Below, one piece after another: positions 1 through 48,437 of a DNA stretch of 48,437 nucleotides (the stretch's first letter is position 1; each line of letters starts with the position of its first letter). The stretch comes from Candidatus Fermentibacterota bacterium (GTDB lineage: Bacteria; JAFGKV01), in the NCBI GenBank assembly GCA_016928395.1, contig JAFGKV010000144.1:1-48437 (forward strand), given 5' to 3'. Under the pieces are notes generated by a model that was not told where the DNA came from, did not search any database, and worked only from the letters and a program-made list of their open reading frames with translations. The translations under genes were made by a program, and so were the position numbers.

Positions 1-16
1 CATCCGGCATCATGCG

Positions 17-52
17 CCCTCACCCCGCACCCGCGGATGCGGGGGATGAGGG
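17..52. repeat. GC-rich hairpin, repeat-like
   Basis: Arms CCCTCA and CCCCGCA (17-29) pair with TGCGGGG (38-44) and TGAGGG (47-52), with a two-base bulge (45-46) and an 8-nt loop. A very similar loop region (CCGCACC..CGGATGCGGGG) recurs at about 10680-10700 next to the larger dispersed repeat. It is therefore more likely part of a repeat family than a terminator; there is no T-run on either side. Confidence 0.45.
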
Positions 53-88
53 TGATGGGTGCCGCGTGGAGTGAAGTTACAGCTTAGC

Positions 89-130
89 GGGGGCCCCGGG
101 CTCGCCCGGACGATACGTGGTGCAACTTCC
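89..130 (+). repeat. Short partial copy (C) of dispersed intergenic repeat
   Basis: About 42 bases from GGGGGCCCCGG through CGATACGTGG to CAACTTCC align closely with the centre of the larger repeat copies at 10857-10899 (same strand) and about 47027-47075 (opposite strand). Similarity stops beyond this block, so this is a truncated or core-only copy. The stretch 131-222 up to the end of the next gene shows nothing else recognisable. Confidence 0.6.
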
Positions 131-222
131 GGTGCCGCGGCGGGAGGTTGCAGCGTGGGCGGCAGTTGGCACTAGACAGTCCGGGCTGATCGTCGAACCT
201 TCCAACCCTGACTCCTGTGCAG

Positions 223-1329
223 CTACAGATCCGGGAACCACTCCGCCAGGATTCGTGGCCGCGGTCCCATGGCCTTCCACGGTGAGAAGACCCCTGGCCT
301 GGTGGCGCCGATCCAGGAAGGCAAGAACGGGCCTGGCAGCCCAAACCACTCCTTTGACATGATTGGTTGCGGATAGCCGAAATCCCTTAGATCGTCGAGA
401 CCGATGTCGGGTAAGAAGAGCGGCATCGCAAGGGTGAGTTTGGGGAAGTATGCGCATGCCCCGAAGCGGGGGGTGAGGGGCGGTCTGGTTCCCTGGATCA
501 CGTTCCGCCACACCGCCAGCGCACCCAAAGCATGCACACCATACTTCTGCACATACATGCCCCGAAGATCATGAATCACATCGATGTCCAAGGAATCCCC
601 GCGATCCTCGACGCGCACTGTAGTCGCCCGGCCGCACACTCGCGATTCGAAGAGCAGGTCTATCGTGTCGCCATCGTCCAAGGGAAACTCCCTCAGCAGC
701 ACGGGAACGCGCCCCCTCCCGGGAATCTTGATGGCCCGTCGAATCATTCGAAGGCCTCCGTGGCTGGGCTCCACGTGCTCGTCGTGACGAGGCGGCATAT
801 CGTAGTGAAGACAGAGCACGCCCCGGCCGATGAATCCCCCTTGGACGAACCTCAGCGGATACACTGCGGCATTGGGGTAGCGGTCACGGAAGGGTGCCAG
901 GGCGTCGTCACCGCTCAAGGCGAAACCTTGAGCATCACGCGTCATGTCCACCACTAGTCTGAAGCCGTCCCAGGTTCGCAGTTGCACGAAGACCCGGGCC
1001 CGCTCCTCCGCATCCTTCACCCCGTCAGCGGGTCCTGCAAAGTGATGCGCATCGGCCGTGAGAACGATTGCGGCATTGTGCGCCGCGTACGCCGCTCCCA
1101 ATGATTCGATGCTGGCCGCCCGCAGTTGCCGGGCTCCTGCGGAAGAGGCCACATCGCAGGCTGCGCAGGGGTCTTCGGCCGGGTTGCCTCGCGGCAGGGA
1201 CGGGCCGGCAGCCGCATGGTAACCGACGAGAATGCATAGCGACCCAAGCAGATGAAACACAGGGCTTTTCACGACGAACCCCAAGCCCGCAAGAATCCTC
1301 ATGGGATGCCCGCGACGCAGATAGACCAT
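223..1329 (-). CDS. Unknown secreted or membrane-anchored protein
   Basis: I do not recognise this 368-residue protein. It starts with a short basic stretch followed by a hydrophobic segment (about residues 20-41, ending VGYHAAAG), which looks like a signal peptide or anchor, so most of the protein should be outside the cytoplasm. The rest is a mixed alpha/beta-looking chain, with several Trp, Arg and Asp and a Pro/Gly/Trp-rich C-terminus (residues 320-368). Two internal CxxC-like cysteines (CAAC, residues 55-58) follow the signal region. The start is uncertain: Met10 (1302) or a GTG about 20 codons in would also keep the signal segment, and none has a clear ribosome binding site. It is divergent from the selenoprotein gene. 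The reading frame is long and codon use looks normal, so I trust that it is a gene but not any function. Confidence 0.7.
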   Translation of the reverse strand: MVYLRRGHPMRILAGLGFVVKSPVFHLLGSLCILVGYHAAAGPSLPRGNPAEDPCAACDVASSAGARQLRAASIESLGAAYAAHNAAIVLTADAHHFAGPADGVKDAEERARVFVQLRTWDGFRLVVDMTRDAQGFALSGDDALAPFRDRYPNAAVYPLRFVQGGFIGRGVLCLHYDMPPRHDEHVEPSHGGLRMIRRAIKIPGRGRVPVLLREFPLDDGDTIDLLFESRVCGRATTVRVEDRGDSLDIDVIHDLRGMYVQKYGVHALGALAVWRNVIQGTRPPLTPRFGACAYFPKLTLAMPLFLPDIGLDDLRDFGYPQPIMSKEWFGLPGPFLPSWIGATRPGVFSPWKAMGPRPRILAEWFPDL

Positions 1330-1798
1330 GGTTGACGGGAGACTGTTGGCAATGATCCCGCTCCTCGAACCCCCCCTCCAGACTTCCTCCCGTGACGCCG
1401 AGTTCTGAGCACACAGGGTCAGTCATCAGTTGCACGCTCCCCGATCGAGACGCTACCGACTCCTCCCACCCGTTCACCCATCCTCCCGCCATTCTATGCC
1501 CCGCACGCGTTCGTGCGAAGTGAAGCCTGCTTCCCGTTTGGTGAAACGACTGTCACCGAAACGGATCCTCACGGGGGATCGGAGGAAGGGGAAGAGGTGT
1601 TTCAAGAGGAGATGAAGCACGTAACAACCTTGTGCGACAACGGTGCCTGCGCAAGTCAAAGAGGCCGGCACGCATGTCGTGGAGTCCCTGGTCTGTGGCA
1701 TGCGTATTGCTTGACGATGCTGCAGCGCCGGCCAACTTCATCCCGGTACTCGATGAACCAGCCACCCGCCTGACCGCAGGCAGTTCGGAGGAATCCTC
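1330..1798. other. Divergent intergenic region, no gene seen
   Basis: About 470 bases separate two divergently oriented genes, so promoters for both should lie here. Short frames on both strands lack credible ribosome binding sites and conserved sequence. A TTGACG at 1711-1716 could be a -35 element for the plus-strand gene, but no good -10 lies at the right distance, so I do not call it. The only clear signal is the GGAGGA ribosome binding site at 1787-1792. Confidence 0.5.
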
Positions 1799-3178
1799 GT
1801 GACGCGATGTTTGGTTTCTGGATTACTCATCACCGCCATCGTGGCCGCCGCGCTCCTCGTGCCGGGAGATGGCAATGCCGGCCCGGGCAAGGGAGCTCTC
1901 ACCATCGTCTACACGGGAGACGTAGTCGGCACCATAGAACCCTGTGGGTGAGGCGGCGCCCAACAGGGCGGGCTGGCCCGGCGGGCCACCATACTCAGCA
2001 GATTCAGGGATGAGGGCGAGTATCTCCTTGTGGATTCAGGCGATTTCTCGGGGAAGAACAATGTGCAGGGCCGCTTTCAGGCGGAAGCGGTATTGGAGTC
2101 CATGGCCAGGGCCGGGTACCACGCCGCTGCCCTGGGCGAACGTGAGCTTGGCCTGGGCAGAGCATTCGTTGATTCCATCATCGAGGCCATGCCGTTCCCG
2201 CTGCTGGCAGCCAATCTGGTCGATCCCGTCACGGGCGCACGATTAACCAAGACCTATGAGATCGTCGATGTCGGCACGGTGCGGGTCGGCATTCTCGGCC
2301 TGGTCATGAAGACCGCACCGGGAAACGTTGACACCGCAGTCTTCAGGATCGAAGACCCCATGCAGTGGGCACAACAACTGGTACCGGAGATAGCGGCCAA
2401 GAGCGACGTCGTGGTGGTGCTCGCCCACTTAGGCTGGGGAGGGGCGTTCTCCCTGGCGCAACAGGTCCCCGGAATCGATGTCATCGTGTCCGGCCATGGG
2501 TCGTATGCCACGGAACAGCCTCAACGGGTAGGTGAGACTGTGCTCGTCCAGGCGGGGGATCAGGGCAAGCGGGTCGGGCGCCTGAGCATCACGGGCGAGA
2601 TAAAGAAGGGGAAATTCTCGGGAACACTGACTACTCTGGGCAGAGATGTACCCGATGATCCTGACATCAAAAATCTCGTTTCGCACTACAGCATTCGGGT
2701 CAGGGAGTACTACTCCAGCCTCAACCACGGTGCCCGTACATCCCCTGCACCCACGCAGGTCAGCCAGCGTTACGGCGGTGCACAGCAATGCCGCGCATGC
2801 CACGCCCCGGTGTATGAGCGATGGCTGGAGACCGGGCATTCCCATGCCATGGCAACGCTGGAGCACAGAGGCAAGCACTTCGACCCCGAGTGCGTCCGGT
2901 GCCATAGCACAGGCTACGGAAAGCCGACCGGTTTCATCAGCATGAAGGTGAACCCTGATCTCGCCAATGTCCAATGTGAGCAATGTCACGGCCAAGGCAG
3001 CCTGCATATCATGTACCGTACCAAGGGCGATGCGTCCCTGGAGGGGTTGAATCCCGTTATGGCAGAGAGGGCACGGAAGTTCCCGGTGGTTGGGCCAACG
3101 GTGTGCCTCCAGTGCCACACTCCCGATCGGGACCCCGATTTCACCTACCGGGAGGGAGACCTCACCGGTATCCACTAG
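1799..3178 (+). CDS. UshA-like phosphoesterase / tetraheme cytochrome, probable selenoprotein (TGA at 1949-1951)
   Basis: Reading from GTG 1799, which has GGAGGA six bases upstream, gives a signal peptide (about residues 1-27), then a metallophosphatase/5'-nucleotidase-like domain and a C-terminal cytochrome c554-like region. An in-frame TGA falls at residue 51 within the motif EPCG-U-GGAQQGGLARR, and the same frame continues open to 3178 (459 residues). Both sides of the TGA match this family, whose members usually have Cys at that place, so Cys49-Gly50-Sec51 would form a CxU redox pair. Phosphoesterase landmarks in degenerate form are VDSGDF (about 77-82), GERELG, LAHLGWGG and VSGHGS. Four CxxCH heme sites lie at about 331, 365, 393 and 436. 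The protein should be exported and redox-active; the substrate is unknown. UshA-like selenoproteins have been described before. The alternatives are a sequencing error (TGC/TGT to TGA) or a pseudogene. Confidence 0.82.
1949..1990 (+). promoter_or_regulatory. Candidate selenocysteine UGA codon with bacterial SECIS-like hairpin
   Basis: Downstream of TGA 1949-1951, TGGCCC (1974-1979) pairs perfectly with GGGCCA (1983-1988) around the loop GGC. A second possible stem, CGCCC/GGGCG, lies at 1957-1969. Bacterial SECIS elements need a stem-loop whose apical loop lies roughly 16-37 nt after the UGA and has a G near its start. Here the loop begins 28 nt after the TGA with GG. This fits, but in sequence this GC-rich small hairpins are common, so it is supporting evidence only. 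Confidence 0.5.
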
Positions 3179-3475
3179 GCTCTCTGCGGATGCAGTCGCT
3201 CAGGTGACAGGGTTCTCCAGAGACATCGATGACAGAAAGGTGGCCTCGCCGAAGACTGGAAGCACCTAATGCGAGTCGGCAGCCCGGGCGCAAGGTGCCG
3301 CACTCTGAGGTCCGAAGCGGATGGCTCTGTCTAGACGGGGATGTGGACGTGGGCAAGACTGAACTTCCCGAACCCCGAACCCTTGCTCGTACCCGGGTAT
3401 ACGGTCCAAGGTCAGTCACCACAGAGATTGCTAGACCATTGACTATCGAACGCCGGTCGAGAAGAGGGGGCCGCC

Positions 3476-4864
3476 ATGCACCACCCAGATAGGACCCGCG
3501 GCATACCCCGTGCGGTGGCCTTGCACTATTCCGTTGCGCCGGCCGTGCCCGCGTCTGCCGAGGATGGTGTGGTGGAAGTGGTAGCTGCAGAGGCGCTTGT
3601 GCCTGCATCCGTAGCGGAGATCGAACAACTGACAGGTGTTCGGATTCGCGTGTCGGGCGTTTCCCGAGAGGGCTACCAGGCGAGGCTTGCGCAGGTCTAC
3701 GGCATCGGGGCTGCCGCCATTGAGGAAGACCGAGCGTCTCCTCCCCCAGGAGAGGCCATCCTGCCTCCCGAGGCAGGCGTCGTTCGCTTTGTTGACGAGA
3801 TTATCGCTGAGGCCGTGCGGCGAGGGGCCACCGATCTGCACCTTGAACCCTCCGTCGATGGCCTGCGTATCCGCCTCCGCGTCGACGGGTTGCTACAGGC
3901 CGTGCAGGCACCCCACGATCTGACCGCTCACGACCGGCGTATCGTAGCCCGAATCAAGGTCATGGCCGGCCTTGACTCGACTCCCTCGACAACGCCCCGG
4001 GACGGCGCGATCCGCCGAGACGGGCGAGACCTCAGGATTTCCGTACTGCCGACTGCGGCAGGCGAGGCCGTGCATGTGCGCATTCTGCCGCAGTGGGGCG
4101 ACTTCCCTACTGTGGAAGAACTGGGCGTTTCCCCTGACAGGGGCCGCATGTTGCGGAACCTCATGCGGATGCGCAGCGGGCTTGTGGTGGCGTGTGGACC
4201 AACAGGCTCGGGAAAGAGCACGACGCTCCACGTTCTGCTCCGCACTGGCGTTCCGTCTACGGAGAAGGTCATCACTGTGGAAGATCCGGTGGAGTTTCGA
4301 ATTCCGGAAGCGGTGCAGGTCGAGGTGAGCCCCGTGCTCACCTTCGCTGACGCCCTTCGGGCGGTTCTGCGCCATGATCCCGATGTGATACTGGTGGGTG
4401 AGATGCGCGACGCGGAGAGCGCACGGATCGCCCTGCAGGCTTCCCTCACGGGCCACCTCGTGCTCACCAGCCTTCATACCGACGATGAGGCGCAAGCCAT
4501 CACCCGCCTCTTGACGCTGGGCATGGATCGTCCCCTGCTGGCGGCCGCGCTGAGAGCGCTGATCTCTCAGCGGCTGGTCCGCAGAGGGTGCAGGGCATGC
4601 CAGGGAACCGGCTTCTCGCACAGCAGTCAGTGCGAAGTCTGCCGGGGCAGTGGTTACCGGGGACGGGTTGGACTGTTTCGCGTCACCATGGTCCGCGCTC
4701 TGGTTCGCCAGATGATCGAGGGCGGATCCCCAGAAGAGGAGATTCGGGAGCACATGGACAGCGCTGGTGAGCCATCGCTGCACGCACAGGCCCGGCGGAT
4801 GGCTGATGAAGGCATGACCACAGAGGCCGAGATCGCGCGGGTCATGGGATTGTCGATGCCATGA
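3476..4864 (+). CDS. gspE: Type II secretion / type IV pilus-like assembly ATPase GspE
   Basis: This 462-residue protein is a hexameric cytoplasmic ATPase that powers pseudopilus assembly. Visible motifs are Walker A GPTGSGKSTT (241-250), Asp box TVEDPVE (267-273), Walker B DPDVILVGEMRD (301-312), His box TGHLVLTSLHTDD (325-337), and a zinc-binding CxxC pair (CRAC 372-375, CEVC 386-389). An N2-type domain with TDLHLEP sits at about 119-125. The N1 domain is short and the loop before the Walker A box reads STPSTTPRDG where family members usually carry RRLPQDG. The ATG at 3476 has GAGGGGG six bases upstream. It overlaps gspF by four bases (ATGA), indicating translational coupling. No secretin gene accompanies it here. 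Confidence 0.93.
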   Translation: MHHPDRTRGIPRAVALHYSVAPAVPASAEDGVVEVVAAEALVPASVAEIEQLTGVRIRVSGVSREGYQARLAQVYGIGAAAIEEDRASPPPGEAILPPEAGVVRFVDEIIAEAVRRGATDLHLEPSVDGLRIRLRVDGLLQAVQAPHDLTAHDRRIVARIKVMAGLDSTPSTTPRDGAIRRDGRDLRISVLPTAAGEAVHVRILPQWGDFPTVEELGVSPDRGRMLRNLMRMRSGLVVACGPTGSGKSTTLHVLLRTGVPSTEKVITVEDPVEFRIPEAVQVEVSPVLTFADALRAVLRHDPDVILVGEMRDAESARIALQASLTGHLVLTSLHTDDEAQAITRLLTLGMDRPLLAAALRALISQRLVRRGCRACQGTGFSHSSQCEVCRGSGYRGRVGLFRVTMVRALVRQMIEGGSPEEEIREHMDSAGEPSLHAQARRMADEGMTTEAEIARVMGLSMP

Positions 4865-5859
4865 ACCCAGACGCTCAGGCTGACTACTGCGCGGATTTGG
4901 CGCTGCTCTTGCAGCACGGAACCCCCATGGCCGAGGCGTGCGACCTCCTGGCCGGGGAGGCAGGTGTGGGGTCGATCGAGATGCAGATCGCATCCGGCGT
5001 GAAGAGCGGCGAATCACTCCGCCACGCCCTGGAGGCTACCCGTGTGCCCTCCTGGGCGCTGGCTGCAGTCGAGGCCACGGAGACCACGGGAAGGCCCGCC
5101 GATGGTCTCGACCTGGCCTCCCGGGTGCTCCGGGAGCATCGGGTCTGGCGCGACCGGATGATCCGAGTGACCACCTATCCGCTACTAGTGCTGGGTTCGT
5201 CGCTGCTGCTGGGCCTCATTCTGTTCCGCAGCATCCTCCCCACCATCTCTGTCTTGGCCGAGGAGTTGGGGGCAGATCTCCCGTTGGCCACGCGCACGGC
5301 GTTGGTTCTTGGCCACGCAGCGATGTCTCCGGTAGCCTGGGTGATTGCCCTCGTCGCGCTTGGTGGCACCTTGGCCCTGGCATCAGACCAGGGCCGGCTG
5401 CGTGCCGCGGCATCGAGGCTGCCCGTCATGGCAGAGGTCATCCGTATGGACGAATCCCGGCGGTACTTCGGCGTCCTCGGCGCACTACTGGCAGCCTCGG
5501 TGCCCTTGGATCGAGCCATGGAAAGGACGGCGCACTTGGTCGTCAACGCCTCGTGGCACGCGGAAGTACTCGAGCTGGCGCGCAGGGTGCGAGCGGGTGA
5601 CTCGCCGGCTGCAGCGGCCCGAGATGTGCGGTGGTTCCCCACACGGGTGGCCAGGGTCCTGGCGGTAGCCGAGACCGCCGGCACACTGCATCAAGCGTGC
5701 AGCTCATTGGCCGATTATGCCGAGCGTGTCCTGACCAGGCGGCTCGATGGGCTGGCCCGATGGGTGCCGCTGATTCTACTGGCCGCAGCGGCCGCGTTCA
5801 TCGCATTCCTCGCGCAGGCCTTACTCATGCCTGCCTTCCAGATCGACATAGCTCTGTGA
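4861..5859 (+). CDS. gspF: Type II secretion inner-membrane platform protein GspF
   Basis: GspF is the polytopic platform on which GspE and the pseudopilins assemble. The 332-residue protein carries two T2SSF repeats (about 7-120 and 195-315). Hydrophobic segments follow the first repeat (about 103-124 and 145-165), and a last one lies near the C-terminus (about 300-325). It is shorter than the usual ~400 residues because the N-terminal extension is missing. The ATG overlaps the gspE stop by four bases, and gspG starts eight bases after its own stop, so the three genes form one operon. Identity is clear from the domain pattern and the neighbours. Confidence 0.9.
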   Translation: MNPDAQADYCADLALLLQHGTPMAEACDLLAGEAGVGSIEMQIASGVKSGESLRHALEATRVPSWALAAVEATETTGRPADGLDLASRVLREHRVWRDRMIRVTTYPLLVLGSSLLLGLILFRSILPTISVLAEELGADLPLATRTALVLGHAAMSPVAWVIALVALGGTLALASDQGRLRAAASRLPVMAEVIRMDESRRYFGVLGALLAASVPLDRAMERTAHLVVNASWHAEVLELARRVRAGDSPAAAARDVRWFPTRVARVLAVAETAGTLHQACSSLADYAERVLTRRLDGLARWVPLILLAAAAAFIAFLAQALLMPAFQIDIAL

Positions 5860-5867
5860 GGTACATC

Positions 5868-6293
5868 ATGCGACGGTCTCGTTCTGGCTTTACTCTACTC
5901 GAGCTGATGCTCGTTCTGGCGATTCTCGCTGCGTTGGCCTATATGGCAGTGCCTCGCTTCGCCGGTCGTGCTCGCCGGGCCAAAGTGGCCACGGCCGGTA
6001 CCGACATCCGGCTTAATCTTCCCGCAGCTCTGGATATGTACGAATTGGACAGTGGGATATACCCCACGACGCAACAGGGTCTGGCAGCCCTCATCGAGAA
6101 GCCGGTCACCGAACCAGCGCCTGCAGGCTGGGATGGCCCCTACCTCAGGCGGCCCGTGCTTCCTCGCGATCCGTGGGGCAATCCCTATGTCTACCGCCAC
6201 CCTCCTACCAGGCCGGGTCTGGACTACGAGATCCTTTCCGCCGGCCCCGACGGCATCGAAGGCACGGCCGACGACATCACGAACTGGGAGTGA
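5868..6293 (+). CDS. gspG: Major pseudopilin GspG
   Basis: The protein begins MRRSRSGFTLLELMLVLAI, a classic prepilin leader cut between Gly and Phe, with Glu at position +5. The C-terminal half has the GspG pattern: YPTTQQGLAALIEKP, WDGPYLRR, DPWGNPYVYR, and an Asp-rich end (GPDGIEGTADDITNW) that matches the calcium-binding site of GspG. At 141 residues it is of normal family length. The ATG follows TGAGG seven bases upstream and lies just after gspF. Longer upstream starts in this frame would bury the prepilin leader and are rejected. The gene end overlaps by 17 bases the convergent aldehyde dehydrogenase. A prepilin peptidase must be encoded elsewhere. Confidence 0.94.
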   Translation: MRRSRSGFTLLELMLVLAILAALAYMAVPRFAGRARRAKVATAGTDIRLNLPAALDMYELDSGIYPTTQQGLAALIEKPVTEPAPAGWDGPYLRRPVLPRDPWGNPYVYRHPPTRPGLDYEILSAGPDGIEGTADDITNWE

Positions 6294-7725
6294 GCCCAGG
6301 ACTCTGCGGCATCTCCACGACCATGATGCGCTGCTCGGTCATCTCACGGATGGCCGAGGCGACCCCCTCCCGGCCTAAGCCCGAATCCTTCACACCCCCG
6401 TACGGCATACTGTCAACCCTGAACATCGAGGAATCGTTCACGATGACGCCGCCGACGTGCAAGGCATCGAAGGCCGCCAGAGCACTATCGAGCCTTCCGG
6501 TAAAAATTCCCGCCTGGAGCCCGAACCGTGAGCCGTTCACCGCATCGAGGGCCTCGCCCAGGCTGCTGTAGGGCTGCACCACTGTGAGCGGTGCAAACGC
6601 CTCCTCAGCCACAACCCGGCACGACTCCGGCACATCAGCCAAGACTGTCGCTTCCACCAGCCTGCCCCGACGTTTCCCACCCATCAATAGCCTTCCCCCC
6701 GCGTCCACCGCCTCACGAACCCATTGCTCGATCCGCGATGCGGCCGCATCGTTGATCACCGGACCGATGTCGGTGGCAGGATCCATGGGATCGCCCAGCT
6801 TGAGGGCATTCACCTCGGGCAGATAGTGTTCGTGGAATGCATCCCACGCGCTGCGGTGCACAAAGACACGCTGCACCGAGATGCACACCTGCCCGGCATA
6901 TGCGTAGCCTCCCACCGCAATCCTCTTCGCCGCACGGGCAAGATCCGCATCTGGTTCAACGATTACCGCCGCGTTTCCCCCCAGTTCGAGGCATACGCGT
7001 TTCTTACCGCAGGCGCCCTTGACACCCCAACCCACCTCGGCGCTTCCCGTGAAGGTGACCATGGCGATCCGTTCATCGGCAACCAGGACCCCGGCGTCAG
7101 CGGCGCTGCACGGCACCACATTGCACGCTCCCGGAGGCAGTCCCGCCTCGCTGAGGATCTGGGCCAGACGCAGGGCGGATATCGGCGTCGCCGAGGCCGG
7201 CTTCACCACGATGGCATTGCCGGCGGCCAGGGCAGGCGCCACCTTGTGGGCTACCAGGTTCAAGGGGAAGTTGAACGGTGTGATCCCCGCGATGGCGCCG
7301 ATGGGCATCCGCCGGGTAATGCCGAGACGACGCGTGCCGTTGGGGCTCACATCCAACGGCAAGGCTTCACCCGCCAAGGCTGATACCTCCCCGGCCGCGA
7401 GGGAAAAGGTCACCGCCGCGCGGCGTACCTCGGCCCTGGCATGCCGGATGGGCTTGCCCGCTTCGCCCGCGATGATCTCCGCCAGCTCGTCTGCGCGCTC
7501 CGAGAGCAGGCCGGAAGTACGCCGGAGGATCTCCTGGCGCCGGTAGAGCGCCGTGTCCCGCATGATGCGCGCTCCGAGAATCGTTGCCTCGATGGCACGC
7601 TCCACCAAGGCGCCATCGCCCCAACTCACCTCGGCCACGAGCCCGTCATCATAGGGGCTGCGTATGCCTCGCGTGAGCGTGCCCTCGATAGGGCATCCGT
7701 CGACGAAAGGAAAGAATCTCTTCAC
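6277..7725 (-). CDS. NAD(P)-dependent aldehyde dehydrogenase
   Basis: A 482-residue member of the aldehyde dehydrogenase superfamily. Catalytic residues are visible: Asn152 in TPFNFPLN, Glu247 in LELGGN and nucleophile Cys281 in AGQVCIS. The cofactor-binding FTGSAEVG and the EEAFAPL motif are also present. The family oxidises aldehydes to acids; this sequence resembles the lactaldehyde/glyceraldehyde-3-phosphate branch, but I cannot fix the substrate. I chose GTG 7725 because GGAGGTG lies six bases upstream and the protein then begins at the usual place (KRFFPFVDG); ATG 7752, nine codons earlier, also has a weaker site. It is a single gene with no obvious partner, convergent with gspG. Confidence 0.9.
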   Translation of the reverse strand: MKRFFPFVDGCPIEGTLTRGIRSPYDDGLVAEVSWGDGALVERAIEATILGARIMRDTALYRRQEILRRTSGLLSERADELAEIIAGEAGKPIRHARAEVRRAAVTFSLAAGEVSALAGEALPLDVSPNGTRRLGITRRMPIGAIAGITPFNFPLNLVAHKVAPALAAGNAIVVKPASATPISALRLAQILSEAGLPPGACNVVPCSAADAGVLVADERIAMVTFTGSAEVGWGVKGACGKKRVCLELGGNAAVIVEPDADLARAAKRIAVGGYAYAGQVCISVQRVFVHRSAWDAFHEHYLPEVNALKLGDPMDPATDIGPVINDAAASRIEQWVREAVDAGGRLLMGGKRRGRLVEATVLADVPESCRVVAEEAFAPLTVVQPYSSLGEALDAVNGSRFGLQAGIFTGRLDSALAAFDALHVGGVIVNDSSMFRVDSMPYGGVKDSGLGREGVASAIREMTEQRIMVVEMPQSPGLTPSS

Positions 7726-7857
7726 GGCGCACCTCCATATCCTCGCATGCATGGCGCTCTCCCGTGAAAACGGGCCGACACGCGTCCGCGGTTTCCTCGC
7801 AGGGGCTCTTCTGCTTTCTTGCCTCGTACAACTCGTACCCGATGGAAAGAGATGTCA

Positions 7858-9723
7858 ATGAAGCGCATGCTCTTGGTGGTGCTCGTCCTTTCCTGCACCC
7901 GCACGAATTCCCCTGAGATAGCCCATCCTTCCGCCAGCGACGGGCACGGTACCGCGTGGGTTCTGCCGTGTGACCCCGTGGTGGCTGGGTCCCGCGGCAC
8001 ATGGGATTTCGTGTTCAAGGCGGGCAAAGGCGGCCTGCCGCCCGGAGGCGGCATTGTGTTCCAAGTGACGCCCTTCTGGGGCTGGTCGCCACCTCAGATT
8101 TCCGATCCCGCCCGGCCCGGGTTCTGCAGCGTCAGCACCGCTGCCTCGTGCAGCCTTGTTCCCTATGCCGACTCGGGCAGAATGTACCTTCTGGCCCAGG
8201 TCCGCGGCAGAGCCTTGGCCGAAGGCGAGGAGGTGGCATTTCGGTATGGTGACACGGGCGAGGGTCGCCACCCCGGTGGCGCCGCTTCCGTCGAGCCCTA
8301 TGCGGAGCGCTATCAAGAGTTCCTGATCAAGACCGATGGCGATGGCGACGGCGTCTATGGCGAGATCCCTGTGCAGCCTGGATTGCAGGTGCGCGCGCGG
8401 CCCGCGTCAGACCTATGGGTGAACGCACCGAGCCTGGTGACTCCCGGCCAACCCTTTGCCGTGACGGTGGCGGCATTGGACGAGGCCGGCAACTGCGACG
8501 AAGACTATCGGGGGGAGATCGCTATTACCGTGAACGGCCATGCCTCCGCGCCGGCGGTTCTTTGCCTCAGCGAGCAGGATCGGGGTGCGGGCCGGTTCGA
8601 GGCAACGATGCCCGGCCCCGGCGTGGTGATGTTCGCCGTCGTAGACGAAGTTTGCGGACTGGCGGCGCGATCAAATCCGGTGCTGTGTGGATCCGCAGGA
8701 CGCTTCCATCGCGTGTTCTGGGGTGATATCCACGGCCACACCGGCCTCAGCGACGGTACCGGGACGCCCGGCGACTACTATCGCTATGCCCGGGATGTGG
8801 CGGGCCTGGATGTAGCCTCGGTCACCGATCATGATTCCTGGGGGTTCCGCCCCCTCAAGGGCGTGTCGTGGGACAGCGTGACCGCGGCGACGGCACGCTA
8901 CCATGAACCCGGGCGCTTCGTGACAATCCTGGCGTACGAATGGACCAGTTGGACCTATGGCCATAGAAACGTCTACTTCCCCCACGACTCGGGAGAGGTC
9001 TTCCCTTATGACGATGAGGCCACCGGGACGCCCCAGCAGCTGTGGAGGATGCTGAAGCCATGCAACGCCATGACCATTGCCCATCATTCCGGCGGCGGTC
9101 CCATCGGTACCGACTGGTCGGTTCGGCCCCCACCGGATCAGGAGATGCTGGTGGAAGTCTTCTCCGTGCACGGTAGCTCGGAGTTTTGGGGCTGCCCCGG
9201 CTCGATTTACTCGCCGGTGGAGGGCCGATTCGTGCAGGATGCGTTGGCACGGGGTTATCGCCTGGGCTTCTTGGCATCGGGAGACGGGCACATCGGCCAT
9301 CCGGGCCGGTGGAGCCCCGGCAACACCCAAGGCCTGGTGGCCTTCCAGGCCGACACGTTGACGCGGGAGGCCGTCTGGAGAGCCCTCATCACCCGTCGAG
9401 TCTACGGTACGTCGGGATCCCGCATTCTGCTCCAGTTCACCGTGAACGACATGCCCATGGGGTCGGAACTTCCCTCAACGGCTGGAAAGAACCCCCGGCG
9501 CATCGACGTCGTGGCATGTGGTACTGCGCCGGTCAGCTCCATCGATATTGTGAAGAACGGTGAGGTGTGGCGCAGCGTCGCCGCCGAAGGCGTCGTCGCC
9601 ACCTTCTCGGAGACAGACAGCAGTCGCGTCGACGTGGGCGACTACTATTATGCACGAATAGTGCAGCTGGATGGTCACATGGCCTGGTCGAGCCCCGTGT
9701 GGATCGGGCAAGGACAGGAGTGA
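7858..9723 (+). CDS. DUF3604/PHP-fold lipoprotein, putative metal-dependent hydrolase
   Basis: The 621-residue protein starts with a short lipoprotein signal (MKRMLLVVLVLSC, Cys13). An N-terminal beta-rich region (about 30-280) is followed by a PHP-like domain with GDIHGHTGLSDG, VTDHDSWG, AYEWTSW, IAHHSGGG and SGDGHIGHPG, which supply the His/Asp metal ligands. The C-terminus returns to beta-sheet. DUF3604 proteins are secreted or lipid-anchored proteins with the polymerase-and-histidinol-phosphatase fold; the substrate is unknown. The GDGDGVYG stretch (about 165-172) looks like a calcium loop. The start is ATG 7858; ATG 7852 is possible and differs by two residues. A 16-bp tandem repeat begins just after the stop. 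Confidence 0.87.
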   Translation: MKRMLLVVLVLSCTRTNSPEIAHPSASDGHGTAWVLPCDPVVAGSRGTWDFVFKAGKGGLPPGGGIVFQVTPFWGWSPPQISDPARPGFCSVSTAASCSLVPYADSGRMYLLAQVRGRALAEGEEVAFRYGDTGEGRHPGGAASVEPYAERYQEFLIKTDGDGDGVYGEIPVQPGLQVRARPASDLWVNAPSLVTPGQPFAVTVAALDEAGNCDEDYRGEIAITVNGHASAPAVLCLSEQDRGAGRFEATMPGPGVVMFAVVDEVCGLAARSNPVLCGSAGRFHRVFWGDIHGHTGLSDGTGTPGDYYRYARDVAGLDVASVTDHDSWGFRPLKGVSWDSVTAATARYHEPGRFVTILAYEWTSWTYGHRNVYFPHDSGEVFPYDDEATGTPQQLWRMLKPCNAMTIAHHSGGGPIGTDWSVRPPPDQEMLVEVFSVHGSSEFWGCPGSIYSPVEGRFVQDALARGYRLGFLASGDGHIGHPGRWSPGNTQGLVAFQADTLTREAVWRALITRRVYGTSGSRILLQFTVNDMPMGSELPSTAGKNPRRIDVVACGTAPVSSIDIVKNGEVWRSVAAEGVVATFSETDSSRVDVGDYYYARIVQLDGHMAWSSPVWIGQGQE

Positions 9724-9732
9724 GGGAGCGAA

Positions 9733-9862
9733 ATGGTGGAAGACTGGATGGAAGATTGGAATGATGGAAGATTGGAATGATGGAAGACTGGAATGATGGA
9801 AGATTGGAATGATGGAAGACTGGAATGATGGAAGATTGGATGAATGAATGGATGGATGGATG
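9733..9862. repeat. 16-bp tandem repeat array (copy 1)
   Basis: About seven head-to-tail units of TGGAAGATTGGAATGA, with the T at position 9 alternating with C, end in GGAT/GAAT-rich sequence. The array lies directly after the DUF3604 gene and before the isochorismatase gene. A shorter array of the same unit follows that gene. There are no unique spacers, so it is not a CRISPR array. Reading frames across it encode only low-complexity FHHS-type sequence and are not genes. The rest of 9863-9969 has a CCCCCG/CGGGGG hairpin near 9906-9919 and the ribosome binding site of the next gene. Confidence 0.9.
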
Positions 9863-9969
9863 GGAGAGAATGGCACCCGTCGAACCAAGGGGCCATCCGG
9901 CCCTGCCCCCCGTTCGGGGGAGCTGGATCCATGCCCTCGTGTGACGAAATGAAACAAGGAGGAAGACCC

Positions 9970-10503
9970 ATGTTGAGGAAAGAACAGGCTGCTCTCGTGG
10001 TCATCGATGTGCAGGGAAAACTGGCACGGTTGGTGGATCCGAGTGATCATACCATTTTGAACATCGCACGGATGATCCGCGGGGCGCAGGTGCTGGGCCT
10101 GCCCGTTGTGATCACCGAGCAGTACCCCGAAGGTATCGGGCCGACTGTGGAGGAAGTCGGGGCGCTTCTGCGTGATTGTACACCTCTCACGAAGACCTCA
10201 TTCAGTTGCTGCGGCACTCCTTCGTTTCTTGAACAGCTTCAGCCGCGGTCCCAAGTGCTCCTGACTGGCATCGAGACCCATGTCTGCGTCTACCAGACCT
10301 GCCGCGACCTTCTGGCCAAGCAATTCGAAGTACATGTGGTGGCCGATGCCGTGGCGTCTCGAAGTGCCGAGGCCCGTACCATCGCCCTGGAGCGCATGCG
10401 CACTGAAGGCGCCGTCATCACCACCGTAGAGATGGCGCTTTTCGAGATGGTAGGCATCGCTGAGGGAGATGCCTTCTGCAAGATCCTTCGCATTGTGAAG
10501 TAG
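9970..10503 (+). CDS. Isochorismatase-fold (ISOC/YcaC-type) hydrolase
   Basis: The 177-residue protein has the cysteine hydrolase triad Asp13 (VVIDVQ), Lys75 (PLTKTSFSC) and Cys106 (GIETHVCV). TEQYPEGIGPTV and the overall length match the small ISOC-type proteins. These hydrolyse amides or enol ethers in the cytoplasm, but few have known substrates. The ATG at 9970 has AGGAGGA seven bases upstream; the longer upstream frame runs through the tandem repeat and is discarded. The gene stands alone between two arrays of the same 16-bp repeat, which may mark it as a movable or duplicable segment. Confidence 0.9.
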   Translation: MLRKEQAALVVIDVQGKLARLVDPSDHTILNIARMIRGAQVLGLPVVITEQYPEGIGPTVEEVGALLRDCTPLTKTSFSCCGTPSFLEQLQPRSQVLLTGIETHVCVYQTCRDLLAKQFEVHVVADAVASRSAEARTIALERMRTEGAVITTVEMALFEMVGIAEGDAFCKILRIVK

Positions 10504-10514
10504 AGGGGGAAGGG

Positions 10515-10579
10515 GGATGGAATGATGGAAGATTGGAATGGTGGAACGATGGAATGATGGAAGATTGGATGAATGGATG
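10515..10579. repeat. 16-bp tandem repeat array (copy 2)
   Basis: Degenerate units of the GATGGAAGATTGGAAT repeat seen at 9733-9862 begin 12 bases after the isochorismatase stop. The array ends in the same GGATGAATGGATG type of tail. Same-orientation copies on both sides of one gene could recombine to delete or amplify it. Confidence 0.85.
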
Positions 10580-10679
10580 CCTCGCTTCGCTCGCAGTTGT
10601 CAGTCGGGCCTCTGAGGGCGCGGGGCGCACGGTGGCTTCTCAAGGGAGATAGCATGCGGCCCCGCGGGCGGGCAGTTGC

Positions 10680-10975
10680 TCCCGCACCGCCGGATGCGGG
10701 GCAGAGCCCCGGGCACAGCCCTGCGAGGAACCGTTGCCTCGGAGGGGCGACCGGCCCTGCTCTCCCGAACGGGATGCGGTTCGCTATCGTTGTCGTCATC
10801 GTAATCGACGAGCCGGGCATTCGCGCCCGTGCTTCCCCATGTTCTCTGGAACAAATGGGGGCCCCGGACTCGCCCGGATGATACATGGCGAGACTTCCAC
10901 CCCTCGTCCGGTCATTGCCCGACTCGATCGGGCAGTCCAGGCAGAAGCATCTCGACCGAGTTCTTGATCACCCCT
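10680..10975 (+). repeat. Dispersed ~280-bp intergenic repeat, copy A
   Basis: This sequence aligns along its length with the reverse complement of about 46945-47240. Shared blocks in the same order are TGCGAGGAACCGTTGCCTC (10722-10740), a tract of ATCG-N-N hexamers (10783-10811), TTCTCTGGAACAA, GGGGGCCCCGG with GATACATGGCG, and TTGCCCGACTCG followed by CAGTCCAGG or CAATCCAGG. By eye the best block is roughly 80-85% identical. It has no convincing reading frame. Possible explanations are a structured RNA, a non-autonomous mobile element, or an intergenic mosaic repeat. The remainder of the 10504-11047 gap holds tandem repeat copy 2 and nothing else I can identify. Confidence 0.8.
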
Positions 10976-11047
10976 GCGCAACCCGATGGGTTCCTTCGGG
11001 TATGATAGGGGTCACACCTGTACCCCAAGCTCAGGGAATCAACCGCC

Positions 11048-11941
11048 GTGGAATCAAAACCCCGCTCTCGACGCTTCCTTCCGCCGCTGCGAAGCACACT
11101 CCTGTGGATGCTGGCCCTGGCTATCACGCTGGGATGCCTGCGGTATCAGGACAAGACCGGGCCGACCTACCCCCTGGAGGGCGTCTTGCCTACCGGCGCA
11201 GGCCCAGTACGCTACAAGTTCATGCGAAGCGAGACCATTGGCCGCGACCTGGCTATCGTGCTGCAAGATCCCGTTCCTGAAGGCATCCGCGGGACTGTCA
11301 CCTACCGGCGCTACCGATCCCATGATGCCTGGTCCACGAACCCTATGCAACGCGGAAGTTTTGAATCGGCAAGACGCGGACGAATCGAGACAATCCGTGG
11401 GGAAGGCGTTCTGCTGCCGAGCCTCCGGGAGCGGGCAGGAAAGTACGAGTATTATGTGCATGTCGACGATGGCGCAGGCAACCCCCGCTCCGTGACAGGG
11501 ACCCGCCCCATCATCGCCCGCTATAAGGGGCCGGTGCCCACGGGAGTGCTGGCCTTCCATATCTTGGCGGTGTTCGCCTCCATGTGGCTGGCGATTCGCA
11601 CCGTGCTGGAGGCCGCAGCTCGGGGGCGCTATCACGGGCTCCTGTGGGCAACCATCGCATCGCTCTTCGCCGGAGGATTCGTGCTGGGGCCGCTAGTGCA
11701 ATGGTACGCCTTTGGTGTCTTGTGGTCGGGCATACCCTTCGGCTTTGACTGGACCGACAACAAGGTGCTTGTTGGCTTGGGGGCGTGGATTGTCGCCCTC
11801 CTCAAGAACAGACGCGGGCCGAACCGGCGCTGGGTATACCTTGCAGGCGTCGTGACCCTGTGTGTCTACTTCATCCCCCACAGCATCTTCGGTTCCGAGT
11901 TCGACTACCGAACCGGGACTGGCCGCGGCACTACGGGTTAG
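11048..11941 (+). CDS. Unknown membrane protein
   Basis: I do not recognise this 297-residue protein. It begins with a basic stretch and a first hydrophobic segment (about 16-33, LLWMLALAITLGC). A soluble region of about 130 residues follows, with the look of an extracytoplasmic Ig-like domain. Then come several hydrophobic segments (about 160-185, 197-230, 235-260 and 262-283), giving four or five membrane spans. The start is GTG 11048 with a weak GGGA upstream. It lies directly after repeat copy A and is convergent with the MutY-like gene. Membrane location is well supported; function is not. Confidence 0.75.
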   Translation: MESKPRSRRFLPPLRSTLLWMLALAITLGCLRYQDKTGPTYPLEGVLPTGAGPVRYKFMRSETIGRDLAIVLQDPVPEGIRGTVTYRRYRSHDAWSTNPMQRGSFESARRGRIETIRGEGVLLPSLRERAGKYEYYVHVDDGAGNPRSVTGTRPIIARYKGPVPTGVLAFHILAVFASMWLAIRTVLEAAARGRYHGLLWATIASLFAGGFVLGPLVQWYAFGVLWSGIPFGFDWTDNKVLVGLGAWIVALLKNRRGPNRRWVYLAGVVTLCVYFIPHSIFGSEFDYRTGTGRGTTG

Positions 11942-12044
11942 TACGCGCGATAGGCGACTCATGGAAGGCACAAGCCCTGACATAACATTCTTTGAGCGTA
12001 CTACGCTGTAGGCAGTATTCTCGCGCGAGGGAATCATCCTCCGA

Positions 12045-12074
12045 GCCGGCGGCAGAACTGCGGCTGCCGGCGGC
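12045..12074. terminator. Hairpin between convergent genes
   Basis: GCCGG-CGGCAG (12045-12055) pairs with CTGCCG-GCGGC (12064-12074), with a single mismatch and an 8-nt loop. It sits between two convergent stops (11941 and 12078) and could end transcription from either side. There is no T-run. Confidence 0.4.
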
Positions 12075-12077
12075 TGA

Positions 12078-12932
12078 CTACGCCCGCGGCCCCTCGCCCA
12101 GTACTACTCTCCCACCCCAACGTGTGACGAATCCCTCGATCTGCAGTTCATGCACCGCCCGGGCGACGGCGGTATCCTCCCCGGAAACCGCAGAGCCCAG
12201 GCACGCGGCATCCTCCGAGCCGTGGATGGCCAAATGCCGCAGGATACGGCCTCTGAGCTGCCGGTTCGAGCCTTCGAAGGGTGACTGGCGGCGATGACCC
12301 AGGCTGCGACGGGAAGGGTTGGGAACCATCGTCTTGAGGTAAGAGCCGTAGTCCATCAACGCCCAGTACCACTCCCGTGGATTGGTACGATCAAGGGTTG
12401 CCCCGACCAGCGGCAGGAGATCCTTGTCGGCGACGACATCCCGTTCCAGAGAGAAGTGGTGGATAAACACGCTCCGGATATTGGTCTCGATGAAAACCAC
12501 CGGACGGTTGAACGCGAATGCCGCGATTGCGCAGGCCGTGGCTCGCCCGATGCCCGGCAGCTTCTCCAGCAGGGTGGGATCATCAGGAATCACGCCACCA
12601 CGGTCAACCAACTCCCGGGCCAGGCGGTGGAGGGCCACAGCCCTCCGGTTGTAACCCAGACCCTGCCAGACCTTCAGCACCCGGGCCAGTGATGAAGCCG
12701 CCAAGGCGGTAACATCCGGAAATTCCGCCAGGAAATCGCCATACTTTCCCATCACCCGGGGCACCTGGGTCTGCTGGAGCATGACCTCGGAGATGAGAAT
12801 TCGGTAGGGATCATCGGTCTCCCGCCAGGGCATGGCCCGGCGGTGGCGACGGTAGTGCTCGTATACCGTCGCCCGAAAACACGCTATGGCGGCGGTGTCA
12901 AGCTTTGGTGTGCAGGTTACGGGCGGGGGCAT
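12078..12932 (-). CDS. MutY-like adenine glycosylase lacking the Fe-S cluster
   Basis: A 284-residue HhH-GPD DNA glycosylase related to MutY, which removes adenine mispaired with 8-oxoguanine. MPWRETDDPYRILISEVMLQQTQ, with the catalytic Glu in SEVMLQQT, and the helix-hairpin-helix LPGIGRATA are present. Two departures are clear. The usual catalytic Asp motif (LDGNVKR in MutY) is replaced by IETNIRS, so Glu stands in for Asp. The four-cysteine Fe-S loop and the NUDIX-like C-terminal domain are missing; after SYLKTMVPNPSRR there is a short winged-helix-like tail. Cluster-less MutY relatives are known, so it may be functional. ATG 12932 has AGAGGAG five bases upstream; the upstream ATG at 12959 has none. 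Confidence 0.87.
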   Translation of the reverse strand: MPPPVTCTPKLDTAAIACFRATVYEHYRRHRRAMPWRETDDPYRILISEVMLQQTQVPRVMGKYGDFLAEFPDVTALAASSLARVLKVWQGLGYNRRAVALHRLARELVDRGGVIPDDPTLLEKLPGIGRATACAIAAFAFNRPVVFIETNIRSVFIHHFSLERDVVADKDLLPLVGATLDRTNPREWYWALMDYGSYLKTMVPNPSRRSLGHRRQSPFEGSNRQLRGRILRHLAIHGSEDAACLGSAVSGEDTAVARAVHELQIEGFVTRWGGRVVLGEGPRA

Positions 12933-13331
12933 GGAGGCTCCTCTGAGACGTTTCGGCATCCAGTGTGCCGGAGATTCGACTCTCCGTGTTCGCCAGATGG
13001 CTGGCGAGTCTGCAGCAGGTACGTTCCTTGCATGACGCTTACCTCTGCATACGCTTCCTGTCCGGGCCTGAGGGCAGCTGGCCCAGGTCGACCGGCTTGA
13101 CGCGGCGTAACGTGCGGCGATGGCACGCTCTCCAAACCGCCCAAAGCGTCACGCGGATCGGATCGGTCACTGCCCTCCGGCCCGGCCTCCGTTCTGGCAG
13201 TATTCATGGCCTGAGACCAGCGCCTGCTCCGAGTCCCTGCTGTTCGGATCCGATCGAGGATGTCCAGACGTGAACAGACCACCTGGTCAACGTCGCCCAC
13301 AGTGCGCGATCACCTTCCAGAGAGCGATCGG
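12933..13331. other. Intergenic, no gene seen
   Basis: About 400 bases between the start of the MutY-like gene and the end of the GH13 gene, both on the minus strand. Plus-strand frames of about 100 codons cross it but are Arg/Ser/Pro-rich shadows of GC-rich sequence with no ribosome binding site. It should contain the promoter of the MutY-like gene and the terminator of the GH13 gene, neither of which I can pin down. Confidence 0.5.
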
Positions 13332-15212
13332 CTACTGAAGCGCCAGAATCGCGCCTTCCAGACCTTCCAAATGAATTACCAAGGCTTTGTCCTGCGCGGT
13401 GTAGACGCCGCCGTTCAGCAAATCGACCCACGCACCGTCGGCCGAGCACGGTACGGTCGCCGTTTGCGGGGAATCATTATTGTTGAGTGCCACGATCACG
13501 GTTTCGTTTCCCTCGGTTCGAGAGAACACGTAGATGGAGCGGGCATCGTCAGCCGTCATCGCCTGGAAATCGCCGATCCGCAGGGCGACGTGCCGATTTC
13601 TGATGGAGATAAGCATACGATAGTATTCGTGAAGACCGGCATCGAAGGATACTGAATCGCCTCTCTCCCTGCGCGAACCGTCAGGACGGACCACCTCGTC
13701 CTCATATGTCATGTCATCCCAGACCATGGGCTTACGGCAGCATGGATCATTCGCTCCCCACATGCCGGCTTCGCCACCGTAGTAGATCATGGGCGCACCC
13801 ACATAGGTCATCTGAAAGAGCGCGCAGAGCTTCTGGATGCGGCGTTCGTGCTCGGTTGGTTTCCGCGTGTCATACGCCGGGTTGGAGCCTTTGGAGCGAT
13901 CGAAGTACTCGCCCCAATTCCCGTAGCCGCCCGATCCCCGGTTGACTATGTGGGAAGCCAGTCGGTTGGAGTCATGGCTGTCGTAGAGGTTCTGCATGAT
14001 GTAGGCCATTTCCGGATGGAAGGCCGCCCGGAGTTCGGCAAGACGCCGGTCAAACTCCGAAGCGGTGATTCTGCCAGCCTTCTCGACGAAAAACTCTCCA
14101 CAGATGGCCGCGAAGTTGTAGTTCATGATGGCATCGAACTCGTCTCCCTCCAGATAGGGCTTCAGAGCTCGGATGCTGTCGATGACCTCGGCAGTGAGGT
14201 ATGCCTCCGGGTTGATCTCCTTCACCAGCAGACGCCAGTCTTTCCAGAACTGGTGATTCACACAGAATGCCACATCCAGCCGCCACCCGTCGATGCCGTC
14301 GGAGGGAACGCCGTCGCCATCGGGATCCATCCACCGCCTGGTCGCCGCATAGATATACTCCCGGGGGCCCTGAACGATACCGCGCCCATCCTCGCGCAAC
14401 TCAGGCAGCTCCCGCACGCCGAACCAGCCGTGGTAGTCGAACCGTGAACCGGTTCGCGGATTCTCCCAGGACGTGATCTCGAACCAGTCCTTGAACCGCG
14501 ATTTCTGTTGATTTCGGAGGACGTCCTGGAACGCAAAACTAGTGATGCCCATGTGGTTGAACACACCGTCGAAGATGATCCGCATACCCCGGGCATGCAC
14601 CTGGCGAATCAGCTCCAACATCAAGCGGTCGGCAGCAGTCCAGACCCAGGTTGATGCATCGTCGGGCACTTCGGAGGCGATGAGCCGCCTGTCGCCTGCC
14701 GGATCGGGCCCGAAAGTCGGGTCAATATGATGATAGGTTGCCCCGTCGTACTTGTGGAGCGAAGGTGCCTGGAACACCGGGTTGAGGTAGAGGGCGCCTA
14801 TCCCCAGCTCGTGGAGATAGTCGAGCTTGTCGATGATGCCCTGGAGGTCGCCGCCATAGCGCCTGCGCTGGAGATTGAACCAGATGTCCCGCCCGTTCTC
14901 CTGCTCATAGGGCTGGAGCGTATACCAATCCGAAGTCCAGGGGTGAATCTGCCACGGGGAAGTGTGGTCATGGGGCCATGATCCTTCTATGTCCTCAACT
15001 CGTGGGTCATTGCCAGGATCGCCATTGCGAAACCGCTCCGGGAAAACCTGGTACCAGACGACGTGCTTGGCCCACTCCGGCGCATGGTACGGCGGCTTCA
15101 GATTCCGCATCATCCTCCACACCGTCTCATCCGGCCCGGTCGTGGGAGTGGTGTGAGTACACCCGCTGAGAAACCCCGCGACAAAGCTCGTGACAAGTGC
15201 CGCACGATACAC
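13332..15212 (-). CDS. GH13 alpha-amylase family lipoprotein (neopullulanase/cyclomaltodextrinase-like)
   Basis: A 626-residue alpha-glucan hydrolase. The GH13 regions are all visible: DGVFNHMG (region I), GWRLDVAF with the nucleophile Asp (II), YLTAEVID with the acid/base Glu (III) and YDSHDSNRL (IV). VWYQVFPERF and GGDLQGIIDKLDYL resemble the neopullulanase branch, which cleaves maltodextrins or pullulan. An N-terminal CBM34 module is not evident. GTG 15212 has GGAGG five bases upstream and makes the protein open with a lipoprotein signal ending FLSGC, so it should be anchored in the envelope. The longer upstream frame would bury this signal. An Asp/Gly loop (DPDGDGVPSDG) suggests bound calcium. 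Confidence 0.92.
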   Translation of the reverse strand: MYRAALVTSFVAGFLSGCTHTTPTTGPDETVWRMMRNLKPPYHAPEWAKHVVWYQVFPERFRNGDPGNDPRVEDIEGSWPHDHTSPWQIHPWTSDWYTLQPYEQENGRDIWFNLQRRRYGGDLQGIIDKLDYLHELGIGALYLNPVFQAPSLHKYDGATYHHIDPTFGPDPAGDRRLIASEVPDDASTWVWTAADRLMLELIRQVHARGMRIIFDGVFNHMGITSFAFQDVLRNQQKSRFKDWFEITSWENPRTGSRFDYHGWFGVRELPELREDGRGIVQGPREYIYAATRRWMDPDGDGVPSDGIDGWRLDVAFCVNHQFWKDWRLLVKEINPEAYLTAEVIDSIRALKPYLEGDEFDAIMNYNFAAICGEFFVEKAGRITASEFDRRLAELRAAFHPEMAYIMQNLYDSHDSNRLASHIVNRGSGGYGNWGEYFDRSKGSNPAYDTRKPTEHERRIQKLCALFQMTYVGAPMIYYGGEAGMWGANDPCCRKPMVWDDMTYEDEVVRPDGSRRERGDSVSFDAGLHEYYRMLISIRNRHVALRIGDFQAMTADDARSIYVFSRTEGNETVIVALNNNDSPQTATVPCSADGAWVDLLNGGVYTAQDKALVIHLEGLEGAILALQ

Positions 15213-15570
15213 AGACTCCTCCAGTCTGATCCGGTCGAACACGATCGATGGGCCAAGCGATACCCATGCCGAGTTGCCTGCGGTGGGCCCCTGTGTCAAG
15301 ACTTGCGGCGGCTGTACCCGGAATGATGGGCAATCGAGGAGTGCGTACAAGGAAGTGAGTCGGCTCGCCGGTCAGTTTCCAGGGATCAGGGGATCCCACG
15401 GATTGTCGCGCGCAACCCGATCCCGCGAGGAAATCCACGTTCCCGCCCGCCGGATTCTCGTGGCCTCCCCAAGCCGTAGATCTCCACCTCCTGAGGAGTC
15501 ATGTCGCCACCCACCACGCAATCGCCGACAACGCTCAAGGCGTTGCCGGCGATTCGATCAGGCTGCGCAG
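15213..15570. other. Intergenic, no gene seen
   Basis: About 360 bases between the GH13 start and the end of the Cys-tailed protein, both minus strand. No frame in it has a ribosome binding site or recognisable sequence, and no strong hairpin stands out. It presumably carries the GH13 promoter. Confidence 0.45.
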
Positions 15571-15960
15571 TTATTCCTTGGAGTTGGCGCAGGTCTTCCT
15601 GCTGGGGCACCCACCGCAGGGGCCCTGGGCCGCGGGGGGTGCGTCGCCGACTTCCTCCAGTGTCGCGCCGGGCGCGGCAGCGGCCACGGTCTCAGTCACC
15701 TTCTCGGCTGTTGTCTTCTTCGGATCAAAGGTAACTGAGAGCAGGCTATCCTCTACACTGGGTTTGGCGGCCATGATACCCGGTTGCCCGGCCAGGGCCT
15801 TCACGACCTCCTTGGCCAAGTCGGCAGTAAGCTCCGGAATCCAAAACTGCGCCATCTGAGGCGCAGTGGCCGCCGCCTTTGGGGCTTCGGCATGGCAATC
15901 GCCGGCCCACGCGGCGCCACCGACGGCAAGCATGACAAGGAATAGCGCGAATGATTTCAC
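15571..15960 (-). CDS. Small secreted HMA-like protein with Cys-rich tail
   Basis: A 129-residue protein with a signal peptide (VKSFALFLVMLAVGGAAWA then GD). The mature part resembles a ferredoxin-like/HMA fold: a beta strand, a helix (DLAKEVVKALAGQPGI), a strand with LLSVTFDPKKTT and a second helix. The usual GMxCxxC metal loop is absent. The C-terminus is CGGCPSRKTCANSKE, a compact CxxCx5C cluster that could bind a metal or undergo redox chemistry. GTG 15960 has GGGAGGA seven bases upstream. It lies 51 bases downstream of the polyferredoxin-type gene, whose own C-terminus has a similar HMA-like pattern, so the two probably work together. The function is unknown. Confidence 0.8.
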   Translation of the reverse strand: MKSFALFLVMLAVGGAAWAGDCHAEAPKAAATAPQMAQFWIPELTADLAKEVVKALAGQPGIMAAKPSVEDSLLSVTFDPKKTTAEKVTETVAAAAPGATLEEVGDAPPAAQGPCGGCPSRKTCANSKE

Positions 15961-16011
15961 TCGATGGTCCTCCCACTTGGGTTCAAACACACAATACGCA
16001 CACGGGCGAGT

Positions 16012-17202
16012 TTACCGATCTACGGGCACTCCGTCAATCTCAGCGACGCGGTACACGCCGAAAGAGTACTCACCGCTCTCCTCGTCGAAGATAGGCCCTT
16101 CCAGGGCACGAATGATCTCTTGGATCGAGCATTTCGTCGCGTCGAACATCACCTCAACTCGATTCCGTGACGCGTATGCTTCGAAACGCACAACCCCCTC
16201 CACATCGGTTAGCGCCTTGCCGGCCTGCGCCGCCGTATCCACGCAGCGTACCCCGTCCACAAGTAGCCCCACCACGGTCAATGACGAAACCGACGATGCC
16301 TGATACTCCAGCGTGACGCTCGGTATGGCAAGTACACGAGCCCCGAGTAACGAGAGGGCAGTGACCAAGGCGATGAACGCGGGTATGACCCAAACAGGCA
16401 GTCTCATCCTCACACCGCCTCGACCCTGAAGATGCAACGCATCCGTGGGACACACGCCGATACACTCCGCGCACAGCGTGCATTCCGCCGATCTCACCTC
16501 CGTCACCGTGGCAACGGCCAAAGCGTGGGGACAGGCCCGGTCGCATACGCCGCAGTCGATGCAGGCCTCCCGGCGCCGGGCGATCCTCAAACGCCCAAGG
16601 GCAGAAGCCGGGAGGATCGCAGCACCCAGCGGACACAGATACCGACACCACAGCATGGGTACAGCCACAGTTGCGGCAATCACTCCACCGATGACGGCAT
16701 AGCTCCAGGGCTGCACATCGTGACCGTGGAAGCTGAACAACACGTAGTACGGGTCGAACCCCCGGAACACCAGTTCGCCAACGCGATAGGTGAACCAGAG
16801 GATCAGAATCAGCACGCACAGCCTCAGCCAGCGGAGGCCGGCGTCGAGGCCCGGAGAGAAGGGAGGCAAGAATGTGGGCCGGCGACCTTGCACTGCTGCC
16901 TTGAGTCGCGCAATCCACTCCGACACGGCGCCCACGGGGCATATCCATCCGCAGAAGGCTCGGCGAGACACCAAAGTGAGCACCACCAAGCCGATGAACA
17001 AGGCCAGGTTCCGTTCGCCTGCCGCGCAGGTGAATCTTTGGCTCGTGAAGAGCGACAGCGCTGATTCAAGCCCTCCAAAGGGACAGTAAGTCTCGACGCT
17101 GATCCGGCTGAACCCATGGGCAAATCGATACCCAGTGACCAGAGCCGCCAGCACCACGCTGGCCTGGACAACGGTGCGAAGTGTTCTCATCGCCCGGGGC
17201 AC
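16012..17202 (-). CDS. NapH/NosR-type polyferredoxin membrane protein with HMA-like tail
   Basis: This 396-residue membrane protein has five or six hydrophobic segments and a CPFGG (40-44) after the first. CGWICPVG (84-91) and CRYLCPLG (186-193) are the cysteine pairs typical of NapH/NosR/CcoG proteins. Two [4Fe-4S] ferredoxin motifs follow: CIDCGVCDRACP (214-225) and CTLCAECIGVCP (241-252). Such proteins move electrons between quinol and periplasmic partners. Unusually, residues about 305-396 after the last membrane segment form an HMA-like domain with a single Cys (GVRCVDTA, Cys320). The GTG start lies two bases after the upstream protease stop, so the genes are coupled. The redox partner is probably the small Cys-tailed protein encoded next; this is inference. 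Confidence 0.86.
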   Translation of the reverse strand: MPRAMRTLRTVVQASVVLAALVTGYRFAHGFSRISVETYCPFGGLESALSLFTSQRFTCAAGERNLALFIGLVVLTLVSRRAFCGWICPVGAVSEWIARLKAAVQGRRPTFLPPFSPGLDAGLRWLRLCVLILILWFTYRVGELVFRGFDPYYVLFSFHGHDVQPWSYAVIGGVIAATVAVPMLWCRYLCPLGAAILPASALGRLRIARRREACIDCGVCDRACPHALAVATVTEVRSAECTLCAECIGVCPTDALHLQGRGGVRMRLPVWVIPAFIALVTALSLLGARVLAIPSVTLEYQASSVSSLTVVGLLVDGVRCVDTAAQAGKALTDVEGVVRFEAYASRNRVEVMFDATKCSIQEIIRALEGPIFDEESGEYSFGVYRVAEIDGVPVDR

Positions 17203-17204
17203 AG

Positions 17205-20200
17205 TCAGGGGATCAACTCCTCCCCATAGGCCTCTCTGGTTCGATCAGGGGCAGGGCCGAACACAGGCGTGACCGGAGGGCGCTCCTGCCGCAGCCGCAT
17301 GACCTCGCTGATGCCCCGATCGAGTTGGGCATCCATGCCTCTCGCAATGTCCTGGGGCAGGTTATCGACCTCAATGTCCGGCTCCACGCCCCGATTCTCG
17401 AGCCCCCAGCCCCGGCGGCTGTCCCACCATGCAAACTCGGGCTGAGTCAACCCCCCTCCATCCACCATGGGCTTCCCTCCGCGGATGCCGATGACCCCTC
17501 CCCACGACCGCTTCCCGATGATCGGGGCAAGGCCCAGAAGCTGCACCGCTTCAGGGAAGATATCCCCATCGGAGCCGGCATTCTCGTTGGTCAACACCAC
17601 GAATGGCCCGTTCAGCACACGATGCGGATACGGCCAGACAGCGCCGGTCCGGCTGCGGTCCCAACTGATTATGTGCCGCTGCAGGCGAGCTAGAATGAGT
17701 TGTGACACAAATCCACCACCGTTGTAGCGCACATCAACTATCATGCCCTCTTTGTCCAGTTGCGGAAAAAACCAGGTATGGAACGCAGCGAGGCCCCTTC
17801 CTCCCATATCAGGAATATGAACGTAGCCAATGCGGCCTCCGGTCTTCTCGGCCACATACTCGCGATTGAGACGCACCCAGTCAGCATAAAGAAGCCGGTG
17901 TTCATTGCGAAGCGGGGTTACGACGACATCCCGGGCGCCTGCGGTGTCAGGCCGCGTGTTCACGGTGAGCACGACCGGTCGCTCTGCCAGATTCCCCAGG
18001 CTGGCCTCGAAGGAAGCACCGGGCCGAAAAGACTCGTGATTCACCATCAGGATGTACTCGCCCACTCGTACGCCGGCCCCGGGCTCTTCGAGAGGCGACC
18101 TAACCCGGTCGGGCGGATCGCCGCGGTAGATCCTCTCGACGCGGAACGCACCGGCCTCTGGCACTACACGGGCGCCGAGCAGGCCAGTGGAGTAACGGGG
18201 AACGGTGCGGCCCTGGTCGCCGCCCCACACATAGGTGTGAGAGGTCACAAGCTCACCGATGACCTCGGCGGTCAAATCCCGCAAGTCCTCCCGGGTGGCC
18301 ACACGGGGGAGCAGAGTCGCATACTGGTCGCGAACCGCCAGCCAATCCACCCCGTGCATGCTCTCGTCCCAGTAGAAATCGCGCATGTGGCGCCACCCCT
18401 CGAAGTAGATCTGGCGCCACTCCTCTCGGGGATCAAGTTCAACCACCATGCCGTCCAACGCCACCTTGGCCTTACCCAAATCGTCCTTGGGAGGTGAGCC
18501 GGTGGAGACGACGTAGATCTCTCCCTTGCTTTTCATGAACGCCAGCTTCTGCCCCGAGGCCGCCACATCGTACGCCGAGACGCCAGTCACGAACGGCTCG
18601 GCCTTCTTCTCCTTCACGTCGAAGACCATGAGAGTTGCCTCGGGGCCCCGGTCTTCGTCGTCTCCGGCGATGCCCCGCACGGGCCATGACAGGTAAAAGA
18701 CCTTCTCCTCCGTCGCAACCATCCCACCAGAGTTGCCAGCCTGAACCGGTAACTCCACGAGCCGGCTTGCCAGTCCCTCGAACTCGATTACCACCGGAGG
18801 GATCGACTCCCCGGGAGACTTCCTATCACTCGTGCCGTTTCCCTTCTTCGCCTTGTCAGCCCCCTCCTTCCCGGCTCCCGCCTCTGCACTGTCCTCCTCG
18901 TCGCCGCTGAAGCCGGGGATGCCTGCTGTTGCCGCCATGGGATTCTTTACGTCGGGCCTGAGAAGCAGAAGATAGGGTTTGGTGGGTTTCACCACCACGG
19001 TCTCGAAATCAAACTCACCGATGAGCGGGTCGATAGTGCGGTCACTCAGGAAGTACAGATAGCGACCTTTGGGATCCCATGCGGGAGCATAGTCGTTCGT
19101 ACTCCACTCCGTCACCTGCCGGGCGGTCTCTTCTTTCGTATCGTAGATGAAGATAGAACCCCAATCAAAGTCGTTCCGCTTGGCATAGGCAAGCCACCGT
19201 CCGTCCGGACTCCAGGCATAGTCACTGATTTCGCTCTGCCTGCTGTAGTCTACCTCTCTTCTCGTTGCACGCTCAACCTCTATCACATAGAGCCGGTGGG
19301 TATGGTCGCCGTAGGCCAGTCGCTTCCCGTCTGGCGACCACAAGGGTGGGAAATGCCACGATGCATCATCGATGGACGATACCCTGCGCGAAACCCCGCG
19401 GCCCCAGGCGTCAGCCACCACAATGGCCTCTTCGCCGCTCTCGTCGGTGACAAACACCACCTTCTCACCGCAGGCGCTGAAGCTGACCTTGTGTTCTCTG
19501 GCGCCACTGCCACGGGTAATCGGAAGTGTCACACCCTCCTTGACCGGCACGGAAAACACCTCGCCGCGGCTGACCACGGCTAGGCGGTCTCCCTTAGGCG
19601 ACAAGGCGAACTCGGTGACATACTGGCCAGCATCCGGGTAGCGGGTTCGGGTGAGAATCCGCTCACTGGGCAGATCGATGGGCACGGCTCGTTCGGCCTC
19701 GGTTGCGGCATCGAAAAGATGCACGTCACCCTCCAACACGAATGAAATGCGTCCCTCGGGACCCATAGATGGCCAGCGGGCGTCCCACCCAGTGAATCGG
19801 GTGTGCTGAGTCTGATCGGATCCATCGGGAAGCATAGACCAGATGTTCGCCGTGCCCCCGCGGTCAGAGAGAAAGTAGATGCGGCCCCCGTACCACATGG
19901 GGGAAGTGTCGAGGCCGTCGAAATCCGTCACACTGCGGTAGTCGGCGCTGTCGGGATGGCCGACCCAGATATCCGGCGCCGTGCCGCCCCGATACCGCTT
20001 CCATGTTCCTCCACCGCCGAGACGGGTGAAGGCCCATCGGCCTGAGCCGGGATCGATGTCCAGGGAAAGCACTGGGCCCATGGAGATCTTGCGGGGATCA
20101 CCCCCTTCCCGTGAGATCACGAACAGTTCACTCTCCCAATGGGGTGACTCCCTGCTGCTGGTGAAGAGTATCCACTCACCGTCCGGCGTCCATCCCACGG

Positions 20201-20525
20201 GTACATCCGCATCGGGATGCCAGGTGAGACGGCGCGGTTCGCCCCCGCTCGTGGGCATGATGAACACATCACGGTTGCCGTCATAGTCGCCCGAGAAGGC
20301 GATAAGGGTCCCGTCGGGAGAAAACTGCGGCTTCACCTCATCACCGGGATGCGACGTCATCCGGCGCACGCCCGTACCGTCAGTTTTGGTGAGCCAGAGA
20401 TCGCCCTCGGCAGTGAATACTATGGTATCCCCATGCACATCGGGATACCGCAGGTAGCCCGGGTCGGCCGAAGCCGTGCCCGTGACGGCAGCAAGGGTCA
20501 CCGCCACAAGGAGACGAAATGACAT
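17205..20525 (-). CDS. Tricorn-type S41 protease, exported
   Basis: A 1106-residue protein close to Tricorn in length (about 1070). It has a signal peptide (MSFRLLVAVTLAAVTGTASA), then two beta-propellers of WD40/PD40-like repeats (SPDGTLIAFSG, SPDGKRLAYG, SPDGRWLAYA). After them come a charged linker (about residues 590-630), a PDZ-like segment (VGEYILMVNHESF) and the S41 protease core. Catalytic-type residues are visible: SH in VTSHTYVWG, Ser985-Asp in NENAGSDGDIF, and Glu in RGVEPDIE. Tricorn proteases degrade peptides; with this signal it should act in the periplasm. ATG 20525 has GGGAGGA five bases upstream; the longer frame lacks a ribosome site. The next gene starts two bases beyond its stop. 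Confidence 0.92.
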   Translation of the reverse strand: MSFRLLVAVTLAAVTGTASADPGYLRYPDVHGDTIVFTAEGDLWLTKTDGTGVRRMTSHPGDEVKPQFSPDGTLIAFSGDYDGNRDVFIMPTSGGEPRRLTWHPDADVPVGWTPDGEWILFTSSRESPHWESELFVISREGGDPRKISMGPVLSLDIDPGSGRWAFTRLGGGGTWKRYRGGTAPDIWVGHPDSADYRSVTDFDGLDTSPMWYGGRIYFLSDRGGTANIWSMLPDGSDQTQHTRFTGWDARWPSMGPEGRISFVLEGDVHLFDAATEAERAVPIDLPSERILTRTRYPDAGQYVTEFALSPKGDRLAVVSRGEVFSVPVKEGVTLPITRGSGAREHKVSFSACGEKVVFVTDESGEEAIVVADAWGRGVSRRVSSIDDASWHFPPLWSPDGKRLAYGDHTHRLYVIEVERATRREVDYSRQSEISDYAWSPDGRWLAYAKRNDFDWGSIFIYDTKEETARQVTEWSTNDYAPAWDPKGRYLYFLSDRTIDPLIGEFDFETVVVKPTKPYLLLLRPDVKNPMAATAGIPGFSGDEEDSAEAGAGKEGADKAKKGNGTSDRKSPGESIPPVVIEFEGLASRLVELPVQAGNSGGMVATEEKVFYLSWPVRGIAGDDEDRGPEATLMVFDVKEKKAEPFVTGVSAYDVAASGQKLAFMKSKGEIYVVSTGSPPKDDLGKAKVALDGMVVELDPREEWRQIYFEGWRHMRDFYWDESMHGVDWLAVRDQYATLLPRVATREDLRDLTAEVIGELVTSHTYVWGGDQGRTVPRYSTGLLGARVVPEAGAFRVERIYRGDPPDRVRSPLEEPGAGVRVGEYILMVNHESFRPGASFEASLGNLAERPVVLTVNTRPDTAGARDVVVTPLRNEHRLLYADWVRLNREYVAEKTGGRIGYVHIPDMGGRGLAAFHTWFFPQLDKEGMIVDVRYNGGGFVSQLILARLQRHIISWDRSRTGAVWPYPHRVLNGPFVVLTNENAGSDGDIFPEAVQLLGLAPIIGKRSWGGVIGIRGGKPMVDGGGLTQPEFAWWDSRRGWGLENRGVEPDIEVDNLPQDIARGMDAQLDRGISEVMRLRQERPPVTPVFGPAPDRTREAYGEELIP

Positions 20526-20997
20526 GGCAATCCTCCCGAAAACGCGAGATAACGCAGAATGGCAGGGTCCGATCGGTGGCGAGGGAAGTTGGCAGGCCAC
20601 CGCCCCAAACGCAACGGCGCAGCACGGAGCAATTGGCCGTCGACGATTCACGGATCTGCCATAGCATGCACTCGCTCTCACGGTTGAGTCCACGGCTCAG
20701 TGCCTGCCCGGATATCAAGGGCGAAAGCGACCCCACCCTCCTTTCCCGCGGGCGACCGGGCACGATCGCTTCGACAACGGTCGGACTGCAGCGGCCCCGT
20801 AGGGGCAGCACCCTGTGCCTGTCCCTGAGACTGCCACCCGATGCACCCCACCGTGGGACTAACCCCACGACGCCTGACACCGCCTCTCACGTTCAGCGCG
20901 GAACAACACTCCAGAATCCGAACACGCCGTCTATGTGGCTCCCTTCGTACGCGTCAACCTTGACATCCCGGAGCGATGCCGCGACACTTTTCTGCCA
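20526..20997. other. Divergent intergenic region, no gene seen
   Basis: About 470 bases between the divergent Tricorn and cyclase genes. A plus-strand frame of over 200 codons crosses it but is Arg/Ser/Pro-rich and runs into the cyclase gene in another frame, so it is a shadow. Promoters for both genes should be here; I cannot assign them. Confidence 0.45.
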
Positions 20998-21021
20998 TGA
21001 TGGGGTCGTTCGACCCCATCA
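20998..21021. promoter_or_regulatory. Perfect palindrome upstream of the cyclase gene, operator candidate
   Basis: Arms TGATGGGGTCG (20998-21008) and CGACCCCATCA (21011-21021) are exact reverse complements separated by TT. The site ends 42 bases before the cyclase ATG. Its symmetry and position suit the binding site of a dimeric regulator. With a two-base loop it would be a poor RNA hairpin, and no T-run follows, so a terminator is less likely. Confidence 0.5.
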
Positions 21022-21063
21022 GACGACCATTTTCGCGTTGATGGGCCCTGTGGGGTTGTTCCC

Positions 21064-23979
21064 ATGCACTTCGTCTTCACCGACATCGTGGGATCCTCTC
21101 GCTTGTGGCACGAGCACGGCGATGCCATGGCCGAAGCTTTGCGGCGGCACGACGCCTTGGCCTCGGAAACGGTCGTCGCCCACGGCGGCCAGACGGTGAA
21201 ACACACGGGGGACGGGGTCTTCGCAGTCTTCGAAACGGGCGATCCTCTGGGCTTCGCTTTGGAGTTCCAGCGCCGGCTCAGAACCGAGCGATGGGATGCC
21301 ATTGGTGGACTGCAGGTCAGGATCGGCGTCGCTGCCGGTGAGGCCCGGTGCTGGGCCGGCGACTACTTTGGTCCCGCGGTGAATCGCGCCGCCCGGCTGG
21401 CCGAAGCGGCATGGGGCGGGCAGACCATCGTCACGGGAAAGGTCCTGACGGAAGGCACCCCACCACCGGACACCACGGTGGCGGATCTCGGTGTGTTCAC
21501 CTTCGGCGACCTGGGGGAACCCGAGCGCATCTACCAGCTCGTGGGACCGGGATCGTCTTGCGACACCTTCCCGCCGTTGAAGTCGTCGCTGGTGCGGCCC
21601 CACACCCTCCCTATCCCCGCCACCCAGTTCGTCGGTAGGGATGCAGAGATCGCGGAACTTGTCGCGCTCCTGCAGGAGCCTGAGCAGCGACTTGTCACCC
21701 TACTTGGCCCAGGAGGCATCGGCAAAACTCGCCTGGCGATCCAAGTGGCGTCTATCCTCGAAGACGACTATCCGTGGGGAGCCTACTTCGTGCCGCTGGC
21801 CACCATATCCGAGGCCAGGCACCTGGTCACCGTAACAGCTGACTCGCTACGCCTCCCGTTCCAGGGCGGCCTGCCTTTCGAACGTCAGCTGGTGGACTAC
21901 CTCAAGGACAAGCGCGTGCTGCTCGTCCTCGACAATCTTGAACACGTCATGGAGGCATCACCACTGCTGGCCCTGCTGCTTGTGGAATGCCCGGAGATCA
22001 GAGTTGTGGTGACCTCGCGAGAACGGCTCCTCCTGCAGGGAGAACGGGTCTATGAGGTCAAGGGTCTTCCGTACCCAGAACGGCCTGATGACCCGCTATT
22101 CGCCGACTACGGTGCCCCAACGCTTGTCCTCGATGCATGTCGCCGGCGGGGCGCCCTTCCTACTCTGGGGCCTGCGGAACGCGCTTTGCTTCTTCGCATC
22201 TGCTGCGCGACCGAGGGTTTGCCCCTGGCCTTGGAACTGGCGGCGTCCTGGTTTCCTACGCTTACGCTTGACGACATTGCCCGGCGCCTGGAGACTGCCC
22301 CGCTCGACCTTGCCCTTCGCTTCCGCGGTGTTCCGGATCGACATCAAAGCCTGGCTGCCGTGCTTGACTACTCCTACAGGCTCCTCTCCCCCACCGAACA
22401 GACGGCGCTGCGGCGCCTGTCGGTCTTTCAAGGCGGGTTCACTCTGGAGGCAGCCGATCAGGTGGCGGAGATCTCGCTGGAGAATCTGGCATCGCTGGTG
22501 GACAAGTCGCTGGTCAGGCAACCAGCCCCCGATCGGTTCGATCTTCACGAGATGACCCGGCACTATGGGAAGCGACTCCTCCACGAGGATGGCGATGAGA
22601 CTGCTCACCTCCTAGGACGCTTCGTCGGCTTCTACTCAAAATTCCTGGCACAGCGCTCCGCCGATCTCATGGGGCCCGAACTCCGGGCCGCCAGAGATGA
22701 CATCACCGTCGAATTGGGCAATATTCGTTCTGCCTGGGGGGCTGCCGTTGTCCGTAAGGACCAGGCGGCGATCTCGTGCTGTCTCGAACCGGTCTATGTC
22801 TTCTTTCGCGTTCCCGGCCACGATGAACAAGGTCACACGATGATGGCCGATGCGGAACGAGCCCTGCTATCGATGGTGGTCGCAACGCCCAGCGATGCGG
22901 CGGCCTCTGCGACGCTGGCCCGCGTGCGGATTCGGCTGGGGCACTTCCAGGCTCTTGCCTGCGCGTGGCCCGACGCACGAAAGACCCTCCGTCAGGGATT
23001 GCACGCGGCGCGACAACTCGGCCTTCACGGCGAGACGGCATTAGCGCTGCAGACTCTGGGACGGCTCTGGTTCATGCAAGGCCGGTTGAGGCGAAGCGAA
23101 CAAGCCTTCCGCATGAGTGCGGCATTGCACCGACTATCCGGCGACACACGATCTCTAGTTATCGTCTTGAGCAGCCTGGGCCATGTGGCCGATGCTCAGG
23201 GCGATTATGCATCGGCGCGATCATTTCACCTGGAGGCTGCCGCAGGTGCTCCGACGATGATTTCGCCTCGGCTCCGCGCCTACCTAGGCGGCAATCTCGG
23301 CAAAGTTGAACTGGAGATGGGCAACATCCGGGAGGCACGCCGCGTGCTCAGCCAGAGCTTCTTGGCCGCCACGGAAGACAGCGACCCCGTTCTCATCAGC
23401 CATGTAGGTAATATACTGGGCGAAGTCTGTATGCTGGATGGAGACTATGAGGGTGCGGCGATCCTTCTGGAAGAGAGCAGGCGTGCCCGCGCGAGACTCG
23501 GTGACGCGACATTGAGCATGTGTACGGCGGCGCTACAGGCAAGGCTCGCCAACCTTCAGGGGGACCACGAGAAGGCCCTGGAGTACGCCCGGTTCGGAGT
23601 CGATCGGGTCCGCGCCGATCGTTCGGGCGAGCCCGCAACGGAGTGCGTGGTAGAGGAGGCCTGGGCCGAACTCCGACTCAACGGCCCGGACGCAGCAACA
23701 GTCATGGTGCGGCGTGCGCTGGATGAGGCACGGGGCGCTCACGATTCTGTCTCTTTGGCGCGAGCCTTGGTCGTGAACGCCATGATCAAACGAGAGCGGG
23801 GAGAACATGACGGCGCCGTGGAGATCCTCGCAGCAATCAATGCCAGTCCTCCCGATGTCCCGGTGGGCCGATGGGCCGCGCAGGTGTTGGAGCAAGGGCT
23901 GCCTCTGATGCCACCACAGGCCGCAGCAGCAGCCCAGGGACGAGGTCGGCATCTGGACTGGCGAAGTCTTACCGGCTGA
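21064..23979 (+). CDS. Class III nucleotidyl cyclase - AAA/NB-ARC-like ATPase - TPR regulator
   Basis: This 971-residue protein joins three parts. Residues 1-160 are a class III cyclase domain with metal Asp6 (FTDIVGSS) and Asp50 (HTGDGVFAVF), Lys46 where adenylyl cyclases select ATP, and GPAVNRAARL (103-112) with the catalytic Asn and Arg, so it looks active. Residues about 185-480 are a STAND-type ATPase with P-loop GPGGIGKT (215-222) and LLVLDNLEHV. Residues about 560-940 are TPR-like helical repeats. Such proteins are cytoplasmic sensors that couple ligand or partner binding to cAMP production. No canonical start exists upstream before a stop at 20998, so ATG 21064 is used, although it trims the first strand of the cyclase closely. 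Its ribosome site is weak. Confidence 0.92.
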   Translation: MHFVFTDIVGSSRLWHEHGDAMAEALRRHDALASETVVAHGGQTVKHTGDGVFAVFETGDPLGFALEFQRRLRTERWDAIGGLQVRIGVAAGEARCWAGDYFGPAVNRAARLAEAAWGGQTIVTGKVLTEGTPPPDTTVADLGVFTFGDLGEPERIYQLVGPGSSCDTFPPLKSSLVRPHTLPIPATQFVGRDAEIAELVALLQEPEQRLVTLLGPGGIGKTRLAIQVASILEDDYPWGAYFVPLATISEARHLVTVTADSLRLPFQGGLPFERQLVDYLKDKRVLLVLDNLEHVMEASPLLALLLVECPEIRVVVTSRERLLLQGERVYEVKGLPYPERPDDPLFADYGAPTLVLDACRRRGALPTLGPAERALLLRICCATEGLPLALELAASWFPTLTLDDIARRLETAPLDLALRFRGVPDRHQSLAAVLDYSYRLLSPTEQTALRRLSVFQGGFTLEAADQVAEISLENLASLVDKSLVRQPAPDRFDLHEMTRHYGKRLLHEDGDETAHLLGRFVGFYSKFLAQRSADLMGPELRAARDDITVELGNIRSAWGAAVVRKDQAAISCCLEPVYVFFRVPGHDEQGHTMMADAERALLSMVVATPSDAAASATLARVRIRLGHFQALACAWPDARKTLRQGLHAARQLGLHGETALALQTLGRLWFMQGRLRRSEQAFRMSAALHRLSGDTRSLVIVLSSLGHVADAQGDYASARSFHLEAAAGAPTMISPRLRAYLGGNLGKVELEMGNIREARRVLSQSFLAATEDSDPVLISHVGNILGEVCMLDGDYEGAAILLEESRRARARLGDATLSMCTAALQARLANLQGDHEKALEYARFGVDRVRADRSGEPATECVVEEAWAELRLNGPDAATVMVRRALDEARGAHDSVSLARALVVNAMIKRERGEHDGAVEILAAINASPPDVPVGRWAAQVLEQGLPLMPPQAAAAAQGRGRHLDWRSLTG

Positions 23980-24286
23980 TCTCGCCTTGGCAGGGGTTGA
24001 CATCGGGCGCGTGAGTGCAGATCATCCCCACCGTACCGAGGATGCAGCATACTGCGCCCTCTGCAGCGTGGCGGTCTGATCCGCGAGCATACGATGTCGC
24101 GCTCTGCCACCTTTCATCCCCAGTGCTTCGTCCTCTTGCCGTAATGCGGCCTGAATCGGCCAATTCTCCGGGCCAACCCGCAGGCCTGCCTCAGGCCCGT
24201 ACTAGGCGCGGTGGATGATTGTCCGGGACCCAAGCCCCGGTGGTCTGAACGCACCACCGAGAAATGGATTCTCCAGGAGGGTTGTC
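23980..24286. other. Intergenic, small hairpin only
   Basis: About 300 bases between the cyclase and lyase genes. GGCCTG/CAGGCC with a CCT loop at 24183-24197 could be a weak terminator or part of the leader. The AGGAGGG ribosome site of the lyase gene is at 24275-24281. No gene is seen. Confidence 0.45.
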
Positions 24287-25219
24287 ATGAAACGATCAAC
24301 TGCTCTGCGAAAGGCCATCATGGAACGCCGGGCCGTCGCCGTTGTGGGCTGCCATGATGCCTTCTCGGCCACGATCATCGAGAAATGCGGTTTTGAGGCC
24401 ATCCAGATCTCCGGTTACGGCATCGCCGCATCGGTGCTGGGCAAACCCGACGTGGGGCTCATGCAGATGAAGGATGTGCTGGACATGACCTGGAACATCG
24501 CCTCTGCGGTCAGCATCCCCGTCATGGCCGATGTCGACACCGGCGGCGGCAATGCCGTGAATGCCATGTGGATAACCGAGCGACTCGTCGCCATGGGTGT
24601 GGCAGGCATGAACATCGAGGATCAGGTGTTCCCCAAGCGCTGCGGTCACATGGCCGGCAAGGAGGTCATCCCCGCGGAGGAGATGGCAGGCAAGGTCCGC
24701 GCCTGCGCCGCGGCCCGAAACAGGCTTGACCCTGACTTCATCATCAATGCCCGCACCGATGTGTTCGCCATCGGTGGGCTCGCTGAGGCCATCAGGAGGT
24801 GCAATATGTACCTGGAGGCCGGCGCCGATCTGGCCTTCATCGATGGAATTCGGACCAAAGCCGATGTGGAGAGGGCGGTCGCGGCCGTCAATGGTCCCCT
24901 CTCGGTGAACCTGATGGATGCCATTTCCGGTATGAAGACTGAGCTTATTCCCCTACCGGAACTGGCGCGCATGGGCGTCGGCCGCGTGTCCATACCGGTA
25001 GCCTCTATTCATGTGGTGCACAAGGCGCTACTGAACTTCTTCACGGCCCTGAAGAACTCCCCCACCGGCATCCTCCCCGGCCAGACCCAATGGGTGACGA
25101 GCTTTGAAGAGTACACCGATGCCGTGGGCCTGAAGGAGTATCGTGCGCTAGAGAATGAGTTTCTTCCCAAAACTCGCCTTGATGCCAAGTATCAAGGCAT
25201 CGACAAGATCGTCGGATAA
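24287..25219 (+). CDS. Isocitrate lyase/PEP mutase family lyase (methylisocitrate or dimethylmalate lyase-like)
   Basis: A 310-residue TIM-barrel enzyme that cleaves a C-C bond in 2-hydroxy dicarboxylates. The metal-binding ADVDTG (Asp82, Asp84) and catalytic loop KRCGH (117-121) are characteristic of lyases of this superfamily and argue against PEP mutase. GYGIAAS (43-49) follows the substrate-binding pattern. It probably releases pyruvate or glyoxylate plus an acid. ATG 24287 has AGGAGGG five bases upstream. Two aconitase-type hydratase subunits follow 12 bases later, an arrangement like the dimethylmaleate hydratase plus 2,3-dimethylmalate lyase genes of nicotinate fermenters. 2-Methylisocitrate lyase is the main alternative. 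Confidence 0.88.
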   Translation: MKRSTALRKAIMERRAVAVVGCHDAFSATIIEKCGFEAIQISGYGIAASVLGKPDVGLMQMKDVLDMTWNIASAVSIPVMADVDTGGGNAVNAMWITERLVAMGVAGMNIEDQVFPKRCGHMAGKEVIPAEEMAGKVRACAAARNRLDPDFIINARTDVFAIGGLAEAIRRCNMYLEAGADLAFIDGIRTKADVERAVAAVNGPLSVNLMDAISGMKTELIPLPELARMGVGRVSIPVASIHVVHKALLNFFTALKNSPTGILPGQTQWVTSFEEYTDAVGLKEYRALENEFLPKTRLDAKYQGIDKIVG

Positions 25220-25231
25220 AGGAGTGTGTAC

Positions 25232-26521
25232 ATGGCAATGACAATGGTGCAGAAGATCTTGGCCAAGGCCACGGGGCTGCCGTCTGTCAAGGTCGGCGAC
25301 GTCGTCGAGCCCAGGGTCGATGTGGCGATGTCCCACGAGAACGGGGCATTGGTGATCTCCCAGTTCAACGAGGTGTACAGAGGCACTGGGCTGGAGGCCA
25401 AGGTCTGGGACCCACGCAGGATCGTACTCATCCTTGATCACCGGGTCCCGGCCGAGAGTTCCAAAACCGCCACAAATCAGAAGAAGATCCGCGAGTTCGT
25501 GGCGAAGCAGGGCATTCCCAACTTCCACGACATTCGCGGCGACCAGGGAGGCATCTGCCACCAAATCCTTCCCGAGAACGGCTACATCAGGCCGAGCTAT
25601 GTCGTCGTGGGTACCGACAGCCATACCACCAGCCACGGGGCATTGGGCTCGTTCGCCTTCGGCATCGGCGCCACGGAGATGGCCAGCGTGTGGACTCTGG
25701 GCTCGGTGCTGAACGTTGAAGTGCCGGCTACCATCAAGGTGGTGGTCAACGGAAAGTTCCCGAAGCATGTCGCTCCCAAGGATCTGATCCTGCACCTCAT
25801 CGGCAAGGTCTCGGCGGAGGGCGCCAACTTCAGGGTGATCGAGTTCCACGGGGAGACCATTCGGAAGATGTCGACGTCGGGCCGGCTGGTGATCTGCAAT
25901 ATGTCGGTGGAGGCGGGAGCCACATCGGGCATCGTGCCGGCAGACGAGGAAACGCTTCGCTACCTGCGCGAGGAGGCTCACGTCGCCGACGAGATCGACA
26001 TGATGACCCCGGATCCCGATGCTGAATACGACGATGTCATCGAGATCGATGCCTCAAGCCTCGTTCCCCAGGTCGCCTGCCCCCACACGGTGGACAATGT
26101 ACGACCAATCACCGAGGTGGAGGGTACCACGCTCAATCAGATCGTGATCGGTTCCTGTACGAATGGCCGGTTGGATGATCTCGAACACGCTGCCGACATC
26201 CTCAAGGGCAAGAAGGTCGCTCCCGGGCTACGCATGCTCGTGTTTCCGGCCACGTGGCGTATCTATAAGCAGGCCCTGAAGAAGGGATACCTCGAGCAGT
26301 TGGTGGATGCCGGCGCAGTGATCATGAACCCCGGCTGCGGCTGCTGCCTGGGCGTGCATCAGGGGGCTTTGGGCGACGGAGAAGTCGCACTGGCAACCAC
26401 GAACCGGAACTTCAAGGGTCGGATGGGCAATCCCAACGCTGAGGTCTATCTCTGCTCGCCCGCCACGGCCGCCGCATCCGCCATCACAGGCGTCATCACC
26501 GACCCCAGGAAGGAGGGCTAG
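25232..26521 (+). CDS. Aconitase-superfamily hydratase, large subunit (LeuC/HacA/DmdA-like)
   Basis: The 429-residue protein has the [4Fe-4S] cluster ligands of split aconitase-family enzymes: Cys in IGSCTNGR and the pair in NPGCGCCLG. GTDSHTTSHGALGSFAFGIGATEM supplies active-site residues. With the small subunit it hydrates or dehydrates a 2-hydroxy/alkene dicarboxylate such as isopropylmalate, homocitrate, citraconate or dimethylmaleate. It is of the short, archaeal IPMI/homoaconitase kind rather than the long LeuC. The absence of leuA or leuB and the lyase next to it argue against leucine synthesis. I chose ATG 25232, seven bases after GGAG; GTG 25226 is too close. The small subunit starts three bases after the stop. 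Confidence 0.9.
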   Translation: MAMTMVQKILAKATGLPSVKVGDVVEPRVDVAMSHENGALVISQFNEVYRGTGLEAKVWDPRRIVLILDHRVPAESSKTATNQKKIREFVAKQGIPNFHDIRGDQGGICHQILPENGYIRPSYVVVGTDSHTTSHGALGSFAFGIGATEMASVWTLGSVLNVEVPATIKVVVNGKFPKHVAPKDLILHLIGKVSAEGANFRVIEFHGETIRKMSTSGRLVICNMSVEAGATSGIVPADEETLRYLREEAHVADEIDMMTPDPDAEYDDVIEIDASSLVPQVACPHTVDNVRPITEVEGTTLNQIVIGSCTNGRLDDLEHAADILKGKKVAPGLRMLVFPATWRIYKQALKKGYLEQLVDAGAVIMNPGCGCCLGVHQGALGDGEVALATTNRNFKGRMGNPNAEVYLCSPATAAASAITGVITDPRKEG

Positions 26522-26524
26522 GTC

Positions 26525-27016
26525 ATGGCGAGAGTAGTCATGACGCTCGGCGACGATATCAGCACCGATACGATCTACCCGGGCCGATTCATGGCCACGG
26601 TGCTCCCCACAGAGACACCGATGTTTGCCTTCGCAGACTATGCGGAGTTCAACCAGAAAGTGAAGAACAAGGAGCTGGAACCCGGCAGTGTTATCGTGGC
26701 CGGCTGGAACTTCGGCTGCGGCTCATCCAGGGAGCAGGCCGCCTCCTGCCTCAACGGGCCTGGGCTGGTGATCGTTGCCCGGGCTTTTGCACGGATCTTC
26801 CTACAGAACTCCATAAACCTGGGCCTTCGCACGGTGATCTGTCCAGACATTGAGGCATCCGAAGGCGATGATCTCGAGATATCAGAGACCCAGGTGGTGA
26901 ACAAGACCACGGGCAAGACCTACGCGGTCGAGCCCCTCCCCAAGGCCCGCCAGGCCATCGTCGATGCCGGCGGCCTGATCCCGTATACTCGAAAGCGGCT
27001 GCTGGAGAGAGAGTAA
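26525..27016 (+). CDS. Aconitase-superfamily hydratase, small subunit (LeuD/HacB/DmdB-like)
   Basis: A 163-residue swivelling subunit that closes the active site of the large subunit. DDISTDTIYPGRF (about 10-22) is the substrate-specificity loop in this family, and GWNFGCGSSREQA (about 60-72) is the phosphate/carboxylate-binding signature. The loop sequence differs from the YLRT of isopropylmalate isomerase, which agrees with another substrate. The ATG follows the large-subunit stop by three bases, with GGAGG about seven bases before it. A strong hairpin 20 bases after its stop probably ends the operon. Confidence 0.9.
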   Translation: MARVVMTLGDDISTDTIYPGRFMATVLPTETPMFAFADYAEFNQKVKNKELEPGSVIVAGWNFGCGSSREQAASCLNGPGLVIVARAFARIFLQNSINLGLRTVICPDIEASEGDDLEISETQVVNKTTGKTYAVEPLPKARQAIVDAGGLIPYTRKRLLERE

Positions 27017-27035
27017 CCCTCGGCTGATTTCCCCA

Positions 27036-27067
27036 CCGCCCGCGGCGCCGCTTTGGCCGCCGCGGGC
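27036..27067 (+). terminator. Hairpin after lyase-hydratase operon
   Basis: CGCCCGCGGCG (27036-27046) and CGCCGCGGGCG (27057-27067) are exact reverse complements around a 10-nt loop. The hairpin lies 20 bases after the small-subunit stop. There is no T-run, so it may act with Rho or protect the message end. Confidence 0.55.
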
Positions 27068-27222
27068 GCGCCTATGCTCGCTTCGCCCTGAGCCTGCGGC
27101 TTGAGGGTTGTGATGCCGATTCCCGGCTGTCCCGTGTCATCTGTTTTCTTTCCCGGTGACTCCCATTCTCTTCCCCATGCATCACGCGCCCACGTCATCC
27201 TTCCATGCGCCCACAAACGGGC

Positions 27223-27248
27223 GGCGGGCCGCCCGGAGGCGGCCCGCC
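27223..27248 (-). terminator. Hairpin after secreted lamin-tail gene
   Basis: GGCGGGCCGCC (27223-27233) pairs perfectly with GGCGGCCCGCC (27238-27248) around CGGA. On the minus strand it lies 27 bases past the stop of the lamin-tail protein and is followed by CGTTTG, a short T-stretch. It is a likely terminator for that gene. Confidence 0.55.
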
Positions 27249-27275
27249 TTCACGCTGACAGAATAGGTGAGAGCG

Positions 27276-29192
27276 TTACTCCACAATCACCGGGGTGGTA
27301 ACCCACCCGCAGCCGGTGATGGCACGGGCGAAGTAGGCGCCCGATGCCAAGTGGCCGCGGCTCCACGAAACACTGTGAGACCCTGCAGGAAGCGTACCCT
27401 CGAATACATGCACGACCCGCCGGCCCGAGAGATCATAGATCCCCACCGACACGGGGCCTGCCTGTGGCACGGCAAGCCGTACCGTCCCGCCGTCCGTGGC
27501 GGGCACCGGCGCGACGGCCAGAGTCAGGCTGCCGGCACGCGTGCCCGGCACCGATACCGTCACTGGGCCGAACAGCTCGGTCGTCCCCGTGAAGTCGACC
27601 TGCTCCAGCCAGTAGCGGTAGGTCTCGCCGGCGATAACCCGCTCATCCACGAAGGAGTACCTCTGCGGATCCAGCGTGGTACCCGCGCCGGGGATGAGCT
27701 CCGCGTTCATCTGAACTCGATCCGCGTTACCTACGGAGCGGTAAACGTTGAAGCCCAAGTTCTCCGATTCGGTCGCGGTCTCCCAGGAGAGCGTCACTGC
27801 CTCGGGAGAGGCGCTGGCGCTGAACGACGCGAGTTCCACTGGAACAAGCATGTAGGCGAAATCAACACTGCAGTCATCAGTATCCTGTCCAGGCGGCGTC
27901 CGGTAGAGCATCTCATCCTGGCCGCAGTTGTAGGTCTGCGAGGTGACGCCCGCATAGCCTCCGCCTTCATACACGAGCACATCCACCACCGTGTCGCACC
28001 CATCCAGGACGATAACCTCGTCACCGGAGTTGCTGAGGTTGATGCTTCCGGTTGCCCAGGTGGGATAGGTAGTGAGGTTGACTACCCCGGGATCGTCGCT
28101 GCCATAGGCCTGTTCCAGATCCGCGGTGATCCCGTAGTTGGTCAGCAGGTCGGCTGCAGTACAGGCAATGGTCAGATAGCCGCCCGGTGGTACATTGCCG
28201 TACCCCGGAGGAATCGCTCTCATGCCTTCCCCGCCACCGATAGTCTCCTCATCGCCGATCTTGTACCCGGTGACGCCGTGATTCCCCATGCTGACGGCCC
28301 AGGGCGACCGGTTGTACAGCCTGTAGAACTCGTTGTTCGGCTCGGTCGTAGCGGGATCGTACAGCACCTGCGCCACCACAACGGGAGGCCCGGGCTCGCC
28401 ATTGAATTCGAAAAACACATCAAAGTAGTAGTTGACGACCTGATCGCTGACTTCGGCCCACGTATTGGAGGTCACATCGCCGGGATCGTTGTAGTTCGTC
28501 ACCGCATCCAGGGCGTTCGAGACGCTCGAGCCGCCCGTGTCCCAGGTATTGTCGGAGGTGTTGGTGCGGAATGCCGCTACCGTGAACCGGAGGGTCGCGG
28601 GGAGCATGACCCCGTCCAGCGAGGACCAGGGCACCGAGAACTCCATGACGTCCGTGCTGCCGGAGATGGCCTCGGCGCCGACATAGAAGGGGCCCAACCA
28701 GCCGGCGTACCACAGTATCACATCCGGGCTTCCGCTGCCGAACCGCGTGATGATGAGATACTGCCAATATGCATTGGGATCGACCCGCGTATCGCTGTTG
28801 CCGCCGAACCAATCCGTGCCGCCGATCGGGTTTGCATCGATGGCAACCTGGATCTGGGGTGCGCCGTCCCACTGCCCTGCAGGGGGATCGGGGATATCGG
28901 CCATCCGGGCCAGGAAGTAGAGGTTTTCCTGATCTGCGGTCACGCGGAACTCCACCAGATCCACCCGCGAATCGGGAGCGGCGAAGTCGGTTCGCTCGTC
29001 GGCCGCGACGTCGACCCAGATGTACTCACCGATCGGGCCGGCACTACGGCAGATATGGCCCAAGTTGCCCTGAGCCGCCGTGACCAGTGGCCAATCAACG
29101 GGATTGGCGTCGACGATGATGGGGTGCGCCCGGCATGGCAGAACGCCCACAGCCAGGCTGCAGCAGACGAAGACGAGAACGGTTCGGAGCAC
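27276..29192 (-). CDS. Secreted lamin-tail protein with FlgD/T9SS-like C-terminal domain
   Basis: A 638-residue exported protein. A signal peptide (VLRTVLVFVCCSLAVGVLPCRAHP) is followed by an N-terminal beta-rich domain (about 20-250) and a lamin-tail domain (about 255-430, with NNEFYRLYNRSP and PPGGYLTIAC). A fibronectin-like segment follows (VELASFSASASPEAVTLSW), and then a final Ig-like domain (GIYDLSGRRVV..LPAGSHSVSW..SGAYFARA). That tail is the sorting-type domain of type IX-secreted or surface-attached proteins in FCB bacteria. GTG 29192 has AAGGAGG five bases upstream; the longer frame lacks this. Lamin-tail domains often go with DNA or polysaccharide hydrolases, but no catalytic domain is visible. 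Confidence 0.88.
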   Translation of the reverse strand: MLRTVLVFVCCSLAVGVLPCRAHPIIVDANPVDWPLVTAAQGNLGHICRSAGPIGEYIWVDVAADERTDFAAPDSRVDLVEFRVTADQENLYFLARMADIPDPPAGQWDGAPQIQVAIDANPIGGTDWFGGNSDTRVDPNAYWQYLIITRFGSGSPDVILWYAGWLGPFYVGAEAISGSTDVMEFSVPWSSLDGVMLPATLRFTVAAFRTNTSDNTWDTGGSSVSNALDAVTNYNDPGDVTSNTWAEVSDQVVNYYFDVFFEFNGEPGPPVVVAQVLYDPATTEPNNEFYRLYNRSPWAVSMGNHGVTGYKIGDEETIGGGEGMRAIPPGYGNVPPGGYLTIACTAADLLTNYGITADLEQAYGSDDPGVVNLTTYPTWATGSINLSNSGDEVIVLDGCDTVVDVLVYEGGGYAGVTSQTYNCGQDEMLYRTPPGQDTDDCSVDFAYMLVPVELASFSASASPEAVTLSWETATESENLGFNVYRSVGNADRVQMNAELIPGAGTTLDPQRYSFVDERVIAGETYRYWLEQVDFTGTTELFGPVTVSVPGTRAGSLTLAVAPVPATDGGTVRLAVPQAGPVSVGIYDLSGRRVVHVFEGTLPAGSHSVSWSRGHLASGAYFARAITGCGWVTTPVIVE

Positions 29193-29852
29193 TGTCTCCT
29201 CCTTGGTGAGTGACCACGTACCAGGATACACCATTGACCAGGCAATAAACTTGGCGAAGAAGGATGCATCGCGCAAGGGTTCTGAAAGGGGATGGGTTGC
29301 CCGTTGGCAGAGTACTCGCCTGTTCCGCGTTGTCGCACTGCCCCGCCGTGTCGCGTGCCCACTCCAGCGCTCGGGTGACAATCCGTTCCACGGTCAACTG
29401 ACCCTTCTCGGCGGTTGCCGCCGTGGGATAGCCTTGGCACCCAGGCGAGCCAAGGATGGGGGCACGCCGCAAGCGGCGCAGGTAGGGCTCAGACTCCTCT
29501 CACGGGATCTCGAAGTCTATCATCCGGTCATATCGCACCCGGTCGGAAGAGAGACGCAGCATGCCCGGCGTCTCCGCCTCGCTGGCGTGGCGGGCGCCGG
29601 ATGCATCCCATGCAGTGGAACCGTTCGACGGACGAGAAATCGCAATCGATACGATGCCGCGCGTATGGGCCAATGTACAGAGCGTGGGCGCAGAGCAGTC
29701 GTGGCCTGTACATTGCTCGAAGAATGCAGCCTATGCCGGGTGCATCCCCTGGTGCACGGCCGGCCGCCAACCCTTCTGCGGCGGTCATCGCCGCGGAGAG
29801 TCCGAGCGCCAGTTACTTTAAGAAAAAAAGTGAGCTCTCAGGAGTATACCCA
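29193..29852. other. Long divergent intergenic region, no gene seen
   Basis: About 660 bases. A plus-strand frame is open through most of it and joins the XdhC frame, but the upstream part is Arg/Pro/Ser-rich, unlike any XdhC N-terminus. The ribosome site CAGGAG occurs only before ATG 29853. An A-rich stretch (TTAAGAAAAAAAG) at about 29817-29830 is the most AT-rich spot and could be a promoter or leader feature. No RNA gene is recognised. Confidence 0.45.
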
Positions 29853-30893
29853 ATGGATCTCGCATCAGTACAGGTAATCGTCCGGCTGCTAGACGGAGGC
29901 GAGCCCGTGGCACTGGTCTATCCGGTGCATCGCGAAGGATCGATCCCCACGCCGAAGGAGGCCCTTCTGGTCGTCCAACCGGATGGTGAATCAGGGACCG
30001 TGGGCGGGGGCATTCTGGAGGCGGACGCCATTGCACGCGCCAGGAATGCGCTCTCCGGAATGAGGCACCTCGTGCTCTCGCGCACGCTGGATGACGCCGG
30101 AGTCGATGACAATGACATGCTCTGCGGTGGTAGCGTGATCCTGCTGGTGGAGTACGTGGCGCCCGAAACAGTTGGGGTATGGGCTGATGTGGAGGATGCC
30201 GTGCTGCGGGGAGAATACTGGGGCTGGAGATGTCTCATCGCGATTACCGCCGACACTGTGCACGTCAGCCGAACAGCCGCACAGTTTCCCGCCATCTCCC
30301 GTTCTCGGTTCGCGCCGACCGGCCAGGGTACACGGGCTGCCTCGCTGAGCATTTGCCCTACAGCGGACGGGTTCGAGATATGGGACCCCATCGTAGTCCC
30401 CGATACGCTGCTCATCTTCGGCGCGGGCCATGTCGCCCGGGCCCTGGCGCCCATCGCCTCAGGGCTAGGGTTCCGCTGCGTCGTGGTGGATGACCGCGAA
30501 GACTACGCCTCAACCCGGCGATTCCCGACCGCGCACCGGCTGGTGGTGGACGATCCGGCGCATGCAGTGGCGACGCTTCCTTCAGGCCCCGGGGTGTGGG
30601 CGGCCATCATGACCAGGGGTCATAAGGACGATGCCCGAGTGCTTGCCAACCTTCTCCAGCGCTCCTACCGTTACGTCGGCTTGGTCGGATCTGCGCATAA
30701 AAAGGCGGCCATCTGGGCCCACCTTGAAGAGGGAGGGGCCTCTCGCGACGCGCTGGATGCTGTGCGCTGCCCCATCGGCGTGCCCATCGGAGGATCCACG
30801 CCACACGAGATCGCGGTTTCCATCGCCGCGCAATTGGTCGCCGTGCGCCACGGGAAATCCATCGCCCAAGGCATCGGAGGTCAGCGCGGGTAA
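29853..30893 (+). CDS. XdhC/CoxI family protein, molybdenum-hydroxylase maturation factor
   Basis: A 346-residue protein with both XdhC domains. The N-terminal domain has GTVGGGILEADA (48-59) and the DMLCGG motif (88-93). The C-terminal Rossmann domain has LIFGAGHVARALAP (187-200) and later TRGHKDD and GLVGSAHKK. XdhC binds molybdenum cofactor, promotes its sulfuration and inserts it into xanthine dehydrogenase-type enzymes in the cytoplasm. No molybdenum hydroxylase gene lies nearby, so its client is elsewhere. ATG 29853 has CAGGAG eight bases upstream. Proteins of this family also serve selenium-dependent hydroxylases, which is of interest given the selenoprotein in this window, but that link is only a suggestion. 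Confidence 0.9.
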   Translation: MDLASVQVIVRLLDGGEPVALVYPVHREGSIPTPKEALLVVQPDGESGTVGGGILEADAIARARNALSGMRHLVLSRTLDDAGVDDNDMLCGGSVILLVEYVAPETVGVWADVEDAVLRGEYWGWRCLIAITADTVHVSRTAAQFPAISRSRFAPTGQGTRAASLSICPTADGFEIWDPIVVPDTLLIFGAGHVARALAPIASGLGFRCVVVDDREDYASTRRFPTAHRLVVDDPAHAVATLPSGPGVWAAIMTRGHKDDARVLANLLQRSYRYVGLVGSAHKKAAIWAHLEEGGASRDALDAVRCPIGVPIGGSTPHEIAVSIAAQLVAVRHGKSIAQGIGGQRG

Positions 30894-31100
30894 GGCGGAG
30901 AGAGATACACCTGGAAGTGCCGGTGTCGTCTTCTCGGTCGGTATCGCCATCTTGGGCATCGATTGAACCATGATAGTGACGGTGAAACGCGGACGAGTTG
31001 ACCTATTCCCGCCCCGCGGAACTGCCGCACTGAACCTTGAATTCTCGGGAGAGGAGCGCGCTCCGGTCTTGACCGAAAGGCCCGAGAGAGGCTCATTGTC

Positions 31101-32045
31101 GTGGCGTTCTTCCGCGCTCATTCACTGTGCCTGAAAGCGAGCCTCACGGTGCCTTTTCACCCATCCCCTGCTCTCCGTGAGCGGCGAAGCCGGTTTATCG
31201 AGTTGTTTCGCACAACGCCGCCACATACCGTGTGCCCCAACTTTTACGTTCTAGCGCATGCCAACGGTTGCGCTTTTTCTCCCCAGTGCAGCTACTGCTA
31301 TCTCAAGTCGTCGTTCTGGTACCTTCCCCGTTCCGAAGCCTTCACCAATGTCGCTCGTGTCATCGATGAGACTCGTCGGTGGATTGCACGAGACGGCCTT
31401 GAGACTTATGTCTTGAACACGGGGAATCTCTGTGATAGCCTGGCCTTCGAAAGGGATCGGCCCCTGATGGCGATGCTGATCGACACCTTCAGAGAATTCG
31501 CGGCCGGCAGGCCACACACGCTTCTCCTGGTCACCAAGGGCGGTCGCACCGAATGCCGCCCACTCCTCGAAAGCTCCGCATGCCCCAATGTCGTGGTCTC
31601 GTTCTCGGTGACCAACCCCGAAGCAGCCCTCAGACAGGAGAAAGGCGCTGCCTCAGTGAACGATCGGCTGGCCGCCGCTCACGCACTGCTGGCTGCCGGG
31701 TGGCGCGTCCGTATGCGTATCGACCCCATGATCGCGGGCTACGATCATCGCGGGATAGCGGACCAGGTTGGTTCGCTGCCGCCGGAGCGGGTTACCTTGG
31801 GCTCTCTTCGGGCGGAGCCGAACCTGTTGCGAGTGATGCGCGACGGCCTATTCGTTGACCTCAAGCCTCCGGAGCATCCCAGAGGCCTGGCGCGGTATCC
31901 TCTCGAAGTGCGCCTGAACCTCTATCGCCCTGCAGTTGCCGCTCTCAGGGCAATCTGTCCCGTGGCGCTTTGTGAGGAGAGTGAAGAGGTGTGGAGGACC
32001 CTTGGGCTTGACGTGGAAGCAAGACCCTGTAACTGTGGCGAATGA
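31101..32045 (+). CDS. Radical SAM protein, SPL-like, with CX5CX2C motif
   Basis: A 314-residue protein that resembles the spore photoproduct lyase-like radical SAM group (PNFYVLAHANGC..CSYCYL). The three cysteines read CAFSPQCSYC, a CX5CX2C spacing instead of the usual CX3CX2C; they should still hold the [4Fe-4S] cluster that cleaves S-adenosylmethionine. Further landmarks are VLNTGNLCDS, LLVTKGG, VVSFSVTNPE (like SVNPE of SPL-type proteins) and RIDPMI. The C-terminus ends with Cys-rich RPCNCGE, possibly a ligand for a second site. The start is uncertain: GTG 31101 has GAGAGG about ten bases away, and a GTG 16 codons later is possible. The substrate is unknown. Confidence 0.82.
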   Translation: MAFFRAHSLCLKASLTVPFHPSPALRERRSRFIELFRTTPPHTVCPNFYVLAHANGCAFSPQCSYCYLKSSFWYLPRSEAFTNVARVIDETRRWIARDGLETYVLNTGNLCDSLAFERDRPLMAMLIDTFREFAAGRPHTLLLVTKGGRTECRPLLESSACPNVVVSFSVTNPEAALRQEKGAASVNDRLAAAHALLAAGWRVRMRIDPMIAGYDHRGIADQVGSLPPERVTLGSLRAEPNLLRVMRDGLFVDLKPPEHPRGLARYPLEVRLNLYRPAVAALRAICPVALCEESEEVWRTLGLDVEARPCNCGE

Positions 32046-32200
32046 GAATCCCGTCTTCCGATGCACCCGCATTCGTGGGAGAAGAGCTCCGTTGCCCTTC
32101 CGCCGTGGGCCTCTCCATGGCGTGGACAGGGTTGTTTCAGTGGCTGTAGGGCCTCTGATGCGCCCCATCAGGCTCCGGTGAAAATGAGGCAGGTTCCGTC

Positions 32201-33790
32201 ATGATCACGACCACCGGTCAGGATGATCCCTCTGCCCGGGAAGTGGATGCCTTGGTAGACGCGGTCAAGGCTCTCAGGCCTTTGCCCCGCCTCAGTAGCC
32301 AGGAGCATAGAGCCGCGTCGGACCAGATCCAGGCGCTTCTGGATTCGGTTACTCATCGGCAGGTGAGCCGGCTGGGCGCCGATGGCCTGTGTGAGACCGC
32401 CAGCCATCTCCGGGAGATTGGGGATCCCTCCGCCGCTGAGACTCTGGCGCTCAGGGGCGTTGATCGCCTCCTCGAACAAGGGCATGTTACCGATGCCGTC
32501 ATGTTGTTGAATCAGGCCGGGTTGGCGTGTTTTGACCAGGGCGCTCTCGCTGACGCGGAGCATCACTTCACCAAAGCTCTCAGTCTCATCCCTTCGCCTG
32601 ATCTACGACTCCAAACTCCCGTCTTGCTGGTCAATCAGGCAACAGTGCTGACCGAGATGGGGAACTACGAGCAGGCGCTTCTGCTGTATGAACGAACGCT
32701 ACGTGAACTGGAGGGCGCCGCGACGGGAAGCTATGGCCAACGCGATGGCTTGCTTCCGCAACAGGCCAGGGGGCTGGTCACCAACAACATCGGGTGGGTA
32801 TTGCTCCGCTCGGCCCGGGCGGCGGGCAATGATCGTGACCTAATAGCCCGAGCCATGATGGTCTTTGACACGGCGCTGGCCCTCCCTTTGAACACACGAA
32901 CACGGCTCATCGCTGTGGGGAATCGTGCCGAAGCGAGTCTGATGAAGGGCGACATGGCGGCCGCGGAATCCTCATTGGAGAACGCTGAACAGGAATGCCT
33001 CAACGCTGGCTATCAGCGGCTGCTGCCCGAGATGTACCGCAGAAGAGCGCAGTTGTGTGCGGCTTTGGGCGATGGCGAGGCGGCCATCGACTGGGCAAGG
33101 ACGGCGATGGACGCCAGCATTGCTGAGGCCAATCCCCGCCAGGAACTTCGCATCGTGGAGGTATTTCTGGACATCCTCCGGGGTGTCACAGCATACAGCA
33201 CGGATCCGGTCGCGGCATTGGAGTCAACAGGTCTTTCCGTGGTGACACAGATTCTGGCTGTACTGGAAAGCAAGGATACGTACACGGGGGGGAGCCACTC
33301 CAGGAGGGTGGCCGACCTGGCCCACCGAATCTCGACCCGTTTGGTCGGTGATGGTCCGGGACAACAGCGATGGTGCAAGCGCGTGGAATTGGGCGGCCTG
33401 TTCCATGACGTAGGCAAACTCCGCCTCCCATGGAGCCTGCTCAACCGCGTGTCGGCCCTTTCCGCCAGGGACTGGCAGCTTCTGAAGGCGCATACGTCTC
33501 TGGGAGAGACCATGCTCAGGGACTGTGGGCTCTGGAGCCTCGCTTTGGTCGCAGGCGGTCACCACGAACGCCCCGACGGCAGGGGCTATCCGCGGGGAGA
33601 CACACGGGCAACCCTAGAATCGGCCGTTGTCGCGGCTGCGGATGCCTTCGATGCCATGACCTCCAGCTCCCGGGTTCACACCCGGCCCAAGACCCCGATG
33701 GACGCAATGGAGGTGGTGCGCGCCGGATCCGGTACGCAATTCAGGCCTGATGTGGTCGTCGCCTTGGAGGCTGCGCTGAGTCAAGCCTGA
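32201..33790 (+). CDS. TPR-HD-GYP protein, putative cyclic-di-GMP phosphodiesterase
   Basis: A 529-residue protein. Residues about 60-310 are TPR-like helical repeats (NQAGLACFDQGALADAEHHFTKAL, NQATVLTEMGNYEQALLLYERTL). Residues about 340-525 are an HD-GYP domain: GSHSRRVADLAH, GLFHDVGKLRLP, HTSLGETMLRD, GGHHERPDGRGYPRGD, and AADAFDAMTSSS. The HD and GYP residues are present, so it may hydrolyse cyclic di-GMP. There is no receiver or membrane domain, so input probably comes through the TPRs in the cytoplasm. The ATG follows CAGG at seven bases. A CTGATG/CATCAG hairpin (32155-32171) lies 29 bases before the start. Confidence 0.9.
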   Translation: MITTTGQDDPSAREVDALVDAVKALRPLPRLSSQEHRAASDQIQALLDSVTHRQVSRLGADGLCETASHLREIGDPSAAETLALRGVDRLLEQGHVTDAVMLLNQAGLACFDQGALADAEHHFTKALSLIPSPDLRLQTPVLLVNQATVLTEMGNYEQALLLYERTLRELEGAATGSYGQRDGLLPQQARGLVTNNIGWVLLRSARAAGNDRDLIARAMMVFDTALALPLNTRTRLIAVGNRAEASLMKGDMAAAESSLENAEQECLNAGYQRLLPEMYRRRAQLCAALGDGEAAIDWARTAMDASIAEANPRQELRIVEVFLDILRGVTAYSTDPVAALESTGLSVVTQILAVLESKDTYTGGSHSRRVADLAHRISTRLVGDGPGQQRWCKRVELGGLFHDVGKLRLPWSLLNRVSALSARDWQLLKAHTSLGETMLRDCGLWSLALVAGGHHERPDGRGYPRGDTRATLESAVVAAADAFDAMTSSSRVHTRPKTPMDAMEVVRAGSGTQFRPDVVVALEAALSQA

Positions 33791-33880
33791 GTCCTTCCGG
33801 ACTCCGGAGCAATGGGAAAGCAAAACGGGCTGACGAGGGATGCGGATTCGGCCGCGCGCCGAGAAGAGATGCAGGGAGCT

Positions 33881-34306
33881 CTAGCTGGTACCCGGAACCT
33901 GAAGTTCGTAGGAGAACTGTGTGGGGCTCGGTACGGTGAGCTCGAAGGTCATGGTGGCCTGCTGGACTGGAGCGGCCACAGTGTCTATGGGCGGATTACT
34001 CACGGCCAGTTCGGAACGACCGAAGCCCAGAAACTGAGAGAACACTAACACCGCGGCAGCCGCAGCAGCAGCGCCTACGGGAAGCAACACCATATGCCGT
34101 TTCGCAGGGCGTGAACGCAAGACGCTGCCGGTTCGTATGCTGGATGCCAGTTCCTGGGCGCACGCCTGGCATGCCACGAGATGCTCCTCATACGCCTCTT
34201 CCTCGGGTGACGCCAGGAGCCCCCATTCATAGGCAGCCAGGAGTCGCCCCATTCCCGGGCTAGTGCATCCGATCGGCGCTGTTCCTATGTCGGTAATGGG
34301 TTTCAT
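33881..34306 (-). CDS. Anti-sigma factor-like zinc-finger membrane protein
   Basis: A 141-residue protein with an N-terminal zf-HC2-like segment (EEHLVACQACAQEL, residues about 40-53), a single membrane helix (about 73-95, VLLPVGAAAAAAAVLVFSQFL) and a short outer tail. This is the layout of anti-sigma factors that hold an ECF sigma factor at the membrane. The finger keeps the H-x3-C-x2-C core. Its ATG overlaps the sigma gene stop by four bases, so the pair is co-translated. The outer domain is too short to suggest a signal. Confidence 0.8.
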   Translation of the reverse strand: MKPITDIGTAPIGCTSPGMGRLLAAYEWGLLASPEEEAYEEHLVACQACAQELASSIRTGSVLRSRPAKRHMVLLPVGAAAAAAAVLVFSQFLGFGRSELAVSNPPIDTVAAPVQQATMTFELTVPSPTQFSYELQVPGTS

Positions 34307-34857
34307 GGCATTCCTCGCTCCGATTCTCTCATCACTTTCAGTTCCTCACGGCAACGGTACAGCCTCATGTACAGGGCATTGCGGCTGGACAGATCAAGAA
34401 ACTGCTGCATCTCCTCTGCGGTGTATCCCTCAAGTACCCATTCCACCAGCTGCCTGCATCTCGACGACAGCCTGGGGACCATCCGTCGGATCTCGTCTCG
34501 CGCCTGCTCGGCATCGGAATCCACCCCTCCATGCCACCGTGTCGCAAAACCCCCCACGAGCGGCCCAAGGCGCTCCAATCGGCGTCTGGAGGAGTAGTAG
34601 TTCCCCACGATGTTCCGCAGAACTGTCAAACACCACGGGACAACTTCTGCATCGCCTGAAACCTCAGTGATTCTCTCCGCAACTATCGACAAGGCATCCT
34701 GAGTCAGGTCTTCGGCGACATCTATGTCCCACACTCTTCGTTTCGCGATCACCAGAAAACTAACGCGCAGCCGACGGCACAACTCCTCCAAGGCCCTGCC
34801 GTCTCCGGCCCGAGCCGCCGTGCCGACCTCCTCCGTGCTGGACCCGCTGAACTCCAT
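34303..34857 (-). CDS. ECF-type RNA polymerase sigma factor
   Basis: A 184-residue sigma-70 family protein. Region 2 is visible in the LCRRLRVSFLVIAKRRVWDIDVAEDLTQDALSI pattern and its aromatic/basic continuation (VPWCLTVLRNIVGNYY). Region 4 is a helix-turn-helix-like segment near the end (LSSRCRQLVEWVLEGYTAEEMQQFLDLSSRNALYMRLYRCREEL). ATG 34857 has GGGAG six bases upstream. The downstream anti-sigma gene overlaps by four bases. This pair is distinct from the second ECF pair at 43 kb. The target genes are not evident here. Confidence 0.87.
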   Translation of the reverse strand: MEFSGSSTEEVGTAARAGDGRALEELCRRLRVSFLVIAKRRVWDIDVAEDLTQDALSIVAERITEVSGDAEVVPWCLTVLRNIVGNYYSSRRRLERLGPLVGGFATRWHGGVDSDAEQARDEIRRMVPRLSSRCRQLVEWVLEGYTAEEMQQFLDLSSRNALYMRLYRCREELKVMRESERGMP

Positions 34858-35134
34858 CTCCGACTCCCATGCCGGTCTCGTAGTAGTACGCCGGCGCCTT
34901 CTGGTGTGTCGCCCAGGAAAACGCACTCAACATAGCGAGAGCGCTTCACCGGACAACCCCGAGGTGTCGCCATCATGCCCACTCGGGGCTCTACGCTCGC
35001 GCAGGCATGGGAAGATGGTCGCAGAACGGGCGGCGTAGCCACGGAGCGGGCCGCAGCGGATGAGAATCGTTCGCTGAGTACACTGGTACATACGTTCGAC
35101 AGCGTATCGAGGTGGGACTTGTGCGCTGGTGTAC

Positions 35135-36205
35135 TCAAGACAGGGCTGCTGCTATCTCCTCCCGAACTGCGGAATGCGGCTCGATCCCATGCCTTCGCTT
35201 CAAGAGAAGACGCGGTACGGCCGTGTCAAATCTGCCCAGAGCCCATGCGGCATGGGCGCGGACAAGAGGCGAAGGGTCAGTACAGAGGGCATCGGCAATG
35301 CAATCCACGAGGTCGTCACGTTGGCGATTGGCGGCAACGACAACCGCGGAGCGCACCACCGTCCTGCGTCCCACGTACGCCAGTGGCCCCCGCCCGGCCA
35401 AGGAGGAGAACTCATCCCGGTCCCTCGACGCAATCAGCCGCCCAAGGAATCCATCATCACTGACTCCCCCTTCCCCCGCGGCCTTGCCGTAGGGACATGC
35501 CCGGAGGCAGAGATCACACCCCAGTATGTGGTTGATCAGCCCTCGTAGCTCAATGGGAATAGTGCCGCGGTTCTGCGTGGTGTGGTACGCGAGACAACGG
35601 GCTGCATCGACGCCGTGGGGAGTCAATGCTCCTGTGGGGCATGCATCCATGCATGCGCCACAGTCTCCGCACGGCGCCTGTTGAATCTCGACTTCTACGG
35701 AACACAAAGGCTGATCCACCAGGAGTTCGGACAGACAGACATCACCGCCCAATTTGGGATGGGTGAGGAACCTGTTCTTCCCGATCCACCCCAGGCCCGC
35801 CCGCCGCGCAAGGGCCCGCTCGGGGAGCACAGTAGCGTCAACCTGAACCTGATGCCTGCTGAACCCAATCTCCGCCGCAATCGCCTGAAGCCTGTCTTGC
35901 ACTACGCGGTGATAGTCCAGGCCTCGGGCGTACGATGCCACATAGGCGTCCCAAGGCGTTTCACTTCCGTGATGCAACTCGTCCCACCGCACGAGAAATG
36001 AAACTCCTCCGCGGGCCCACGGCGTGTTCGTGTCGAGAGTCATGCCCGACGATGCCTGCCGCGTCAGATAGCCCATGGAGCCGGAAAACCCGCGATCAAG
36101 CCACTGTTGCAGGATTTCCAGCTCATCTCCCAGCGGCGAGATGGGCCAGAAGGCCACGGCCTGGAAGCCGTGACGGCTGGCGACCTCACGGATCCGATCG
36201 AGCAT
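35135..36205 (-). CDS. queG: Epoxyqueuosine reductase QueG
   Basis: A 356-residue cobalamin-dependent enzyme that carries out the last step of tRNA queuosine synthesis, reducing epoxyqueuosine. The catalytic Asp motif VDATVLPERALARRAGLGWIGKN is present, followed by two [4Fe-4S] clusters (CGDCGACMDACPTGAL and CDLCLRACPYGK). The C-terminal HEAT-like part (PSPLVRAHAAWALGRF) binds tRNA. Length agrees with the family. It is on the same strand nine bases after a PolB-like exonuclease gene and is probably co-transcribed with it. Confidence 0.93.
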   Translation of the reverse strand: MLDRIREVASRHGFQAVAFWPISPLGDELEILQQWLDRGFSGSMGYLTRQASSGMTLDTNTPWARGGVSFLVRWDELHHGSETPWDAYVASYARGLDYHRVVQDRLQAIAAEIGFSRHQVQVDATVLPERALARRAGLGWIGKNRFLTHPKLGGDVCLSELLVDQPLCSVEVEIQQAPCGDCGACMDACPTGALTPHGVDAARCLAYHTTQNRGTIPIELRGLINHILGCDLCLRACPYGKAAGEGGVSDDGFLGRLIASRDRDEFSSLAGRGPLAYVGRRTVVRSAVVVAANRQRDDLVDCIADALCTDPSPLVRAHAAWALGRFDTAVPRLLLKRRHGIEPHSAVREEIAAALS

Positions 36206-36214
36206 TGATGGGCG

Positions 36215-36898
36215 CTATGAGCCGGATACCAGCACTCCCAAGGCCTCCTCGGCTCGGTCGAGGAGCTGTTTGGTCGCCCTCACATCCTCCAGGCAGTACC
36301 GGGCTATGTCCTCCATCCGGCCGGCCCGGTACGCCTCAGCCACGTCCTTGCCCCGCATCTGGCCCTTAGGGGAGTCGATACCAAGGCGCCGACACAGGAA
36401 GTCCAAAGAGTAGCGGCGAATGCCGCCGTAGAGCGTCAGCACATCGAGAAGATCCAGGTGTTCGGAGAGCCTGTACCGATTCGGAACCAGATTCCTGGAG
36501 GCGACCACGCCCAGCACAAGACTGCGCAGCATGAGATACGGCCCGTCAAAGGATCTACCGTTGAACGTAATGATCTGCCCGTAGCGCTTCACGACATCCC
36601 AGAAACGCTCAAGAATCTCGGCCTCGTTGCCCGTCCAGAACTCAGTTCCCTCATCAAAGGCCCACGCGGCCCCCTCCCCCGGTATGCCTTCGGCCAATAC
36701 CAGTGCCTTACCGCTTTCCGGGTTCAACATGCCGATGGCGACGACTCTGCCGGTCAGAGGGAAGAGCCCAAGCTGGTCGCGGACCTTCTCCTGCTCCTCA
36801 TCGGTTCGAGCGTTCTGCAGCAAGTACGCCTGCTCCTCCGGCTCCAGCCCCTCCCAATCCACCGGTACTGTTTCAATGTCGATGACAACTCTGCTCAC
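36215..36898 (-). CDS. PolB-like 3'-5' exonuclease (DEDDy)
   Basis: A 227-residue RNase H-fold exonuclease related to the proofreading domain of family B polymerases. ExoI is VVIDIET (Asp7, Glu9), ExoII is ITFNGRSFDGPYL, and ExoIII is YCLEDVRAT, where a Tyr three residues before Asp marks the DEDDy group. It probably removes nucleotides from 3' ends in repair or RNA processing. The GTG start has AAGGAG nine bases upstream. queG follows it by nine bases. Confidence 0.88.
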   Translation of the reverse strand: MSRVVIDIETVPVDWEGLEPEEQAYLLQNARTDEEQEKVRDQLGLFPLTGRVVAIGMLNPESGKALVLAEGIPGEGAAWAFDEGTEFWTGNEAEILERFWDVVKRYGQIITFNGRSFDGPYLMLRSLVLGVVASRNLVPNRYRLSEHLDLLDVLTLYGGIRRYSLDFLCRRLGIDSPKGQMRGKDVAEAYRAGRMEDIARYCLEDVRATKQLLDRAEEALGVLVSGS

Positions 36899-37431
36899 CT
36901 TCAGTCTCTCCTTGCATGAGGAATTCGCTTACGGCCATGACTCACTTCGGCTCGCACACGACCACAACTTACACAATCACGGCGCCAATGCACGGTCTTG
37001 GTCTGACGCCGGCAGCGAACCCGCGAAAGATGCGGAGAACCCGAGGCGCTTCACCCTAGTCCTTGCATTCGATGAAGTCCCCAAGATCGCAGGGAAGTAG
37101 CAGACGTGATGAGCAGGGCCGCCGCGGATGGGTCGAATTGGCGGGCATGCTCCTCTCATCTGGAGGGTAAGCGGTTCCCCCAGGACGGGCTTCAATTGCG
37201 TGCACCCTCGGATTCCTGCACTGAGCGTGATGGAAAGACCCATCAAGACCTATATTGGTGCCCGATACCCGTGGTCCGCCTGGAAGGCGCAGCGCCTCGG
37301 TCAGGGTTTGCTGTGCACGTATCGTAAACAGCCGCGTGCAATGGGCGTCTGTCTTGGGCGAGGAGCCGGGCGTATGACGGGCCGCTGACCCACCCGACAT
37401 TCTCCGGCATTGATCTGGAGGGAGACACACA
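36899..37431. other. Divergent intergenic region, no gene seen
   Basis: About 530 bases between the exonuclease gene and the secreted hydrolase gene. Around 37127-37190 the sequence has tRNA-like scraps (GGTCGAATTGG, GCGGTTCCCCC), but cloverleaf stems do not form. GGAGGGA before ATG 37432 is the hydrolase ribosome site. Nothing else is recognised. Confidence 0.5.
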
Positions 37432-39516
37432 ATGAGAATTCTGACGTGGTCGATTGGTGCATGCGTGGTGGTGTTCGCCACGGCGGGGACCGCCCAGCAG
37501 AACCTTCAGGCGTGGCACATCCACGGGCAATCCTTCTTGGTGTGGGAGCACACCACGCCGACGCCAGGCGATACCGCAACCTACATGATCTACTCGAGTC
37601 CCTCTCCCATCACGTCACTTCAGGGCCTGCCGACGGTCGAACGGGTGTTCGCCACAAGCGGAGCAAACATGCGTCTCCACGATCTGGTTGCGGATGCCCG
37701 ATGGCTCATACCGTCTGCCACAGGAGTTTTGGTGCCGGTAGCGGCGAACAGCGCCCTGGGAGTGCTCACCCCTTCCGAGGCCGGTGTTGCCTACTACGCG
37801 GTCAGCGCCCCGGGCAGCGAGGAATTCTGTGTTTTCGGGCCGGTGGCCGAAACCGTGGACAGCGTACGAGCCTACATCCAGTACGAAGATGAAGACGTCA
37901 CTGTCTACGGCCATTGGATCGATGGGCGGGCAGACTACTCAGGAGGACGCCCCGAGTATCCCGTGATGGGAACGCCTTCCGCCAATGGCCTTGGCTTCAA
38001 TTTCGCAATGTGGACCGTAGGCAACACCCCTCCCTCCGGCGACCTCCCGCTCGTGGTCGCCCTCCATGGCTACGGTGGTGGCCTGATGAGCTGCGCACCG
38101 ACCGAACCCTTTGGCTTCTACTCGGCGGCGGACAGCGCGTTGGTTGCTACATTGGATGACGCGCTTCCCGAGCGTCTGAGTAGCGCCGTGGCCGAGGTCG
38201 GCACGTTCTGGTTCGGCTGGAACAGCCAGTTCGACAGATTCGACCCCGCGCTGCCCGGCCCGGGGGCCGTGATCGTCGACTACACCGCGCGCCGCATGTG
38301 GTGGGAAATCGACTGGCTCACGGACCACTACCCCGTCAACCTGGATCGGGTCTCGTTCATGGGGGTGAGCATGGGGGGGTTCGGCACCCTCGTTCATTCA
38401 CAGATGAGAGCTGAGCAGATCAGTGCGGCACTGGCCTTCGTTCCGGTATTCGATATTGGCACATTGAGTGCAGCTCCTTTCTACCTCTTCGGCAACCAGG
38501 TTCAGAATCTTCCCACATCCTTGCCGGGATCACCCGGCTTCTACGATGTCTCGCGCCAGTCGTGGCGCCTCCAAAACCGAGCCAATGACTGGCCCTACAC
38601 CATGATCGTCTGCGGCAAGAACGATGAGGTTGTGGGCTGGGAAGACAAACCTGACGGGTATCGGCAACTCGATTCAGCGACTACGGGCTTCGGGCTCTAC
38701 TGGGATGAGCGGTTCCATGCAGACTGGGTGGGTTACCACTGGGATGCCTCGGCGCACCTTCACGCAAACTACCTGGCCGGCTTTTCCCGGGTACAATCAT
38801 TCCCGGCATTCTCAGGCGCCGATCTTGACTTTGGCGCACAGGGTCAACAGCCGGATCCAGGCGACGGGGATCCCCAGAATGGCGATCCCTGGGGCACGTG
38901 GGGAGGCTATCTCGAGTGGGACGCCGAATCTATAGTGGACATGCTTGACGAATGGGCAGTAAGCTTCTGGATCGTTACGGAGTCCCTCTACCCCAACGAC
39001 ATCCCCGCCGCGGACAGCCTGCGCACCTCCATCACCATTCGACGAGCGCAGGCGTTCGAGCCTGAGAGTGGTCTTCGTTGGTCACTGACACGGGAGAGTG
39101 ACGGAGCGATCATGCAGGATGGCATTGCAGTCCCGAATGACGGTGTGGTCACCGTCCCCGCCATCATCGCGCGGAAGTACCCACAGAGACTCACAATCCT
39201 CAACGGCGCGTGCATCGACTTCGACGTGGCAGTCCCAAGCCGATTGCCCAGGATCACGAGTCTTCACCCCATACCTGCAACGGAAGCCCTAACGGTGGCG
39301 TACGCACTGCCTGCATCGGGTCAGACGAAGCTCGTGGTGATGGATCTGCTGGGGCGCTCCGCAGGGGTCTTCAGTTCGGGAATACAGCCAGCAGGAGATC
39401 ACACGACGCATCTGTCGCTCTCGACGGTTGACTTTTCCCTGGCGCCCGGTGTCTACGCGCTGGCCTTAGTCCAAGAGGGTCATGGATCAGCGTCTCGACT
39501 GGTGGTCGTGCGGTAG
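37432..39516 (+). CDS. Secreted alpha/beta hydrolase with T9SS-like C-terminal domain
   Basis: A 694-residue exported protein. The signal peptide is MRILTWSIGACVVVFATAGTAQQ. Residues about 195-450 form an alpha/beta hydrolase: VVALHGYGGG as oxyanion-hole motif, GVSMGGFG with the nucleophile Ser, and later Asp/His candidates (CGKNDEVVG and DASAHLHANY). It resembles secreted esterases of the PHB-depolymerase or acetylxylan-esterase type. The last 90 residues match the Por/FlgD-like sorting domain (HPIPATEALTVAYALPASG, VMDLLGRSAG, SLAPGVYALAL). The Asp/Gly-rich GQQPDPGDGDPQNGD linker separates domains. It is a single gene with a GGAGGGA ribosome site. Confidence 0.88.
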   Translation: MRILTWSIGACVVVFATAGTAQQNLQAWHIHGQSFLVWEHTTPTPGDTATYMIYSSPSPITSLQGLPTVERVFATSGANMRLHDLVADARWLIPSATGVLVPVAANSALGVLTPSEAGVAYYAVSAPGSEEFCVFGPVAETVDSVRAYIQYEDEDVTVYGHWIDGRADYSGGRPEYPVMGTPSANGLGFNFAMWTVGNTPPSGDLPLVVALHGYGGGLMSCAPTEPFGFYSAADSALVATLDDALPERLSSAVAEVGTFWFGWNSQFDRFDPALPGPGAVIVDYTARRMWWEIDWLTDHYPVNLDRVSFMGVSMGGFGTLVHSQMRAEQISAALAFVPVFDIGTLSAAPFYLFGNQVQNLPTSLPGSPGFYDVSRQSWRLQNRANDWPYTMIVCGKNDEVVGWEDKPDGYRQLDSATTGFGLYWDERFHADWVGYHWDASAHLHANYLAGFSRVQSFPAFSGADLDFGAQGQQPDPGDGDPQNGDPWGTWGGYLEWDAESIVDMLDEWAVSFWIVTESLYPNDIPAADSLRTSITIRRAQAFEPESGLRWSLTRESDGAIMQDGIAVPNDGVVTVPAIIARKYPQRLTILNGACIDFDVAVPSRLPRITSLHPIPATEALTVAYALPASGQTKLVVMDLLGRSAGVFSSGIQPAGDHTTHLSLSTVDFSLAPGVYALALVQEGHGSASRLVVVR

Positions 39517-39719
39517 AGACCGATGGCTGGTGAGACGGGCTGAGCAACCCACCGGCTGACCCCGCCTACCTCCCCAGAGCCGTCGCCTCCCCTTACAGGC
39601 GATGGTATTTGGCGCCATCACTGCGTGTCATTGTACGGACTGGCCAACCAGAGAACCTGGGTCAGCGCCGCCGGATTCGTGCAGGCGGAACGAGACGATA
39701 TGCCTCGCCCAAGCGCCGC

Positions 39720-40151
39720 CTACACCTCCACGCCGGAGGCCCAGCTCTTTAGGATTCGCTCGACTTCCTTGGGCAATCTCGGCCTGCCTCGCGCGTCCAG
39801 GGCCGTGCCGACGATTCGGGCCTTGAGGATGATGGCATGGTCGGGAAGTCTTCTGATCTCTTGCAGGAAGGCGATCCGAAGCCGCGACTCGCGCTCCACC
39901 CTGACCCCGACGAAAAACTCGTCTCCGGGCCGCAATGGCCTCTTGTAGTCAAGTTCCGCACGGACCACGACCATGTTGATGCCCTGTTCCGTGTATGCTG
40001 CGAAGTCCACGCCGATGCTCTTCAGGAATTCGTGGCGGGCATGCTCGAGGTAGTGCTGATACACCGCATTGTTCACGACTCCCTGGAGATCACACTCGTA
40101 GTCGCGAACAACCATGACCACGCTGAAGGCACTTGCACTGCTCTCGTTCAT
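39720..40151 (-). CDS. Hot-dog fold acyl-CoA thioesterase (YbgC/4HBT-like)
   Basis: A 143-residue 4-hydroxybenzoyl-CoA thioesterase-like protein that hydrolyses acyl-CoA esters. The catalytic pattern CDLQGVVNNAVYQHYLEHAR has Asp in the usual place followed by GVV..Y, and continues with VVVRAELDYKRPLRPGDEF and the third strand. ATG 40151 has GGGAGAG about seven bases upstream, which removes a nonconserved N-terminal extension. It is the last of three small minus-strand genes with gaps of about 60-105 bases, and they may share a promoter. Confidence 0.86.
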   Translation of the reverse strand: MNESSASAFSVVMVVRDYECDLQGVVNNAVYQHYLEHARHEFLKSIGVDFAAYTEQGINMVVVRAELDYKRPLRPGDEFFVGVRVERESRLRIAFLQEIRRLPDHAIILKARIVGTALDARGRPRLPKEVERILKSWASGVEV

Positions 40152-40254
40152 GTCAGTCTCTCCCTCGTTCATGCCCTCCACGACACGAGCTGTTGCCGGC
40201 GGAGCAGAATCCTCTGCTCTGCACCCTTCGTGGGGACGCCACGCGGTCTCACGC

Positions 40255-40662
40255 TCATGTCGACGCGCCCAGGAAGTCGGTGATGTCCCACTCGCCCCAG
40301 CGGTCGGTGATGCGATTGTCATGAATCTCGATGATCTCGATGCCGGTCATGTGGACCACCTCGTGGGTCGGTCCCCTGCCCATGAACCGGACGCGATTAG
40401 TGCCCGTGGCCGACCACCGCACTGCCACGCGACCCGCTGTCTCATCGATCACCAGATCCTCGACCTGGGCCTGGAGATCGGGAAAAGCAGCGACGAGTTC
40501 TTCAAGACCCAGCCAGAAGGCTTCCCTTGTGGTACCGCGGCACGCGGAGGAGTGGTCCACGAACTCCTCGGCATGCAGCGCGTCGAACTCCCTTCTGTCG
40601 GGGTCGGCACACCAGAGAGAAATCCAACGGCTGGTAATCTGCGCAAGAGCTTCCCTGTCCAT
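40255..40662 (-). CDS. SnoaL-like / ester cyclase-fold protein
   Basis: A 135-residue alpha+beta barrel protein of the NTF2/SnoaL superfamily. Landmarks are WISLWCADPDRREFDALHAEEFVDHSS, FPDLQAQVEDLV, VAVRWSATGTNRVRFMGRGPTHEVVHMTGIEIIEIHDNRITDRWGEWD. Members act as small-molecule cyclases, isomerases or just binders, and the exact reaction cannot be told from sequence. It lies between the tautomerase and thioesterase genes, which suggests a shared role in modifying small acids. Confidence 0.82.
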   Translation of the reverse strand: MDREALAQITSRWISLWCADPDRREFDALHAEEFVDHSSACRGTTREAFWLGLEELVAAFPDLQAQVEDLVIDETAGRVAVRWSATGTNRVRFMGRGPTHEVVHMTGIEIIEIHDNRITDRWGEWDITDFLGAST

Positions 40663-40722
40663 CGCTGACCTCCCTTCGCGGCGTCGAAAGGCGCGCCATA
40701 CGTCTTGCTCCCGGGCGCAGGT

Positions 40723-40917
40723 TTAGTCTTTGAACACGTCCGAATGCAGCTCGCCGCCCGTGGCCCAGTTGTCCTTGGGCAACTCCTCGATCTGGATGGT
40801 GACCGCATGGGCCGGCACCTCCGCAACCCGCACCATGGTCTCGGTCAATGCCTTGGCCAAGGTGGCCTTCTGTTCCTTGGTCCGCCCCGACCAGAGGCTT
40901 ACTCGTATGATAGGCAT
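40723..40917 (-). CDS. 4-Oxalocrotonate tautomerase family protein
   Basis: A 64-residue protein beginning MPIIRVSLWSGRT; removal of the initiator Met exposes Pro1, the catalytic base of this family. EQKATLAKALTETMVRVAEVPAHAVTIQIEELPKDNWATGGE follows the family pattern. It interconverts keto and enol acids. ATG 40917 has AAGGAGG five bases upstream; the longer frame would block Pro1. It is the first of three small minus-strand genes. Confidence 0.9.
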   Translation of the reverse strand: MPIIRVSLWSGRTKEQKATLAKALTETMVRVAEVPAHAVTIQIEELPKDNWATGGELHSDVFKD

Positions 40918-41338
40918 GACTTCCTCCTTGTTGTTGAACGACCTCTCTGGAAGATACACACTCTGCCCCACGCCGGCACCCTGATCAGCCCCTCATTCCT
41001 TGGGATGAAACCTGTCACCCCGTCGCAGTAGACCACTTCTCTGGCCGCTCCGACAGGATCGCTTCACCGATCATGGCGTGTGAATGCCCCGCGAGGCGCG
41101 ACCTGTTGTCAGATAGACTATCGCGGCTTCGCTAGGTCACACAGCCCGGGTGTGCGTGCCCACGCAATAGCCACTCCAGCACTCGAGCTCACCCCGAATT
41201 CCCAACCCTGCCTCCTGAACCCTGAACCCTCAAGCTCCTCTGTGCACCTAACCTCCGCCGGGCTGCGCTGTAGCGCCAGGAGCAGGCTCCCGATTATCTT
41301 GGATGGCGTCTCGCACCAGACCGCCATGGGAGGACACA
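40918..41338. other. Divergent intergenic region, no gene seen
   Basis: About 420 bases between the tautomerase and the HEAT protein genes. It contains a CCTGAACCCTGAACCCT motif (about 41214-41230) that has a near copy at 47304-47325, and otherwise nothing recognisable. Promoters of both genes should lie here. Confidence 0.45.
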
Positions 41339-41983
41339 ATGAGTGTTGTCGATAGGTTGGCGTCGTCTCAGGGCCTCCGCACGCAGGAGGCCAACAGTGC
41401 CGTCGCGCTGGAGTGTACCGCCCGGCCCGAGTTGATTCCCGACATCGTTGGAGGTCTCACAGCCGGAAGCAACCTGCTGGCGGGGGATTGCGCGGAGGTG
41501 ATGACCAAGGTTGCGGAAACACGGCCTGATCTCGTGGCGCCCCATGCGGAGGCCCTCTGCGCCCTCCTCGGACACACGAACGGGAGGGTACGCTGGGAAT
41601 CGGCCCATGCGCTGGCACTCATTGCCCCCTTCGTGCCCGAGGTGATCGAGCGGGAACTCGACGCGTTCCGAAAGATCATATCCGCGGACAAGAGCGTCAT
41701 CATACGCGACTACATCATCGATGCGGTGGGAGCATACGGCAGGAGCGAGCGCGACGCGGCCGAGCGGGCCTTCCCAATCCTGCGCGAGACACTTGCCGCG
41801 TGGGAGGGCAAGCATGCGGCCAGAACACTGGTAGCCCTGGGGAGGCTCGCGGCGACGCATCCTGCGCTCGGCGGGGAGGTAGCCGGCCTGGCGCGGGACT
41901 TCCTCACCCATGCTCGTCCGGGCATACGCAAGGCCGCCAGGGCCGCTCTGAAGTCGGCCGAGAGTGCGAGGAAAACGACATGA
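41339..41983 (+). CDS. HEAT/armadillo-repeat protein
   Basis: A 214-residue all-helical protein of HEAT-like repeats (PHAEALCALLGHTNGRVRWESAHALALIAPF, RTLVALGRLAATHPALGGEVAGLARDFL). It has no catalytic motif or signal sequence, so it is probably a cytoplasmic scaffold or adaptor. ATG 41339 has GGGAGGA six bases upstream. Its stop overlaps the ATG of the next gene by four bases, so the next protein, which is secreted, is translationally coupled to it. Confidence 0.82.
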   Translation: MSVVDRLASSQGLRTQEANSAVALECTARPELIPDIVGGLTAGSNLLAGDCAEVMTKVAETRPDLVAPHAEALCALLGHTNGRVRWESAHALALIAPFVPEVIERELDAFRKIISADKSVIIRDYIIDAVGAYGRSERDAAERAFPILRETLAAWEGKHAARTLVALGRLAATHPALGGEVAGLARDFLTHARPGIRKAARAALKSAESARKTT

Positions 41984-43059
41984 CTACTACACCGCGCTCG
42001 CAGGATCGTAGGCGGGTGATGCACAGCGCAGCCTCATCCATCGCGATGCTGCTCTGCTTTGCGCTCTGTGCGTCTATCCTCGTCGGAGTATCATGGAGCG
42101 AGGGGGAATCGGTCGACATGAGCCTTCGCCTTGCGGTCGGCCCGACTGCCGCTCCCGTCACCTCTGGCACGGTCTGGCTCCTTCACTATGGCTGGGGGCG
42201 GCTCGATTCGGTGAGGCTGGCCGAGATCGGAACGGAGCCTATCCGAATCGCCCTCACACCCCAGAGGCGTGATTCTATGATTCCGCCGAAGCTTCATACG
42301 GAAGGCTGCGTCGCGGCCATCGAGCTTCCGGGCCCCACCTGGTATCGAACCGCGGACGTATCGCGGGCCGATCTGATCCGCGATTTCAAGACCGTCTTCT
42401 GGGCACTGGGTGAAAAGGTCGAAGATGAGTCAGGCCCTCCAACTCTCCTCCTTCGCGATCACCCCCTGCGCGTCCTGCGCCTTCTCGACCTGGAAGGCAA
42501 TCCGGTTGGCGGCAAGGAGGTCGAAGTCTCCGTCTATCTCACCGACAAGAACCACTGCGGGCATCATCACGGATTGAGGGTGGGCACGTTCCGCACCGAT
42601 GATCTGGGGGAGGTCAGCCTCCACGCACCTCTCGTAGATCTCTACCTAGACCGCGTACGCTACTTCGAGGACGAAGGTTCAGGTCCGTGGGGTCGCAGGT
42701 TCAGCGGTTGTGAGGGTCTCCGACTGGGGCCAGACCCGGTCGTAACCCTTCAGAGAGCCTGGGATCTGCCTTCGTTGGACGTGTCGGTACAGGTATGGGA
42801 TTCAGCCGGGGAGCCTGTGCGGGAGATACTGCTGGGACACTGTCTGCGTGCCTCAGAGTGCGGCTGCAACTGCGGAACCCTCTGGCAGACAGATCAGCAT
42901 GGGGTCATTCGTGCGTCATTGAGACCCGGAGACACTGAACAGATTTGGCTCAGCCGGGTCTCCCGAGGTGCCGAGAAAGACCGCCCCCTCACCGACGACG
43001 AGATCCGAAGGCTGTTCGACGAAGGCAGCCTGACGATTCGTCTCTCGGAGGAGGATTAG
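41980..43059 (+). CDS. Unknown secreted protein with Cys/His-rich motifs
   Basis: A 359-residue protein I do not recognise. A basic start and hydrophobic segment (about 14-37, SAASSIAMLLCFALCASILVG) act as signal or anchor. The outer part is beta-rich and includes carboxypeptidase-regulatory-like stretches (LRLLDLEGNPVGGKEVEVSV and VQVWDSAGEPVREI). Each is followed by a Cys/His cluster, NHCGHHHG and ECGCNCG, that could bind metal. The ATG overlaps the HEAT gene stop (ATGA). The function is unknown. Confidence 0.75.
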   Translation: MTTTPRSQDRRRVMHSAASSIAMLLCFALCASILVGVSWSEGESVDMSLRLAVGPTAAPVTSGTVWLLHYGWGRLDSVRLAEIGTEPIRIALTPQRRDSMIPPKLHTEGCVAAIELPGPTWYRTADVSRADLIRDFKTVFWALGEKVEDESGPPTLLLRDHPLRVLRLLDLEGNPVGGKEVEVSVYLTDKNHCGHHHGLRVGTFRTDDLGEVSLHAPLVDLYLDRVRYFEDEGSGPWGRRFSGCEGLRLGPDPVVTLQRAWDLPSLDVSVQVWDSAGEPVREILLGHCLRASECGCNCGTLWQTDQHGVIRASLRPGDTEQIWLSRVSRGAEKDRPLTDDEIRRLFDEGSLTIRLSEED

Positions 43060-43155
43060 TCTATCTCCCTGCGGCACCGTCCGAGACGCGGTGTCGAGAC
43101 CTCCACCGCACAGGGGGAGTTCCGCGAACTGCGCGCCCATCACAGCCCCGGCGGT

Positions 43156-43183
43156 GCAACCTGAACACACCCTGAACCGTCAT
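43156..43183 (+). promoter_or_regulatory. Candidate ECF sigma promoter
   Basis: GCAACC (43156-43161) and CGTCAT (43178-43183) are separated by 16 bases, close to the AAC...CGTC pattern of ECF sigma promoters. The start point would fall within a few bases of the ATG at 43194, giving an almost leaderless message; no ribosome site precedes that ATG. Self-activation of the sigma gene is typical, so it is plausible, but only pattern matching supports it. Confidence 0.35.
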
Positions 43184-43193
43184 ACTATGTGAA

Positions 43194-43733
43194 ATGAACA
43201 GAGAACAGGCCTTCACTACACTACTGGAACAAGAGAAGGACCGCGTGTACAGCTACGCGCTGCACGTGCTCCATCACCCGGAGGATGCCGAGGATGTCGT
43301 CCAACATGCCTTCATTCAGCTCTGGCGTGAATGGGATCACATTGGGCGCGACAAACGGAAGCGGTGGCTGATGCAGGTGCTCCACAATCGCTGCATGGAC
43401 AGCATTCGAAGCCGACGGGCAACCGGTGCGAGGTTTCTCCCCACAGGGCAAGGTCATTTGGAGACTGCAACCATGACCGTGGCATCGCCGTTGACGGCAG
43501 ACGCCCGGCTCGAAGGACACGATGTGCGCAAGGTCATCGAGGCGGGTATGGAAACCCTGCCCGACTCAACCAGGAGCATGATGGTGCTACACTATTTCCA
43601 GGATCAACCATTGGACGGGATCGCCGACCTGTTGAGAGTCCCGGTGGGAACGGTCAAGGCGGCCCTGCACCGTGGCAGGAAGAAGCTGCTTGAGTTTGTG
43701 CTCGCGACCTGCCCCGATGTGGTGGAATCATGA
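43194..43733 (+). CDS. ECF-type RNA polymerase sigma factor (RpoE-like)
   Basis: A 179-residue sigma factor. Region 2 shows DRVYSYALHVLHHPEDAEDVVQHAFIQLWREWD and continues to WLMQVLHNRCMDSIRSRR. Region 4 is ETLPDSTRSMMVLHYFQDQPLDGIADLLRVPVGTVKAALHRGRKKL, with a clear helix-turn-helix. It is the first gene of a coupled set: its stop overlaps the anti-sigma ATG by four bases, and that overlaps the DUF4252 ATG by four more. A possible self-recognised promoter lies directly upstream. Confidence 0.92.
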   Translation: MNREQAFTTLLEQEKDRVYSYALHVLHHPEDAEDVVQHAFIQLWREWDHIGRDKRKRWLMQVLHNRCMDSIRSRRATGARFLPTGQGHLETATMTVASPLTADARLEGHDVRKVIEAGMETLPDSTRSMMVLHYFQDQPLDGIADLLRVPVGTVKAALHRGRKKLLEFVLATCPDVVES

Positions 43734-44284
43734 AGAACATCACCTGCGACGAGCTAGACAGATTGCTGCAGGAGCGCTTCCTGGGGACGCTCAATGGAGA
43801 CGAAGCTCTGGCTTTGCAGGCCCACATCGAGGGGTGTGCGTCGTGCAGAGCGCGGGTCGGGGCCGACGATGCGATCGCCCGAACACTTGCCACCATGCCG
43901 GCCATCCCCTGTCCTCCCCATGTACTGCGCGCCATCAAAGCCGCCACGGTGGACCACCCCACGCCCGCGCGACGATCTCGCCGACTGCCGTCATGGCAGA
44001 TGTTCGGATGGAAGCCGGCATGGGCGGGGATGGCGGCCGCATGCGCGTGCCTTGCGCTGTTCCTCATGAGCAGGGCTTTGAGGCATGACACTGAGCCCTT
44101 TGACATAGACCCGGGTAGAGTGGAGGCCACGGCCGATGTGGTAAGATGGAGCATTGTATACGCGGCTCACACGCTCCATCACACACAGGCGCGGGTCCTC
44201 CACCAGACAGTCGCGGGAGACCTCCCGCGGAGCCTGCATTCCGCAGTGAGCCGTGTACCCATACTGAGAGGAGTAATCCTATGA
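43730..44284 (+). CDS. Zinc-finger anti-sigma factor
   Basis: A 184-residue protein. The N-terminal zf-HC2 motif reads LQAHIEGCASCRARV (H-x3-C-x2-C), followed by a linker and a membrane helix (about 90-110, MAAACACLALFLMS). The outer part (about 111-184) is His-rich (YAAHTLHHTQARVLHQ). It should hold the co-encoded sigma factor at the membrane until a signal is sensed. The gene overlaps both neighbours by four bases. Confidence 0.87.
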   Translation: MKNITCDELDRLLQERFLGTLNGDEALALQAHIEGCASCRARVGADDAIARTLATMPAIPCPPHVLRAIKAATVDHPTPARRSRRLPSWQMFGWKPAWAGMAAACACLALFLMSRALRHDTEPFDIDPGRVEATADVVRWSIVYAAHTLHHTQARVLHQTVAGDLPRSLHSAVSRVPILRGVIL

Positions 44285-44862
44285 AACGTTCTCCCCTGAT
44301 CGTCGTGCTGCTGTGTTCGGCGACTCTGGCCTTGGCGGCCGATCCCGTGCAGAAGGAGCTCAGAGACCACCCCGGCTTCGTGGATCTGTCACGAATCAAG
44401 ATCCCTTCGGATGCCTCCAGTGTGACGGAGGTCACCATCGGGCCTGATCTCCTAAAAGCGACCTTGGCGGCTCTCCCCGAGAGCGTCGGCGCGGGCCTGC
44501 CTCCGGACCTTCTGGATGGTCTCATCGGCCTGCAGGTTCGCTCATTCAAGCCTTCGTCCGGTGAAGCCAAGGCGGTGCAGCATACGGCCCAGCAAATAGC
44601 GAGTGATCTGCTGGGCAAAGGGTGGAGCCGGATCATCCGCGTGGCCGATGGCGATGACCTCGTCACTATCGACTTCAAGTATCAAGACGGGGGTATGGCA
44701 GGCTTGATGATCATGGCCATAGAGCCCGACGAAGTCGCCCTCGTGAACATCGTCGGCAGCCTCAACCTCCAGGCCATCCTCTCCCTGGCGAGCCAGGGCC
44801 TTGACCCCGCGGCATTGGACAGCCTGCAGAAAGCCGTACAACAGGCAACCGGCTCCAAGTAG
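44281..44862 (+). CDS. DUF4252-type exported protein
   Basis: A 193-residue protein with signal peptide MKRSPLIVVLLCSATLALAAD. HPGFVDLSRIKIPSDASSVTEVTIGPDLL and FKYQDGGMAGLMIMAIEPDEVALVNIVGSLNLQAI match the DUF4252 pattern. These small exported proteins are often encoded with ECF sigma/anti-sigma genes and have no known function. Here its ATG overlaps the anti-sigma stop by four bases, which implies equal expression and perhaps a role in sensing or feedback. A perfect 12-bp hairpin ten bases after its stop ends the operon. Confidence 0.85.
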   Translation: MKRSPLIVVLLCSATLALAADPVQKELRDHPGFVDLSRIKIPSDASSVTEVTIGPDLLKATLAALPESVGAGLPPDLLDGLIGLQVRSFKPSSGEAKAVQHTAQQIASDLLGKGWSRIIRVADGDDLVTIDFKYQDGGMAGLMIMAIEPDEVALVNIVGSLNLQAILSLASQGLDPAALDSLQKAVQQATGSK

Positions 44863-44872
44863 CACTATCTCC

Positions 44873-44900
44873 CGTGCCGCGGCCTCCGGGCCGCGGCACG
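44873..44900 (+). terminator. Strong hairpin ending ECF operon
   Basis: CGTGCCGCGGCC (44873-44884) and GGCCGCGGCACG (44889-44900) are exact reverse complements around TCCG. It lies just after the DUF4252 stop. No T-run follows, but position and strength make a terminator likely. The rest of the gap to 45206 has no gene. Confidence 0.6.
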
Positions 44901-45206
44901 CCCATTCATCCTCTCTCTCACGCCTATCATACGGGCGAAGAGAGGCCCCGTGCAGCTCACCGCACTGCAGGAACACACTCTACGCACCATTCCCAAGAGC
45001 AGGAGCTCCGCATCCTTAGGTGCTGGGGCAACCGGCACGAGCCGCGAATGCAGCTTCTGTTCGCGCCGGACGGCGCTCCAACACTGAGCCTTCCCCACAA
45101 GCCCGACGGTTGCCCGCGGCGGGCCGCGCTTGCCTGAGAGGTGCCCGTGGTGTTCAATGAGGGCCTTGCGACGAATACCAAATACCACTCCTCGGGAGTC
45201 AGGCCC

Positions 45207-45980
45207 GTGATCGTGATTCCTCTCCAGTCAGGCAGCAGCGGAAACTGCATCTATGTCGAGTCCGGCGACACCGCCGTGCTCCTGGATGCGGGCGTCGCCG
45301 GCGTCCACGTCCAGAGGCGACTCGACGCCCGGGGATGCGACATCCGGGGTGTACGCGCCGTGGTGGTGTCCCATGATCACATGGATCACGCCAGTCATGC
45401 AGGAGTCCTCCACCGTAAGTGCGGAATTCCCGTCTACTGCACGATGGCGACCATCGCGCGGATGCGGGAAAAGATGGAGGTGGGCAGGATCGGCGATCTG
45501 CAGCTCTTCTCGGCGGGGACGACCCTCGCCATCGGCTCCCTGCTCATCGACACGATCCCGACCCCCCACGACGGTGCAGACGGCGTCGCCTTCATTGTCC
45601 GTGCCGAAGGGCTGCGCCTGGGCATCCTCACCGACCTGGGCCATGTCTTTCCCGGCCTTTCCGAGCGAATCGCGGCCCTGGATGCGGTGATCATCGAGAG
45701 CAACTATGACCCGGACTTGCTGGCCCGGGGTCCATACCCGCCATGGCTCCAGGCGCGCATCAAAGGCCCCGGTGGGCACCTCTCCAATGAGGAGAGCGCC
45801 GGCATCCTCAGCGCGGCAAATCGAACCCGCCTCCAATGGGCATGTCTTGCCCATCTCTCTGAGAACAACAACCGGCCGGATCTCGCCGAAACTGCGCACC
45901 GCGCACTGCTGGGGAGCGAACTCCGGCTCTTCATCGCAGATAGATACGGCGCATGCGGGCCGTTCGAGGTCGTAGCGTGA
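45207..45980 (+). CDS. WalJ/YycJ-like metallo-beta-lactamase-fold hydrolase
   Basis: A 257-residue hydrolase with VIVIPLQSGSSGNCIYVESGDTAVLLDAG at the start and the metal motif SHDHMDHASH. Further metal ligands come from DLGHVF, ESNYDP and CLAHLSENNN. WalJ/YycJ proteins are cytoplasmic, and some are 5'-3' exonucleases acting on DNA. GTG 45207 follows GGGAG at nine bases; an upstream GTG near 45147 is possible. Its stop overlaps the next gene's GTG (GTGA). Confidence 0.88.
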   Translation: MIVIPLQSGSSGNCIYVESGDTAVLLDAGVAGVHVQRRLDARGCDIRGVRAVVVSHDHMDHASHAGVLHRKCGIPVYCTMATIARMREKMEVGRIGDLQLFSAGTTLAIGSLLIDTIPTPHDGADGVAFIVRAEGLRLGILTDLGHVFPGLSERIAALDAVIIESNYDPDLLARGPYPPWLQARIKGPGGHLSNEESAGILSAANRTRLQWACLAHLSENNNRPDLAETAHRALLGSELRLFIADRYGACGPFEVVA

Positions 45981-46801
45981 GGCACGCCGCATCCACCCTG
46001 GCGGCAGCCGCTTTCGCCTGTTCCCTGTGCAGTTGTGTTTCTTCACGGTCAGATCCATCCTCGGGCACGCCCCACGCCCAGGTGCCAGCGCATTCGTCAT
46101 CGACGGTCCCGCTCTACGGCTACAGAGTGGTGCGGGCATTTCCCCATGACCGGGAGGCCTTCACCCAGGGTTTCACGTATGCCAATGGGTATTTCTACGA
46201 GGGTACCGGCCTCAACAAAGCGTCGAGTATTCGTCAGGTGGAAGTGGAGACCGGCGAAGTGCTGAGGTCTCGTCCGCTGCTGGAGCGCTATTTCGGCGAA
46301 GGGATTGCGGTCAGGGAGAATCGACTGGTGCAACTCACCTACACATCCCGCTGCGGGTTCATCTACCGCACCGACACCTTCGACTCCCTGGGAACGTTCG
46401 AGTATGATACCGAAGGCTGGGGCATCACCCATGATGGTCGCCGGTTCATCATGAGTGACGGCTCGCCTGTCCTTCGGATGCTGGATCCCGAGACCATGCA
46501 GGTGGTGGACAGCCTCCACGTGAAGAACGGGGATACGCCGGTTCCCGGGCTCAATGAGCTGGAGTTCGTACAGGGGGAGATCTATGCCAATGTCTGGCCG
46601 TCGTTCTTCATCGTCCGAATCGACCCGAGAACGGGCCGGGTGATCGGCCTGATCGATCTCCGCGGTATACTCCCTCCGGAAGAGCTCCACCGGGTTGACG
46701 TGCTGAATGGAATCGCCTACGACCCGCTGGAGGACAGGCTTTTTGTCACAGGTAAGTTCTGGCCGGTCATACTGGAGATCGAGCTGGTGTTACGGCGGTA
46801 G
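45977..46801 (+). CDS. Glutaminyl-peptide cyclotransferase lipoprotein
   Basis: A 274-residue protein of the plant/bacterial glutamine cyclotransferase family, which makes N-terminal pyroglutamate on proteins. A signal sequence ends SLCSC (lipobox LCSC), so it should be lipid-anchored. Family landmarks are AFPHDREAFTQGFTYANGYFYEGTG, GEGIAVRENRLVQLTY, YDTEGWGITHDG, LNELEFVQGEIYANVW and GIAYDPLEDRLFVTGKFWP, forming a five-bladed propeller with the catalytic Glu in the NELE region. GTG 45977 has GAGG about seven bases upstream and overlaps the preceding stop; an ATG eight codons earlier is possible. Enzymes of this type can act on exported proteins. Confidence 0.9.
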   Translation: MRHAASTLAAAAFACSLCSCVSSRSDPSSGTPHAQVPAHSSSTVPLYGYRVVRAFPHDREAFTQGFTYANGYFYEGTGLNKASSIRQVEVETGEVLRSRPLLERYFGEGIAVRENRLVQLTYTSRCGFIYRTDTFDSLGTFEYDTEGWGITHDGRRFIMSDGSPVLRMLDPETMQVVDSLHVKNGDTPVPGLNELEFVQGEIYANVWPSFFIVRIDPRTGRVIGLIDLRGILPPEELHRVDVLNGIAYDPLEDRLFVTGKFWPVILEIELVLRR

Positions 46802-46944
46802 CCTCTCTGTTGGGTGATACCGCTCGCGAGCCCACCCTGCATCTCTGTGGACTACGCTGTAACTTCACAGGGGAGCAGAGGTTCCCACGCAGAGCATGAG
46901 ATCGAGCCGGAGGAATGAGGAGCACGGATCTCATCACCCGGCTT

Positions 46945-47240
46945 GACCGGGAGATCCAGAAGTCGGTCGATGTGCGTCGGCCTGGATTGCCCGAACGAGT
47001 CGGGCAATAACGGGGGGAAGTGTGGAAATTGCGCCATGTATCGTCCGCGCGAATCCGGGGCCCCCACTTGTTCCAGAGAACTGCAAAGTTCGTACTCGAG
47101 CTTGGATTCCCGGCTCGCCGATTGCGACTGCGATTACGATAACGATAGCGATACCGACCTGAGCCGCCGACGGGCGACCAGGGACGATCGCCCCTAAGAG
47201 GCAACGGTTCCTCGCACAGCTCTGCCCGGACTCTGTGCCC
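46945..47240 (-). repeat. Dispersed ~280-bp intergenic repeat, copy B (inverted)
   Basis: The reverse complement of this stretch aligns with copy A at 10680-10975. Blocks in order are TGCGAGGAACCGTTGCCTC, a hexamer tract, TTCTCTGGAACAA, GGGGGCCCCGG with CGATACATGGCGC, TTGCCCGACTCG and CAATCCAGGC. The hexamer tract (47120-47158, steps of CGATTA, CGATAA, CGATAG, CGATAC) differs in length from that in copy A. The gap 46802-47505 otherwise holds the element at 47417 and short GC-rich sequence; no gene is seen. Confidence 0.8.
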
Positions 47241-47416
47241 GCCCGTTGCGCCGCGTACCCTCAACCTCATGGACCTTTGTACACCCCGCGCCATCAGAGG
47301 CCCGATTGAACCCTGAATCCTGAACCCTGGGAACGCGAGCGAAGCAAAATCCACCACAGAGGGCACCCCGCATCCGCACGCGCGGGGCCACCCAGAGACC
47401 GCAGAGCAGATTCAGC

Positions 47417-47470
47417 GTAGGGGCGAGGCTATGACCTTGCCCGCGGGCGGAGTCAGAGCTCCGCCCCTAC
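47417..47470. repeat. REP/MITE-like palindromic element
   Basis: Outer arms GTAGGGGCG (47417-47425) and CGCCCCTAC (47462-47470) are exact inverted repeats. Inside is a second perfect hairpin, GGGCGGAG (47445-47452) with CTCCGCCC (47459-47466), which shares bases with the right arm. The nested arms and intergenic position resemble small REP or MITE-like elements. Confidence 0.5.
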
Positions 47471-47505
47471 AGGGCAACGGTGCGGTGCACGCCCATTCGA
47501 GGCAC

Positions 47506-48437
47506 CTAAGAGCTTCCCACCAGGCCAACCGCGTCCAGCAGCCGGCGCCTGAATTCATCTGAGTTGAAGTCGGCGGCGCGGCGGCGAGCCTCATGCCGAA
47601 GCGGTTCCAGCGCCCCCGGGCTCGTAATGAGGGCGTGGCTCTGCCGAACCAGGTCAGCAGGCGAGTCCCACAGGCAGCCTGACACATTGTCGGCCACGAT
47701 CTCGCGCAAACCGCCTCCGTTCACCACCAGGGGGACACACCAGTGACCCATAGCCTCCACCGTACTCATCCCGAAATGCTCCATCCTCTCGGGATCCGTT
47801 TCCTCGTTGGCGCCATACCCCGCAGCGTGCCAGAACAAGGCGGCTTTAGAGTAGAGACGCCCAAGCTCCTGGTGCGGGCAGTTAACGTGAAACCCGACCG
47901 GATAGCCAGCGGCCCGACGACGAAGATCCTCGAGATACGTGCGGGACACCACGTCGTCCGAAGAACCTCCCGCCAGGTGCAGCTCCCATCCCTTGTCTTC
48001 TAGGGAATCGTAGAGGTCCTTGAATGCGTCGACGAGCACGTCGTGGCGTTTGTCATTGTATGGCCCACGAAAAAAACGGCCGACACCCAGGATCGCCTTC
48101 TCCTTCGCCATGCTGCCCTCCACCGGAACCTCGACGCCGGGATAGATCACATGAGACTCAATGCCATGATGCCTCCTGAGCACCCCCTGCACGAACCGGG
48201 AGTACACGATCACGGCCTCGGCCCGTCGGGCATCACGAAGAAGCAGCCGGCGGCCCAATTGCTTGAGCGCCTCACGCGGGCCTTTGCTACAGGCCGTGCG
48301 GACGATGTCGCTGGGCCTGAGGGGACCATACGGAATCTGCACCACATACAGGGTGCGCCGCGCGGGGTTACCCAATGGCCACACATTGGCGGTAATGACG
48401 GCCATATCGGCCCGGGAGAGACGTCGGCGAATCCTGC
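47506..48437 (-). CDS. GT4-type glycosyltransferase, 5' end cut by window
   Basis: The frame is open to the end of the window with no stop upstream of ATG 48405, and RRRLSRADMAVITANVW reads like the middle of a glycosyltransferase. The true start is probably beyond the window. The C-terminal Rossmann domain shows VIYPGVEV, AILGVGRFFRG, WELHLAGGSSDD, and the donor-binding HFGMSTVEAMGHWCVPLVVNGGGLREIV, the E-x7-E type motif of family GT4. It transfers a sugar from a nucleotide donor, probably in surface polysaccharide synthesis. The position next to a repeat-rich gap gives no further clue. Confidence 0.85.
   Translation of the reverse strand, partial: RIRRRLSRADMAVITANVWPLGNPARRTLYVVQIPYGPLRPSDIVRTACSKGPREALKQLGRRLLLRDARRAEAVIVYSRFVQGVLRRHHGIESHVIYPGVEVPVEGSMAKEKAILGVGRFFRGPYNDKRHDVLVDAFKDLYDSLEDKGWELHLAGGSSDDVVSRTYLEDLRRRAAGYPVGFHVNCPHQELGRLYSKAALFWHAAGYGANEETDPERMEHFGMSTVEAMGHWCVPLVVNGGGLREIVADNVSGCLWDSPADLVRQSHALITSPGALEPLRHEARRRAADFNSDEFRRRLLDAVGLVGSS

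Follow-up and report, generated by a model that had tools for sequence, protein, structure and literature searches.

Whether the single in-frame TGA of an otherwise open gene is read as selenocysteine (Sec), and what kind of protein would result, is the question raised by the stretch of DNA analyzed here (48,437 nt in all; hereafter, the window). Translated with TGA as U, positions 1799-3178 form a single open frame with one TGA (residue 51, nt 1949-1951) and four CxxCH sites. This agrees with an earlier note on this DNA, whose coordinates were right and which had described a frame running from a leader to four heme sites and broken only by TGA at residue 51; the internal start at 2030, given there as ATG, is GTG. 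The features to which we refer below are as follows:

1787..1792, + strand: likely ribosome-binding site (GGAGGA) upstream of the GTG at 1799, read from the sequence
1799..3178, + strand: predicted selenoprotein gene from GTG to TAG, 459 aa including Sec51, assigned to the UshA-like PCGU family (NF041198); from the translation and the NF041198 match
1799..1882, + strand: predicted signal peptide, residues 1 to about 28, with a basic start, a hydrophobic stretch, and small residues near the putative cleavage site; from the translation and a helix at residues 5-19 in the model
1895..2719, + strand: 5'-nucleotidase/SoxB-like metallophosphoesterase-fold domain, about residues 33-307, with degenerate metal ligands; from Pfam, alignment, model, and structure comparison
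1943..1951, + strand: predicted Cys49-Gly50-Sec51 motif, TGA at 1949-1951; from the translation, the TGA of kin, the family column, and alignment
1952..1996, + strand: bSECIS-like region, with a predicted hairpin at about 1971-1990 and the loop GGC at 1980-1982, 28 nt after UGA
2777..3175, + strand: tetraheme cytochrome c554-like domain, CxxCH at residues 331-335, 365-369, 393-397, and 436-440; from Pfam and alignment
3476..4864, + strand: GspE-type ATPase gene, a neighbor conserved beside the selenoprotein gene in kin and not thought to be a functional partner

In the translated protein, residue 51 lies in the context EPCGUGGAQQGGLARR. No lipobox was seen in the predicted signal peptide (residues 1 to about 28); the protein is presumably exported, with c-type hemes on its four CxxCH sites outside the cytoplasm.

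A chance open frame is excluded because two related genomes carry TGA at the identical codon and keep the frame through it. Over the 17 codons before the TGA, the window differs from the related locus L020 at 3, 2, and 11 sites in codon positions 1, 2, and 3, respectively, and from locus L063 at 2, 1, and 9, and this third-position-biased divergence indicates a protein under selection. Family members were sought in 386 diverse genomes and found in 131 of them (E up to 1e-30, heme-free relatives included); 29 pass the NF041198 cut-off. Among 82 distinct motif-bearing genes, the column of residue 51 holds TGA in 45 and Cys in 37 (23 TGT, 14 TGC), with neither TAA nor TAG; TGA forms were fetched preferentially, so that the 45:37 ratio is no frequency and the evidence lies in the lack of any other stop. 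The gene selA was present in all 27 tested genomes with the TGA form, compared with 7 of 15 with the Cys form (Fisher p=5e-5). In a tree of 68 members, calculated with the site masked, the window protein groups with L020 (60% identity, support 100/99), and about seven Sec/Cys changes are reconstructed (bootstrap 6-8), of which well-supported branches alone force only one. No relatives were found in viral contigs, and a plasmid search gave partial matches only (<60% identity).

The Sec machinery was sought in the genome to which the window belongs, as the earlier note had suggested for selA, selB, selC, and selD. A tRNA-Sec (76.8 bits, Rfam cut-off 47; ARAGORN anticodon tca) and SelB (342 bits, cut-off 242), whose absence that note would have counted against Sec, are both present, and SelD is encoded by two genes, one itself interrupted by an in-frame TGA. 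SelA was not found with two models in this metagenome-assembled genome (MAG), which is 94% complete; a weak match proved to be a SufS/cysteine-desulfurase-like gene adjoining SelD. Both related genomes (G001 and G002, genus and family relatives) contain selA, and we therefore read its absence here as incompleteness. The SelD gene with the in-frame TGA lies on contig C22 (about 2400-6000; L014, L065) together with a YeeE/YedE-like transporter, a TusA/YedF-like gene, and a SufS/cysteine-desulfurase-like gene, in what looks like a selenium supply cluster, and the second SelD match (C199:54349-55278; L013) is located inside a 783-aa stop-free open frame, possibly a SelD fusion. The missing selA is what could be cited for reading the TGA as a true stop, arisen by nonsense mutation or assembly error, in a pseudogene or in a gene that starts at 2030. 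We regard this as extremely improbable, given that three genomes share the TGA, that divergence upstream of it is biased toward third positions, and that the TGA/Cys pattern and the co-occurrence with selA extend across the family.

The RNA downstream of the UGA was examined for a bSECIS-like hairpin, defined as a hairpin of at least 4 bp whose loop lies 16-37 nt after UGA and has a G near its start. The pattern occurs in 43 of the 45 TGA genes and in 15 of the 37 Cys genes (p=4e-8), and in L020 the hairpin loop lies at the same distance from UGA as the GGC at 1980-1982 in the window. The 45 bases after UGA in TGA genes are also more stable than their synonymous recodings (mean z -0.79), compared with -0.09 at control positions (p=3e-5) and -0.03 in Cys genes (p=1e-3); the value for the window itself is -1.9. 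A 57-nt stretch that takes in the UGA, slightly longer than the region 1952-1996, folds differently from it, and its minimum free energy was not significant against dinucleotide shuffles (z -0.52); synonymous recodings are the more telling comparison. No Rfam match was found in the window at gathering thresholds. Pattern and energy together are supporting, not conclusive, evidence for Sec, since the conserved GGLARR region is encoded by these very bases and the TGA and Cys sets differ in base composition. Taken with the Sec machinery, the column that holds only TGA or Cys, and the co-occurrence with selA, this hairpin lends strong support to Sec51, and the TGA at 1949-1951 is almost certainly a selenocysteine codon. 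The Sec that the earlier note had placed at residue 51 is thus well backed, and the alignment of homologs that it had proposed across this residue revealed only Cys or TGA and no unrelated residues.

To which family does this protein belong? It matches NCBIfam NF041198, the 'UshA-like (seleno)protein' model (UshA_like_PCGU), at 313.6 bits (cut-off 275; 305.7 bits in a six-frame search), and carries its PCG(U/C) motif with TGA at the invariant column. The model covers the heme domain also (positions 346-519), so the phosphoesterase-tetraheme fusion is already part of a known family. UshA-like CxU selenoproteins (COG0737) were reported in a marine survey in 2008 (PMC2398784) and appear in reviews from 2022 (PMC9312934) and 2026 (PMC13188914), the latter naming NF041198, which bears out the statement of the earlier note that UshA-like selenoproteins with Sec or Cys are known. 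Its expectation that a standard pipeline would annotate only the 3' part of the gene overlooks this model, curated by NCBI for exactly such a (seleno)protein. The window protein shares the PCGU motif, the CGU domain, and the heme domain with NF041198 and differs only by lineage, its nearest relatives being MAGs labeled Fermentibacteria and Eisenbacteria; we found nothing that sets it apart in kind, and it adds a lineage to an already catalogued family. A literature search returned no function for the UshA-like PCGU family.

Other known proteins resemble it in part. The UshA-like selenoprotein family 2 (NF049981) has the fold superfamily and the selenoprotein status in common with it but a CxxU motif instead of CxU, and the window protein scores 76 bits, under the cut-off of 140. 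Cytochrome c554 of Nitrosomonas (PF13435, PDB 1bvb) has a tetraheme domain like the C-terminal one found here, which, in contrast, is fused to the CGU domain and misses the NF043010 equivalog cut-off (40 vs 400 bits). ExtKL of Geobacter (PMC5877670) and MccSep (PDB 9wt8) are likewise selenoproteins that carry several c-type hemes; however, the text consulted on ExtKL describes no phosphoesterase-fold domain, and MccSep has no significant sequence match to the window protein (E 0.52).

The fold of the N-terminal domain is that of 5'-nucleotidases and SoxB. In the AlphaFold2 model (pLDDT 90), residues from about 32 to 307 superimpose on 5'-nucleotidase 2z1a (Z 34.6, rmsd 2.5, 277 aligned) and on SoxB 2wdc (Z 32.1, rmsd 3.9, 286 aligned), and Pfam Metallophos is matched at 24.4 bits (cut-off 21.5). 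The two-metal ligand set of such enzymes (DxH, GD, GNH, H, GHxH) is incomplete, with DVV in place of DxH, GER in place of GNH, and GHGS in place of GHxH. The histidine of DxH is V43 here and mostly R or K in other members, GNH is replaced, the two late His positions vary, and the catalytic metal-ligand positions as a whole are not conserved in 68 members. D41, D82, H210, and H233 are left in the window protein, which may therefore still bind some metal. No Pfam match to the C-terminal 5'-nucleotidase substrate domain was found, and the tetraheme domain stands in its place. Thus, compared with UshA, CD73, and SoxB, with which it shares the N-terminal fold (Z 32-35), the window protein is without the metal ligands and the C-terminal nucleotidase domain, and it has the tetraheme domain and CGU instead. 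An active metallophosphoesterase, either a 5'-nucleotidase or a SoxB-like thiosulfohydrolase, with an attached cytochrome and an auxiliary Sec would account for the strong fold match, for the Metallophos score above its cut-off, and for SoxB being the second best NCBIfam match (TIGR04486, 94.4 bits). We consider it very unlikely in view of the replaced and unconserved ligands, a SoxB score far under the cut-off of 550, and hemes where the substrate-binding domain should be.

Conservation points in another direction. An alignment of 67 diverse, heme-bearing members shows no variation at C49, G50, C/U51, G57, G58, G81, H347, A350, or the Cys and His of any of the four CxxCH sites, and no further invariant Cys, His, or Asp was found in the phosphoesterase-fold domain. 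With the redox motif and the hemes invariant and the metal ligands unconserved, selection appears to keep the former and not a hydrolase, which points to a redox protein built on a phosphoesterase scaffold and not to a nucleotidase. The position of the CGC/CGU loop, following the first strand, is one at which phosphoesterases bind their metals, and some acidic and His positions survive in the window protein. Both observations would suit a selenoprotein in which C49 and Sec51 bind a metal or metalloid, that is, a metal-binding or metal-sensing cytochrome and no thiol/selenol oxidoreductase. We consider such a protein unlikely, though worth keeping in view, because repeated Sec/Cys exchange (with the reservation noted above on how many changes the tree forces) and a strictly kept CxC/CxU spacing are typical of redox motifs, and the domain is without further invariant Cys, His, or Asp.

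The C-terminal domain matches PF13435 (Cytochrome_C554) at 61.4 bits (gathering cut-off 20.8), and the CG(C/U) motif is not confined to proteins that carry it. Heme-free relatives with the motif exist, and no separate cytochrome gene (at least two CxxCH) was found within about 5 kb of them. Since they keep it, the motif needs no hemes on the same chain, and a CG(C/U) centre can probably work without these hemes. The CxU domain might then act alone, the hemes being a separate electron-transfer module or docking element with no direct exchange with Sec. We judge this distinctly unlikely for the heme-bearing branch, where neither part varies among highly diverse genomes, which suggests joint function; still, given the heme-free relatives, that electrons pass between Sec and the hemes is something that we infer, as the earlier note had done. 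On contig C5 of genome G157 (about 975-3300; L173), three heme-free UshA-like genes follow one another, with TGA at the CG(C/U) site in two and Cys in one. Contig C229 of genome G198 (L130) holds two tandem TGA-form tetraheme copies, and a third copy without an in-frame stop is found on its contig C141. The genome of the window itself encodes, on contig C53 (2600-5100; L018, L019), a 1210-aa open frame with two tandem UshA-like domains.

Neighboring genes name no substrate. Directly downstream (3476-6293), the window carries type II secretion or pilus-type genes (GspE, GspF, pseudopilin-like); the GspE neighbor is kept in L020 and L021, and the GspE/GspF adjacency is conserved only in kin. Across about 40 loci examined, we found no conserved partner gene beyond lineage synteny and no conserved neighbor indicative of a substrate. 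In SAR324 members, which have the Cys form (L032, L033, L034, L039, L047), conserved genes lie directly upstream of the UshA-like gene: one is PorV-like, and two are without any Pfam or NCBIfam match.

We therefore propose, as the probable reading, an exported UshA-like PCGU selenoprotein with a Cys49-Gly50-Sec51 redox centre on a degenerate phosphoesterase scaffold and electrons moving via the tetraheme domain. UGA at codon 51 would be decoded as Sec, and the protein would be exported and receive c-type hemes at its four CxxCH sites outside the cytoplasm. Having lost most of its metal ligands, the phosphoesterase-fold domain would act as a scaffold, with Cys49-Gly50-Sec51 displayed next to the former active-site pocket in the loop that follows the first strand. 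There, redox catalysis would probably lie with the thiol/selenol pair, which would pass through a selenenylsulfide in its cycle, and electrons would enter or leave through the tetraheme domain. Candidate extracytoplasmic substrates are a thiol/disulfide, a metalloid, or an oxyanion of sulfur or selenium. Conservation, fold, and Sec machinery in this scheme were computed; Sec insertion, selenenylsulfide cycling, electron exchange, and substrate are put forward as its conjectural part.

The UshA-like PCGU family is common: 131 of the 386 diverse genomes have a match at E up to 1e-30, counting heme-free relatives. The window extends the range of selenoprotein users by a Fermentibacteria/Eisenbacteria-like lineage. 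The conservation pattern of the family leads to a testable claim, namely that the name 'UshA-like' misleads and that the family is a redox enzyme. More tentatively, and with some doubt on our part, the family may represent a widespread class of oxidoreductases acting outside the cytoplasm, their phosphoesterase fold having given up metal catalysis and bearing a CxU/CxC redox centre that is connected to a tetraheme chain. If so, this class would link selenol/thiol chemistry to multiheme electron transfer.
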